A stretch of 48,727 nt of DNA. Origin: an uncultured Lachnospiraceae bacterium. Lineage in GTDB: Bacteria > Bacillota > Clostridia > Lachnospirales > Lachnospiraceae. A program made the translations under genes and the position numbers. This document shows positions 1-48,727 of the stretch, one piece after another. The stretch spans positions 1-48,727 of the forward strand of contig CAMUZQ010000010.1 in assembly GCA_947165275.1 (NCBI GenBank). The letters are read 5' to 3'. Numbering within the stretch: position 1 is the stretch's first letter; every line of letters starts with the position of its first letter. The notes beneath the pieces are model-generated. The model made no database searches, was not told the DNA's origin, and saw only the letters and a list, made by a program, of their open reading frames with translations.

Positions 1-1284
1 CCGGAAGCCCTCGGAACCGTCGCAGAATAAAGTCCCCTCAAGCATTCTGAGCCTGTCCTCCATATGACTGAGTCCAAAGCCCTTGCTGAGTTCCTTACAG
101 CCCTCGCCGTCATCCTTTATGCTTATGCAGAGCATATTGTCATCCCTGCTGACAGAGATCCATATGTTTTTCGGCCTTCCATGCCTTATGGAATTTGTTA
201 TCCCCTCCTGTACCGTCCGGTATATGACCTCCACCTCGTCTTCCCCGAAGGTATCTCTTAAGGAGACTGAGCAGTCATACTGGAAATGTATCCCCGTGGA
301 GCGCTCCATCTCATCTACCATTTTTTCTATGGCAAGATCCAGAGGCATCTTTTCCAGGCTGTCCGGCTTCAGCTCCCTGACTGAGCGCCTTACATCCTCC
401 ATTCCCCTTCTTGCTACCTCGGCTATGGCTCTGAGCTGCTCCTTCACAAGCCCTCTGTCTGTATCAAATATGACCAGACAGGCTTCTATTCCGGTGACTA
501 TCCCCGTGAGTGAATGACCTATGGTATCATGTATCTCTCTTGCAAGCCTGTTTCTTTCCTGCGTCTGGGCCATGAGAGCCGACTTGGCCGAATACTCCTC
601 AAGCCGGATATTCGCCTCCTTTAGCTGCTCATTCAGCTCCCTGATCCTTTCATTCTCGCTCATCTGTACCCTGACCATCGAGATCATATAAAAGATAAAA
701 AGAAATGTATTCAGAAGCTGGCCGATATTGATCATCCCACGCAGGATCCTGGAATTGTCATATCTGTAATATAAAAGACAGTCCTCCAGGGAAACCGTGG
801 GAAACCAGATCGGAAACAGCTGGCTTTCCGTGAAAAAGTAACACGCCCCTATGACCATGATGGCTATTATCCTGGTGCCCGTATTCTGGATATTACGTAC
901 AAGATCGGCAAAAACCATCAGAAACATGCCTGTATAGCAGAATCCCGTATTCAACGCTATGCACAGCACCGTGACCGTCTCCAGGACCAGCTTCAATACG
1001 AACTCTGTTCCGGACTCCGTTTCAAAGGACAGTACCAGAAGCAGACAGCAATACAGCAGAGCAGTTGATATTGCTACTGCATAAGGCTGTCTAGGGATGA
1101 TCCCGGCCCTCATAAGAAATGTCAGAGCCGATCCTTCATTTACATATCCGTTCAACGCATGCCCCATAACATAGATCACAAATGCGAGCATCCAGAAATT
1201 GAGATGCTTCATTGCATCCAGGAACATGCCGGGCAGGATAAAGCCGCTGCTTCTTTCCTGATCACTGCCAGCGCTCACTGTCAT
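1..1284 (-). CDS. Sensor histidine kinase, NarL/DesK type (HisKA_3), 3' end cut by window edge
   Basis: The reading frame stays open to the left edge, so the C-terminus is missing. The N-terminal part (about 170 residues) holds four to six hydrophobic segments and no obvious extracellular domain. A cytoplasmic stretch follows with the HisKA_3 phosphoacceptor motif, read as ERNRLAREIHDTIGHSL, where the His after Glu-Ile is the phosphorylation site. Next comes a HATPase_c lobe with an N-box-like QEGITNSIRHG and a DDGEGC/GFGL segment. This class phosphorylates LuxR/NarL-type response regulators, and the partner is probably beyond the left edge. I chose the ATG at 1284, which overlaps the preceding gene by 23 bases; a GGGGAG lies only two bases before it, so ATGs at 1227 or 1212 are possible. 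The overlap with a membrane-tethered sugar-binding protein suggests the two sense a ligand together. Confidence 0.85.
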   Translation of the reverse strand, partial: MTVSAGSDQERSSGFILPGMFLDAMKHLNFWMLAFVIYVMGHALNGYVNEGSALTFLMRAGIIPRQPYAVAISTALLYCCLLLVLSFETESGTEFVLKLVLETVTVLCIALNTGFCYTGMFLMVFADLVRNIQNTGTRIIAIMVIGACYFFTESQLFPIWFPTVSLEDCLLYYRYDNSRILRGMINIGQLLNTFLFIFYMISMVRVQMSENERIRELNEQLKEANIRLEEYSAKSALMAQTQERNRLAREIHDTIGHSLTGIVTGIEACLVIFDTDRGLVKEQLRAIAEVARRGMEDVRRSVRELKPDSLEKMPLDLAIEKMVDEMERSTGIHFQYDCSVSLRDTFGEDEVEVIYRTVQEGITNSIRHGRPKNIWISVSRDDNMLCISIKDDGEGCKELSKGFGLSHMEDRLRMLEGTLFCDGSEGFR

Positions 1285-2245
1285 ACTCCCCTATATTATC
1301 CTGAGTCACTATATCCACCGGAACGATTATGGTCTTGTCTACCGTTTCGCCGTCCAGCATACGGTAAAGAACATCGGCGGCCGTCTCCCCAAGCTTTGTG
1401 GGAAACTGTACGGCGGATGCCTTCATCTGTCCTGCGTTTATCAATGCCTTGGCATCCGGAGATGCGTCCACACCGTACACATTCACCCGGCCTGCGAGAT
1501 CCTTCTCCTGCAGAGCTGCGACTACTCCCTCGGCTGCAGGATCATTTAAGCAGAAAACGGTATCAAACTTATTCCCCTTCCCGATATATTTGCGCATTTC
1601 AGGCAGGGCTATCTCGAATTGTCCTTCACATTCCAGCATTCCCTGAACCCTGAAGGCCGAATTACCGGAGATCGTATCAAGAAATCCCCTGACTCTCTGT
1701 TTTCCCGATTCTGCGCGTCCATGTGTCATTACGACTATTTCCCCGCCCTCCTGGGTCTTAAGCATGTACCTGGCGTCCAGACTGCCTGCGTTGTAATTAT
1801 CAGACGTTATCGTACATTGGATAAGATCGTCATTACCGACCGCCGAATCCACGACGATCACATACACTCCCTGATCCCTGGCCCTTTTGAGCACCTCATC
1901 CAGACCGTCCGGATCCACGGGATTAAGTATCAGTGCAGTTATCCCCATATCCAGAAGCTGCCCGATCTGCTCCCTCTGGCGTTCCACACTTAATGCAGGA
2001 TCCCTGAGATACATCATATCCCCCTCGGCCTCGACCCTGTCCCTTATCTGCTCATTTATTATCTTGAAGAACTCATTGTTCATTGTCATGTAGCTGGCCC
2101 CTATGCGTCTGGAGCCCTCCTTCTGATCCAGTGAAAGATCCGGATGCCAAAAAAAGAAGAACAGCAGTATACAGAGCAGCAGTACATATCCTGCCGCTCT
2201 GGCGGTGCGATAATATTTAAGAAGTCTGATATCGTCCTTGTTCAT
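1262..2245 (-). CDS. Membrane-anchored periplasmic-binding-protein-like sugar sensor (Peripla_BP_4/LacI-type fold)
   Basis: 327 residues. The N-terminus has a short charged start, then one very hydrophobic segment (about residues 17-34) without a lipobox Cys, so it is probably an uncleaved membrane anchor. The rest reads as a ribose/galactose-type binding protein: IGASYMTMNNEFFKIINEQI, then GITALILNPVDPDGL, VIVVDSAVGNDDL, TVFCLNDPAAEGVVAAL and VNVYGVDASPDA. These match the usual order in RbsB-like proteins. No ABC ATPase or permease lies beside it; instead its 3' end overlaps a sensor kinase. That context fits a sensory binding protein that presents sugar occupancy to the kinase, as described for XylFII-LytS in Clostridium, rather than a transport component. 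The AAGGA at about four bases before the ATG supports the start. Confidence 0.8.
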   Translation of the reverse strand: MNKDDIRLLKYYRTARAAGYVLLLCILLFFFFWHPDLSLDQKEGSRRIGASYMTMNNEFFKIINEQIRDRVEAEGDMMYLRDPALSVERQREQIGQLLDMGITALILNPVDPDGLDEVLKRARDQGVYVIVVDSAVGNDDLIQCTITSDNYNAGSLDARYMLKTQEGGEIVVMTHGRAESGKQRVRGFLDTISGNSAFRVQGMLECEGQFEIALPEMRKYIGKGNKFDTVFCLNDPAAEGVVAALQEKDLAGRVNVYGVDASPDAKALINAGQMKASAVQFPTKLGETAADVLYRMLDGETVDKTIIVPVDIVTQDNIGEYDSERWQ

Positions 2246-2407
2246 TGATCCTTATATTCGCGAACAAAATCAACTGCCGTTTTAAAAACTGTTCCGCAGT
2301 ATATGCAGTCAAACCGGAATCTATTATTTATTATACCTGTTTCCCTGATCACAGCAAAGGATTTTGTCTGTCCCTATGCTCTCACACCGCCGGTGAACAC
2401 ACAGCAG

Positions 2408-2437
2408 TTGATAAAGCCTGCATCATTCTGATAGAAT
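2408..2437 (+). promoter_or_regulatory. Candidate sigma-A promoter for the L,D-transpeptidase gene
   Basis: TTGATA (2408-2413) and TAGAAT (2432-2437) are separated by 18 bases. This would start transcription about 70 bases before the transpeptidase ATG. It is the best-matching pair in the 270-base divergent intergenic region 2246-2515, which otherwise holds no gene I can support. Confidence 0.4.
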
Positions 2438-2453
2438 GTCCGTGGTTATTTTG

Positions 2454-2470
2454 TACTATTCCGCATAGTA
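2454..2470. repeat. 17-base inverted repeat in the leader before the L,D-transpeptidase
   Basis: TACTAT and ATAGTA flank a 5-base spacer (TCCGC). The arms are perfect. It lies between the candidate promoter and the start codon, so it could be an operator or a small leader hairpin. No further copy was noticed. Confidence 0.3.
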
Positions 2471-2515
2471 TTCACCCAATGACAGAAGAACCCTGATCCC
2501 GGCTTTGGTATTTTT

Positions 2516-3754
2516 ATGAAAAAAACATTTCGGATATTATCTTATATTTTGCTTTCCATACTCCTTCTCTGCTGTATGCTCTATGCAGCCGTTTACTTTG
2601 GCGGCATCAGATATTATCCTGCTGCAAATACCGTCCTGAACACAGCTCCTGCCGTGAAGGATACAACCTCCGTACTGGTGCTTACAGAGGATGGCATTGC
2701 CAGAGATTACGATGTAAAAGTCACAGAAAAATATACCCTTGAGGGTGTAACCCCCTCCCCTGTCTTTTCGGGGACCATACAGAAAACAAGGACCCTGGAT
2801 GAGGAGGCTGTAAAGAGCGCCGTAGACGATATCCTGTCCTCTGTGGAAAGAAAGGGTGGCACCCCGGGTTATATAACCCATGACTGTAAATATATTCCTC
2901 CTCAAAAGGGCAATCTTGTGGATAAAGACAGACTTCAAGCAGATATAATGTCGGATTTTCCTGATAAGAGCGGCTACGATGTAAATGATTATTACATAGA
3001 AGAAGAGGATGATGATTCAAAAAGGCTGGAGGAGCTTATCGATGCTCTTGAAGCCTCGCAGATCACCTACAGCAATGGAAAAACAATAAAAGCCTCTGAG
3101 ATGGATCCGGTTTACATAAGATCGCTTGCTTCCGTCAGCCTCAATTCCACCAAAATACGGGATGCCGCCATGGATATATCCTTAAGCTATGATGATATAG
3201 GCAAAAAAACGGTACAGTTTGATTCCACCTTAAGGGGCATAGTCGACGTATCCGGCGGAACCTGGGGAACCCTCACTGATACCGAGGCAGAGATGGATGC
3301 TGCTGAGGAGATACTCGATTCGCTGGAAGTCAGTGAGAACAGGATCCCTGTATGCAGACAATATCTTACCTTTGATCTCCCGGATACATACATAGAGGTT
3401 GATAAGGAAAATCAGCGTGTATTCGTATATGAGAATGGCAGGCTTATAATGTCCTGCGACTGTGTCACAGGCAGAGTTCCCGACAGAAAAACACCCTCCG
3501 GGATATTCTTCATTTCAGAATGCGCAAAGAACAAAACCCTTCGCGGTCCGGGCTATGCTTCCTTCGTAAACCGCTGGATGCGCCTTACAAACAGCGGGAT
3601 CGGCCTTCATGACGCCACCTGGAGACGCTCCTTCGGAGGCAGTATATATATGCATGACGGCTCCCACGGATGCATCAACCTTCCAAAAGACTTCGCCTAC
3701 GAGCTCTATGACTGGGTACAGACAAAGGAGAATCTCTGTACGATCGTTTTCTGA
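2516..3754 (+). CDS. L,D-transpeptidase (YkuD domain) with peptidoglycan-binding-like domain
   Basis: 412 residues. An N-terminal membrane anchor (about residues 7-29) is followed by a long extracellular region resembling the PG_binding_4 domain (about 70-270) and a C-terminal YkuD catalytic domain (about 285-412). The catalytic signature is clear: HDGSHGCINLP near the C-terminus, with the nucleophile Cys at about residue 386, and an upstream IGLHDATW that supplies the conserved His. The family forms 3-3 cross-links in peptidoglycan or attaches proteins to it, acting outside the membrane. It stands alone between a divergent sensor gene and a convergent glycosylation operon. No good Shine-Dalgarno sequence precedes the ATG, so the start is less certain than the domain call. 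Confidence 0.9.
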   Translation: MKKTFRILSYILLSILLLCCMLYAAVYFGGIRYYPAANTVLNTAPAVKDTTSVLVLTEDGIARDYDVKVTEKYTLEGVTPSPVFSGTIQKTRTLDEEAVKSAVDDILSSVERKGGTPGYITHDCKYIPPQKGNLVDKDRLQADIMSDFPDKSGYDVNDYYIEEEDDDSKRLEELIDALEASQITYSNGKTIKASEMDPVYIRSLASVSLNSTKIRDAAMDISLSYDDIGKKTVQFDSTLRGIVDVSGGTWGTLTDTEAEMDAAEEILDSLEVSENRIPVCRQYLTFDLPDTYIEVDKENQRVFVYENGRLIMSCDCVTGRVPDRKTPSGIFFISECAKNKTLRGPGYASFVNRWMRLTNSGIGLHDATWRRSFGGSIYMHDGSHGCINLPKDFAYELYDWVQTKENLCTIVF

Positions 3755-3786
3755 TGCCGGAAAAAACGCGGAGGAAGATTATTTAT

Positions 3787-4599
3787 CTATAGACACACCC
3801 ACTGCTCAGGCCAGATTCTCTCATCAACCTCTGTAGACTCCTTACCGTGCCATTTTCCCGGATGGACTACCACTTTGTCTTCATTCTGATTGATCCAGGC
3901 CGCCCAGGCAGAAAAAGTACTGTTCGCCACTATATTATGTCTGCATATACTCATACCCCAGAAATCTTCTGCCTCGCTGTTTCCCGTCACATATTTAACC
4001 GTATCACCAAACATATGTCTGCAATATTCGATATCATCAGAAAAACAATAAAAAACAGGCTTTTCTGTATTTCCCTTAATATAATCCATTGCCTCTGTGT
4101 AATAGGATCCCGGAAGATCAGTTCCCAGTCTTACAAAGTCTCCCCGTCTCACATGAACACTCACTGAATTACAGGATCTTATCTCATCAATAAGCCCTTT
4201 ATCCATATATTCTTCCTTCGGAGACAGATCGTTCAGCAGATCCTTCTTTACCCTTTCAGCAAACAAAAATGTCGGCCAATATCCTTCTAATATCTTCCAG
4301 TCAACATTTATTACTTCCTCTTCGTATCCCTTTCCCTTATCCCTGTATTTTATGTGATTATATAAACCCGCTTTTCTTATCAGCTTTATCAATATCCTTT
4401 CAGCCGCATTCAGATAATCCGCACCTACATTAAAATACTTCTCCAGTACATATTCCCTTTTGTCGACTATGGTCAGATCCTGATTGCGGTAGAAATCCAG
4501 ATCCAGTTTAACCTGTTTTCCGCATGATTTAAGATATTTATACAGAGCATAAAGAAAGAGCTGATTCCCCATGCCTCCAACTATTCTAACTGCAAGCAT
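3787..4599 (-). CDS. Glycosyltransferase family 11 (alpha-1,2-fucosyltransferase-like)
   Basis: 270 residues, close to the usual length of bacterial GT11 enzymes. The family start motif is present as RIVGGMGNQLFLYALY, and the nucleotide-sugar-binding motif as SVHVRRGDFV near residue 145, including the Arg pair that contacts GDP-fucose in the family. A later segment, YCFSDDIEYC, matches the conserved SDD region. The enzyme would transfer fucose from GDP-fucose to a galactose-like acceptor on a growing surface glycan, in the cytoplasm. It is the last gene of the operon and overlaps the preceding GT2 gene by 14 bases. No GDP-fucose synthesis genes lie in the window. Its sequence is visibly A+T richer than the flanking housekeeping genes. 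Confidence 0.85.
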   Translation of the reverse strand: MLAVRIVGGMGNQLFLYALYKYLKSCGKQVKLDLDFYRNQDLTIVDKREYVLEKYFNVGADYLNAAERILIKLIRKAGLYNHIKYRDKGKGYEEEVINVDWKILEGYWPTFLFAERVKKDLLNDLSPKEEYMDKGLIDEIRSCNSVSVHVRRGDFVRLGTDLPGSYYTEAMDYIKGNTEKPVFYCFSDDIEYCRHMFGDTVKYVTGNSEAEDFWGMSICRHNIVANSTFSAWAAWINQNEDKVVVHPGKWHGKESTEVDERIWPEQWVCL

Positions 4600-5596
4600 T
4601 ATCTCTGCTTATTCTCCTATACCTGAAAACATAACTCAAAGCTCTAGGGGAGATCATCTCCCATGTACGTGGATTTATCAGAATATTAAAAGGTTTCCGG
4701 ATAAATCTTTTCTGTTTTCTTATTGCGGTTCCCCACCAGCGCATACACTCAAAATGAAGCACAGCTTCATCAAATATCCTGTTTTTCCTGTTTGATATCT
4801 CTATTTTTTTTATCAGGGAATCCAGCAAGTCAAGATCTATCATACTCCTGAATTCCGGAAGTTTGAGGAATTCTGTCCATTCATCAGTCGAAAGTCCTGC
4901 ACTCAGCTCCTCAAGCTGCTTTGATCTTATATAGTCCCGGCACTCCTTCTGTTCCCTTTTATGAGCACTGGACACCTGTCCTTCATGCTCACGATATTCC
5001 AGCAGTATCCGCGGGATAACCTTTATTTCCCCAAACCTGATGCAGTCGACCCACAGACCATAGTCAAGTGAATATCTGATATTTTCATCATATTTGATAT
5101 CATGATCGGCAAGAATGCTTCTCCGTATGATAACTGTAGGATTTGCCAGACTGATGTTTCCCAAAAGAAGCCGTACCTGCAGCACTTCTCTTGGTATATC
5201 ATTTCTTAAAAAAGGATATACCTGGTCTGTTCCCATCTTTTTACAGGCAGTTCCGCATACTGCCACCTCAGGATGAGCATCCATATATTCTGTCTGTATC
5301 CTGAATCTTTCAGGATAAGCAAAATCATCACTGTCCATCCTGACGATATACTCTCCGGTGGCTGCTTCCAATGCCAGATTTGACGCGACAGAGACTCCAA
5401 GATTTTTCTCATTCCTTATGATCCTGATCCTCTGATCATCATATTTTTTCAGGCATTCCAAACATGTATCATCCGATCCATCGTCTGCTATAAGCAGCTC
5501 AAAGTCAGAAAAGGACTGCGCTAATACACTTTCTATTGCAACGGTAAGGTATTCCGCCTTTGTATTGAATACCGGCATGATAACAGACAATTTCAT
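4586..5596 (-). CDS. Family 2 glycosyltransferase
   Basis: 336 residues. The N-terminal GT-A fold is clear: LSVIMPVFNTKAEYLTVAIE, then ELLIADDGSDDTC with the first nucleotide-binding Asp residues, and IVRMDSDDFAYPERF, which carries the DxD metal-binding motif. The C-terminal third (about 210-336) is basic and unrecognised and may bind acceptor or membrane. It lacks multiple transmembrane segments, so it is a soluble or peripheral enzyme. Six bases separate it from the FkbM methyltransferase gene upstream and it overlaps the GT11 gene downstream, so it belongs to the same transcript. The donor and acceptor sugars cannot be told from the sequence. Confidence 0.88.
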   Translation of the reverse strand: MKLSVIMPVFNTKAEYLTVAIESVLAQSFSDFELLIADDGSDDTCLECLKKYDDQRIRIIRNEKNLGVSVASNLALEAATGEYIVRMDSDDFAYPERFRIQTEYMDAHPEVAVCGTACKKMGTDQVYPFLRNDIPREVLQVRLLLGNISLANPTVIIRRSILADHDIKYDENIRYSLDYGLWVDCIRFGEIKVIPRILLEYREHEGQVSSAHKREQKECRDYIRSKQLEELSAGLSTDEWTEFLKLPEFRSMIDLDLLDSLIKKIEISNRKNRIFDEAVLHFECMRWWGTAIRKQKRFIRKPFNILINPRTWEMISPRALSYVFRYRRISRDNACS

Positions 5597-5602
5597 TACT
5601 TA

Positions 5603-6355
5603 CTACCCCTGTATCTGATATGCTGACGACATTTCCAGATACTCTTGCCTTATAAATGTCAACTCTTCATATGAGTCAGAAATATAGATCAGCTTATAAC
5701 CATTTTGTTTCAAAGTATCAAGCATTTTTTTCAGCCTTTGTTTTCCGTCACGGAATAAACGGTCATGTATTTCCAGACATATCTGATCCGGCTTTATGTC
5801 TTTATCCGTAATATGATCAATAACGGAAAACTCCTCTCCCTCAATATCCATTTTAAGGATATTGATCTTACTGTGTCCCAGCATGATCATCAAGCTGTCC
5901 AGGGTTTTTAATTCCACCTCTATGCTTTTGTTTTTCGATAAGCCTGAGTGATATTCCAAAGCCCCTGAAACATAGTTTTGATTATCCGGAAGATAAAACA
6001 CCTCCCTGTCATTTCTTACGGATATCCCATATTGAAAGAAATGAAAGCGCGGATCTTCACTCAGTCTGTGTTTTTTTGCATACTCCGCTGCCCGCGGGGT
6101 AGGATCAAAGGCATACACTTCACACTTCCTGTCACGCATTATTCCCTCACTGAAGGACAGATCCTCCCCGATACCGAAGCTGTAGACAATGATGGTATTA
6201 TCCTTATTTTTATCAAGTATGCTTTTATCCACAGCATATCCGCCGTACCCGGAACCGTATCTAATGATCTCAGGATCCGAATCTGTTTTAAGCATTTTTC
6301 TTATATATGTTTTTCTTAAAAGCCTTCTGGCCTTACCAGAAATATCAGCCGGCAC
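5603..6355 (-). CDS. FkbM-family methyltransferase
   Basis: 250 residues. The SAM-binding region is visible as IVYSFGIGEDLSFSEGI near residue 55, followed by YAFDPTPRAAEYAKKH. The family hallmark is the segment NILKMDIEGEEFSVIDHI near residue 165, and a later DQICLEIHDR also fits. Members O-methylate hydroxyl groups, often on sugars of lipopolysaccharide, capsule or glycosylated flagellin. Placed between glycosyltransferases with 6-7-base spacing, it most likely methylates one of the sugars added by this operon. The gene starts at an ATG eight bases after the upstream GT4 stop, without a very strong ribosome binding site. Confidence 0.85.
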   Translation of the reverse strand: MPADISGKARRLLRKTYIRKMLKTDSDPEIIRYGSGYGGYAVDKSILDKNKDNTIIVYSFGIGEDLSFSEGIMRDRKCEVYAFDPTPRAAEYAKKHRLSEDPRFHFFQYGISVRNDREVFYLPDNQNYVSGALEYHSGLSKNKSIEVELKTLDSLMIMLGHSKINILKMDIEGEEFSVIDHITDKDIKPDQICLEIHDRLFRDGKQRLKKMLDTLKQNGYKLIYISDSYEELTFIRQEYLEMSSAYQIQG

Positions 6356-6362
6356 AGTCCTG

Positions 6363-7628
6363 TCATCCTTTCAGAATATCCTTATAACAGCCAATATATT
6401 GAGAATAAACTCTCTCTATATCGTGTTTTCTTAATGTATATTCCCTGACGTATTCAAGAGTATTTTTTTGTTCCTCAGGATCTTTTGAGAAAACCCCGTC
6501 GATAAGTGTAACTGCCTTATCAATATCTCCTATATCAAAAAGCATCTCCCTGCCGCACTCACCTGTTACGCTCATGGTCCCGCCCACTTCCGAGGCCACA
6601 GCCGGAACTCCCGTCATCAAAGCTTCTGCCAGTGAATTGGATGAGTTCTCCAGTATCGATGCCTGCAGATACACATTGGCTCTCAGATACTGCTTTAGCA
6701 TATCCTTTGCACTCAGACTTCCCAGATATATGACAGTGTCCTCAAGCGAAAGCTCTTTTATCCTTTTGCTTATGTATCTTTCATAGGAATTCTGTCTGAA
6801 ATGATCCGATATGTTTTTGCATCCTGCATCTCTTCCGGTAGTATAGAGACAGATATCCGGATACTTTTTCTTTAATCCTGCTGCTATCTCCAATGCGATA
6901 TGCATTCCCTTGATGGGATAATATGCCTGTGACATGAAGATGCTATGCTTCCTGCAGGCTTCATAGGACCAGACCTGTCCCGAGTAAAACTCCGGACGGA
7001 GTATCTCCTCGCACTCATAATATTTTATATCCGGATTTATCCGTTTTGAGATTTTTTTATCCCAGGCTGTCCGTCCGATAACATACTCAGCCTTTTTCAG
7101 AGCTTCTGTTTCAAATCGTCCCCTTGATCTGAATCTTCTCTGCTGGGCTGCGATATTATCCATCCTTATAAGGTCATGTATCGTATATCCTCGGACCACG
7201 TCATGCGGCAGTTTATATGTGTATTTTTCTGCACACTCACTGATGATCCCCTGTATTGATATGACAGCGGGTTTCCTGCCATGGGCTGCATTGACCATTT
7301 CCGCTGCAAAAGAATATTCTGTTCCCCAGATATGTATGATATCCGGTTTCTCCCTTTCTATTATCTTCCCGAAAAGGGTCTCCCTTCGTGTATTGTACCT
7401 TGTCTCCGGGACTCTGGAAGCATAAAAGCCATACCATGTGCATCTGCTGTCTTTACCATAGATCAGCCTTTTTCTGTCCGAAGCAAATACACTTACAAAT
7501 TCAATATCCCTGCTTTCTGTCAGTCTGTCAGACAGTATCCTGAGCCAGGAGCCCTCTTTGCTTGGCAATAATCCCGTTTTATCGGCAACATATGGTAAAA
7601 CAGTGCCTGTAAGCCATAATATCTTCAT
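6363..7628 (-). CDS. Family 4 glycosyltransferase (GT-B)
   Basis: 421 residues. The N-terminal half begins KILWLTGTVLPYVAD and contains DIIHIWGTEYSFAAEM, as in GT4 acceptor-binding lobes. The C-terminal lobe has ASILENSSNSLAEALMTGVP, with the EX7E-type arrangement (Glu before the NSS and Glu in AEA) that contacts the nucleotide sugar, followed by VASEVGG. It would be a retaining transferase acting at the cytoplasmic face. Its start codon directly abuts the stop codon of the upstream GT2 gene (TAG at 7629-7631, ATG at 7626-7628), so the two are translationally coupled. Sugar specificity cannot be assigned. Confidence 0.87.
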   Translation of the reverse strand: MKILWLTGTVLPYVADKTGLLPSKEGSWLRILSDRLTESRDIEFVSVFASDRKRLIYGKDSRCTWYGFYASRVPETRYNTRRETLFGKIIEREKPDIIHIWGTEYSFAAEMVNAAHGRKPAVISIQGIISECAEKYTYKLPHDVVRGYTIHDLIRMDNIAAQQRRFRSRGRFETEALKKAEYVIGRTAWDKKISKRINPDIKYYECEEILRPEFYSGQVWSYEACRKHSIFMSQAYYPIKGMHIALEIAAGLKKKYPDICLYTTGRDAGCKNISDHFRQNSYERYISKRIKELSLEDTVIYLGSLSAKDMLKQYLRANVYLQASILENSSNSLAEALMTGVPAVASEVGGTMSVTGECGREMLFDIGDIDKAVTLIDGVFSKDPEEQKNTLEYVREYTLRKHDIERVYSQYIGCYKDILKG

Positions 7629-8453
7629 CTATCTGCCAATGATTATCCTCAGGTACGGAGTAATGCTGTGCCGGATCGCATACCCCATCCCGAAATTCTT
7701 TTTTAGGAAATAAAACCATTCTCCTGCAGGAAGTCCTTTTGGCTGCTCCTTGAGCCGAAGCCTTTTTATCCGGGAAAGCTCTCTGTCCTCCCAGGTCCCC
7801 TTTTTTGTACGGATTTCGCATATACCGGCATAATATTCAGTCATATACACTTTAACACCTATTCTCTTCAGTCCAAAGCAGTAGTCATAATCAGCCATTT
7901 TATGTGTATAATGCCTGTCAAATACACCCATCCTCCGGAAAACATCATATGGCATCAAAAATGCATTCATATTGGCTGCATCACACCACCGGTCGGGATC
8001 GGATATTCCTATGCGTATTTCCCTTACGGAGTTCATCTCATATCTGAAGCCCCCGTAAGTAATTTTTCCGTTTCTGCCGCAGGTTGCTCCGGCTATACAG
8101 CTGCCCGGAAAGGAAACCGCAGTATCGATCATCCTTTTTATCGCCTGCTCAAAAAACTTCACATCATCATTGATGAGAAGCACATGATCGGATATGATCC
8201 CGTTATCCAGAACATATTCCATACCCTTTCTCATGCCGCCCGCCCAAAAGAGTGTTCCGTCACCGTGCAGTATATCCACCTTCCTGCTTTTTTCTTCGGC
8301 AAATCTTTCTATCATACCGACTGTTTTATCCGTGCAGCCGTCATCCACTGCGATATATCTGATATCATATCCGGGATCATCCAGAGAATACAGGCATTCC
8401 CGGGTCTTATCCATACGATCATGAGATGTAAAAATGACAATAAGAGAATTCAT
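7629..8453 (-). CDS. Family 2 glycosyltransferase (rhamnosyltransferase-like)
   Basis: 274 residues. It opens with SLIVIFTSHDRMDKTRECL, then YIAVDDGCTDKTVGMIE, and has the metal site as LLINDDVKF. The segment GTLFWAGGMRKGMEYVL resembles WbbL/RfbF-type rhamnosyltransferases, where a WGGG-like motif follows the first beta strands, so a deoxysugar donor is plausible but not proved. Its ATG overlaps the stop of the upstream transferase by four bases (ATGA-type overlap at 8450-8453). The C-terminus is basic and may associate with the membrane. Confidence 0.86.
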   Translation of the reverse strand: MNSLIVIFTSHDRMDKTRECLYSLDDPGYDIRYIAVDDGCTDKTVGMIERFAEEKSRKVDILHGDGTLFWAGGMRKGMEYVLDNGIISDHVLLINDDVKFFEQAIKRMIDTAVSFPGSCIAGATCGRNGKITYGGFRYEMNSVREIRIGISDPDRWCDAANMNAFLMPYDVFRRMGVFDRHYTHKMADYDYCFGLKRIGVKVYMTEYYAGICEIRTKKGTWEDRELSRIKRLRLKEQPKGLPAGEWFYFLKKNFGMGYAIRHSITPYLRIIIGR

Positions 8454-9394
8454 TTCAGCAATCTCCTAATCTGCCTGCGGATACCTGTGAGATTCATATT
8501 ACGCGAAAGCCTTTTTCGGACACTTGAATAATATCCGTAAAACTCCCTGCATATTCTTTTATCTGGAGACAGGCTCTCAAGCCTTACCCTTTCTCCGGCT
8601 GTATGAAGGTTTCCAAAATCATTATCCGTCCTGATCTCATGGGTGCCGCTGCCGTCACGCCCTGTATTCACAACAAAGGATCTGACAGGATAGACTGTAT
8701 ATCTGCCCTGAAGACTCTGGGTCAGGCACCAGCGTATCGCCCAGGAATCAATGAGTCCCATCTTCTGATCCTTAAGGATACGGGTCAGGTCCTTTCCGCC
8801 GCGTTCAAATCTCCTTCGCAGTCTTTTGTCGGCAATGATATCCTCATATCCCTTCATGTCCCAGTCAACGGTCTGCCATCTGTCCTTCCATGTACCCCAG
8901 CCGTAGCTGCTTGCCCTGTAGCTGTAATAGATATCATGATCATATCCTTCGATACCGCGGATCGGGATCCCGAAACCGGTCACAGACCATATATCTGACT
9001 CATCCTCATAGAAATCCAGTGCGTCATTCATAAATGACAGGAAATCCTCAGTTACGATAAGATCGTCCTCAAGTACTATAACCCTTCCATACCTTTCGAT
9101 GACCTCAGTGACTCCCGATATTATATTATCTGCAAGCCCCATATTTTCAGGCCTTTTTATGACCGTGAGAGACTTAAAGACATGTCTTCCGCTAAGGCTA
9201 TCGAGATAATCCCGTACTCTTCCGACATCTTCCCTGTCATCATCGCCCTTCGCTCCGTCGGAAAATACAATAACCTCCGATCTCTCATGTCCTGCAGATG
9301 ATTTGAGCGAAGCCATACAGGCTCTGAGCTTATCCATTCTGTTATAGGCAAATATTACCACCGGAGCATTCACAGCATGATCCCGCCTTTTCAT
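8450..9394 (-). CDS. Glycosyltransferase, GT-A fold (GT2/GNT-I-like)
   Basis: 314 residues. The start reads NAPVVIFAYNRMDKLRACMASL, with EVIVFSDGAKGDDD and, after about 100 residues, the metal-binding strand VIVLEDDLIVTEDFLSF. The EDD motif together with the following WSVTGFGIPI and SYGWGTWKDRWQ resembles bacterial proteins related to eukaryotic GNT-I (GT13-like) transferases and to uncharacterised family 2 enzymes. It is the first transferase of the operon and has a strong GGGGAGGGG ribosome binding site just before the ATG. The downstream transferase overlaps by four bases. Substrate unknown. Confidence 0.8.
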   Translation of the reverse strand: MKRRDHAVNAPVVIFAYNRMDKLRACMASLKSSAGHERSEVIVFSDGAKGDDDREDVGRVRDYLDSLSGRHVFKSLTVIKRPENMGLADNIISGVTEVIERYGRVIVLEDDLIVTEDFLSFMNDALDFYEDESDIWSVTGFGIPIRGIEGYDHDIYYSYRASSYGWGTWKDRWQTVDWDMKGYEDIIADKRLRRRFERGGKDLTRILKDQKMGLIDSWAIRWCLTQSLQGRYTVYPVRSFVVNTGRDGSGTHEIRTDNDFGNLHTAGERVRLESLSPDKRICREFYGYYSSVRKRLSRNMNLTGIRRQIRRLLK

Positions 9395-9406
9395 ACCCCT
9401 CCCCTG

Positions 9407-9583
9407 TCAGATCTGATGTCTGACTATCTTATACTCATCCCCGTCCCGGTAAAAAGGACAGGCCTGTCCCGAACCTGCTCCCATGAGTCTCGCATAGTCG
9501 TCCTCATCCATGTCTGCCGTACAGAAATAATCCTCAAACTCTTCGTCATATGAATAATAAGCACAATCATCACACTGATTCAT
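9407..9583 (-). CDS. Small four-cysteine protein, possibly DUF6472 family
   Basis: 58 residues from the ATG at 9583, which is preceded by AGGAGAGG at good spacing; an ATG eight codons earlier lacks such a site. The protein has a CDDC pair near the N-terminus, a third Cys in YFCTADMDEDDYARLM, and a fourth in QACPFYRDGDEYKIVRHQ. The arrangement suggests one metal-binding site, probably zinc, in an acidic protein. I recall similar Lachnospiraceae proteins listed as DUF6472, but this was not checked. It sits 12 bases before the first glycosyltransferase and directly behind a candidate promoter, so it is probably co-transcribed with the glycan operon. Function unknown. Confidence 0.75.
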   Translation of the reverse strand: MNQCDDCAYYSYDEEFEDYFCTADMDEDDYARLMGAGSGQACPFYRDGDEYKIVRHQI

Positions 9584-9629
9584 TCGTCCTCTCCTGCGCG
9601 GCAACAAAAGCCCGGGTACAATAAGAATA

Positions 9630-9659
9630 ATTATAAAGGATTACCTCAGTCAAAAACAA
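9630..9659 (-). promoter_or_regulatory. Candidate promoter of the glycosyltransferase operon
   Basis: On the minus strand, TTGTTT (9654-9659) and a consensus TATAAT (9630-9635) are 18 bases apart. Transcription would start about 40 bases before the small Cys-protein gene. No other promoter-like pair was seen inside the tightly packed operon down to 3787. Confidence 0.5.
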
Positions 9660-9679
9660 CAGGCCGCCGTCAACATCGA

Positions 9680-9709
9680 TTGTAACGGGATAACCCTTTG
9701 AGGTATAAT
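9680..9709 (+). promoter_or_regulatory. Candidate promoter of the alarmone synthetase operon; transcript may be leaderless
   Basis: TTGTAA (9680-9685) and a consensus TATAAT (9704-9709) are 18 bases apart. Only seven bases lie between the -10 box and the ATG at 9717, so transcription would begin at or one base before the start codon. No ribosome binding site lies within normal distance of that ATG. Confidence 0.5.
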
Positions 9710-9716
9710 ACTGCAC

Positions 9717-10337
9717 ATGAGTGATACCGAAAGCATATACGGAAAATATGAAGAGATACTTCCCGCAGTCATGGAATATATTTCCGGGCCGATAAAGCGT
9801 TTCAATGAGGATACGATAAAGGAAACGGGACATTCGGTCTATGAGCATCTGATATACAGGATCAAATCAGATGACTCAATGAGAGAGAAATGCAGGCGCA
9901 AAGGCCTTCCTGAGACCACGGAATCAGCACTGAAGAAGATGCATGACGCCATAGGAATAAGGATAGTAACGGGATTCGTGGACGATATATACTCCATTAT
10001 CAGGTTCATCAAGACCCTTCCCTCCTGCAGGGTCATAGAGGAGAAGGATTACATCCGGAATTCAAAGCCCAATGGCTACAGGTCATATCACATGATACTG
10101 GAATTCACAGTGCCATTTGAGGATGTAAGCGGCGATGATCCGGGACACTACTACGCCGAGATCCAACTGCGCACCATAGCGATGGACTCATGGGCTTCAC
10201 TTGAACATGAGCTGAAATACAAGCATGAGATTGGCAATGAAAGGATGATAGTCAGCGAATTAAAGCGCGTTGCTGATGAGCTGGCTTCATGCGATGTTTC
10301 AATGCAGACAATACGAAATCTCATAAGAGAAAACTGA
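9717..10337 (+). CDS. Small alarmone synthetase, RelA/SpoT synthetase domain only (RelQ/YjbM-like)
   Basis: 206 residues, the size of stand-alone (p)ppGpp synthetases and lacking the hydrolase, TGS and ACT domains of long Rel enzymes. The synthetase motifs are in order: DAIGIRIV near residue 78, DYIRNSKPNGYRSYHMI at 111-127, and AEIQLRTIAMDSWASLEHEL at 147-166. These include the pyrophosphate-transfer and GDP/GTP-binding positions of the family. The enzyme would make (p)ppGpp from ATP and GDP/GTP in the cytoplasm. The response-regulator gene begins only two bases after its stop codon, followed by a sensor kinase, so the three form one operon. The promoter position suggests a leaderless transcript or an undetected downstream start. 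Confidence 0.92.
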   Translation: MSDTESIYGKYEEILPAVMEYISGPIKRFNEDTIKETGHSVYEHLIYRIKSDDSMREKCRRKGLPETTESALKKMHDAIGIRIVTGFVDDIYSIIRFIKTLPSCRVIEEKDYIRNSKPNGYRSYHMILEFTVPFEDVSGDDPGHYYAEIQLRTIAMDSWASLEHELKYKHEIGNERMIVSELKRVADELASCDVSMQTIRNLIREN

Positions 10338-10339
10338 CC

Positions 10340-11029
10340 ATGAACATATTACTTGCAGAAGATACTATAGAGCTGAACCGTGCTGTGACACAGGTGCTCA
10401 CCATGCAGGGCTATACGGTCGACCCGGTCTTCGACGGCCAGGCCGCCTGTGAGCATGCAGCCTCCGGCAGCTATGACTGTATGATTTTTGATATCATGAT
10501 GCCTGTAAAGGACGGGATCACAGCCCTTAAGGAAATAAGGGCATCAGGGGACGTGACTCCTGTCATCCTCCTTACTGCCAAGGCCGAGATTGATGACAGG
10601 GTTGAGGGACTTGATGCCGGAGCCGATGACTACCTCACAAAGCCCTTCGCTATGAAGGAGCTCCTGGCCAGAGTCCGTTCCCAGGAGAGGCGCAAAGCAT
10701 CATATACGCCTACCGATCTGACCCTTGGATCGGTAAGGCTGTCTGTCTCGGAACAGGAATTATCAGCAAGGAATTCCATACGCCTGTCCACCCGGGAATC
10801 CAGGCTCATGGAATACCTGATGCTGAATGCTGAAAAGGAGCTTTCCACGGAAACACTTTTTTCCCATGTATGGGGTAATGAAGAGGTTGAGGGCGATCCC
10901 GAGGAAGCGGTCTGGATATATATTTCCTATCTCAGACAGAAGCTTATGAGCATCAATGCCGATATCGGGATAGAAGGCCTTAAGGGCGGCTCCTTTGTTT
11001 TAAGGGATTACAGTTCAAAAGGAAAATAG
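10340..11029 (+). CDS. Response regulator, OmpR/PhoB family
   Basis: 229 residues from the ATG at 10340, which begins the receiver domain exactly (MNILLAEDTIELNRA). The receiver has the acidic pocket in AED, the phosphorylation Asp in MIFDIMMPVKDG, and the conserved Lys in DDYLTKPFAMKEL. A winged-helix DNA-binding domain follows (about 130-225) with LTLGSVRLSV, LSTRESRLMEYLMLN and VWIYISYLRQKL. An upstream in-frame start would overlap the synthetase gene and add 17 residues with no homology, so it was rejected. It is the partner of the kinase encoded three bases downstream. Confidence 0.95.
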   Translation: MNILLAEDTIELNRAVTQVLTMQGYTVDPVFDGQAACEHAASGSYDCMIFDIMMPVKDGITALKEIRASGDVTPVILLTAKAEIDDRVEGLDAGADDYLTKPFAMKELLARVRSQERRKASYTPTDLTLGSVRLSVSEQELSARNSIRLSTRESRLMEYLMLNAEKELSTETLFSHVWGNEEVEGDPEEAVWIYISYLRQKLMSINADIGIEGLKGGSFVLRDYSSKGK

Positions 11030-11032
11030 ACC

Positions 11033-12376
11033 ATGCTAAAGAAGCTTCAGTTCAGATTCATAGCGATAACCACCCTTTCCATCACAGTGGTGATGATGGT
11101 CCTTCTTCTTGTGCTTAATCTGTACAATTACGGCGCCACCTATACCGAAGCATACCGCATACTCCGCTTCATAGCTGACAATGAAGGTGAGATAGGTGCT
11201 CCGGACGAGGCTGTATTAATAGAGCATTTTTCGGATGATGAGGATAAGGAGTCTAAGGATCCGGACTCTTCCGGATCATCGTCTGCGAAGGAACCGGGTC
11301 TTGCTTCAAACATACGGAAGATTTTTAACGGCAGCGCTCTTGTGGATCTTTCCGGTGAAAATTCATACATGATCCGTTATTACTCCGTGACCTTTGACAA
11401 GGACAGAAATCCGATAAATGTTAATTCCCGTCATATTGCCTCTATTGACAGTGAGACAGCAAGGGAAAAAGCGACGGAGCTTCTGTCCAGGCCCATCCAT
11501 CACGGACATTTCACGGAAGGCACCAAGGTATATACCTTCATCAACAGGCGCACGGAGAATAAAGGCCGTATCGTTGTGGTCATGGACTCCACCCGCGATA
11601 TAGAGGATGCCACCTCAGTCATCCGCCGGTCCTTCCTGCTTGGTGTATTCTGTCTGGTAGTATTCGCGGTCATCATCGTGTTTTTGTCAAAGAAAGCCAT
11701 CGCGCCCGTGATGCGTAATATGGAAAATCAGAAAGCCTTCATCACAAATGCAGGTCATGAGCTTAAAACACCTCTCGCAGTAATAAAAGCCGACACCGAG
11801 GTCATAGAGATGACTACCGGTCCAAATGAATGGACGAGGAGCATAAGCAATCAGATCGACAGGCTTACGGTTCTCGTGGGAAATCTCATAACTCTTTCAA
11901 AAATGGGCGAGCTTGACAAGGAGGATATGACAGATATCGACTTCTCTGAATGCGTGAAGTCCTCTGTGGATAATTATAAGGTCATAATATCCAATCAGGG
12001 AAAGCTCCTGGAAACGGATATAACTGACAAGGTAAAGGTACGCGGTGTGAAGGACGGCCTTACGGAGGTAGTGAACATCCTCCTGGATAATGCCCAGAAA
12101 TACTGTGATGACAAGGGGACCATCAGGGTCGAATTAGGCCATACCCGCAGGAATTCCGGAGCAAAGCTGGTGGTTTCAAATGACTATGCCGAAGGTAAGA
12201 ATGTGGACTATACGAAATTCTTCGAACGTTTCTACAGGGGTGATACCTCACATAACGACAAAAAATCTGGATATGGCATCGGACTGTCCATGGCCGAGGG
12301 CTTTGTTGAGGAATTCAACGGAAAAATAGCGGCCGACTATTCAGACGGCCGCATATCCTTTATCGTTATCTTCTGA
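11033..12376 (+). CDS. Sensor histidine kinase, HisKA type, partner of the upstream regulator
   Basis: 447 residues. A first transmembrane segment (about 10-30) and a second (about 205-225) enclose an extracytoplasmic domain of about 170 residues with an acidic, Ser-rich patch. The cytoplasmic part has the H-box FITNAGHELKTPLAVIKAD, the N-box VNILLDNAQKYCDD and a G-box in KKSGYGIGLSMAEGF. Residues of the extracellular domain do not match a sensor family I know. The gene follows the response regulator by three bases. Its last 50 bases also contain a strong hairpin that seems to serve as terminator for the convergent malQ gene. Confidence 0.95.
   Translation: MLKKLQFRFIAITTLSITVVMMVLLLVLNLYNYGATYTEAYRILRFIADNEGEIGAPDEAVLIEHFSDDEDKESKDPDSSGSSSAKEPGLASNIRKIFNGSALVDLSGENSYMIRYYSVTFDKDRNPINVNSRHIASIDSETAREKATELLSRPIHHGHFTEGTKVYTFINRRTENKGRIVVVMDSTRDIEDATSVIRRSFLLGVFCLVVFAVIIVFLSKKAIAPVMRNMENQKAFITNAGHELKTPLAVIKADTEVIEMTTGPNEWTRSISNQIDRLTVLVGNLITLSKMGELDKEDMTDIDFSECVKSSVDNYKVIISNQGKLLETDITDKVKVRGVKDGLTEVVNILLDNAQKYCDDKGTIRVELGHTRRNSGAKLVVSNDYAEGKNVDYTKFFERFYRGDTSHNDKKSGYGIGLSMAEGFVEEFNGKIAADYSDGRISFIVIF
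12320..12352 (-). terminator. Likely intrinsic terminator of malQ, inside the 3' end of the convergent kinase gene
   Basis: GCGGCCG (12329-12335) and CGGCCGC (12346-12352) form a perfect 7-bp stem with a 10-base loop. Read on the minus strand the hairpin is followed by TATTTTTCC, a T-rich tract. It lies about 30 bases past the malQ stop codon. On the plus strand the following bases are less T-rich. Confidence 0.55.
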
Positions 12377-12382
12377 TCACCT

Positions 12383-13888
12383 TTATTTCCCCGGATTTCC
12401 CCTGGAATACCTGCCGTAAAGCTTTGTAAGCCTTAAAAGCTTTTTCTTCACCGGATTATTAAAGGCCCCCTCCTTCATTCTCCACTGCCAGTTGCTTCCG
12501 ATCGTAGAGGGATAATTCATCCTTGCGCTGTTGGGGAGAGCAAGGATGTCCTGCATGGGTATTATCGCTGTATCCGACACGGAGGCCAGGGCGCTCCTGA
12601 TGAAATACCACACTGCATCCCTGTCCTTTGTGCCCTTCGGAATATTGAGATACTCTGCAGCAAATCTTCTTGTCTTTGTATCAACGCTTTTATACCATGA
12701 AAGTGTTGTGTCATTATCATGGGTTCCCGTATACACCACCGAATTCCCGGCATATTTGTGGGGAAGATAAACAGAATCCTGTCCGGGATCGAAGGCAAAC
12801 TGCAGCACCTTCATCCCGGGATATCCGGTTCTTTTCAGAAGTCTGACAACAGAGGGTGTGATCAGACCCAGATCCTCCGCTATCACCTTCTTCTCTCCAA
12901 GCTTTTTTTTCATCATCGCGAAGATGTCATAGCCGGGTCCCCGGACCCACTTGCCGTGTACCGCATTTTCCGCCGGATATGGTATCCGGTAATATTCTTC
13001 AAAGCCTCTGAAATGATCGATCCTCACTATATCATACATGTCGAAGCTGCTCTCCAGACGCTTCATCCACCAGGAATATCCGTTCTTTTTGTGAACCTTC
13101 CAGTCGTACAGAGGATTTCCCCAAAGCTGTCCGTCTGCCGAAAAGGCGTCCGGCGGGCAGCCTGCCACCGCTATCGGCTTAAGCTTCTCATCAAACTCAA
13201 AAAGTCCGGGATCCGCCCAGGTATCTGACGAATCAAATGCCACATATATAGGTATGTCCCCGGCTATCTCTATACCCTTTTTATTGGCATATTTTTTCAG
13301 CTCCTTCCACTCCAGAGAGAATTCATATTGCAGGAACTCATAAAACTCTATACTCACCGCATACTTTTTTCTTGCTGCCTCAAGAGCTTCCTTTTCCCGG
13401 AATCGCAGCGGATCCTCCCACAGAGCCCAGCTCTTTCCCTTATGCGCATCCTTAAGCGCCATGAAAAGAGCATAATCGGGAAGCCAGAAGGAATTATCCT
13501 TTACAAATCTCTGAAATCCCCTGTCTGAAGCTATCCCTGATCTCCTGTATGCCTTTTTCAAAAGCCTGAATCTTGATCTGTATATTTTCTCATAATCTGT
13601 TTTCTGGGGGTCCGACCCCCAGTCATAGCTCGCACACTCCTTTTTCGTAAGCCACTTCCTGGCAACAAGCGTATCCGGATCTATGAAATAGGGATTTCCG
13701 GCAAAGGTTGAAAAAGACTGATAAGGCGAATCTCCGTAGCTTGTGGGCCCCAAAGGCAGGATCTGCCATATGGACTGTCCAGCATCCGAAAGATCATCTA
13801 TAAACCTGTAAGCCTCCGCGGAAAAACATCCGATACCGTATTTGCCCGGCAGCGATGAAACCGCCATCAAAACCCCGCTACGTCTCAT
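12383..13888 (-). CDS. malQ: 4-alpha-glucanotransferase (amylomaltase, GH77)
   Basis: 501 residues from the ATG at 13888, which has GGAGG five to six bases upstream; an ATG four codons earlier lacks one. The family signatures are all visible: SSLPGKYGIGCFSAEAYRF and SIWQILPLGPTSYGDSPYQS near the N-terminus, the nucleophile region VRIDHFRGFEEYYRIP, the acid/base segment VIAEDLGLITPSV, and YTGTHDNDTTLSWY. The enzyme moves alpha-1,4-glucan segments between maltodextrins in the cytoplasm, in glycogen or maltose use. It follows a GGDEF/EAL gene by 24 bases on the same strand but no other glycogen or maltose gene is nearby. A hairpin just past its stop probably ends the transcript. Confidence 0.96.
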   Translation of the reverse strand: MRRSGVLMAVSSLPGKYGIGCFSAEAYRFIDDLSDAGQSIWQILPLGPTSYGDSPYQSFSTFAGNPYFIDPDTLVARKWLTKKECASYDWGSDPQKTDYEKIYRSRFRLLKKAYRRSGIASDRGFQRFVKDNSFWLPDYALFMALKDAHKGKSWALWEDPLRFREKEALEAARKKYAVSIEFYEFLQYEFSLEWKELKKYANKKGIEIAGDIPIYVAFDSSDTWADPGLFEFDEKLKPIAVAGCPPDAFSADGQLWGNPLYDWKVHKKNGYSWWMKRLESSFDMYDIVRIDHFRGFEEYYRIPYPAENAVHGKWVRGPGYDIFAMMKKKLGEKKVIAEDLGLITPSVVRLLKRTGYPGMKVLQFAFDPGQDSVYLPHKYAGNSVVYTGTHDNDTTLSWYKSVDTKTRRFAAEYLNIPKGTKDRDAVWYFIRSALASVSDTAIIPMQDILALPNSARMNYPSTIGSNWQWRMKEGAFNNPVKKKLLRLTKLYGRYSRGNPGK

Positions 13889-13912
13889 TTTTACCTCCAT
13901 ATGATCTGAAAG

Positions 13913-15580
13913 TCATAATATCGTCAGCAATTCATCCATCGGAACCGGCTTTCCTGAATGGTCGCCCTGTACACTGCTTATGGGAAGGCCGGACAGGATA
14001 TCAAAAAGCTCCCTGTCATTCACACTCTTTACGCACATATCCGAACCATAGGCATTTACCAACTCCGTTATAGCCCTGAGAGATTTCTGATCCGCATTAC
14101 CGGATCTGAAATCCTTCATCTGTCCTATATCATATTTTACGTATCTCGGCTTCAGCTCCTTAAGAGATCTGAGCGATTCAAAGCCTTCTCCGTAATCATC
14201 AATGGCAATATGGACCCCTTTCTCCTGGAAGGGACCCAGGACAGACTTTATATAATCTATATCCAGCAGCCTGCAGCCCTTTGTAAGCTCAAGACAGAGA
14301 TTTGCAGCCGGAAACCCCGTACGCTTCATCGCGCGCTGCAGCTCATCGCCGAAATATTTATCCTCAAGCTGTATAGAAAAGATATTGATACCCACCAGTA
14401 TATCCGGGTATTTTTCTATTACCTTAAGACCGTCCTGCATGGCCCGGTTCAATACCCAGTTGCCCAGCTCGTCAAATACATAATCCCCCTCAAGCACAGA
14501 GAGGAATCTCTCCGGAAACACCTTTCCCGCCGGATCCTTATGCCATCTTACAAAGGTCTCTACTCCTGATACCTTTCCGGTTCCGGCTTTCATGATCGGC
14601 TGATAACAAAGGATGAAATCTCTGCAGCCGTCAACCACACTCGCCCTGATCTCATCTATATCCCCGAGAGTGACCGCCTCAACGCTGTCATTCATGGCCT
14701 CATATGGGACCAGCTCGCCGTGTTTGCTGTTTTTTGATACCCTGAATGCAAAATCAGCGCAGGTGTAAACCGATCTCGCGTCTCTGAGCTTTCCCTCCGC
14801 TGACACCAGACCGGCTGCCGCGATCGGTGTGATATTCCTTCCCTCAACCCTGATACCGTATCTGAGCTTCTGTCTGAGGGAATTGTAGATCTGTGACATC
14901 TGGACAGCGCTGTGCTCCTTAGATACTATGGCAAAGGAAACACCCTCCATGCGATAAACATCAGCGCCCCTTACATTCTCCTGAAGCATCCATGCAAGCT
15001 CCTGAAGCACACGGTTTCCGAAGCCATATCCGTACAGCTCATTGATGCGGGTAAGTCCGGATATCCCCACCAGCAGCACAGTAAGCTTCTCTCCGTCATC
15101 AAGCAGTTTCAATACATCGGAATAGAAAGCATACTGGTTTTGAAGTATGGTAACCGAATCAGTGGTAGCAGTATATCCCTCGTTTATTATCACTCCCCCG
15201 ATAAGAGCAGGCTGTCCGGAGTCGTCTCGTAAAGATGCGCCTATAAATCTGAAATTCCCATATTCGCCTGATCTGGTCCTTACCCTGTAGTACAGATCAT
15301 ATGAAAAGGTCTCCCCTTTTGTAAGCGGTGTCATTACCTCAAGATAATGCCTCCTGTCCTCAGGATGTACCAGCGTGCTCCATTTATCAACTCCGTGCTG
15401 GATGTATTCCCCTGGAAGATCAAAAAGCTCTACCGCCGCCGGTGTATATCTGGTAACCCCGCCTTTCACATGCATGAGAGTCACCATGTTTCCTCCGGCC
15501 AGCATGGTAAATGCCTCGAATACATCATCGAGCATCTGCTTCTGCATCGGACCCATATCTATATCTGTCGATTTTGGCAT
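13913..15580 (-). CDS. PAS-GGDEF-EAL protein with both catalytic motifs degenerate
   Basis: 555 residues. Residues 20-135 resemble a PAS domain of the PAS_3 type. A diguanylate-cyclase-like fold follows (about 150-290), but the GGDEF signature reads MEGVSF, so it should not make c-di-GMP. The EAL-like domain (about 300-555) keeps the first Glu but reads ETF instead of EAL, has ELTKG where active enzymes have ELTES, and DDYGEG instead of DDFGTG; the Lys in YVKYDI is kept. It may therefore be a c-di-GMP-binding or purely protein-interaction module. GGAGGGG precedes the ATG. It follows the hybrid kinase gene by 30 bases, so the two proteins probably act together. Confidence 0.85.
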   Translation of the reverse strand: MPKSTDIDMGPMQKQMLDDVFEAFTMLAGGNMVTLMHVKGGVTRYTPAAVELFDLPGEYIQHGVDKWSTLVHPEDRRHYLEVMTPLTKGETFSYDLYYRVRTRSGEYGNFRFIGASLRDDSGQPALIGGVIINEGYTATTDSVTILQNQYAFYSDVLKLLDDGEKLTVLLVGISGLTRINELYGYGFGNRVLQELAWMLQENVRGADVYRMEGVSFAIVSKEHSAVQMSQIYNSLRQKLRYGIRVEGRNITPIAAAGLVSAEGKLRDARSVYTCADFAFRVSKNSKHGELVPYEAMNDSVEAVTLGDIDEIRASVVDGCRDFILCYQPIMKAGTGKVSGVETFVRWHKDPAGKVFPERFLSVLEGDYVFDELGNWVLNRAMQDGLKVIEKYPDILVGINIFSIQLEDKYFGDELQRAMKRTGFPAANLCLELTKGCRLLDIDYIKSVLGPFQEKGVHIAIDDYGEGFESLRSLKELKPRYVKYDIGQMKDFRSGNADQKSLRAITELVNAYGSDMCVKSVNDRELFDILSGLPISSVQGDHSGKPVPMDELLTIL

Positions 15581-15610
15581 AATTTATACCCCTCCGATCG
15601 CTGTGTCCCC

Positions 15611-18436
15611 TTATGTCCTGAGCAGACCTCCAAGGGTCTTATATAAACCTTCGGGATCCACCGGCTTCGTAAGATGCGCATTCATTCCGGACTGCAGGCT
15701 CCTCTGTACATCCTCATCGAATGCATTGGCTGTCATGGCTATGATGGGCACAGTCTTTGCGTCCGCTCTGTCAAGTGCCCTTATCGCCTCCGCAGCCCCC
15801 AGCCCGTCAAGCACAGGCATCCGTACATCCATGAGCACGGCATCATAATATCCTTCTTCCCCTGACTTGAACATATCGACAGCCATCTGTCCATCCATTG
15901 CATGATCAGCTGTCATACCCTTCATTTCAAGGACCATCTTCATGATATCCGCATTTATCTGTATATCCTCGGCAAGCAGTATGCGGCGTCCTGCAAGATC
16001 AGCCGTCTCTGTCTCTCCCTCAGCTGTGGCCTGCCTGGACATTGCTGCTTTTTCAAACTCAGCCATGACATTGCCTGCAAAAAGCGGCTTTGCCATGAAG
16101 CTGTCTACTCCGGCCTGCTTCGCCTCCTCCTCGATATCATCCCAGCTGTAGGCGGTAAGGATCACAACGGCGCTCTCCTTCCCCATTATCTTCCTTATGG
16201 CCCTTGTGACCTCGATCCCGTCCAGTCCGGGCATCTTCCAGTCAACAAGGATCATATTGAAATCCTCCCGTCTTGCATGATGAAGCTCTATAAGCTCCAG
16301 TCCTTCCTCTCCTGAAAGGCATGTATCAGCCGTTATCCCCAGCTCGTTCAATACGACTCTGGCATGCTCGCAGGCAAGCGGATCATCATCTATGATAAGC
16401 ATTCTCATATCCTGCGGCCGGAGCTTTGAGCTTTCCACATTATCGGTCCTTCCGGATGCCCTTAAGGTTACCGTGACGGTAAATGTGGTCCCCCTGTCCT
16501 TTTCCGATTCCACATCGATCGTGCCGTTCATCATTTCAACTATGTTTTTGGTGATAGCCATTCCGAGACCTGATCCGCCGTATTTATTTGTAGATGTCTC
16601 GTCCTCCTGGCTGAAGGCTTCGAAAAGTCTTGGAATATATTCCTTATCCATTCCTATGCCGGTATCAGCTACGGTAAATCTCAGAGTCCTTTTATCCTCA
16701 AAGCTTGCCGTCTGCTCGACCATAAGGCTTACATTTCCGGGAGGATTGGTGAATTTCACCGAATTACCGAGGATATTGATCAGGACCTGCTTAAGCTTCA
16801 TGTCATCCCCGATATAATAAGGATCCACACTTCCCTTTATGACACAGTCATAATGCAGCTTTTTATCCTGGCACTGACCGTTGATCATGGTATTTACCTG
16901 ATCCAGGAAACTGCCGAAGCTGAATTCCTCCTTCTTCAAAACCATCCGTCCGGATTCGATCCGGCTCATATCCAGTATATCATTGATAAGTCCCAGAAGG
17001 TGCCTTGCGCTTCCGCCGATCTTTTCCAGCTGCTCCCTGGTACGCTGAGATATATCCGGATCGCTCAATGCTATATTGTCAAGCCCTATTATGGCATTCA
17101 TCGGAGTCCTTATCTCATGTGACATGCTGGAAAGAAAGGCAGTTTTGGCCATATTTGCCTGCCTGGTCTCATCCAGTGCCTCTGCCAGCTGCTCATTCCT
17201 TCTTATCTGCTCCCTCTGTATCTCCGTGGTATCACTTTTCAGCACTATGGAAAAATGAGCCTGAGGATCCACAAGGAAAAAATCAAACCGCTTATAATAA
17301 ATCTGGCCGTCCATCTCTATAGCGATATTCACCGAATACGGATCCTGTATCCTGATCTGCTTCCGGATATGTCCCAGATCAAGGGCCGCTCTGATGGCCC
17401 TCTTGTATTCATCGGAGCCCGAAAGCACGGGAAAAACCTGATTCTCCAGATATTCGCTGTAATTTCCGTATCGTGTGAGCGGAAAGATGCTCCCGCCCTT
17501 TATCCTTGAAGGATCGCCGACAACAACTCCGTATTCTCCCTCCGCAACATAGGAGACCATGTCAAACTGCTGTGCCAGTATCTTTCTGATAAGTGTCTCT
17601 CTTACCTTGTTGACGTTATATTCCTTTTCGGTGATGAAAGCGATGATGTCCCCTGTCAGAGGATGTCTGGTGAGGGAAGCCGAGACATTCACATAGCACA
17701 TTGTCCCGTCCTGTCTCTTTGAATATAGCACCTGAGATGCTAAAACCTTGCCCTGCGCGAATCCGGCTATCAGCACATTTCTGTCAAAGATCCTCTGAAA
17801 CTGCGCTCTCTCCGTATCTATCGGATAATACTTCATCCTCTGCTGCATCGAAGCCGTAAAGGGCATTCCGATCCTGTCGGTACGATAGAGATCGATCCCC
17901 TTTATATCCTCCACGGAATCCCTGGTCAGATTGACCCGCATTAAACCGAGCGTGTACCTGTCCATATCATAGAATTCCTTGCCCATGCTGGTATAGACAC
18001 TGCGGAGTCTCTCCTCATATTCCTTGAGGACAGTCACATCGAAATAAGTGCAGTATACAAAGTGTTCTCCGGACTCTTCGATAAAGGCATAATGAACATT
18101 ACACCATATTTTTCTCCCCCTGGCCGTGATCTTTTGAATGGTAAGAGTAGTCCTGCCTTCATCCGACTCATGCCTTCTCAGCATCCTGCGTACCAGAAGC
18201 CTGTCGTCCGGATGGGTGGATTCAAGGAATCCTTTTCCGGCGAGCATCTTTTTTACTTTCTCTACCGTGCATTCCATCATATCGGCAAAATCATCCGATA
18301 CATAGACCACTTCCATATCGCCGTTAACTGTCTCCCGCATCAATACGGCATTACCCTGTATCTGCTGTATGCTTTTAAGGAAATGGCTTAATGGATGATC
18401 GTCATATACTGCGGTATCAAACGGCAGCTCAGTCAT
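15611..18436 (-). CDS. Hybrid histidine kinase: PAS, HisKA, HATPase and two receiver domains
   Basis: 941 residues, apparently soluble. Order: PAS (about 25-140), a second PAS-like region (about 150-400), a short coiled coil, HisKA with FLSSMSHEIRTPMNAIIG (phospho-His about 440), HATPase with ILGNSVKFTN and DTGIGMDKEYIPRLFEAFSQ, then receiver 1 (about 678-795, phospho-Asp in VDWKMPGLDG about 732) and receiver 2 (about 818-940, phospho-Asp in LMDVRMPVLDG about 870). There is no Hpt domain, so output may be through a separate Hpt protein or through the degenerate EAL protein encoded next. The ATG overlaps the deoC stop by four bases. The similar lengths of both receivers and intact Asp residues suggest both are functional. 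Confidence 0.93.
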   Translation of the reverse strand: MTELPFDTAVYDDHPLSHFLKSIQQIQGNAVLMRETVNGDMEVVYVSDDFADMMECTVEKVKKMLAGKGFLESTHPDDRLLVRRMLRRHESDEGRTTLTIQKITARGRKIWCNVHYAFIEESGEHFVYCTYFDVTVLKEYEERLRSVYTSMGKEFYDMDRYTLGLMRVNLTRDSVEDIKGIDLYRTDRIGMPFTASMQQRMKYYPIDTERAQFQRIFDRNVLIAGFAQGKVLASQVLYSKRQDGTMCYVNVSASLTRHPLTGDIIAFITEKEYNVNKVRETLIRKILAQQFDMVSYVAEGEYGVVVGDPSRIKGGSIFPLTRYGNYSEYLENQVFPVLSGSDEYKRAIRAALDLGHIRKQIRIQDPYSVNIAIEMDGQIYYKRFDFFLVDPQAHFSIVLKSDTTEIQREQIRRNEQLAEALDETRQANMAKTAFLSSMSHEIRTPMNAIIGLDNIALSDPDISQRTREQLEKIGGSARHLLGLINDILDMSRIESGRMVLKKEEFSFGSFLDQVNTMINGQCQDKKLHYDCVIKGSVDPYYIGDDMKLKQVLINILGNSVKFTNPPGNVSLMVEQTASFEDKRTLRFTVADTGIGMDKEYIPRLFEAFSQEDETSTNKYGGSGLGMAITKNIVEMMNGTIDVESEKDRGTTFTVTVTLRASGRTDNVESSKLRPQDMRMLIIDDDPLACEHARVVLNELGITADTCLSGEEGLELIELHHARREDFNMILVDWKMPGLDGIEVTRAIRKIMGKESAVVILTAYSWDDIEEEAKQAGVDSFMAKPLFAGNVMAEFEKAAMSRQATAEGETETADLAGRRILLAEDIQINADIMKMVLEMKGMTADHAMDGQMAVDMFKSGEEGYYDAVLMDVRMPVLDGLGAAEAIRALDRADAKTVPIIAMTANAFDEDVQRSLQSGMNAHLTKPVDPEGLYKTLGGLLRT

Positions 18437-19092
18437 ATCAGCTTTTCTTCCTTTACTATCCTGACGATCCTGCTTGTTCCCAGTCTTGACGCTCCAAGCT
18501 CTATGAATCTCCGAGCATCGTCTATGCTCGAGATCCCCCCTGAGGCCTTGATCTTTACATTATTTCCCACATGCTTTGCAAATAATTCAATATCCTCAAA
18601 GACTGCTCCGCCAGTGGAGAAGCCTGTAGATGTCTTAATATAATCAGCGCCGGACAATGTTACGATATCGCACATGCGAATCTTCTCATCCTCAGTCAGC
18701 AGGCAGGTTTCGATTATAACCTTCAGTACCTTCCCAGCAGAGACCTCGCGTACCTGCTTTATCTCATCCAGAACCAGATCATGGTTGCCGGCCTTCAGTT
18801 CACCGATACTTATCACCATGTCCACCTCATCAGCCCCGTTCTCTATCGCATCCTTTGTCTCAAAAACCTTGGAGGCTGCAGTATGAGTGCCATTCGGAAA
18901 ACCTATGACCGTGCACAGCTTTACATCATCTCCCACATACTCCTTCGCTTTTTTTATGAAGCAGGGAGAGATACATGCCGATGCAGTATGATATCTCCTC
19001 GCGTCATCCAGGATGAGCTTCACATCCTCCCATCTGCTGTCCTGCTTTAATAAAGTATGATCGCATTTTGCAAGAATATCCCTGATATCCAA
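18433..19092 (-). CDS. deoC: Deoxyribose-phosphate aldolase, TTG start
   Basis: 219 residues from a TTG at 19092, preceded by AGGAGGG at ideal spacing. Longer in-frame starts would overlap the upstream gene and add residues unlike the family. Signature segments: CDHTLLK, VCTVIGFPNG-type TVIGFPNGTH, EVDMVISIGELKAG, VLKVIIETCLLT, and the Schiff-base Lys region DYIKTSTGFSTGGA, then IKASGGI. The enzyme splits 2-deoxyribose-5-phosphate into glyceraldehyde-3-phosphate and acetaldehyde in deoxynucleoside breakdown. Its stop overlaps the ATG of a hybrid sensor kinase (ATGA), an odd partner; no other deoxynucleoside-catabolic gene is in the window. Confidence 0.95.
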   Translation of the reverse strand: MDIRDILAKCDHTLLKQDSRWEDVKLILDDARRYHTASACISPCFIKKAKEYVGDDVKLCTVIGFPNGTHTAASKVFETKDAIENGADEVDMVISIGELKAGNHDLVLDEIKQVREVSAGKVLKVIIETCLLTEDEKIRMCDIVTLSGADYIKTSTGFSTGGAVFEDIELFAKHVGNNVKIKASGGISSIDDARRFIELGASRLGTSRIVRIVKEEKLI

Positions 19093-19123
19093 ATTGTTCC
19101 CTCCTGTACAGACACTCTGATCA

Positions 19124-20155
19124 CTACGGTCCCGCCTGATCTCTGTCAGGCCTGAATAATACAAAATATGTTTCCTCTTTGCCGTCACCGGACTTCAATA
19201 CCCCTGATGCAAAAAGCTTTCCCTCTGAGGTAAAGACATTTCTGATATCTATCGTCCTTTTGCCTCCGTCTGAGGAAGCGCTGCTTCCGGATGACCCGCT
19301 CAATTCCGCGCTCAGTCTGTCATTCTTTGTGCTGAGACTGCCGCTGTAGGAACCTGTCGGGTCAGTATTGCCCTCCCCGCTTTCTAAAAACTGTCCAGGG
19401 TCGCTTATTTCCAGCTTAAGATCATTTCCCTCCCGGGAGACCTCCCCCATATAATATGCCGGAAGATCATCTGATGTGCTGTCATACAGGACGACCTTCC
19501 ACCGCCCGTCAAGCATTGATACATCTGTTACAGCCTCTCCTCCGTCAGGGATCCCGTTTTCCCCGCAGATTGATGAAATTGCGGACTCCGCGTCATCTCC
19601 GGGCCAGTCTTCCTCCATCTCTCTTCCCGGTCTCCCGCCGAACTCATCGCGCATTCCGCCGGAGCCTCCGGGACCTTCACCTCGTCCGGTGATCCCATCC
19701 ATCGATCCATCCTGTCCTATGGGAGGCATGCCGCTGTCCCCGTTTCCGAAGGATGGCGCCTCCTTCTGATCACGGCCGGATACGTCCTCATCGCTTATCT
19801 CTTCAGGTTTCTCTCCGGGTTTCCCTTCAGGCTTTCCTTCCACAGCTCCTTCAGGCTTCCCCTCACCCCGGGGAGGGATCTTTCCCATGGCTTCAGTATC
19901 ATAAGAAGCCTCATTCCCGCTGCTTTCCGGGACTTTGGACATGTTATGGAACATTAAAAAGCAACCCCCTATGGCCGCCAGCGCACATAAAAGAAGCACA
20001 AGCAGCACTATGATAAGGATATTCTTCCACCTGCCGCCGTTCCCTTTCCCGTGCATTGCTCCGGGTGCCGTTCCGTCAATCCTCTCGCCGCAGAAGCCGC
20101 AGTATTCTCCGCTGCTTCCCTCAGGTATTTCTTTTCCGCAATTCCTGCAATACAT
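19124..20155 (-). CDS. Zinc-ribbon membrane protein with low-complexity linker
   Basis: 343 residues. The N-terminus is a zinc ribbon with CxxC pairs at 3/6 and 19/22. A single transmembrane segment (about 43-69) follows. Then comes a linker of some 130 residues rich in Gly, Glu, Lys, Pro and Asp with near-repeats of EGKPEGK type, and a C-terminal domain (about 200-343) with beta-strand-like segments such as GRWKVVLYDSTSD and GSYSGSLSTKNDRLSAEL. The topology is probably ribbon inside and C-terminal domain outside. GAGGGGAAGG precedes the ATG. Similar architectures are common in Lachnospiraceae, but the function is not known to me. It lies between the NRPS-like cluster and deoC. Confidence 0.8.
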   Translation of the reverse strand: MYCRNCGKEIPEGSSGEYCGFCGERIDGTAPGAMHGKGNGGRWKNILIIVLLVLLLCALAAIGGCFLMFHNMSKVPESSGNEASYDTEAMGKIPPRGEGKPEGAVEGKPEGKPGEKPEEISDEDVSGRDQKEAPSFGNGDSGMPPIGQDGSMDGITGRGEGPGGSGGMRDEFGGRPGREMEEDWPGDDAESAISSICGENGIPDGGEAVTDVSMLDGRWKVVLYDSTSDDLPAYYMGEVSREGNDLKLEISDPGQFLESGEGNTDPTGSYSGSLSTKNDRLSAELSGSSGSSASSDGGKRTIDIRNVFTSEGKLFASGVLKSGDGKEETYFVLFRPDRDQAGP

Positions 20156-20178
20156 AACCTTCCCCTCTCAGGAGCTGT

Positions 20179-20925
20179 TCAACCATTAAAAAACTCAGCA
20201 GCCTCTCTCATTACCCATTCCGTATCCCCGGGATTGTCATAATAATGAGTTGCATTGCTTAAAAGATGAAGGGTGATCCCGTATCTCTCAGCATATCCGA
20301 TCGAATCCTCCGGCGGCACCAGATCGTCTCTGTCACCATGAATGATCCTTATCCTTTCCGGAAAAGCCGGCGGTTCATCATATATATCATATTGACAGAT
20401 GCTGTCATAAAATGCTCTGGTAAGTATCAGGGGCTGATCCTTCCCGAAGTCTATGGCGGCTCCATTCATGAAATCATCATATTTCTTCCTGTCCATTGCA
20501 TTCGTCATCACCTGCCCCATTTTCAGAGCAGGAGAACGCAGCATTATCTTTCCGAAAGCCTGGGGCCTGCTTTGATGATATATCATGGCGAGAAAGCCGC
20601 CGAAGCTTGTTGCAAAGCCCCAGACAGGCACTTTGTACTTTTCGGAAACATGATCATATATCTGCTCCAGATCCTTTATGCAGTTTGGCACATTCAGATC
20701 AGAAAATGCAGCATCGCTTTCCCCATGCGCGGGCCAGTCAAAGGTAAATGTCCCGATATCCGACCCCTCCATCTCCTGATGAAGCCTCTCGATCATCCGG
20801 CTCCTCTTATTACCCTTAAACCCGTGCAGGCACAGTATGACCGCCTTCTGCCCCGCAATACCTCCGTCCAGACAGGAGATATGATATCCCCTGTCCGTAT
20901 CCAGCATTATCTTTTCTCTTGTCAT
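20179..20925 (-). CDS. Alpha/beta hydrolase (esterase or thioesterase-like), last gene of the NRPS-like cluster
   Basis: 248 residues. The oxyanion-hole region is CLHGFKGNKRSR, the nucleophile elbow VWGFATSFGGFLAM (Ser between Thr and Phe), a late Asp in IIHGDRDDLVPPEDS, and the His in LLSNATHYYDNPG. These make a full catalytic triad. The HGFKG start and overall length resemble cinnamoyl-esterase/S9-like hydrolases. Placed 57 bases after an AMP-ligase gene on the same strand, it could release the product from a carrier protein, remove mischarged carriers, or hydrolyse the product. A Shine-Dalgarno-like AAAGGAAGG is unusually far (about 15 bases) from the ATG; the next ATG (20907) is possible. 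Confidence 0.85.
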   Translation of the reverse strand: MTREKIMLDTDRGYHISCLDGGIAGQKAVILCLHGFKGNKRSRMIERLHQEMEGSDIGTFTFDWPAHGESDAAFSDLNVPNCIKDLEQIYDHVSEKYKVPVWGFATSFGGFLAMIYHQSRPQAFGKIMLRSPALKMGQVMTNAMDRKKYDDFMNGAAIDFGKDQPLILTRAFYDSICQYDIYDEPPAFPERIRIIHGDRDDLVPPEDSIGYAERYGITLHLLSNATHYYDNPGDTEWVMREAAEFFNG

Positions 20926-20982
20926 TATTCTGTATATGACCTTCCTTTTTCCATATTACCGCTCATCGCGAAGACAGGAGCC

Positions 20983-22515
20983 TCATCCCACCGGTTCATC
21001 CCTGAGCACCTCTGTACGAAGTATCTTTCTCGCAGAATTCTTGATGAAGGGATTCTCCCTGATGACCAGTCTTGAAAGCTGTCTGTAGGTAGGCTGTTCC
21101 CTGTTATAATCATCCAGCACCTTCTGAAGAGCAGACTTCAATGCCTCCGCCGGCATATCCTTCGTGAGCGCCTCCTCAGGGAAGATCCTTGCTGTCAGCG
21201 CATTGTTTTCACCCGTAACCACGATCTCTGAAATAATGGGATTGAGGGCGAGCTTACCCTCTATTTCCTCAGGCGAGATGTTTTCACCGTTTGAAAGGAT
21301 GATAAGGTTTTTCACCCTTCCGTTTATGAAAAGGAAGCCGTCCTCATCCATATAGCCCTTATCACCTGTATGAAGCCATCCGTCCTTCAGGGTCTCTGCC
21401 GTCTCCTCCTCCATATGATAATATCCCCTCATGACGCTGCTGCTTTTTACAAGTATCTCGCCATTGTCGAAGGATATCTCAACCCCGGGAAGAGGCTTTC
21501 CTATGGAGCCCTTCTTGAAATCATGCACTCTGTTGGAACTTATTACAGGGGAGCATTCTGACATCCCGTATCCCTCAAGGACCTGAACTCCGTACTTTTC
21601 GAATTCATCTATATAGAATTCCTCGAGATGCGCTCCGCCGGTGAATACGGTTTTCAGCTTTCCGCCGAATACCTTCTCAGCTATCACCTCAGGCGGTGTA
21701 TCCGCACCCGCAGCCTTGATCCTTTTATAAATGGTTTCTATCATAAGCGGTACCATGAGCATGACATCCGGCTTGAAAACACTCATATTCCTGACCATAT
21801 GGAGCAGCGAATCATTGATGCAGACCACGGCCCCCATCATAAATCCCTGCAGCCAGTCCATTACAAGACAGAAGGCATGATGCACGGGGAGCACACTCAG
21901 AAAGACTATGCCCGGATCTACCTTATAAAGGATCGCCTCCACATTGGTATACAGATTCTTCTGTGTGAGCATGACGCCCTTGCTCTTCCCGGTTGTCCCT
22001 GAGGTAAATACGATCATCGAAAGATCCTCCTCTTCTGGGACGGGCGCTTCCTCCGTATCCTTTCCGGATTCTTCAAGAGACTCAAGTGTTTCCGTCCCCT
22101 CCACCTCATCGCCGGAAAGCATCCATATCTTCTTCACTCCCGGACATTTTTCCCGGACAGGCGCCGCAAGAGCGGCAAATTTGGGATCCAAAAACACACC
22201 CTCAGCCTCCGAACGGATGATAAGCTGTATCAGATCGGCTGGAGGAAGGGCCGCATCCAGCGGAACTGCCGTATTCTTACCGGTGATGATACCCATATAT
22301 GCACAGACCCATTCAGGAGAGCTGGTGCCAAGAAGCGCAATCTTGCTCTCCGCAAATCCCTGCGCAAAAAGGCCCCTTCTTACTCCTGAAACCTTCTCTC
22401 CAAACTGCTGATAGCTGTATTCGCATATTTCCTTGCCCGCAAGCCAGCGTACCGCTGCCAGATCCTTAAAGTTTTCTTCGCTGGTCTTCCACAGACTGTA
22501 GATGGTTTTTGTCAT
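20983..22515 (-). CDS. AMP-forming acyl/aminoacyl ligase (ANL superfamily), stand-alone
   Basis: 510 residues. ANL core motifs are intact: VFTSGTTGKSKGVML (P-loop-like A3, about 170-183), EGYGMSECSPVISS (A5), LHTGDKGYMDEDGF (A7), INGRVKNLIILSNGENISP (A8) and a C-terminal NSARKILR carrying the likely catalytic Lys (about 497). The A8 region is that of fatty-acyl ligases of Clostridia more than that of typical NRPS adenylation domains. It is preceded by GGAGGG overlapping the carrier-protein stop codon, so it is coupled to the acyl carrier protein gene and probably loads it. It is a clear relative of the adenylation domain in the large protein at 24253-27903. The substrate (fatty or aromatic acid, or amino acid) is not determined. 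Confidence 0.9.
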   Translation of the reverse strand: MTKTIYSLWKTSEENFKDLAAVRWLAGKEICEYSYQQFGEKVSGVRRGLFAQGFAESKIALLGTSSPEWVCAYMGIITGKNTAVPLDAALPPADLIQLIIRSEAEGVFLDPKFAALAAPVREKCPGVKKIWMLSGDEVEGTETLESLEESGKDTEEAPVPEEEDLSMIVFTSGTTGKSKGVMLTQKNLYTNVEAILYKVDPGIVFLSVLPVHHAFCLVMDWLQGFMMGAVVCINDSLLHMVRNMSVFKPDVMLMVPLMIETIYKRIKAAGADTPPEVIAEKVFGGKLKTVFTGGAHLEEFYIDEFEKYGVQVLEGYGMSECSPVISSNRVHDFKKGSIGKPLPGVEISFDNGEILVKSSSVMRGYYHMEEETAETLKDGWLHTGDKGYMDEDGFLFINGRVKNLIILSNGENISPEEIEGKLALNPIISEIVVTGENNALTARIFPEEALTKDMPAEALKSALQKVLDDYNREQPTYRQLSRLVIRENPFIKNSARKILRTEVLRDEPVG

Positions 22516-22524
22516 AATGCCCTC

Positions 22525-22764
22525 CTAGTTTACATAATCCTCAAGAAAATCAATAGCATCTCCTACGGTCTGTATACCGCTCAGCTTATGCTCATCAGCT
22601 CCGAGATCAAATTCCACATCAAATTCATCCTCAAGATCCCCAAGCAATGTCATCAGATCAAACGAACTGAGTCCGAGATCATCTCTGAAGGTCATGTCAT
22701 TTGTGATCTCGTCTGCGCTCAGTGTGCAGTATCCCGCAATGATCTCCTTAAATCTTTTTTCCAT
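22525..22764 (-). CDS. Acyl/peptidyl carrier protein
   Basis: 79 residues, acidic, the normal size of a free-standing carrier protein. The phosphopantetheine site is in DDLGLSSFDLMTLL, with Ser34 in the position of the Ser of DSL motifs. Helices before and after fit the four-helix fold. The AMP-ligase gene begins nine bases after its stop, and a stand-alone condensation-domain gene lies 42 bases upstream. It is therefore a pathway-specific carrier rather than the fatty-acid AcpP. No phosphopantetheinyl transferase gene lies in the window, so activation must come from elsewhere. A 30-base leader element with a 19-base palindrome lies just upstream of its ribosome binding site. Confidence 0.92.
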   Translation of the reverse strand: MEKRFKEIIAGYCTLSADEITNDMTFRDDLGLSSFDLMTLLGDLEDEFDVEFDLGADEHKLSGIQTVGDAIDFLEDYVN

Positions 22765-22774
22765 TTTCCACTCT

Positions 22775-22804
22775 CCTCCTCTATAAAACGCAGTTTTATA
22801 TCTG
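22775..22804 (-). repeat. Leader element copy 1, with 19-base palindrome, before the carrier-protein gene
   Basis: The 30 bases match a segment at 24201-24230 at 24 of 30 positions, same strand and same place relative to the next gene's ribosome binding site. Inside copy 1, TATAAAAC (22782-22789) and GTTTTATA (22793-22800) form a perfect 8-bp inverted repeat with a GCA spacer. The match ends with the GGAGG-like stretch used as ribosome binding site. Confidence 0.5.
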
Positions 22805-22806
22805 AC

Positions 22807-24186
22807 TTATACCAGAGCCATTATTTCCCCTACTGTCCTTTGCGGATCCTCGATCCCCCTGAAAAGTATCCTCATCATGTAATAATACAGGATCTCCATG
22901 TCCTTTTCCGTAAGATGGGCATTCTGGTAATGATAGGAGAAATTCAATGCTCCGTCAGGCAGGTGGGAGACCGTCAGATACATTTTCTTTGTGGCCGCTC
23001 CGTTGGCAAACCATTTGATATGGGAAGGCAGCCCGGAGGTTGCATTCCTTGTGGGCAGAGGCGGCTGATAGGTAAGATAGCAGCTGACATATGATGTATC
23101 CTCAGGCGTACCATATCTTTTTCTGATCTCGTCTCTCACAAGCTCGGGATCATAGCTTCCGTTCATATAGATATGATTCTGTACATCCTGGATCTTCCTC
23201 ACTGCATCGATAAAAGTTGTGTCTGCCGGTATCACCGTGCGGCAGGGATAGCATAAGGTCCGGCTTCCTCCGGAAAAGATCTCATCCTGGGTAGATCTTC
23301 TGGCTATGAAATTCTCCACCGTGATATCCTCCTGCCCGTCACAGACCTTTGACAGATAGGTTCGGATCACCAAAAGCAGCAGGTTTGTCGGAGACACCTG
23401 CTTCTCTTTACAGAATTCTATCACCCTTGCGGTATTTTCCGGCTCAAGGGCATAGTCCTTAACCAGCACCTGAAGATCCTTCTTCTCTATGTCCGCCGCC
23501 TTAAGATCAGGATTTTTGTGTCTCCTTCTGGACTCCTCCAGGACCCTCATCCCCTGTATGTCGGAATACACCGGTTCCCCGTAAAGCTCCAGCTGACTGT
23601 CCCAGAATTTCTTTGCCCGTGCAAGTCTTTTCGGATTGGCTTCCCTCTTCAGATCCTGCTCCAGCACCTTTTCATAATCCGTATGCTCCTGCGGAAGCCC
23701 CGTGCCGTATTTATAATGAGCATATACCCCCATGATATCATTGACCATCACGGCTATCCCTACGGAGTCACAAAGTCTGTGATCCATATGGACAAAGAAT
23801 CCGTTATAATTATCCGGAAGATGAACTATGAAAAACTCACTCATGGGTATGTCATCCCCGTCAAAAGTTTCATATGCCCATTTCTGCATGACATCATCCG
23901 CCTCATCCATTGTCATGTCCCTCAGGTCTTTTTCAGGAAAATCCTGCTTTTTCCATTCTGAGACATACTGGCTTATCACTCCCTTCTTATCAGGCTTCGT
24001 GAACCTCAGGCGCAGACAGCTGTAGCGTCTGTATTCTTCATTGATGCTTTTCTTCATCAGATTGACATCCACATCCGCCTGAAATGCCGCAACCACACTC
24101 AGTCCCGATACCTGCTGGGTAGCATAGCTTCTGATCCACTGGTAATGCATATTCTGTGCTGCAGTAAGCGGATACCTTTTTTCCAT
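22807..24186 (-). CDS. Stand-alone NRPS condensation-domain protein
   Basis: 459 residues from the ATG at 24186, which has AAGGAG six bases upstream; a start 13 codons earlier overlaps the leader element and was not chosen. The N-terminus KRYPLTAAQNMHYQW matches the C1 motif. The HHxxxDG motif reads MDHRLCDSVG: the second, catalytic His (about 136) and the Asp (about 140) are kept, the first His is Asp and the Gly is Ser. Later segments such as VSPTNLLLLVIRTYLSKV and NFIARRS fit the C-terminal half of the fold. It would join an acyl or aminoacyl group on one carrier to a nucleophile on another. It lies between the large A-T-C protein and the carrier protein. Confidence 0.85.
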   Translation of the reverse strand: MEKRYPLTAAQNMHYQWIRSYATQQVSGLSVVAAFQADVDVNLMKKSINEEYRRYSCLRLRFTKPDKKGVISQYVSEWKKQDFPEKDLRDMTMDEADDVMQKWAYETFDGDDIPMSEFFIVHLPDNYNGFFVHMDHRLCDSVGIAVMVNDIMGVYAHYKYGTGLPQEHTDYEKVLEQDLKREANPKRLARAKKFWDSQLELYGEPVYSDIQGMRVLEESRRRHKNPDLKAADIEKKDLQVLVKDYALEPENTARVIEFCKEKQVSPTNLLLLVIRTYLSKVCDGQEDITVENFIARRSTQDEIFSGGSRTLCYPCRTVIPADTTFIDAVRKIQDVQNHIYMNGSYDPELVRDEIRKRYGTPEDTSYVSCYLTYQPPLPTRNATSGLPSHIKWFANGAATKKMYLTVSHLPDGALNFSYHYQNAHLTEKDMEILYYYMMRILFRGIEDPQRTVGEIMALV

Positions 24187-24200
24187 ATATTCTCCTTTTC

Positions 24201-24230
24201 CCTCCTCTGCATAGCGTAGTTTCATATCTG
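24201..24230 (-). repeat. Leader element copy 2, before the condensation-domain gene
   Basis: Matches the element at 22775-22804 at 24 of 30 positions, and the next two bases also agree. The five or six changes fall mainly in one arm, so the palindrome is not kept here. Sequence read on the minus strand begins CAGATATGAAACT and ends AGAGGAGG, overlapping ribosome-binding-like purines. Confidence 0.45.
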
Positions 24231-24252
24231 ACCTGTTTTGTCCACGTCCGGT

Positions 24253-27200
24253 TTATGTTTCGATTATGATATTTACGACTGCAGGGAGCATCTTATCCCC
24301 GCACTGCTCCTTCAGCCGGTTCCTGACGGAATCCACAAATGTCCCCTCTCCCGGCAGAGCATCCATTATGAGCTTCATCTCATTGCTGCTCTTGTCGTAG
24401 GTCATATAGGTTCTGACTTCACTGACCTGCTCGGAATCCGCAAGCGTGGCTTCGAGTCCTCCAAGATCATAATACTGTCTTCCGTTATGTCCGTCTGTCA
24501 TTACCACTCTCCCGCTTTTTTCCAGGAAGTCAAGCTCACCGTCAGGCATGATCCTTGCGACGAGTCCCGTATCATACAGCACTCCCTCCCTGTAGGGATT
24601 ATCGATCTCCTCCACGCTTTTCACAGGCTTTACTCCCAGATACAGCTCTCCCCATGCTCCATAGGGCTTCTTCTGATATCTGTCATCCATTATATAGACC
24701 CTGACCTTTTCATCAGACTCTGTATCCCCGATAATATCGGTTCCGGCCTCCTTATTGATATATCCGGCCTCCATGAAAACACTCTTGGGGATATACTGTG
24801 CCGGTATATGCTTCCTGAGTCTTCTTGCAGAGGGCTCTGTCTCCATAGCGAGGATAACCGCCTCATAGCAGTCTAAAAACTCCTCCAGCAGATCCTTGTC
24901 GAAGCGGTTTCTCCAGAAACGCAGCTCTGTATAATATCCGTTTTTGTCAGACATCACCTGCATATGGAAGGGCAGGGAATCAAGCTGGGGATGAAGCCTC
25001 TTTGCCGGCAGTCCGCCTATCTCGTCTATCTCGATGATATCTCCCTGATACTGGAAAAACATCTCTCCCTCTCTCGGTACGGAGATCTGACAGCGCATGG
25101 TATCCATGATCTGCTTTCCCATTCTCTTTAAGAGCGCAAGGGTTGTCTCATGAGGCAGAGCCTGCTGACGGCAAAGATATGTAAGGAAAAGCGGGCCCGC
25201 CAGTCTTCTCCAGCGTCCGTCCGTCCTTCCGCTGTGGATACTGCAGGTCATTACATCCTTTTCATCCGAGAAAAGGCCTACACAATAATTAAATGCCGTA
25301 TAGAACAGTACGTTTTCGGATACTCCCTGTTTATTGCAGAAATATTCTATTTTAAGCTTTGTAAGCCTGTTAAGCCTTCGTCTGATCACATCCTTGTCTT
25401 CGCGGTCAAGACCATCGATACCCTTTTTATTGAGCACGGATCTGCTCATCCTGTAGCCGTCCAGAAGCCCTTCATAGTAGCGGGTGTTTTTGGCTCTTAC
25501 TCCCATCTCCTCCCGTTTCTTATCATCCAGGATGTAATCATAGAAGGTATACTTCTCCTTCTCTATGGGCTGGCCTGCATAGGCCTTATTCAGATCCTCC
25601 AGCAGGATGTTCATTGTCATACCGTCGCCCATGATGTGCGCTACATCAAACAGCAGGTAATTCGCTCTTTCTGTCTGGTAAATTGAAATATGATAGAGCC
25701 TGTCATTTTCATTGTAGGCGAAGGGCACTACAAGATTCTGCTTTTTCTCCTCCCATTCGGCTTCAGTGAGCTTTATTACCGGTATATCCGGCTGATCCTC
25801 GTCATTTCTGAAAAGCGCAAGGTATTTGTTTTCGGCCGGCTTTATTATACCCTTCACTCCCGGATGGGCATTGAGCACCTCTGCTATCGCAGCCTTCAGC
25901 TTCATGATGTCCACTCCCGGATCCAGTTCAAAGGAAAAAGGAAGATTTCCCGTCGTATTCCCGCGGATGACATATCCGAAATACATCTGCATGTTCGTGA
26001 GAGGATATACAGGCCGTGGAGGATAGGCTCCCTGATTCTCCGAGGTATTATCGATGAGAGCCTCGATCTTTGCTATGGTATTATTATCTATGAGATCATT
26101 ATAGCTGATCCCCTTTTTCAGCTGCTTCTCTATCTCCTCGATAAGAAGTATGCTTCCCATGGAATCGAGACCGCAGTCATTAAGATTATCATGTATGCCT
26201 ATAAGCTCATTACCGGTGATCCTGACAAGGATATCATAGAGAGTCTGCTGCACCTTTGTCTCAGGCTTTTGAACCTGTGCCGCCTTGCCCTCCCTTGCAT
26301 TCTTTTCCTCGAAATATTTACTGCGGATAATCTTCTTTGATGCAGTCTTCTCGAAGGGGTGCTTTCTTATGATCAGAGAACCGATCCTGGAGTAGGTGGG
26401 AAGCTCTTCATTGTGCTTATCCACAAGTTCCTGCACGGAAGCCTGTATATCGGTTATTCCCATCTTCTGCGCATATTCGTAATTCGGATAGACCTCTGCC
26501 GCTATCCTGTCACCGGACTCATATGCAAGGATATCCGCTACCAGAGGATCACTGTCAAAACGATCCTCGATGGATTCCGGACTCACATTCTCGCCGTTGC
26601 TTAATATGATCAGGTTCTTTTTACGTCCTGTAAGGAATACGTAATTTTCTTCATCTATAGTTGCCAGATCGCCCGTGCATAGGAACCCGTCCTCCGTGAT
26701 GGCTTCCTTCGTCCTTTCGGGATCCTTGTAATATCCCATCATCACAGAAGGGCTCTTCACCTGAAGCTCTCCATCCACGATACGCGCCTCAACGCCGCGT
26801 ACAAGGAATCCCACGGAGCCTCTTTTTTCCGGTCTGCCGTAATGAGGCACGGATATCTTCGGGGAGCATTCGGACATTCCGTAGCCCTGTCCGATCTCGA
26901 TCTTAAAGGAGGCAAGATCATCCGCCAGCTCCTTTGAGAGGTATCCTCCGCCGCTGATCAGCTTATGAAGTCTCTTTCCCAGCACCTTCTCCCGTGCTTC
27001 GTCCGCATTAAGCCCGTCCTGCTTCATGGCCATCTGCAGATGACTGTTTACGGCCTTCAGCATCATCGGCACCATCCTTACATAGCTGGGCTGGAAAAAC
27101 TCTATGTCATGGAATAATTTCTTAAGATCATTACAGACTGCCAGCTCTGTACCGTAACGGAAAAGAGTCAGCACGTCCCCGTTCAGACAGAAGACATGAT

Positions 27201-27903
27201 TGATCGGAAGCACATTCAGCGCAACCTCGTGATACTGATCACCCAGATCATCATTGCAGAAGATATTGTCTATACAGTTTGCATGTGACAGCATGACGCC
27301 CTTTGACTCACCTGATGTGCCTGAAGTAAAGATGATAAGTGCGCAGTCTTCGGGTGACGCCGTCCGGGCAAGCTTATGATCCACCGGTGTCTCCAGTATC
27401 ACAGGAGCGCTCACCCTGCGTCTTACCCTCTGAAGGCAGATTATCCTTTTTACATTTTCACAGTTTTCTATCAGATAGGAGGCATGAGGTTCGAATTCCC
27501 AGTCGTAAAACAGTATATCTATATCGGCCTTTCTGACATTATTACGGAGATTCTCAACAGAAAGCTGGACATCCAGCGGGACAGCAACGGATCCTGACCC
27601 CGTAACCCCAAGAAGGACGGTTATATATTCATATCCTGTTCTTCCCAGTAATGCAACATGGAGCGCATGGCCGTACTCCTCTGCCAGCTCCTCAGTCCAG
27701 GCTGCCATCTTCTCTGCATCGGCACTGATCTGCGCATAACTCTTCTCATAAACGGTGTCATCCTTCTCCCATTTCAGGAAGGTTTTGTCTCCGAATGCCC
27801 TGCCTGCATTCCGGAACAGATCCATGATCGTTTTCGTATCATCTGCATGAAGCTCCGGGTTTCCGGCGTTATCATAGACGATATGGTCATTGCTGTAATC
27901 CAT
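24253..27903 (-). CDS. NRPS-like protein: adenylation, carrier, condensation, then a partial adenylation C-lobe
   Basis: 1216 residues from the ATG at 27903 (AAAGGGG six bases upstream). Domains: adenylation (about 20-530) with FTSGTSGESKGVML, GQGYGMSECSPKIS, LCTGDLATIDEEN, GRKKNLIILSNGENVSP and a Lys in TASKKIIR; carrier (about 550-620) with DCGLDSMGSILL, Ser about 581; condensation (about 630-1020) with YPLTNMQMYFGYV and AHIMGDGMTM, where the catalytic His and Asp-Gly remain and the first His is Ala. The last 150 residues read VRVYIMDDRYQ, GELYLGV, LYDTGLVARIMPDGELDFLE and YYDLGGLEATLA, which follow motifs A5/A6 to A8 of an adenylation domain, without motifs A1 to A4. There is no thioesterase or reductase domain. 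First gene of the cluster. Confidence 0.9.
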   Translation of the reverse strand: MDYSNDHIVYDNAGNPELHADDTKTIMDLFRNAGRAFGDKTFLKWEKDDTVYEKSYAQISADAEKMAAWTEELAEEYGHALHVALLGRTGYEYITVLLGVTGSGSVAVPLDVQLSVENLRNNVRKADIDILFYDWEFEPHASYLIENCENVKRIICLQRVRRRVSAPVILETPVDHKLARTASPEDCALIIFTSGTSGESKGVMLSHANCIDNIFCNDDLGDQYHEVALNVLPINHVFCLNGDVLTLFRYGTELAVCNDLKKLFHDIEFFQPSYVRMVPMMLKAVNSHLQMAMKQDGLNADEAREKVLGKRLHKLISGGGYLSKELADDLASFKIEIGQGYGMSECSPKISVPHYGRPEKRGSVGFLVRGVEARIVDGELQVKSPSVMMGYYKDPERTKEAITEDGFLCTGDLATIDEENYVFLTGRKKNLIILSNGENVSPESIEDRFDSDPLVADILAYESGDRIAAEVYPNYEYAQKMGITDIQASVQELVDKHNEELPTYSRIGSLIIRKHPFEKTASKKIIRSKYFEEKNAREGKAAQVQKPETKVQQTLYDILVRITGNELIGIHDNLNDCGLDSMGSILLIEEIEKQLKKGISYNDLIDNNTIAKIEALIDNTSENQGAYPPRPVYPLTNMQMYFGYVIRGNTTGNLPFSFELDPGVDIMKLKAAIAEVLNAHPGVKGIIKPAENKYLALFRNDEDQPDIPVIKLTEAEWEEKKQNLVVPFAYNENDRLYHISIYQTERANYLLFDVAHIMGDGMTMNILLEDLNKAYAGQPIEKEKYTFYDYILDDKKREEMGVRAKNTRYYEGLLDGYRMSRSVLNKKGIDGLDREDKDVIRRRLNRLTKLKIEYFCNKQGVSENVLFYTAFNYCVGLFSDEKDVMTCSIHSGRTDGRWRRLAGPLFLTYLCRQQALPHETTLALLKRMGKQIMDTMRCQISVPREGEMFFQYQGDIIEIDEIGGLPAKRLHPQLDSLPFHMQVMSDKNGYYTELRFWRNRFDKDLLEEFLDCYEAVILAMETEPSARRLRKHIPAQYIPKSVFMEAGYINKEAGTDIIGDTESDEKVRVYIMDDRYQKKPYGAWGELYLGVKPVKSVEEIDNPYREGVLYDTGLVARIMPDGELDFLEKSGRVVMTDGHNGRQYYDLGGLEATLADSEQVSEVRTYMTYDKSSNEMKLIMDALPGEGTFVDSVRNRLKEQCGDKMLPAVVNIIIET

Positions 27904-27958
27904 AATGTACCCCTTTCTTTGCATTACCCCAATGCATCCTGACAGTTTCCGTTAATTT

Positions 27959-27987
27959 ATCATATCATTTCCTTCCGTATACAACAA
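27959..27987 (-). promoter_or_regulatory. Candidate promoter of the NRPS-like cluster
   Basis: On the minus strand TTGTTG (27982-27987) and TATGAT (27959-27964) are 17 bases apart, giving a leader of about 50 bases. The leader contains a small inverted repeat GCATT-ggggt-AATGC (27921-27935). Confidence 0.45.
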
Positions 27988-27991
27988 TGTC

Positions 27992-28939
27992 TTACACCTG
28001 TTCAGCCTGCCTGCCGCCCTGTCTTTTTTCAAATCTGAAGGCCATCGGATATACGCCAAAGCTGACAAAGGCTACTATCGCATATCTCACACACCTCACC
28101 AGAAATGAGGCTGCAGTCGCGCTCGAGATGAATTCGGGAGAAAATGGCAGTCTGAGGATCTTATCGATCACAACAAACACCAGAAGTGCTCCCGCCAGAC
28201 GGAGGATCATGAAAAATATATTGCGGGTGTTTTCGAAGCGGACGTATCTGTCCTCAAAGAGCGCCCCCGCCATAAATCCGATAAGCAGTCCCACAGATGT
28301 AAAATAATCAGGGCTTTTGCAGTAGAAAAAGCCCGGTACAGCGGTGAGCAGAAGGATCCCGTCCATCACCATTGTATTGGGGATCTTCGCCTGCAAAAAA
28401 GAAATGATCACTACGCTTATGCCTCCGATCAGCCAGCCTGTCATGACATCAGTAGGGTAATGCGCTCCCAGCGCAAACCTTGAAACACCTATACCTATCG
28501 GCATGATGATACAGATCACTGTCATCCATCTTTTACGTACACCACGCGCCAGCGTCGCAAAAAGCGTAACTGAATTCGTGGCATGCGAGCTTGGAAAGGA
28601 AAAGCCCTGAGCCACCACATCATTTACATCGGCATTCGCCTTTACCTTTCGGAGGATTTTGATCTCCTTATGATCGAAATAAGGGCGTCGGCGGCAGAAT
28701 ATGTTTTTTATCATAGTATTCCATACAAGGCCTGCAAGAACAGCGATCCCCAGATCCCGTCCCAGCTTTTTGTTCAGGCTCCAGTACACAAACCCTATGA
28801 TGACGACCATCGGTATTTCCTCGCCGCAGATGGTAAAAAAGGAAAAAACCGCTGTAAGGCCGGCTCCCATATGTGCCTGGATCCAGGCCATCAGGCTGAC
28901 CTCCCATTGAAAGAAAAAAGTATTACCTATGTCTGACAT
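27992..28939 (-). CDS. PAP2-family membrane phosphatase
   Basis: 315 residues from the ATG at 28939, ten bases after AGGAGG; the earlier in-frame ATG lies in the terminator of the previous gene. The three PAP2 phosphatase motifs are present: KNIFCRRRPYF, then SFPSSHATNSVTL, then SRFALGAHYPTDV, with His and Arg residues of the active site. Eight or so hydrophobic segments follow or surround them, so it is an integral membrane enzyme with an extra C-terminal membrane domain. Members remove phosphate from undecaprenyl pyrophosphate, phosphatidate or similar lipids. Its stop lies only 88 bases before the large NRPS-like gene, so a link with the cluster is possible but not shown. Confidence 0.9.
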   Translation of the reverse strand: MSDIGNTFFFQWEVSLMAWIQAHMGAGLTAVFSFFTICGEEIPMVVIIGFVYWSLNKKLGRDLGIAVLAGLVWNTMIKNIFCRRRPYFDHKEIKILRKVKANADVNDVVAQGFSFPSSHATNSVTLFATLARGVRKRWMTVICIIMPIGIGVSRFALGAHYPTDVMTGWLIGGISVVIISFLQAKIPNTMVMDGILLLTAVPGFFYCKSPDYFTSVGLLIGFMAGALFEDRYVRFENTRNIFFMILRLAGALLVFVVIDKILRLPFSPEFISSATAASFLVRCVRYAIVAFVSFGVYPMAFRFEKRQGGRQAEQV

Positions 28940-28978
28940 TATCCTTAAACCTCCTGAGCCTTCCGATCCTGTATTCAT

Positions 28979-29012
28979 AAAAAAGCCTGCCGTGATCGCG
29001 GACAGGCTTTTT
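28979..29012 (-). terminator. Strong intrinsic terminator after the aquaporin gene (bidirectional)
   Basis: AAAAAGCCTG (28980-28989) pairs with CAGGCTTTTT (29003-29012), extended by CCG/CGG inside with one bulged base. The A- and T-tracts make it work in either direction. It sits 26 bases beyond the aquaporin stop codon and only about 40 bases before the PAP2 start. Confidence 0.85.
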
Positions 29013-29037
29013 CAGATCATCGTTCATACATCTCTGA

Positions 29038-29724
29038 TTATGCTTCAAGTGCCTTATATATGCCGGCTGCCAATGCCGCGCCCACAAGCGGTCCCACTAT
29101 AAATACCCAGAGACTTGCGACAGGCGCGCTGTTTCCGTTCAAAGCCGCAAATACCGCAGGAGCTATGCTCCTTGCAGGATTCACGCTTGTTCCCGTAAGC
29201 CCTATACCAAAGATATGGACAAAGGTAAGCGTAAGTCCTATCACCAGTCCTCCGAAGGAACCATGACCTGCCTTGGAGGATGTCACTCCGAGTATGGTGA
29301 GAACAAATATAAAAGTAAGCACTGTCTCGACTATAAGCCCTGCTATGGGACTTCCGTTCACTCCTGCAAGCCCGTTGGCTCCGAAGCCTCCTGTCATATC
29401 GGTGACATTTCCGGATGCAAAGATGACTGCAAGCAGCATCGTTCCGATGAATGCACCTATGATCTGTGATATTATGTAACCTATAAGATCCTTTGCATTG
29501 ATCCCGCCGTTAATAAAAACGGCAAGTGATACCGCAGGATTCACATGACATCCCGAGATATTTCCAATGCAATATGCCTCTGCCACTATGGAAAGCCCGA
29601 AAGCAAGAGCCGTAAGCAGATAGCCTGCCCCGTTCGCCGAGTCGCATCCTACAAGCATGGCTGTGCCGCATCCCATTAAGACAAGAACACAGGTTCCAAT
29701 CACTTCTGCTATATATTTTTTCAT
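29038..29724 (-). CDS. aqpZ: Aquaporin, AqpZ-like (MIP family)
   Basis: 228 residues from the ATG at 29724, preceded by AGGGGG. Both half-helix signatures are present: CHVNPAVSLAVF and GTSVNPARSIAPAVF, the second with the Arg of the selectivity filter. A His in LTFVHIFGIGLTGTSVN matches the AqpZ filter His that narrows the pore, which favours water over glycerol. Six membrane segments can be drawn. The gene has its own promoter within the end of the upstream gene and its own strong terminator, so it is probably a single-gene transcript. I give the symbol by similarity; glycerol transport is not excluded. Confidence 0.88.
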   Translation of the reverse strand: MKKYIAEVIGTCVLVLMGCGTAMLVGCDSANGAGYLLTALAFGLSIVAEAYCIGNISGCHVNPAVSLAVFINGGINAKDLIGYIISQIIGAFIGTMLLAVIFASGNVTDMTGGFGANGLAGVNGSPIAGLIVETVLTFIFVLTILGVTSSKAGHGSFGGLVIGLTLTFVHIFGIGLTGTSVNPARSIAPAVFAALNGNSAPVASLWVFIVGPLVGAALAAGIYKALEA

Positions 29725-29776
29725 TTCTTCCCCCTTCTGTTTATGTCCTGACAATTTCCTTTATTTTATCCGGAAT

Positions 29777-29805
29777 ATTCTACCATATAACCTTCAATCC
29801 ATCAA
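29777..29805 (-). promoter_or_regulatory. Candidate promoter of the aquaporin gene
   Basis: On the minus strand TTGATG (29800-29805) and TAGAAT (29777-29782) are 17 bases apart. The -35 box overlaps the last codons of the small upstream gene. Confidence 0.45.
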
Positions 29806-30039
29806 AGCCTTGACCACATTGATACCGGCCGCAGTTTTTTTAAGAGACTGAAGCTCACTTTTCATATAATCCTGAAGCTGTGAGATCTCATCCTCCGTGA
29901 AGCCCTCATTCCTTGTGATAACGCAGTCGGGTATGATCCCCTCGGCATTTTTCCCTCCATCATTGAAGGATACATATGCCATCTTTTTTCCGTCCTTCTG
30001 GCAGATCCCCGACACCCTTATATCAACCGGACCGTTCAT
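29794..30039 (-). CDS. Small conserved-looking hypothetical protein
   Basis: 81 residues. The first half looks like beta strands (VDIRVSGICQKDGKKMAYVSF) followed by NAEGIIPDCVITRNEGF; the second half is one long helix with EDEISQLQDYMKSELQSLKK. I remember similar short proteins in other Lachnospiraceae but no named function. It begins three bases after the stop of the flavin reductase-rubredoxin gene, so it is translated from the same message. No Cys pairs or membrane segment that would suggest a redox or membrane role. Confidence 0.7.
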   Translation of the reverse strand: MNGPVDIRVSGICQKDGKKMAYVSFNDGGKNAEGIIPDCVITRNEGFTEDEISQLQDYMKSELQSLKKTAAGINVVKALMD

Positions 30040-30042
30040 ATT

Positions 30043-30681
30043 TTAACCGTACACCGGCTCAAAATCCGATGCGGGATGACCGCAGACAGGGCACATATAA
30101 TCCGCCGGAAGCTCACTTCCTTCATAAACATAGCCGCAGATACGGCATTTCCACGCAACAATCTTCCTGTCGGAAGACTCATTCTTCGCCGCATCGCTCC
30201 TGGGCTTGACCCTTCCCTGGTAGTCTGCGTAGGTAAGAGGTTTCCTGTCGTTAAGCAGCACTGCGTCGACGATCTCGGCAATGAAAAGCGTATGACTTCC
30301 CAGATCATTACTCTCCAGAACCCTGCAGCTTATCACCGAGCAGGCATGCTCTTTAAGGTAGGGTATCTGATTTAAGTCGGACGGGAGCTTTGCAGGATCG
30401 AATTCCCCTGTGAATTTATTCACGTCTCTGCCGGACTGCATCCCGAAATGTCTGATCGTTTCAAAATCGCAGGTCTCATCCAGCAGTGTCAGCGCAAATA
30501 CACCGCTCTGCTTTAGAAGCTCGCAGGTATAATTTGCATTGATACAGGAGATCGCCACTCTTGTCGGGCTGTTTGCCACCTGCATGCAGGTGTTTGTGAT
30601 ACACCCGTTGACCGTTTCCCCCTGCTTTGTCGCAAGCATGAAAACACCATAGGACAGATTGTATAAAGCCTTATTATCCAT
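30043..30681 (-). CDS. Flavin reductase-rubredoxin fusion (high-molecular-weight rubredoxin type)
   Basis: 212 residues from the ATG at 30681 with AAAGGAG upstream. Residues 1-150 form an FMN-binding flavin-reductase-like domain (YNLSYGVFMLATKQGETVNG, SPTRVAISCINANYTCELL). The C-terminal 45 residues are a rubredoxin with WKCRICGYVYEG and YMCPVCGHPASDFEPV, providing the four Cys for one iron. This matches the Hrb architecture of acetogens and other anaerobes, where it passes electrons to flavodiiron proteins that reduce oxygen or nitric oxide. The flavodiiron partner is not in the window. A TATAAT-like box on the minus strand at 30713-30718 may belong to its promoter, though no good -35 box was found. 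Confidence 0.9.
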   Translation of the reverse strand: MDNKALYNLSYGVFMLATKQGETVNGCITNTCMQVANSPTRVAISCINANYTCELLKQSGVFALTLLDETCDFETIRHFGMQSGRDVNKFTGEFDPAKLPSDLNQIPYLKEHACSVISCRVLESNDLGSHTLFIAEIVDAVLLNDRKPLTYADYQGRVKPRSDAAKNESSDRKIVAWKCRICGYVYEGSELPADYMCPVCGHPASDFEPVYG

Positions 30682-30814
30682 AGTACTCCTTTCTTCAAGC
30701 TTTGTTTTTTTTATTATATTCCACCCGTGAAAAAATCTCCACATCTTTAATTTTCTCTAACCCATTCTGTCATGGTGTCATCAGCAGGGAGGACAGGCAA
30801 TATGAAATCTGTTT

Positions 30815-30843
30815 TTGCACAGATCCTTAACAGGTTATATACT
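30815..30843 (+). promoter_or_regulatory. Candidate promoter of the NUDIX gene
   Basis: TTGCAC (30815-30820) and TATACT (30838-30843) are 17 bases apart, giving a leader of about 20 bases with AGAAGGA before the ATG at 30869. This also argues against the longer reading frame that would use the TTG of the -35 box as its start. Confidence 0.5.
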
Positions 30844-30868
30844 TTTCATAAAAACAGAAGGATACGAT

Positions 30869-31432
30869 ATGAAATTCAACGGAGTCAGAAAAATACATGA
30901 GGGACGTTTCATCACCAGATATGATGTTTCCTATACTACTGCAAAGGGACATGAAAAGATATATGAAATGATAAGCCGCAACAGGGATATAAAAACCCTT
31001 GAGGACCTGAATAATCCCGCTGTGGAAGCCGTGGTCCTTGTGATGTTCGATGAAAAGCATGAAAGGATCCTTCTTGACAGGGAATTCCGTCTTGCAACCG
31101 GCTGCTACGTGTATAACTTCCCCGCAGGACTCATAGATCCCGGAGAGACACCGGAAGAGTCCGCCGGAAGAGAGCTTTTTGAGGAAACAGGGCTTAAGCT
31201 TTTAAGCGTGGAGGACATCATCGGCGAAAGCTACTCCGCAGTAGGATTCTCAAACGAAAAAAATCTTACCATAGTCGGTACTGCCGGGGGCGTTCTGCGA
31301 AAAGAAAACGATTCCGAATTCGAAGAGATAATCCCGGCCTGGTATACAAAGGAAGAGGTAGCAGAGCTTTTGAAAAAATATCCCTTTGCCGGAAGGACCC
31401 AGGCCTTCTGCTATATGTTCAGCATCTCCTGA
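30869..31432 (+). CDS. NUDIX hydrolase (ADP-ribose pyrophosphatase-like)
   Basis: 187 residues. The NUDIX box is complete: GLIDPGETPEESAGRELFEETGL, matching GX5EX7REUXEEXGU, near residues 92-114. The N-terminal strand-rich part and the position of the box resemble ADP-ribose pyrophosphatases (NudF/NUDT5-like), but the exact nucleotide cannot be assigned. Cytoplasmic. Start chosen by AGAAGGA six bases before the ATG. The 3' end overlaps the convergent spermidine-synthase-like gene by 14 bases, and no intrinsic terminator was seen between them. Confidence 0.92.
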   Translation: MKFNGVRKIHEGRFITRYDVSYTTAKGHEKIYEMISRNRDIKTLEDLNNPAVEAVVLVMFDEKHERILLDREFRLATGCYVYNFPAGLIDPGETPEESAGRELFEETGLKLLSVEDIIGESYSAVGFSNEKNLTIVGTAGGVLRKENDSEFEEIIPAWYTKEEVAELLKKYPFAGRTQAFCYMFSIS

Positions 31433-32156
31433 GTGTGAAGTCCTCTGTCGCGATCTCAGGTACTGAAGCCATGATGATGCAGTTCTGTCTTTCGGTCGGT
31501 TTGCGTTCCGGATCTGTCTGCCACATCTTCACATGTCTGAAATGGTTCTTAAGCAGACTGCATGTAAGTGCCGCCTGCATTGAACCGTAGCCCTTTGCGG
31601 CAGTTATAAGATTGATCACATATCTCCCTTCGCTGGTAAGAAGCCCGGCCACCGTTGCGATGGTCCTTTCCGAAAGAAACTCCGGATCCTTGGACTCCCC
31701 GGAATATGCATCATCAAAGACTATGTCATATTTCCTTCGGCAGTTTTTGATATATTCATTTCCGTCACCGAAAAAGATATGCATACGGTTATCTATCTCA
31801 TAGGAGTACTCCTTATACAGCTCATCAAGATAGAAATACCTCATGGCTATATCATACATCTCGTCATGAAGCTCTACCACATCCATGCTGCCCTTTCGAA
31901 AATGACTGATAAAATATTTGGGAACCGAAAATCCGGCTCCTCCTATGAGCAGTATCTGTCTGTCAAGATCCGTCATTTCCATTATCTGCGCAAATTCCAT
32001 GGTATATCTGAAGCGAAGGTCGTAATGCCGGCCATCCTCTACATAGCAGGCCGATTCCCTGGCGCCGTTCACGTATAATGTGCGAACGGTCCCATCCTTT
32101 GTTTCCTCGTCCGAGATAACGACTTTACCGAATATATATTTTTTTTCGTAGACCAC
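31419..32156 (-). CDS. Spermidine-synthase-like methyltransferase-fold protein, GTG start
   Basis: 245 residues, GTG at 32156 with GGAGGA eight bases upstream. The Rossmann fold is read from ILLIGGAGFSVPKYF (nucleotide-binding loop), VVELHDEMYDIAMRYF with the acidic residue after strand 2, IFFGDGNEYI and YDIVFDDAYSGES, the last being the place of the catalytic Asp in polyamine aminopropyltransferases. The protein lacks the N-terminal beta domain of full SpeE enzymes in recognisable form, and no speD-type gene (AdoMet decarboxylase) is nearby. Related stand-alone proteins are common in Firmicutes and some may not make polyamines. Probably the last gene of a minus-strand run with the BMP lipoprotein. 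Confidence 0.8.
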   Translation of the reverse strand: MVYEKKYIFGKVVISDEETKDGTVRTLYVNGARESACYVEDGRHYDLRFRYTMEFAQIMEMTDLDRQILLIGGAGFSVPKYFISHFRKGSMDVVELHDEMYDIAMRYFYLDELYKEYSYEIDNRMHIFFGDGNEYIKNCRRKYDIVFDDAYSGESKDPEFLSERTIATVAGLLTSEGRYVINLITAAKGYGSMQAALTCSLLKNHFRHVKMWQTDPERKPTERQNCIIMASVPEIATEDFTLRRC

Positions 32157-32192
32157 AGGATCAATCCTCCAAATAACCGGTAAGGATCTCTC

Positions 32193-33401
32193 TTATTCCT
32201 GATAATCAACTGTAATGGCTGAAACCTCAGGAGTTACCGATACATCAGAGCTGTTGTCCACAACGATCGTCCCGTCCTGAAGCTGTCCGAACAGATTGTC
32301 ATACTGGATCTGGGTAAAGCCTGTGAACTGGCTGCTCTCCATCGGGAGTCCCACGCAGTCCTCAGCAGCTCCCAAAGTTGTCTCCTTGCCTGCATAGGCA
32401 TCCGAGAATTTCCAGTCATTTGCCTTTGCATCATTAAGTGTGACTATAACCGAATTTGACAATGCCTTCATTGCCGAGGTTATGACACACGGGCTGAGAT
32501 TGGACTGATCGACGTCAACACCGATCACCTTGCCGTCATTAGCCTGTGCCGCCGCGATACAGGAGTTACAGATGGAACCGCCGCAGGCAAATACAACCTC
32601 TGTACCCTCTGAATACCAGCTGTCCATCCTTGTCTTTATATCGTCTGATGCCACAAATGAATCTGAATACCAGTACCTGATATGCACACCGGAGATCCCG
32701 GAATCCTTTGCTGCCTGCTCAGCCCCCTGTACAAAGCCATAGCCATAGCGTATGACCGGCGGAACCGCCACACCCCCAAGGAATCCGAGCTCCTTATAGC
32801 CGTCGGCTACAGCCGCATAGCCCGCAAGATATCCGGCCTGCTCCTCCCTGTAGGTAATAAGCGCAGTATTCCTTTCAGGCTTTGAAACATCCTCCGATGA
32901 AACATCCAGGGCAAGGAATGTTACCTCCGGGTATTTTTTCTGGGCCTCCGTAAGAGATGGTGCAAAAAGATAACCTGCCATCACCACAACCCTGGCTCCG
33001 TCCTTCACTGCATTATCCATCTGCTCCATACGGGCTTCCAGAGAATCCTCTGCAGGCTTGTAATAATTCGCGACAAGTCCGTTATCCTGACAGAACTGCT
33101 GCACACCTGTCCAGGTGTACTGATTGAATGAATGATCGTCAATACTTTCTATATCAGTGATAAAGGCCACATCAGTTATGCTCCCGGCTGATGCTGCATC
33201 CTCTGTCTCCTCTGCAGCATCAGCTGCCGTATCTGCCGATGTACTGTCAGCCGCTGTTTCTGCTGCTTCCGTGCCCTGTGCTTCCCCGGCATCCTCTTCA
33301 GCTGATCCTGAGGCTTCCTGATTCCCCGCCGGTGTCCCGCAGGCTGCAAGCGAAAAGACCATTGAAGCAACAAGCAATACTGCCATAAGCTTATTTCTCA
33401 T
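32193..33401 (-). CDS. BMP-family substrate-binding lipoprotein (nucleoside-binding type)
   Basis: 402 residues from the ATG at 33401, seven bases after GAGGAGG. A signal peptide ends in the lipobox LAAC (lipidated Cys21). Residues 25-80 are a low-complexity linker of Ala, Glu, Ser, Asp and Thr. The BMP/PnrA-like domain follows: VAFITDIESIDDHSFNQYTW, RVVVMAGYLFAPSL, GFLGGVAVPPVIRYGYGFVQ, EVVFACGGSICNS and GVDVDQSNLSP. Such proteins bind purine nucleosides or autoinducer-like ligands at the cell surface for an ABC importer. Neither the ATPase nor the permeases of such an importer are adjacent, so it either works with a distant transporter or is a sensor. Confidence 0.9.
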   Translation of the reverse strand: MRNKLMAVLLVASMVFSLAACGTPAGNQEASGSAEEDAGEAQGTEAAETAADSTSADTAADAAEETEDAASAGSITDVAFITDIESIDDHSFNQYTWTGVQQFCQDNGLVANYYKPAEDSLEARMEQMDNAVKDGARVVVMAGYLFAPSLTEAQKKYPEVTFLALDVSSEDVSKPERNTALITYREEQAGYLAGYAAVADGYKELGFLGGVAVPPVIRYGYGFVQGAEQAAKDSGISGVHIRYWYSDSFVASDDIKTRMDSWYSEGTEVVFACGGSICNSCIAAAQANDGKVIGVDVDQSNLSPCVITSAMKALSNSVIVTLNDAKANDWKFSDAYAGKETTLGAAEDCVGLPMESSQFTGFTQIQYDNLFGQLQDGTIVVDNSSDVSVTPEVSAITVDYQE

Positions 33402-33428
33402 CGTTTTCCTCCTCAAAATGCATTACGG

Positions 33429-34994
33429 TCATTCCCCGTCCGGATAGAAAAGCTCATTAATAAAGCGTACTCTCGTCTCCAGAGACTGCTTGAGTACAGT
33501 GCTGTCCTTTGCCATATCATAGGCATGGACCGTCCCCTTTGTCTCATTCAGGACGACCTCGCAATGATCCTTTGAAAGGCGGTCGGCGTACAGGACCCCG
33601 TCATCGTGCAGGCAGTCAAATTCAGCTGTCTCCACATAAGTCGGAGGCATCCCCTCAAGAGATTCGGCCTCTACAGGCGATCCGTTTTTGGAGGAGGACT
33701 CCATAAATCTGGAACTGCAAAGCTTATAATATTCCAGCACAGCCCTGGAATTGATCACAGGCACATCGGTATACCTCTTCATCGATCTGCTGTTAAGGCG
33801 CGAATCAAGACTCGGGTAAAGAAGGACCTGTCCCGCGGGCATGGGCATCCCCTTGCTCTTCAATACAAGACAGAGCGTAGCGCACATTGTCCCGCCTGCG
33901 CTGTCTCCCATAACAATGATCCTGGAAGGATCGATAAGCAGATCGCCGGCATTCTCCAGAAGATAACGGTATATCTTAAATGCCTCTCTGTATTGTATGG
34001 GGGGCTTGAAATCCGGAGCCAGATCATAATTTGGCAAAAAGACCCTGCTGTCCGTATGCTCCGACACATATCTTGCAAGACGGTAATGATACGGAAAAGC
34101 AGGAAAAACCAGCGCTCCACCGTGAAGCAGAAGCACAGCGGGAAGCAACTCATGTTCTTTTCCCTTAGGATCATAGACCAGACAGTCCAGCCTGTTTTTG
34201 GGAGATTCGTCACAGGGTATCCTGATCTTTTTCACTGTAAGCGCTTCATCACTTTTTTCTTTTTTCATCAGTCCGCCGTAAAGCAGCTGTATCATCCTCA
34301 CCTGTATACGGGATGTTGCTACCGGGATCTTTTTAAGCTCCTCGAGCTCCGGATCGATATCCCATTCGCCCTGATGCTCAGGGATATCCTCAACCTGCTT
34401 TGCGACTACAAGCTCCATATGATCCCTGAAGATATATATATTGATATCATCAGCAAGGTTGGCTATTATGGATCTGCCTATCTCCGCCCAGTCCCTGTCA
34501 TTTCCGGGCTCCTCCTGTCTGTCAAAAGTCGCGAAGCCGTAGTTTTGCAGAGACCAGACATATTCCTCCTCTTCAGGATCGCTTTTTCCGTCATCTATTT
34601 CACCGGCTTCAACCCTTTTGATGCCCATTTCCTCAAAAAGCTTCTCACCCTTTTCGGATTCATCATAATACCTGCTCGAGAGGATAGCCCTTATCTTTCC
34701 TGATACCTCCCTGGTCTCGACATCACCGTTCACGATCTCCTGAAGGCGCCCTCTTTTGTCGGAATCCATGCGGGTTTCCGAATGTATTCTCAACTCAAAC
34801 TGCCCGTTCTCTATCTCTGCCGACAGCTCACCCTCGAACTCATCGCTTATGTTTTTAAGCATCTCCATGGTCTCTTCGGCAAGCATGCGGATCTGAGTCT
34901 GCATCTTTTCATCAAGGCCCTTCGCGATAGCTATCCTTTCCGTTTCCTCAAGGACCTCACTGAAACCTTTTCCATGATTATCGATATTGATCAT
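33429..34994 (-). CDS. Fusion: N-terminal histidine-kinase-like ATPase-type domain plus HSL-family esterase
   Basis: 521 residues. The C-terminal half (about 255-521) is a hormone-sensitive-lipase-type alpha/beta hydrolase: LLLHGGALVFPAF (oxyanion hole), IVMGDSAGGTMCA (nucleophile Ser about 365), ETAEFDCLHDDG (Asp) and KGTVHAYDMA (His about 490). The first 200 residues do not belong to that family. They resemble short Lachnospiraceae proteins annotated as ATP-binding: QIRMLAEETMEMLK near residue 35, ENGQFELRIHSETRMD, and SIIANLADDINIYIFRDHMEL near 175. The helix with Glu pairs is placed like the N-box of RsbW-like ATPases, though no G-box was found. A soluble protein. It follows the membrane fusion gene by 30 bases. 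How the halves cooperate is unknown. Confidence 0.75.
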   Translation of the reverse strand: MINIDNHGKGFSEVLEETERIAIAKGLDEKMQTQIRMLAEETMEMLKNISDEFEGELSAEIENGQFELRIHSETRMDSDKRGRLQEIVNGDVETREVSGKIRAILSSRYYDESEKGEKLFEEMGIKRVEAGEIDDGKSDPEEEEYVWSLQNYGFATFDRQEEPGNDRDWAEIGRSIIANLADDINIYIFRDHMELVVAKQVEDIPEHQGEWDIDPELEELKKIPVATSRIQVRMIQLLYGGLMKKEKSDEALTVKKIRIPCDESPKNRLDCLVYDPKGKEHELLPAVLLLHGGALVFPAFPYHYRLARYVSEHTDSRVFLPNYDLAPDFKPPIQYREAFKIYRYLLENAGDLLIDPSRIIVMGDSAGGTMCATLCLVLKSKGMPMPAGQVLLYPSLDSRLNSRSMKRYTDVPVINSRAVLEYYKLCSSRFMESSSKNGSPVEAESLEGMPPTYVETAEFDCLHDDGVLYADRLSKDHCEVVLNETKGTVHAYDMAKDSTVLKQSLETRVRFINELFYPDGE

Positions 34995-35024
34995 TTTTCT
35001 TCTCCACTCAAAAATTGTAAAAGC

Positions 35025-36557
35025 TTATACTCCGGATTCTTCAGAGACCATCTCCTCTTCGACCTCTTCGCCCAGATTGGCCTCGGCAGCCGCATCCTCC
35101 ACCACATGAGTGCCTTCATCGATCCCCTCTACCTGAGTATATTCGTTGTCCTTTATCCCGATGGATACATATTTCTTTTCCACGGTGCCGTCTTTTATGA
35201 CATACAGATATGACCCGTCATCATCAGTATAAATGCACTCTGTGGGAACACGCAGAACTCCGTCTGCAGCCTCAAGCTCCAGTGTGACGTCGGCATCAAG
35301 CCCGACGATCATATCCTCATCAGTATCTATCAGGATCTCGATACTTGCCTTTGCCTTACCGGAAGCATCATTCTCAGCAGCCTGGTTGATCTTTGAAACC
35401 TTTCCTGTATAACTCTGATTACCTATCCTGATATCAGCTGTCTGTCCTTCTTTTACCGAAGCGATATCATATTTCGAGACCATCATCCTTACCTTGTAGC
35501 TTTTATCTGACTGCATCTCAAAAATGGGAACACCCTTTTCCACATTTGCGCCTATATCTACAAGACACTTGGTTATGATACCGTCTGAAGGCGCCACAGT
35601 GCCGCTCTCAGCCCTCGCAAGTTCCTTCTCCGCCTTTGAAAGCGTAAGCTTGCTGCGCTCGACCTGATGCTCATCCGCCACTATCTCCTTATATGCGGTG
35701 AGCATTGACTGTGCAGTATCTCTTTCGGTCCTCGCATCAGACCACATCCTGGTAACCGTATCAAGATTGTTTCTGTATACGGAATACTTCTTGTATGTTT
35801 CGGGATCCATCCCTTCCTGCGGAAGGCAGAGGCTCGCTCTCTGAGCATCGGATATATCCTCATTCAGATGCTTGATGTCATTCTGCTTGCTCTTTGCTCT
35901 GTCCGTCAGCTCATCGATCCTCTTATCGGTCTTTTCGGTCTCCTCCTCAGTCTGATCTTCGTCCTGTTTCAGCTCTATCGCCTTAAGGTCAGCCTCGATC
36001 TTTGCCAGATCAGCCTGTTTTTCGGATATTTCTTCCTGCTTTTTATATATCTCGCTCTGATACTGCTTCTGCTGCTCTTTGATCTGATAGGTCTTTTCAT
36101 GATCACTTATATCCAGTGAAAGAATGTTGACCTCAAGCAGCGCATATACGCTTTTGCATTCCTCTATCTGCTTTATTGCATCATTATATTTTTTCTGATA
36201 CTTTGCCCTGGTTCCTGAAGCCGCATCCAGTATCTTTTCGCTGTATTCCACATCAGTCGCGGCAAGATTGACATCATCCTGCTGACGCTCTCCGGCATAG
36301 CCTATAAGAAGATCTCCGGCCTTGACTCTTTCACCGGATTCCACATATCTTTCATCGATCACGCCGGCTACATCCGAATATATAGTAACCTTCCTGTCTC
36401 CCTCGATCTTGCCCGTTCCGGAAAGAACCGGGGTTACGCTTCCCTTCTCCGCAGTGACGACCTGCAGTGTATTCGGGGAAAGGTAATAATACAGACCCGC
36501 CCCTGCAGCCGCCAGTAATAAAAGAATGATGATCAACGTTTTTACAATTTTCTTCAT
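35025..36557 (-). CDS. Membrane fusion protein (HlyD/MacA-like adaptor)
   Basis: 510 residues. An N-terminal membrane anchor (about 4-26) is followed by a biotinyl-lipoyl-like half (VLSGTGKIEG, GERVKAGDLLIGY), a long coiled coil (about 85-300, rich in Glu, Lys and Gln), the second half of the hairpin domain (GIITKCLVDIGANVEKG), and beta-barrel segments (MVSKYDIASVKEGQTADIRIG, ILRV-type VLRVPTECIY). In Gram-positive bacteria such proteins pair with MacB-like ABC exporters. The ABC ATPase is encoded upstream across a 149-base gap, but no FtsX/MacB permease is present between or beside them. AAGGAG precedes the ATG. Confidence 0.9.
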   Translation of the reverse strand: MKKIVKTLIIILLLLAAAGAGLYYYLSPNTLQVVTAEKGSVTPVLSGTGKIEGDRKVTIYSDVAGVIDERYVESGERVKAGDLLIGYAGERQQDDVNLAATDVEYSEKILDAASGTRAKYQKKYNDAIKQIEECKSVYALLEVNILSLDISDHEKTYQIKEQQKQYQSEIYKKQEEISEKQADLAKIEADLKAIELKQDEDQTEEETEKTDKRIDELTDRAKSKQNDIKHLNEDISDAQRASLCLPQEGMDPETYKKYSVYRNNLDTVTRMWSDARTERDTAQSMLTAYKEIVADEHQVERSKLTLSKAEKELARAESGTVAPSDGIITKCLVDIGANVEKGVPIFEMQSDKSYKVRMMVSKYDIASVKEGQTADIRIGNQSYTGKVSKINQAAENDASGKAKASIEILIDTDEDMIVGLDADVTLELEAADGVLRVPTECIYTDDDGSYLYVIKDGTVEKKYVSIGIKDNEYTQVEGIDEGTHVVEDAAAEANLGEEVEEEMVSEESGV

Positions 36558-36706
36558 TTACTCCACTCCTTTTAGTGCCTCATCCATGCTACCGGGTCAA
36601 AGGCTTTTATCATGAACATTGCAAAAAAAAACACATCACAAAAACAGCAGGAAACTGAACAGAATTCTGTTTAAGGTCTCCGTCCGGGATCCCCTGTCAT
36701 CAGATC

Positions 36707-37624
36707 CTACCAGTTAAGATCCTCAGCACTCAAAGGATTTTCATTCTCGATAACCTCAACCACCGTTCCGTTCTTGACCATCACCACCTTGTCGGCGATA
36801 TCTGCAAAAAGAGCATTGTGTGTGACCATAACGACTGTCTTGTGATGTACCCGGCTCTGGTCCTGAAGTATCTGCAAAACCTCCTTGCCGGTATTTGTAT
36901 CCAGAGCTCCGGTAGGCTCATCGCAGAGCAGTAGTCTGGGCATCTTTGCTATAGCCCTGGCTATTGAGATACGCTGCTGCTGTCCTCCTGACATCTGTGA
37001 AGGGAAATTATCCTTCCTGTCAGCCAGACCTACCATTTCAAGAGCCTTAAGCGGATCCATGATCTTCACTCCCAGATCCTGCATAAGATCGACATTCTCG
37101 ATAGCGGTAAGTGTAGGAACGAGATTATAGAACTGAAAGACGATCCCTACATCCACTGCCCTGAACTTCCCGAGTCTGTTATCATCAAAGGAGGTGATAT
37201 CCTCCCCGCCGAAGTAAATCTTTCCGCTTGTAGCACCGTCAAGACCTCCAAGCAGGTTCAGCAGGGTACTCTTGCCTGCTCCGCTGGGTCCGAGGATAAC
37301 TACGAGCTCACCTTCCATTATAGTCAGGTTGACATTATGAAGAGCCTCATATACGATCTGTCCTGTCCTGTAGATCTTTCCTACATTCTCAAATCTGATC
37401 AGGGCCTCCTGCCCGGCTTCAGAGCTGTCTCCTGAAGGGCTCCCGGCGGATTTCTTTTTATCCCGTGCCTCCTTCCGGGTTTCTTTCTGAGCCTCTGTAT
37501 TTCCCCTTTCAGGATTCTCTTTCCGGGTCTCTTTCTGATCCTTGTCAGAAGTCTCTTTCTGAGTCTCCGTCTGATCCTCTTTTGAATTTTTCTTTACTTC
37601 TTCACTCTTATCGATGGTTTTCAT
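36707..37624 (-). CDS. ABC transporter ATP-binding protein (MacB/LolD type) with charged N-terminal extension
   Basis: 305 residues. The first 73 residues are an unusual Lys/Glu/Gln/Asp-rich extension with near-repeats (QKET, KETRKE). The ATPase domain follows: Walker A LGPSGAGKSTLLN (about 111-123), Q-loop in GIVFQFYNLVPTLTAIEN, signature QMSGGQQQRISIARA, Walker B RLLLCDEPTGALD, and the switch His in VMVTHNA. The GALD and FQFYNLVPTLTA segments are typical of MacB/LolD ATPases that drive mechanotransmission with FtsX-type permeases. No permease gene is present. Its promoter is close to consensus and places the transcript start only about four bases before the ATG, with no ribosome binding site. 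Confidence 0.93.
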   Translation of the reverse strand: MKTIDKSEEVKKNSKEDQTETQKETSDKDQKETRKENPERGNTEAQKETRKEARDKKKSAGSPSGDSSEAGQEALIRFENVGKIYRTGQIVYEALHNVNLTIMEGELVVILGPSGAGKSTLLNLLGGLDGATSGKIYFGGEDITSFDDNRLGKFRAVDVGIVFQFYNLVPTLTAIENVDLMQDLGVKIMDPLKALEMVGLADRKDNFPSQMSGGQQQRISIARAIAKMPRLLLCDEPTGALDTNTGKEVLQILQDQSRVHHKTVVMVTHNALFADIADKVVMVKNGTVVEVIENENPLSAEDLNW

Positions 37625-37634
37625 AACACGCTGT

Positions 37635-37663
37635 ATTATAAAGCAACTCCGGCATTATGTAAA
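37635..37663 (-). promoter_or_regulatory. Near-consensus promoter of the ABC ATPase gene
   Basis: On the minus strand TTTACA (37658-37663) and TATAAT (37635-37640) are 17 bases apart. Ten bases separate the -10 box from the ATG at 37624, so the leader would be about three or four bases. Confidence 0.6.
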
Positions 37664-37692
37664 TTGCTTTTTTTACTTTAGATTTGGGACGG

Positions 37693-38319
37693 TCATTCAT
37701 CCATACAGCTGCATTTACTGTAAAACCCCTCATCCAGAATATCCTGCACAGATTTGGAGCCGTCAAAAACCACTATGGTATCATATCCCAGCTCACTGAA
37801 ATGAGAGCCGCCGACCTTATGCAGCAGATTATTCTCAGACTCTCCCACGAATTCACCGAATATGGCATGATCCGGATATATCTCCCTCAATCCGTCGATA
37901 ACCTCGGGATTGGAATAAAGCGCCTCATTGACCGCATCCGCAAGTATCACACGGCCATCCGGTATCCCGCTGCCGCCCCCCGTCTCACCGGAAGGCTCCG
38001 ATTCCTCGCCAAGCACCTCACCGCCTGAAACAGTACCGCCATGCTCTGCTTCTTCAGTCCCGGCCTCCTCTGATGAAGCTTCCGTCACCTCTTCAGAAGC
38101 TTCCTCCGCCGTTTTCGAAGTCATGGCCGTCAGAGCGCTCTTTGCAGGCGTCGTATCACCCACGGCTCCCTCAGATACACTCCCTCCCGCTGCTGCGACT
38201 CCTGCTGCGTAGCCGGCCTCATAGCCCCTGTCATAGGGCGGCTTGTAGCCGCCGCAGCCGCAGAGCAGCACGGATACCAGAAATACTGTTATTAAAATCA
38301 GGTTTGATCTCTTATCCAT
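37693..38319 (-). CDS. Predicted lipoprotein with low-complexity linker
   Basis: 208 residues. The signal peptide ends LLCGC, with Cys22 as the likely lipidated residue. A Gly/Tyr/Ala stretch (YDRGYEAGYAAGVAAAGG) is followed by a linker of some 70 residues rich in Ser, Glu, Thr and Gly, then a C-terminal domain (about 120-208) with VILADAVNEALYSNPEVIDG, NLLHKVGGSHFSELGYDTIVVF. I do not recognise that domain. It lies downstream of the EAL gene on the same strand but has its own candidate promoter overlapping the last codons of that gene. The transcript from that promoter would start two or three bases before the ATG; no ribosome binding site is seen. Confidence 0.75.
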   Translation of the reverse strand: MDKRSNLILITVFLVSVLLCGCGGYKPPYDRGYEAGYAAGVAAAGGSVSEGAVGDTTPAKSALTAMTSKTAEEASEEVTEASSEEAGTEEAEHGGTVSGGEVLGEESEPSGETGGGSGIPDGRVILADAVNEALYSNPEVIDGLREIYPDHAIFGEFVGESENNLLHKVGGSHFSELGYDTIVVFDGSKSVQDILDEGFYSKCSCMDE

Positions 38320-38328
38320 TAACGCGTA

Positions 38329-38357
38329 ATATTACCACAGAACCAAGCATTTTTCAA
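38329..38357 (-). promoter_or_regulatory. Candidate promoter of the lipoprotein gene
   Basis: On the minus strand TTGAAA (38352-38357) and TAATAT (38329-38334) are 17 bases apart. The -35 box overlaps the stop region of the EAL gene. The -10 box ends nine bases before the ATG at 38319. Confidence 0.4.
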
Positions 38358-40504
38358 AGGATCTGCGTCTTTTTCGACAGTTTGTATGTGCCGTCGTCTA
38401 TCCTGTCTTCAAGCTCTTCAAGAGGCATTGGTCTGCCGAAAAGATACCCCTGAAGCCTTCCGCAGCCTGATCTGCTGAGAAATTCCGCTGTTTCCTCACT
38501 CTCTACACCCTCGGTCAGAGAGAGCATTCCTATATGGTCGGCAAGCTTTATTATGGCATCAAGTATGACCGGTGATTTGCTGTTGGACCCGAAATTGGTA
38601 AGGAACTTCATATCTATCTTAACGACATCAAAATCATAATCCTTAAGGACATTGAAGGAAGAATATCCCGAGCCGAAATCATCAAGCCATATGGTGAAGC
38701 CATCCTCTCTCAGCTTCTGCATTGCCTCCTCCAAAACCCCCAGATTCTCCGTAAGCGCGCTCTCCGTTATCTCCACATGCAGGTAATCCTTCGGTATATC
38801 ATATTTTTCGATGAGCCCCTCCAGAAGCCCCACTGCATCCATCAGCTCAAAATCAAGCCTTGAAAAATTCAGTGAGACCGGGACCACAGTCCTTCCCTCA
38901 TCCATGCATGCCCTCATATCTCTGCAAACCTGCTCGAAAACACATGCATCCAGCTTATGTATCTGTCTGTATTCCTCCAGCACGGGGATGAATTCCCCGG
39001 GAGACAGAAAACCGTAGGTCGGATCCACCCATCTCGCAAGCGCCTCACATCCGCACAGCTCCCTGCTGTCAGACCATACCACCGGCTGATAATACACCTT
39101 TATATAATCCTCATTCACAGCCCGGTCAATATGATTGACTATGTACTGCCTCTTATGGAATCCCCTGTCGACCTCTTCGTTATATTCCATATAGTTATTG
39201 TTGAATTTGTTCTTGATCAGGCTGCAGGCATATCTGGCGCAGTCCGTCGCAATCCTGGGATCGGTATCCCTTGAAGGAGGCCTGTAGGCTCCTGCCTTAA
39301 ACTCCAGATAGACCTCCGATTCATCTCCTTTTACAAGCCTCCTGATGATCTCAGTCTTCTCCTCAGCCTTTCCTGCATCGGTAAATACCACAAAATGATC
39401 ATCGGACTGTCTGGCAACCGGATCATCGGGAAAAACGTCACATATCAAAAGAGCCAGAGCGGTAAGGTATTCATTTCCTGCCTGATAGCCGAACTGGTCA
39501 TTATAGGTCTTGAAATTCTCCACGTTCAGAAACAGAAACACCTTGCCTGTGATATCCGTTCCGGGATCCCTGAGAAGCTTTTCCGTCTCATTATTAAACC
39601 ACAGCATATTATGGATCCCCGTCAGGTCATCCTCCACGGCAACCCTTTCAAGAGTCTTATTAGCCTCTATAAGACTCTCGTCCTTGGCTGCCTCCTGCCG
39701 TCTCTGCTGGTAGATGCTGATGCTCAGCATGACTATCACGATCCAGAAGATAAAATAATTGATCCTGTCACCCTCCAGCACCTTGCCTCCCATTGCCTGA
39801 TCAAGCTCATTAAGGGACGGATACCAGAGCCAGTAGAAATACAGGAAGGAAACACCCAGGATCAGTACAGAAACATACGGTCTCCAGATCAGAAGGCAGG
39901 CTGCAAATACTATCATCGTGACAAAGCAGAGGATCTGACGTCCCCGGCTTACATCATAAATGGATGTCTCTATACCGAAGCCGAGACAGATGACCGCAAA
40001 CAGCACATTCATCGCCTGTCCGTAAATATCATACCGGCTGTCCATTTTGGAAAACTTCAGTTCATAAATATGATACATAAGTGCCATGGCAAAAAGTATG
40101 ATATGGTATTTTATCCCCCAGATAAGGGAAGAAGCAGGCATGCCTGCCGCATTTACGTACAGCTTCCGTATGATCATGACAAGATCCAGGATCAGGACAG
40201 CCATTGCCAGGATGCGTCCGAAGGTCCTGCTCTTATAATAACCGATGTATCTGACTGAGAATACAAACAGGATGAGAGCAGAGCAGAAAAATATCAGATA
40301 ATTGGTCTCGCCGTCGAAATATTCTGAAAAAGACAGCCCGGGCCGCTTCAGCACATACCTGATGATCATCCACAGCTCAAGTATCTGTACAATAAATGAC
40401 ATATAGACAGCAGTACGGATATTGGTCTCATTAAGGTACCTGTGCAGATATCCTGTATGCCTCTTAAATCCCAGTTCTTCTGTCAGCCAGCCGATAAACC
40501 TCAT
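38354..40504 (-). CDS. Membrane-bound c-di-GMP phosphodiesterase (EAL) with inactive GGDEF
   Basis: 716 residues. The first 270 residues hold about eight hydrophobic segments, a membrane sensor region. A GGDEF-like domain follows (about 290-430) but its signature reads SDDHF, so it should not synthesise c-di-GMP. The EAL domain (about 445-700) keeps the catalytic set: GCEALARW, VSLNFSRLDFE, HVEITESAL, LDDFGSGYSSFNVLK, VVKIDMKFL and LQGYLFGRPM. It should therefore hydrolyse c-di-GMP at the inner face of the membrane. It is transcribed divergently from the WYL regulator, from promoters that occupy the same 30 bases. AGAGAAGAG lies four bases before the ATG. Confidence 0.93.
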   Translation of the reverse strand: MRFIGWLTEELGFKRHTGYLHRYLNETNIRTAVYMSFIVQILELWMIIRYVLKRPGLSFSEYFDGETNYLIFFCSALILFVFSVRYIGYYKSRTFGRILAMAVLILDLVMIIRKLYVNAAGMPASSLIWGIKYHIILFAMALMYHIYELKFSKMDSRYDIYGQAMNVLFAVICLGFGIETSIYDVSRGRQILCFVTMIVFAACLLIWRPYVSVLILGVSFLYFYWLWYPSLNELDQAMGGKVLEGDRINYFIFWIVIVMLSISIYQQRRQEAAKDESLIEANKTLERVAVEDDLTGIHNMLWFNNETEKLLRDPGTDITGKVFLFLNVENFKTYNDQFGYQAGNEYLTALALLICDVFPDDPVARQSDDHFVVFTDAGKAEEKTEIIRRLVKGDESEVYLEFKAGAYRPPSRDTDPRIATDCARYACSLIKNKFNNNYMEYNEEVDRGFHKRQYIVNHIDRAVNEDYIKVYYQPVVWSDSRELCGCEALARWVDPTYGFLSPGEFIPVLEEYRQIHKLDACVFEQVCRDMRACMDEGRTVVPVSLNFSRLDFELMDAVGLLEGLIEKYDIPKDYLHVEITESALTENLGVLEEAMQKLREDGFTIWLDDFGSGYSSFNVLKDYDFDVVKIDMKFLTNFGSNSKSPVILDAIIKLADHIGMLSLTEGVESEETAEFLSRSGCGRLQGYLFGRPMPLEELEDRIDDGTYKLSKKTQIL

Positions 40505-40547
40505 AATACTCTTCTCTGATCCCTGCCGAATTGATGTCGATTTTTTT

Positions 40548-40577
40548 ATTGTAAATCTTTTCAGTACAGATTACAAT
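40548..40577. promoter_or_regulatory. Superimposed divergent promoters of the EAL and WYL genes
   Basis: Plus strand: TTGTAA (40549-40554), 17 bases, TACAAT (40572-40577), driving the WYL gene. Minus strand: TTGTAA (40571-40576), 17 bases, TACAAT (40548-40553), driving the EAL gene. Each -35 box overlaps the other strand's -10 box. The right end is the perfect palindrome TTACAATTGTAA (40571-40582), flanked by GTACA and TGTAC, which could also be an operator. Confidence 0.6.
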
Positions 40578-40645
40578 TGTAAACATGTACGCGGCTGCTC
40601 GCATGTTAAGCCGGATATTTTATTGAAAGGACGGTGGATATCCAC

Positions 40646-41641
40646 ATGCCTAAAAGCTCCAACCAGAAATTAAAACTCCCCTATCTCATGAAGATAATGC
40701 TCGAAAAAACCGATGAGAATCACGGGCTGACGATGCAGCAGATACTTGACGAGCTGTCCCGGTACGGAGTTGCCGCAGAGAGAAAAAGCATCTATTCCGA
40801 TTTTGAGGACATGAACCTTTTCGGCATAGATGTGATCTGTGACAGGCAGGGGCGGGATCATCTGTATCACGTTGTGTCAAGACAGTTTGAGCTTGCAGAG
40901 CTGAAGCTTTTGATAGATGCCGTTCAATCCTCCAAATTCATCACAGAAAAGAAATCCAGGCAGCTCATAAACAAAGTAAAAACCCTCGCCAGCGAGAACG
41001 AGGCGGATGAGCTGCAGCGTCAGGTCTATGTCCATGGAAGGATAAAGACCATGAATGAGAGCATTTATTATAATGTTGACGATATCCATAATGCCATTAA
41101 TTCAGATCGGAAGATCCGCTTCAAATATTACAAGTGGAGCATAAACAAACGGCTTGTGGCAAGGCACGGCGGAGATTTCTTCTATGTCAGCCCCTGGGCT
41201 CTGACCTGGGATGATGAGAACTATTACATGATAGCCCTTGATGATCTAAGCCGGGAGATAAGGCATTACCGGGTTGACAAGATGGATCAGATCAGCATCA
41301 TAGACGAGAAGCGCGAGGGCAAAAAGCTCTTCAGGGACTTCGATATGGCTGCTTATGCACGTATGAATTTCAGCATGTACCAGGGAGAGATAAAGAAGGT
41401 CTCCATCGAATTCCCCGATGAGATGTGCGGGGTTTTCATTGACCGCTTCGGCAAGGATATCTCCTTTGTCAAATCCGGCAGCGGCAGGAGCAGACTGAAG
41501 GTGGATGTGGCCGTAAGCAACCAGTTCTTCGGCTGGATCATGAGTCTCGGCCCCGATGTAAAGATCACTGCTCCGGCCGATGTGGTGACACAGGTAGCAA
41601 AGGCAGCCTCCCGTTTCGCTGCAAATTACAGGCAGGGCTGA
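40646..41641 (+). CDS. WYL-domain transcriptional regulator
   Basis: 331 residues from the ATG at 40646; a GTG four codons earlier (40634) is a possible alternative. The N-terminus is a helix-turn-helix (about 10-65: LKLPYLMKIML, GLTMQQILDELSRYGV, ERKSIYSDFEDM). The WYL domain follows (about 135-225), with IRFKYYKW and FFYVSPWALTWDDENYYMIALDD, and then a WCX-like C-terminal part. Members bind nucleic-acid or nucleotide ligands and act as repressors or activators. It heads an operon with a transglutaminase-like protein (two-base gap) and UDP-glucose dehydrogenase, and it is divergent from the EAL gene. Auto-control at the shared promoter is a reasonable guess. Confidence 0.9.
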   Translation: MPKSSNQKLKLPYLMKIMLEKTDENHGLTMQQILDELSRYGVAAERKSIYSDFEDMNLFGIDVICDRQGRDHLYHVVSRQFELAELKLLIDAVQSSKFITEKKSRQLINKVKTLASENEADELQRQVYVHGRIKTMNESIYYNVDDIHNAINSDRKIRFKYYKWSINKRLVARHGGDFFYVSPWALTWDDENYYMIALDDLSREIRHYRVDKMDQISIIDEKREGKKLFRDFDMAAYARMNFSMYQGEIKKVSIEFPDEMCGVFIDRFGKDISFVKSGSGRSRLKVDVAVSNQFFGWIMSLGPDVKITAPADVVTQVAKAASRFAANYRQG

Positions 41642-41643
41642 AA

Positions 41644-43179
41644 ATGAAGGTGCTGAAAGGAATTCTTTTTTCCCTGCTGGCTGTAATCCTCCTGCTCTGC
41701 GGAGTTATAGGCCTGAGTGCAGTGCGCCCGGATCTCTTTGACCGTTTCAAAGACGGCGGCTCTGCAACAGAGGAGGCCACGGAGTCTCCCACAGGCGCTC
41801 ATCCGTCTGAAAATTCACTTCCCGCCCCGGTATCAAAGCCGGAAAAAAAGGATCCTGTATCGAAGGATTCCATATCCCGGGATCAGACCTCTACAGATGA
41901 AAGCTATTTTTCCGGGGACATACCTGACTCCGGACTTATGCGTGGTCTGGAGCCCGCTTATAAGAATGACTCTCCCCCGTCTGAAGTTCCCGGCGCTCTG
42001 TCATCCATGACAGGACTTTCGGAACCCCACGGTACCTATGACATCCTTGATGATGACAAAGCCGACGAACTCGAAGCCTCCCTTTCCACAGGTCCTACAG
42101 GAGACGACCTGGATTTTGATGAGGAATTCTATCCCTATTATCATATGCTGGATAATAGAGGTCAGCATCTGTACCGTCAGATATACGCAAATGCAAAGGA
42201 GCTGAACCCCGATTTCAGGGCAGTCGAAAAGGACATGCCCTGGTCCTCCTTCAGAAACGTATTTGAAGCGGTTTTCAATGACCACCCCGAGCTCTTCTGG
42301 CTTAATACCGAGTATTCTTCAAGATACAGGAATAACGGCGAGTGTCTGGAGATAATCCTTTCCTTTAACCGCACCGCCGATGATCTTGAAGGCTCCGCTT
42401 CTTTATTTGACGCGGGAGCAGATAGTATCGGACAGAATGCCTACGGCAATGAATACGAGCAGGAAAGGGCCATACATGATGCCATTCTGGATGCTTTTGC
42501 CTATAACCTTTCTGCCGAGATGAATCAGAGCGCCTACAGTGGCTTTGTGAATAATTCCACGGTCTGTGCCGGCTATGCAAGATCCTTCCAGTATATAATG
42601 CAGCAGCTTGGCATACCGTGTTATTACTGCCGCGGAGTCGCAGGAGAGCCCCATGCCTGGAATATAATCAAGCTGGGCGGCGATTATTACAATGTGGATG
42701 CCACTTGGGACGACTCCGATAAGACCTGGCAGTACGAGTATTTCAATCTCTCCGATGCAGAGCTTGATAAGGACCACAGGCGCACAAGCCTGTCTGTCTA
42801 TCTTCCTGCCTGTAACGGCGGCCAATACAGTCATCTGGAGCAGCCTCCGGAAGAGGCTCCTTCTTCGGAGGAAGGAAGCTCCGGAGCGCCCGGGGAACTC
42901 CCGGAGGGAACCTATGTGGGAAGCCGTGATGAGTACTTCGACCAATGCGTACAGATCATTAAGGAAAACGGCAAAGGCTCCTATTCCTTTGACCTTTATA
43001 CCACTGACAAAAACGTTTATAATAGCTGTACGTCAGCATACGCGGACGGCTCCGCCAGGGACGAATTCATGGGAGACCGCTTTGATCAAATAGAGGGAGC
43101 GAGCCGTCTGTCCGTGGATTTTACCGGAACAGAGGAAAACGGAGTATATAAGATGACGCAAAAAGTGAGGTTATGGTAA
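41644..43179 (+). CDS. Membrane-anchored transglutaminase-like protein
   Basis: 511 residues. A transmembrane segment (about 4-26) is followed by a Ser/Pro/Glu-rich linker (about 38-120) and a transglutaminase-core domain (about 270-370). The triad is visible: Cys308 in [13 protein letters not shown], His337 in [14 protein letters not shown], and Asp352 in [11 protein letters not shown]. The C-terminal 130 residues form another segment ending in [10 protein letters not shown]. Such bacterial proteins may cleave or cross-link peptides at the cell surface; the exact reaction is unknown. AGGCAGGG upstream of the ATG lies inside the end of the WYL gene. Its stop codon overlaps the start of the dehydrogenase gene (TAATG). 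Confidence 0.9.
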
Positions 43180-44456
43180 TGAAGAATATAGCTATCGCCG
43201 GAACCGGATATGTGGGCATGTCGCTTGCAGTCCTTCTTTCCCAGAATAACAAAGTCACGGCAGTGGATGTGATCCCTGAAAAGGTGGACATGATAAACAA
43301 CAGGAGATCCCCTATCCAGGATGATTACATAGAAAAATATATGAAGGAGAAAAAGCTGGATCTTACCGCCACCCTGGATGGAGAGAGCGCCTACAGGGAT
43401 GCCGATATCGTGATAGTATCCGCTCCTACAAACTATGACCCCAAAAAGAACTTTTTTGACTGTTCCCACGTGGAAGAGGTGATAGAGCTGGTTCTGAAAG
43501 CCAATGACAACTGCACCATAGTGATAAAAAGCACGATCCCCGTAGGCTATACCATGTCTGTGCGCAGGAAATACGCCTCAGACAGGATCATATTCAGCCC
43601 GGAATTCCTGAGAGAATCCAAAGCTTTATATGACAATCTCTATCCCTCCCGTATTATCGTGGGATATGACAGGGAAGCGGATGACGCTTCGATCAGCGAC
43701 TCCATAGGCGAGGTTTCAAAGAGGCTTTCCAAAAGCCGGGCCGAAGAGTTTGCGGCCCTGCTTAAGGATGCCTCCTTAAAGGAAGACGTCCCTGTTCTCA
43801 TAATGGGACTCACGGAAGCCGAAGCCGTAAAGCTTTTTGCAAATACCTATCTTGCACTCAGAGTCTCCTATTTCAACGAGCTTGACACCTATGCGGAGAG
43901 CAAGGGGCTCGCAACGGGAGATATCATAAAGGGCGTCTGCCTTGATCCCCGTATCGGGGACCAGTACAATAACCCCTCCTTCGGATACGGCGGATACTGT
44001 CTCCCGAAGGATTCCAAACAGCTCCTCGCCAATTACAAGGATGTTCCCGAAAACCTGATCCAGGCTATAGTCGACAGCAATCGCACAAGAAAGGATTATA
44101 TCGCGGAGAAGGTACTGGAGCTTGCCGGAGCCTATGAAGGCTCGGATGTCTGGAGCCGTGATAAGGAGCATGAGGTTGTGATCGGGGTATACAGGCTCAC
44201 CATGAAATCCAATTCCGACAATTTCAGACAGTCCTCGATCCAGGGCATAATGAAACGCATAAAGGCAAAGGGAGCCACAGTCATAGTATATGAGCCGGCC
44301 TTAAATGACGGCGAGACCTTCTTCGGATCCCGTGTTGTAAATGATCTGCAGGAATTTAAAAAAAGGAGCCGCTCGATCATTGCAAACCGGTACGACTCCA
44401 ATCTTGACGATGTACGTGATAAGGTATATACAAGAGATATATTTAAAAGGGACTGA
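43179..44456 (+). CDS. ugd: UDP-glucose 6-dehydrogenase
   Basis: 425 residues from the ATG at 43179, eight bases after AGTGAGG; an ATG two codons earlier is too close to that site. The N-terminal NAD-binding domain starts [19 protein letters not shown], followed by [10 protein letters not shown] and [10 protein letters not shown]. The central and C-terminal parts have [18 protein letters not shown], the helix [20 protein letters not shown] and the catalytic segment [16 protein letters not shown], with nucleophile Cys about residue 274. It oxidises UDP-glucose to UDP-glucuronate with two NAD. This would feed surface polysaccharide synthesis. It is the last gene of the WYL operon and ends nine bases from the convergent rho stop codon. 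Confidence 0.94.
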
Positions 44457-44465
44457 AAGCCCTGA

Positions 44466-45866
44466 TCAATAAAACCGTATCTTCTTTACCATATCGATAA
44501 ATTCACGATTGCTGTGCGTTCTTGAGAAAAGATCTATGAGCTTGTCGGTCGCCTCCTCGGTCTTCAGATTGTTCAGGGTCTTCCTGACTATATCTATACC
44601 CTCAAGCTCCAGCGGACTGAGAAGCAGGTCATCCCGCCTCGTGGAGGATTTTGCCAGATCGATAGCCGGGAATACTCTCTTTTCCTGAAGCTTTCTGTCA
44701 AGCACCATCTCCATATTGCCGGTTCCCTTGAATTCCTCATATACAACATCATCCATCTTGCTGCCGGTATCGACAAGTGCTGTTGCAAGGATTGTAAGGG
44801 ATCCTCCCTCCCTCATATTTCTGGCTGCGCCAAAAAACCTCTTGGGCATATGAAGTGCTGCAGGATCAAGACCGCCGGAAAGCGTACGGCCTGAAGGCGG
44901 CACTGTAAGGTTGTAGGCTCTTGAAAGCCTGGTTATGGAATCGAGCAGTATCATCACGTCGCGTCTTGATTCCACAAGCCTTCTCGCCCTCTCTATGACC
45001 ATCTCCGAAACCCTCTTGTGATGCTCGGGAAGCTCATCAAAGGTGGAATATATGACCTCCACATTATCTCCCTGTATGGATTCCTTTATATCCGTGACCT
45101 CCTCCGGACGCTCATCTATAAGGAGTATGATAAGATGCATCTCAGGATTGCACCTTGTCACGGCCTTGGCGACTGCCTTTAAGAGAGTTGTCTTACCTGC
45201 CTTGGGCGGGGATACGATCATGCCTCTCTGTCCCTTTCCTATGGGACTTATAAGATCCATGATCCTCATGGCGATATTGCTGTTCCCCATCTCAAGATGG
45301 ATCCTCTCATTGGGGAATATAGGAGTCATATCCTCAAAATTATATCTCGTGGCAGCCTCTGAAGGATGCATCCCGTTGATACTCTTTACATAGAGGAGAG
45401 CCGAAAATTTCTCATTACCTGTTCTGACCCTTGTATTTCCGACCACGATATCGCCGGTCTTAAGTCCGAACCGCCTTATCTGGCTGGGTGCAACATATAC
45501 ATCATTCTCGCCCGGGAGATAATTCTCGCATCGGATAAAGCCGTAGCCGTCTGACATGACCTCAAGGATACCGTTTGCGACTATTCCCGAATCAAGCTCT
45601 TCCTTTTCCTCAGGGAAACTGTCAGCATCATAGGCTTCACCGTTATCCTTTTTGCCGGAGCCGTTCTCCTGACTTCTTCCTTCAGGATTCTTACTCTCCT
45701 GACTGTTTGCGCCTGCTTCCTTAGCCTTCGCCTCTTCCTTCTCCGCCTCTAATGCAAGAAGCTCGATAAGCTCCGCCTTCTTCATGGTGGACGTCCCCTT
45801 GAGTCCCTGTGACTTGGCGAGCTCCTTCAACTGCACAAGCGGCAGCGTTGCAAGTTTCTCTCTCAT
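44466..45866 (-). CDS. rho: Transcription termination factor Rho
   Basis: 466 residues. An N-terminal Rho_N helical domain (about 5-45) is followed by an acidic, Asn/Lys/Glu-rich insertion (about 40-95), then the cold-shock-like RNA-binding domain (about 95-165: [21 protein letters not shown]-type strands, [12 protein letters not shown]) and the RecA-like ATPase. The P-loop is [11 protein letters not shown] (about 219-229), Walker B is [16 protein letters not shown], with the Q- and R-loop segments [10 protein letters not shown] and the C-terminal [20 protein letters not shown]. It ends transcripts lacking intrinsic terminators. AAAGGAAGAGG precedes the ATG. The 168-base region upstream has T/A-rich sequence and a weak GGGG/CCCC hairpin, but no clear attenuator. 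Confidence 0.97.
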
Positions 45867-45998
45867 AAACCTCTTCCTTTTTTCATCTTTTCGATATGGT
45901 TCTTCTTTTGTTTTCTATGGTTTTTTCTTTGATCAATCTCTGTCTGATATCTCTTGATTTGAAATAAAGACAAAAGTTCTCTTGGGGAAAACTTTCAT

Positions 45999-46028
45999 TT
46001 GACCCCGACACCGTAAATATGATACAAC
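45999..46028 (+). promoter_or_regulatory. Candidate promoter of the C39-like gene; transcript may be leaderless
   Basis: TTGACC (45999-46004) and TACAAC (46023-46028, preceded by TGA as in extended -10 boxes) are 18 bases apart. Only six bases lie between the -10 box and the ATG at 46035. Confidence 0.4.
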
Positions 46029-46034
46029 GAAGGC

Positions 46035-46589
46035 ATGAATAAAGCAAGCACAAAAATCGACCCCAAAGGATGCAGCTTTCACAGCACAGCTGAATTCGGA
46101 CGGGATTATTACAGGAACCATTGCGGGCCCACCGCGATAACCAACCTGATCATAACAGACAGACAGAGAAGGCTTGGAAAAGAGCTGTCCCTGGAGGAGG
46201 CGCGGGAGATCTTTGAAGCTGTGGCCACCATGGGCAGGCACCGTCTGATCTACAACAGACGGTACGGGACCACGGATCTGCTGCTCTGGTTCTACGTGAA
46301 GGCTGCCTTCAGAAAGCTTGGTGCCGGGTCACTCCGTCCCGCCATGCGGCATACCCTAAGTGCCTCCAATGCGCGCAGGATACTTTCCAGAGGGAGCTTC
46401 ATGCTGGTTGAGCTTTTCGGTCACCCGAAATACGGATGGCACCAGATGGTGATCTACGGCACCGATGAAAACGGTCTTTTCATCACCGCAGACGGCTTCA
46501 GTGCTTCTCCTGTCCTTTTGAACGACAAAGAAATAGGACGCGGTCTCTTTCTTGAGATCGCGTCCCGTGAGATCAGTTCCTCTGTCTGA
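46035..46589 (+). CDS. Putative papain-like/C39-like cysteine peptidase-fold protein
   Basis: 184 residues, no signal peptide or membrane segment. It has a Cys in NHCGPTAITNLI (Cys30), a His in YGWHQMVIYG (His136) and an Asp in FITADGFSASP (Asp153), in the order and spacing of C39-like and related papain-fold peptidases. The rest is basic, with many Arg residues (RHRLIYNRRYGTTD, AMRHTLSASNARR). I infer a cysteine peptidase or peptidase-like fold with no known substrate; no bacteriocin or exporter gene is adjacent. It is transcribed toward minE and overlaps its 3' end by 17 bases. Confidence 0.7.
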   Translation: MNKASTKIDPKGCSFHSTAEFGRDYYRNHCGPTAITNLIITDRQRRLGKELSLEEAREIFEAVATMGRHRLIYNRRYGTTDLLLWFYVKAAFRKLGAGSLRPAMRHTLSASNARRILSRGSFMLVELFGHPKYGWHQMVIYGTDENGLFITADGFSASPVLLNDKEIGRGLFLEIASREISSSV

Positions 46590-46848
46590 TATTCCTTATC
46601 GGAATATTTGCAAAAAGTGCCGGTCCGGCCTTTTCCTCCGGACCATCGCCTTCGGACTGTGTTATCTTGATATCAAGTCCCTCCCTGTCTATCTCCACAT
46701 ACTTGGACAGAACCTCTATGATATCATTTTTTATCCTTTCCATTATCTCAGGCGAGCAGGCTGACCGGTCAGAAACCAGCACAAGCTTTAGCCTGTCCTT
46801 TGCAGTCTCGCCTGATGACCTTCTTCTGAAAAAATCACCAAATGACAT
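46573..46848 (-). CDS. minE: Cell division topological specificity factor MinE
   Basis: 91 residues, usual size. The N-terminal membrane-targeting and MinD-stimulating part reads SFGDFFRRRSSGETAKDRLKLVLVSDR, and the dimerisation part has MERIKNDIIEVLSKYVEID and LDIKITQSE. MinE stimulates MinD ATPase and drives oscillation or gradients of MinCD so that the division ring forms at mid-cell. AGGAGGCGG precedes the ATG, 13 bases after minD. Its last 17 bases overlap the convergent C39-like gene. Confidence 0.95.
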   Translation of the reverse strand: MSFGDFFRRRSSGETAKDRLKLVLVSDRSACSPEIMERIKNDIIEVLSKYVEIDREGLDIKITQSEGDGPEEKAGPALFANIPIRNIRQRN

Positions 46849-46861
46849 GTCCGCCTCCTAT

Positions 46862-47656
46862 TCAGTTCTTTCCGAAAAGCTTCGCCAAAAAGCCCTTCTT
46901 CTTTCTGAGATCCAGATAAGGCACGTCCTCGCCCAGTATCCGGTGACAGATATTGATATAAGCCTGTCCGGCAAGGGATTCGTCTCCTGCCAGCGGTTCT
47001 CCGTTATTCGTAGCAATGACTATCTTCTCATCGTCCGGTACGACACCTATAAGGTTTATACCCAAAACCTCGACTACATCCTCTGCGCTCATCATATCAC
47101 CACGTTCCACCATGTCACTGCGGATACGGTTTACCACAAGCTTAAGATCCTGCATCTCATTTGCTTCCAAAAGGCCGATTATCCGGTCCGCATCTCTTAC
47201 TGCCGACATCTCGGGAGTTGTGACTATTATTCCCCTGTCAGCTCCGGCAATGGCATTTTTGAATCCCTGCTCTATACCGGCCGGTGAATCCATGATGACA
47301 TAGTCAAACTCTGCCTTGAGCTCCTTGGCGACCTCCGCCATCTGCTCAGGAGTCACCGCAGATTTGTCCCTGGTCTGGGCAGCCGGGAGCAGGCAGAGTC
47401 CCTCTGCTCTCTTATCCTTGATCAGAGCCTGCTTCAGCTTACAGGTCCCCTCTACCACATCCACAACATTATATACTATGCGGTTTTCCAGTCCGAGGAC
47501 CACGTCAAGATTTCTGAGTCCTATATCTGTATCCACAAGGACAACCCTCTTGCCGAGCTTGGCAAGGCCTGTCCCTATATTAGCCGTGGTAGTGGTCTTG
47601 CCTACTCCGCCCTTTCCTGACGTGATGACTATTACTTCACCTGTTACTTCACCCAT
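46862..47656 (-). CDS. minD: Septum site-determining ATPase MinD
   Basis: 264 residues. The deviant Walker A is TSGKGGVGKTTTTANIG (about 12-28), then VLVDTDIGLRNLDVVLGLEN, YVIMDSPAGIEQGF and IIVTTPEMSAVRDADRIIG. The C-terminus LDLRKKKGFLAKLFGKN is the amphipathic, basic membrane-targeting helix. MinD recruits MinC to the membrane and is released by MinE. GGAGG lies about six bases before the ATG, and minC ends 38 bases upstream. Confidence 0.97.
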   Translation of the reverse strand: MGEVTGEVIVITSGKGGVGKTTTTANIGTGLAKLGKRVVLVDTDIGLRNLDVVLGLENRIVYNVVDVVEGTCKLKQALIKDKRAEGLCLLPAAQTRDKSAVTPEQMAEVAKELKAEFDYVIMDSPAGIEQGFKNAIAGADRGIIVTTPEMSAVRDADRIIGLLEANEMQDLKLVVNRIRSDMVERGDMMSAEDVVEVLGINLIGVVPDDEKIVIATNNGEPLAGDESLAGQAYINICHRILGEDVPYLDLRKKKGFLAKLFGKN

Positions 47657-47694
47657 CTTTTCCTCCCGATCTCTTATCTTACCTTTTCGTTCTT

Positions 47695-48513
47695 TTATTC
47701 TCCGGCTTCACCTGACGCAGCAGTATTTTCCCCGCTGTTTAACTTCTTCCTGAAAAATCTGTTGTTCCTGACCAGATCGCTGTCAAGCGGAGTGATGACT
47801 ATATGTCCGTCCGCGATGAGCGCCACCTCCGGAGGCGCGGTCTCCCTTCTGGCAAACAATCCTTTTTTCTGTTTCGGGGTATTATCCGCAGCTATGGCCA
47901 TTGCGTCCGAAATACGAACCTGTATCGGATCCATCTCCATGGCAAATATAAAAGCATCCGGATCTCCGTACGCTCCGGCATCCACATTTCCCTGGAGCGC
48001 TCCCAGGACAAATATACATCCTCCGGCAGTTACCGAGGCTCCGGGCTTTACGTCTCCTATCACCATTACCGATCCCTGAGATTCCACATTGGAGCCGGAC
48101 CGCAGATTGCCCATGATCACCCGGCAGTTTCTCGGATCGACCGCCGCCTGAAGGTTCTCGATGGTTTCTATCATCTGCTCTCTTTCCTTTTTAAGCGCCT
48201 CAAGCTCCTTCTCATGACCGGGATCCGGTCCGAGCATCTCCTGAAATCTGGTCTCAGCCTCATTGTTTTCCAGGATGACACCTTCGCATTTGACCTTTGT
48301 ATTCTCCGCAAGAAGCTTAAGTATCTGAGCTGCCTCATATTCCGTCAGAGTACGTCCTTCTATGGCCAGTATCAAATGCTTGTTCCCGAAGAATTCGGCC
48401 GTATTCTTAAACTTATCCTCAACAGCAGGCAGCAGTGCTTCAAACTCCCCGCTTTCGGGAAGTTTGAAGACTATACCTGATTTAACGCCCTTAAGAGTGA
48501 CCCTATCCGCCAT
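47695..48513 (-). CDS. minC: Septum site-determining protein MinC
   Basis: 272 residues. The N-terminal half (about 1-105) matches MinC_N (VTLKGVKSGIVFKLPE), the part that disturbs FtsZ polymers. After an acidic, Glu-rich linker the C-terminal beta-helix (about 120-225) has the Gly-rich turns of MinC_C: NLRSGSNVESQGSVMVIGDV, GCIFVLGALQGNVDAGAYGD, ending VRISDAMAIA. A further 40 residues follow with PKQKKGLFARRE. It inhibits division at cell poles together with MinD. AAGGAG lies eight bases before the ATG. It is the first gene of the min operon in this window. Confidence 0.95.
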   Translation of the reverse strand: MADRVTLKGVKSGIVFKLPESGEFEALLPAVEDKFKNTAEFFGNKHLILAIEGRTLTEYEAAQILKLLAENTKVKCEGVILENNEAETRFQEMLGPDPGHEKELEALKKEREQMIETIENLQAAVDPRNCRVIMGNLRSGSNVESQGSVMVIGDVKPGASVTAGGCIFVLGALQGNVDAGAYGDPDAFIFAMEMDPIQVRISDAMAIAADNTPKQKKGLFARRETAPPEVALIADGHIVITPLDSDLVRNNRFFRKKLNSGENTAASGEAGE

Positions 48514-48727
48514 TGATATGCTCCTTCTCGCCGCACCTTTACAGCCCTATTATGATATACCCAAACAAGCGTTATTGGAAACTACAACATATGGTATGTC
48601 CAAAGGAAATCCATGCGTATTGACATAACTCAGCCACCGAGCCGAGAACACACGAAAAAGTATACTTTATTGTTTTGGCTCGATGGGGCAAGATATTTTC
48701 AGCTTGAAGTTTTTTCTCAGCTATGTT
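48514..48727. other. Region upstream of the min operon, no gene seen
   Basis: This 214-base stretch reaches the window edge. On the minus strand a weak promoter pair (TTCCAA and TATCAT, 17 bases apart, about 48554-48582) could serve the min operon. It also contains the perfect 12-base palindrome AAAGTATACTTT (48657-48668) flanked by CGAGCC and GGCTCG arms (about 48638-48682), which could form a long imperfect hairpin. Neither has a known function. Confidence 0.3.

What the first reader, a model, noticed from the sequence alone, without database searches (positions are those of the whole stretch)
20179..27903. Compact NRPS-like cluster with two fatty-acyl-ligase-type adenylating enzymes
Five consecutive minus-strand genes encode A-T-C plus a partial A domain, a lone C domain, a carrier protein, an AMP ligase and a hydrolase. 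This is enough for one or two condensation steps, such as an N-acyl amino acid or a small acyl-dipeptide. Both adenylating enzymes share an almost identical A8 segment (NLIILSNGEN) of fatty-acyl-ligase type, which suggests duplication within the cluster. No thioesterase or reductase domain and no exporter is fused, so release may depend on the hydrolase at 20179-20925. I do not recognise a described product for this arrangement.
Basis: partly seen in the sequence, partly recalled or inferred. Interest (0 to 1): 0.78.

Follow-up and report, generated by a model that had tools for sequence, protein, structure and literature searches.

The report
Two fatty-acid-conjugating systems side by side
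A gut (probably rumen) bacterium carries, in one row of genes, a known type of operon that ties fatty acids to small amines and, in front of it, an apparently undescribed one-piece enzyme that looks able to do a similar job by a separate evolutionary route.

Summary
The five genes are real and correctly placed, but they look like two systems, not one assembly line. Genes 2-4 of the row (C, T, A; 24225-20983) form a fatty-acid-amide "CTA" operon: the lone C protein is 47% identical (214 of 457) to OaaC (PDB 12KH), which makes oleoyl-aminovalerate-type amides, and has the same DHxxxDS motif. C-T-A order holds in all 50 of 59 named loci with both C and A. The first gene (27924-24253) is A-T-C plus a dead A-domain remnant, a family of ~1200-residue enzymes in 29 of 48 genomes of the genus (3 partial), beside CTA in only 2 of 42 named loci with at least 4 kb upstream. 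Its A and C domains fall in clades apart from those of CTA, so the shared NLIILSNGEN is no sign of local duplication. By analogy with OaaC, the C domains release product themselves. Lipase-like hydrolases recur beside CTA; an esterase tracks the A-T-C gene and is once fused to it. Most likely: two parallel fatty-acid conjugases. No product was measured.

The parts
26290..27924 (-). A1: fatty-acyl-type adenylation domain of the A-T-C-Ax protein (residues 1-545)
   Evidence: Pfam AMP-binding and AMP-binding_C_3; A5 motif GYG(M/L)SE in 39 of 41 and A10 lysine in 41 of 41 rows; own clade in the A-domain tree, SH-aLRT 97
26029..26277 (-). T1: carrier domain (residues 550-632), GLDS serine
   Evidence: Pfam PP-binding; G(L/M)DS in 41 of 41 rows
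24775..26028 (-). C1: condensation domain (residues 633-1050), motif AHIMGDG, related to ordinary NRPS C domains
   Evidence: Pfam Condensation; catalytic His kept in 39 of 41 rows; groups with NRPS C domains of the same genome and not with CTA C domains
24256..24774 (-). Ax: truncated A-domain tail (A6-A9 region only), expected to be catalytically dead
   Evidence: present in the 41 aligned family members, median 33% identity to the window, lowest coverage 70%; dN/dS 0.17 against L039
22807..24225 (-). C2: free-standing condensation enzyme of the fatty-acid-amide type (OaaC-like), motif DHRLCDS
   Evidence: 47% identity (214 of 457) to PDB 12KH, E 1e-142; one clade with OaaC
22525..22764 (-). 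T2: free-standing acyl carrier protein, LGLSS serine
   Evidence: Pfam PP-binding; the PDB chains it matches are nearly all named acyl carrier proteins
20983..22515 (-). A2: free-standing fatty-acyl-type adenylating enzyme of the CTA operon
   Evidence: CTA clade, nearest to L039 and then to Ruminococcus sequences
20179..20925 (-). alpha/beta hydrolase (Hydrolase_4 type), last gene of the row
   Evidence: Pfam; in the genus, relatives at 57-62% only in G427 and G437, which carry CTA of this type, and one at 30% in G425; lipase-like hydrolases recur beside CTA elsewhere
33429..34994 (-). Esterase (Abhydrolase_3) with an unnamed N-terminal domain; relatives sit beside or are fused to the A-T-C-Ax gene in other genomes. 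Here it lies 5.5 kb upstream; its link to the A-T-C-Ax gene in this genome is inferred

Best explanation
The row holds two fatty-acid-conjugating systems. (1) A2 activates a fatty acid as acyl-AMP and loads it on T2; C2 transfers it to a small soluble amine (of the 5-aminovalerate or GABA kind if specificity follows OaaC), giving a fatty acid amide. (2) The upstream one-piece enzyme does the matching three steps in one chain: A1 loads a fatty (or related) acid on T1 and C1 passes it to a soluble amine or alcohol. Its tail Ax cannot adenylate and is probably a scaffold left from a C-A platform. The hydrolase most likely supplies free fatty acid from lipids (or turns products over) and is not needed for release. 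The benefit is probably detoxifying or marking long-chain fatty acids in the gut. Shown here: gene content, motifs, relationships, conserved order, context. Inferred: all reactions, substrates and the benefit.
For: C2 to OaaC/12KH 47% over 457 residues, same DHxxxDS motif; OaaA + OaaACP + OaaC make acyl amides in vitro (PMC13142362, Results read). C-T-A order in 50 of the 59 named loci, that is in every one that holds both C2 and A2. Reported CTA operons: C and A with a carrier gene between, Lachnospiraceae, amides from live cells, fatty acid toxicity eased by amines (PMC13060934, passages). Separate A and C clades. In 48 genomes of the genus CTA and A-T-C presence are not associated (both 11, CTA only 3, A-T-C only 18, neither 16; p 0.12), whereas esterase and A-T-C are (17, 1, 12, 18; p 0.0002). 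A lipase-like hydrolase lies close to CTA in 35 of 58 OaaC-type loci and 18 of 20 distant loci; an SCP2 lipid-carrier gene in 16 of those 20 (families named). One phosphopantetheinyl transferase match, in a 242-residue frame, in the genome.
Against: No product, substrate or expression data. The two systems are adjacent in at least two or three species, with 27 bases between them here and all measured genes under purifying selection, so a joint product is possible. C1 lies among ordinary NRPS C domains, so its acceptor could be something else. In 23 of 58 OaaC-type CTA loci no hydrolase of the tested kinds was near (some are cut contigs). Two of 41 A-T-C-Ax relatives have lost A3/A5 motifs and two have lost the C1 histidine. 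The presence counts ignore relatedness and incomplete genomes.
Confidence: 0.62

Rival explanations
1. One joint pathway: A-T-C-Ax makes a first acyl amide and the CTA enzymes add a second acyl group (or the reverse), giving a doubly acylated amine or an acyl-amino-acyl lipid.
For: Operon-like spacing; the joined order is kept intact in L039 (the same contig as L137/G427, by length), starts the same way in L095 (L138/G407), and is probably split over two contigs in G437; close relatives of the hydrolase were found in the genus only in G427 and G437.
Against: Each half occurs without the other in many genomes and their presence is not associated; no domain showed a docking or second-acceptor feature that I could test.
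Confidence: 0.2
2. A-T-C-Ax is a broken or decaying NRPS module: A1-T1-C1 once fed a downstream amino-acid module that was cut off inside its A domain, leaving a non-functional remnant.
For: Ax is a truncated A domain; Ax changes faster than A1 and C1 (dN/dS 0.17 against 0.03 and 0.07 versus L039); 2 of 41 relatives have degenerate A3/A5 motifs and 2 of 41 lack the C1 histidine.
Against: About the same length and end are kept in 40 relatives at roughly 36-88% identity over the whole protein; the catalytic motifs are kept in 39 to 41 of 41 rows; all regions of this gene are under purifying selection.
Confidence: 0.1
3. C1 makes an ester or thioester instead of an amide, so A-T-C-Ax is a lipid (wax- or glycerol-ester-like) synthase paired with an esterase.
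For: The gene tracks an esterase in the genus (17 of 18 esterase genomes); one fusion, in L169.
Against: No alcohol-type C-domain signature was tested; esterase pairing fits fatty acid supply equally well.
Confidence: 0.15

Closest known systems
oaa / CTA fatty-acid-amide operons of gut Clostridia (OaaA-OaaACP-OaaC of Coprococcus eutactus, PDB 12KH; first described by Chang et al. 2021, not held and not read)
   Same: Free-standing C, carrier and fatty-acyl A enzyme; DHxxxDS motif; C 47% identical; order C-T-A as described for CTA
   Different: An A-T-C-Ax gene in front and a different hydrolase behind; many of the 59 named relatives come from rumen isolates or bins (record titles)
Lipoinitiation / starter modules of lipopeptide NRPSs (acyl ligase-T-C-A-T; recalled)
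   Same: Acyl-activating A1, then T1, C1 and the beginning of a C-A arrangement
   Different: The A domain after C1 is a fragment, there is no acceptor carrier domain and no further module
Free-standing C enzymes with soluble acceptors such as VibH (recalled, not tested)
   Same: C domain that would use a free amine
   Different: No sequence comparison was made; A, T and C are fused in the A-T-C-Ax enzyme

Membership tests
Fatty-acid-amide (CTA / oaa) operon, for genes 24225-20983 | Gene order C, then carrier, then A, as separate proteins | tested here: met
   definition from PMC13060934 passages
Fatty-acid-amide (CTA / oaa) operon, for genes 24225-20983 | C enzyme of the FAA clade with (D/H)HxxxDS motif | tested here: met
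   DHRLCDS; 47% to 12KH; one clade with OaaC, SH-aLRT 99
Fatty-acid-amide (CTA / oaa) operon, for genes 24225-20983 | Fatty-acyl-type A enzyme and an acyl carrier protein with its serine | tested here: met
   family matches and motifs; fatty acid specificity itself was not tested
Fatty-acid-amide (CTA / oaa) operon, for genes 24225-20983 | 70% identity over 80% of C and A to catalogued CTA proteins (cut-off used in PMC13060934) | tested here: inconclusive
   Only OaaC was available: 47%, below that cut-off; the catalogue of Chang 2021 is not held
Fatty-acid-amide (CTA / oaa) operon, for genes 24225-20983 | Produces fatty acid amides | not testable with these tools
   needs enzymes and mass spectrometry
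Fatty-acid-amide (CTA / oaa) operon, for the A-T-C-Ax gene | C domain in the FAA clade | tested here: not met
   C1 groups with ordinary NRPS C domains; motif AHIMGDG
Canonical NRPS assembly line, for all five genes | Amino-acid-activating C-A-T module and a release domain | tested here: not met
   both complete A domains match fatty-acyl-ligase models best; Ax lacks A1-A5 and A10; no TE or R domain was found

The most novel reading that the evidence does not exclude
A-T-C-Ax is an undescribed, widespread family of one-piece fatty-acid conjugases, evolved separately from the FAA operons by cutting an NRPS lipoinitiation module inside its A domain and keeping the stub as a scaffold. It works with a dedicated esterase (once fused) so that lipid breakdown and fatty acid conjugation are coupled. 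In this lineage it has been joined to an FAA operon acquired from, or shared with, Ruminococcus relatives.
Probability: 0.35. Interest if true: 0.62.

Novelty: new variant of a known kind. Interest (0 to 1): 0.46.

Why it matters
Fatty acid amides made by gut Clostridia act on host receptors and may protect the bacteria from fatty acids (PMC13142362, PMC13060934). Finding the OaaC-type operon in many rumen lineages, with lipase-like, SCP2 and TetR neighbours that are not named in the text of those two papers (word searches; 'hydrolase' and related words, no occurrence), gives testable partners for how fatty acid is supplied and sensed. If the A-T-C-Ax family makes similar products, counts of acyl-amide producers based on the C-T-A operon alone miss a second, independent kind of maker.

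Tried and rejected
Local duplication of the two A domains: rejected by the tree and 33% identity. Single assembly line: not favoured. Release by the hydrolase: not needed, by analogy with OaaC. AlphaFold model of T1-C1-Ax: useless, mean pLDDT 32 with 3 sequences, so where Ax packs is untested; no fold search was run. Ax by Pfam: no credible hit (best E 0.14 to an unrelated family); shown instead by phmmer and hhalign. The N-terminal domain of the esterase at 33429-34994 has no credible Pfam family. Search of plasmids with the cluster DNA: one weak hit. Conserved neighbours of A-T-C-Ax: none general; tatD and ksgA (named by eye) in 6 of 40 loci. The window's esterase is 69-71% identical to those beside A-T-C genes in L167 and L151, whose A-T-C is only 41-42% identical to the window's, so it need not have been inherited together with this A-T-C gene. 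Not in print: the search listings showed no paper on an A-T-C-Ax enzyme or on the hydrolase/SCP2 context of CTA; I opened only four papers (PMC13142362: abstract, Results, Discussion, passages; PMC13060934, PMC10191378 and PMC12479983: passages), and the main paper (Chang et al. 2021) is not held, so this is weak.

Full report
Observation. Searches confirm five consecutive minus-strand genes at 20179-27924: A-T-C with a partial A domain, C, carrier, AMP ligase and alpha/beta hydrolase, with gaps of 27, 42, 9 and 57 bases. A promoter and terminator scan of 19900-29100 found 20 promoter-like sites (shuffles 12.6, sd 3.9) and 9 terminator-like sites (6.2, sd 2.6) and settles nothing.

The C-T-A half. 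The lone C protein matched one PDB chain strongly, 12KH (E 1e-142), with 214 of 457 aligned residues identical. PMC13142362 (abstract, Results, Discussion and passages read) reports 12KH as OaaC of Coprococcus eutactus, a free-standing C domain that joins carrier-bound fatty acids to 5-aminovalerate or GABA; FAA C domains there have a (D/H)HxxxDS motif. The window has DHRLCDS. PMC13060934 (passages) describes the CTA operon as C and A with a carrier gene between them, found in Lachnospiraceae, with amide production in culture. Of the 59 named loci, 50 hold both C2 and A2, and all 50 have the order C-T-A (recounted; the other nine are cut or broken, and in L095 the A match is the A1 domain of the upstream gene). 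In a draw of 200 genomes of the family, 31 (own included) had a C2 relative at E 7e-49 or better. OaaC falls in one clade with the window and 17 other sequences (SH-aLRT 99), apart from more distant CTA C proteins. The window's A2 and C2 lie nearest to L039 and then to Ruminococcus sequences, which suggests transfer; this was not tested.

The A-T-C-Ax half. In 48 genomes of the genus, 29 have this protein, 26 nearly full length and 3 partial (my count from the list). In 397 genomes of the family, 14 besides the window's had a match over most of its length (few candidates per genome were scored, so a lower bound). In 391 genomes of the class the C1-Ax part gave 3 matches at E 1e-40 or better: the window's genome and two from other families, at 57 and 60%. 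I fetched 40 loci. With the window, 41 proteins align over nearly their whole length; median identity to the window is 44% (A1), 30% (T1), 47% (C1) and 33% (Ax). The T serine and A10 lysine are kept in 41 of 41 rows, the A5 motif and the C1 histidine in 39 of 41. Ax matches A domains from about A6 to A9 only.

Not a duplication. In a tree of 94 A domains, the 41 A1 rows form one group (97), 26 OaaC-type CTA A rows another (100) and 18 distant CTA A rows a third (95). For that tree I chose 25 of the named CTA loci, and 9 of 13 other AMP-binding regions of the genome passed the length filter. In a tree of 59 C domains, C1 rows join the genome's ordinary NRPS C domains and C2 rows join OaaC; there I took the window and every second of the 40 other A-T-C rows, and one ordinary C domain entered twice (L003). 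Both trees used the quick method and some long branches are flagged. NLIILSNGEN is common to both A families.

How often together. The A-T-C gene is beside CTA in L039 and L095, 2 of 59 named loci, or 2 of 42 with at least 4 kb visible upstream of C. G437 has an A1 piece at 83% on one contig end and T2, A2 and hydrolase at 84, 86 and 57% on another, probably the same cluster split. Across the 48 genomes CTA and A-T-C presence are not associated (p 0.12; 22 better genomes p 0.65). For this count G437 was taken as CTA-positive although one search did not list it, and four genomes whose C2 match was only 26-28% were taken as CTA-negative.

Hydrolases. Near the CTA genes an alpha/beta hydrolase of one of the tested kinds lies in 35 of 58 OaaC-type loci: 13 of a ~317-residue kind, mostly just downstream of A; 21 of a ~330-residue kind, mostly just upstream of C; and one, L039, of the window's kind. 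Three of 58 have one farther off only or also, and 23 have none near (L097 gave no C frame and is the 59th). In the distant clade 18 of 20 have one next to C (upstream in the loci ordered) and 16 of 20 an SCP2 lipid-carrier gene; the two without a hydrolase (L179, L180) also lack T and A. TetR-type genes lie close in 30 of 58. Pfam names single representatives of these Hydrolase_4, SCP2 and TetR. Loci are related to each other, so these counts are not independent. Beside A-T-C-Ax genes, relatives of the window's esterase (33429-34994) lie next to or fused with the gene in 10 of 40 loci, in several arrangements: downstream, upstream, divergent, and fused in L169 (1727 aa). One more locus (L163) has another Abhydrolase_3. 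All 10 fall in one 17-row part of the tree. In the genus 17 of 18 esterase genomes have A-T-C-Ax, against 12 of 30 without the esterase (Fisher p 0.0002; better genomes 8 of 8 against 6 of 14, p 0.018); relatedness is not corrected for.

Reading. Two separately evolved fatty-acid conjugation systems appear to have come to lie in one row in a few related species. The C-T-A half is a member of a known kind by order, motif and clade, though product and close-identity tests are open. The A-T-C-Ax half works like a one-piece version but fails the membership test for FAA C domains, so it is named by its make-up only. That it conjugates fatty acids at all is inferred from its domains.

Noticed in passing
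L169:7922-13105 (G417): One open frame of 1727 residues holds both the esterase and the A-T-C-Ax protein.
   Followed up: partly
L183:9578-11720 and like loci among L181-L198: Many distant CTA operons carry a shared set in front: TetR (opposite strand), an SCP2 lipid-carrier gene and an alpha/beta hydrolase.
   Followed up: partly
L248 (G397), possibly also G380, G399, G441: C2 relatives at 26-28% identity; in L248 the genes run in the order T, A, C, a possible third variant of the operon.
   Followed up: no
L179 and L180 (G046, G149): C2 relatives at 38-39% with no carrier or A gene found nearby.
   Followed up: no
A-T-C-Ax family alignment, 2 of 41 rows (probably L173 and L174; not checked row by row): Two relatives have lost the usual A3 and A5 motifs in A1, and two lack the catalytic C1 histidine.
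   Followed up: no
window 33429-34994, residues 1-270: The N-terminal domain of the esterase has no credible Pfam family and has relatives in frames of 215 and 223 residues in the same genome (L217, L218).
   Followed up: partly
G000 contigs C29, C57, C68, C84, C103, C107, C112: The same genome has several other NRPS genes with ordinary C and A domains.
   Followed up: no
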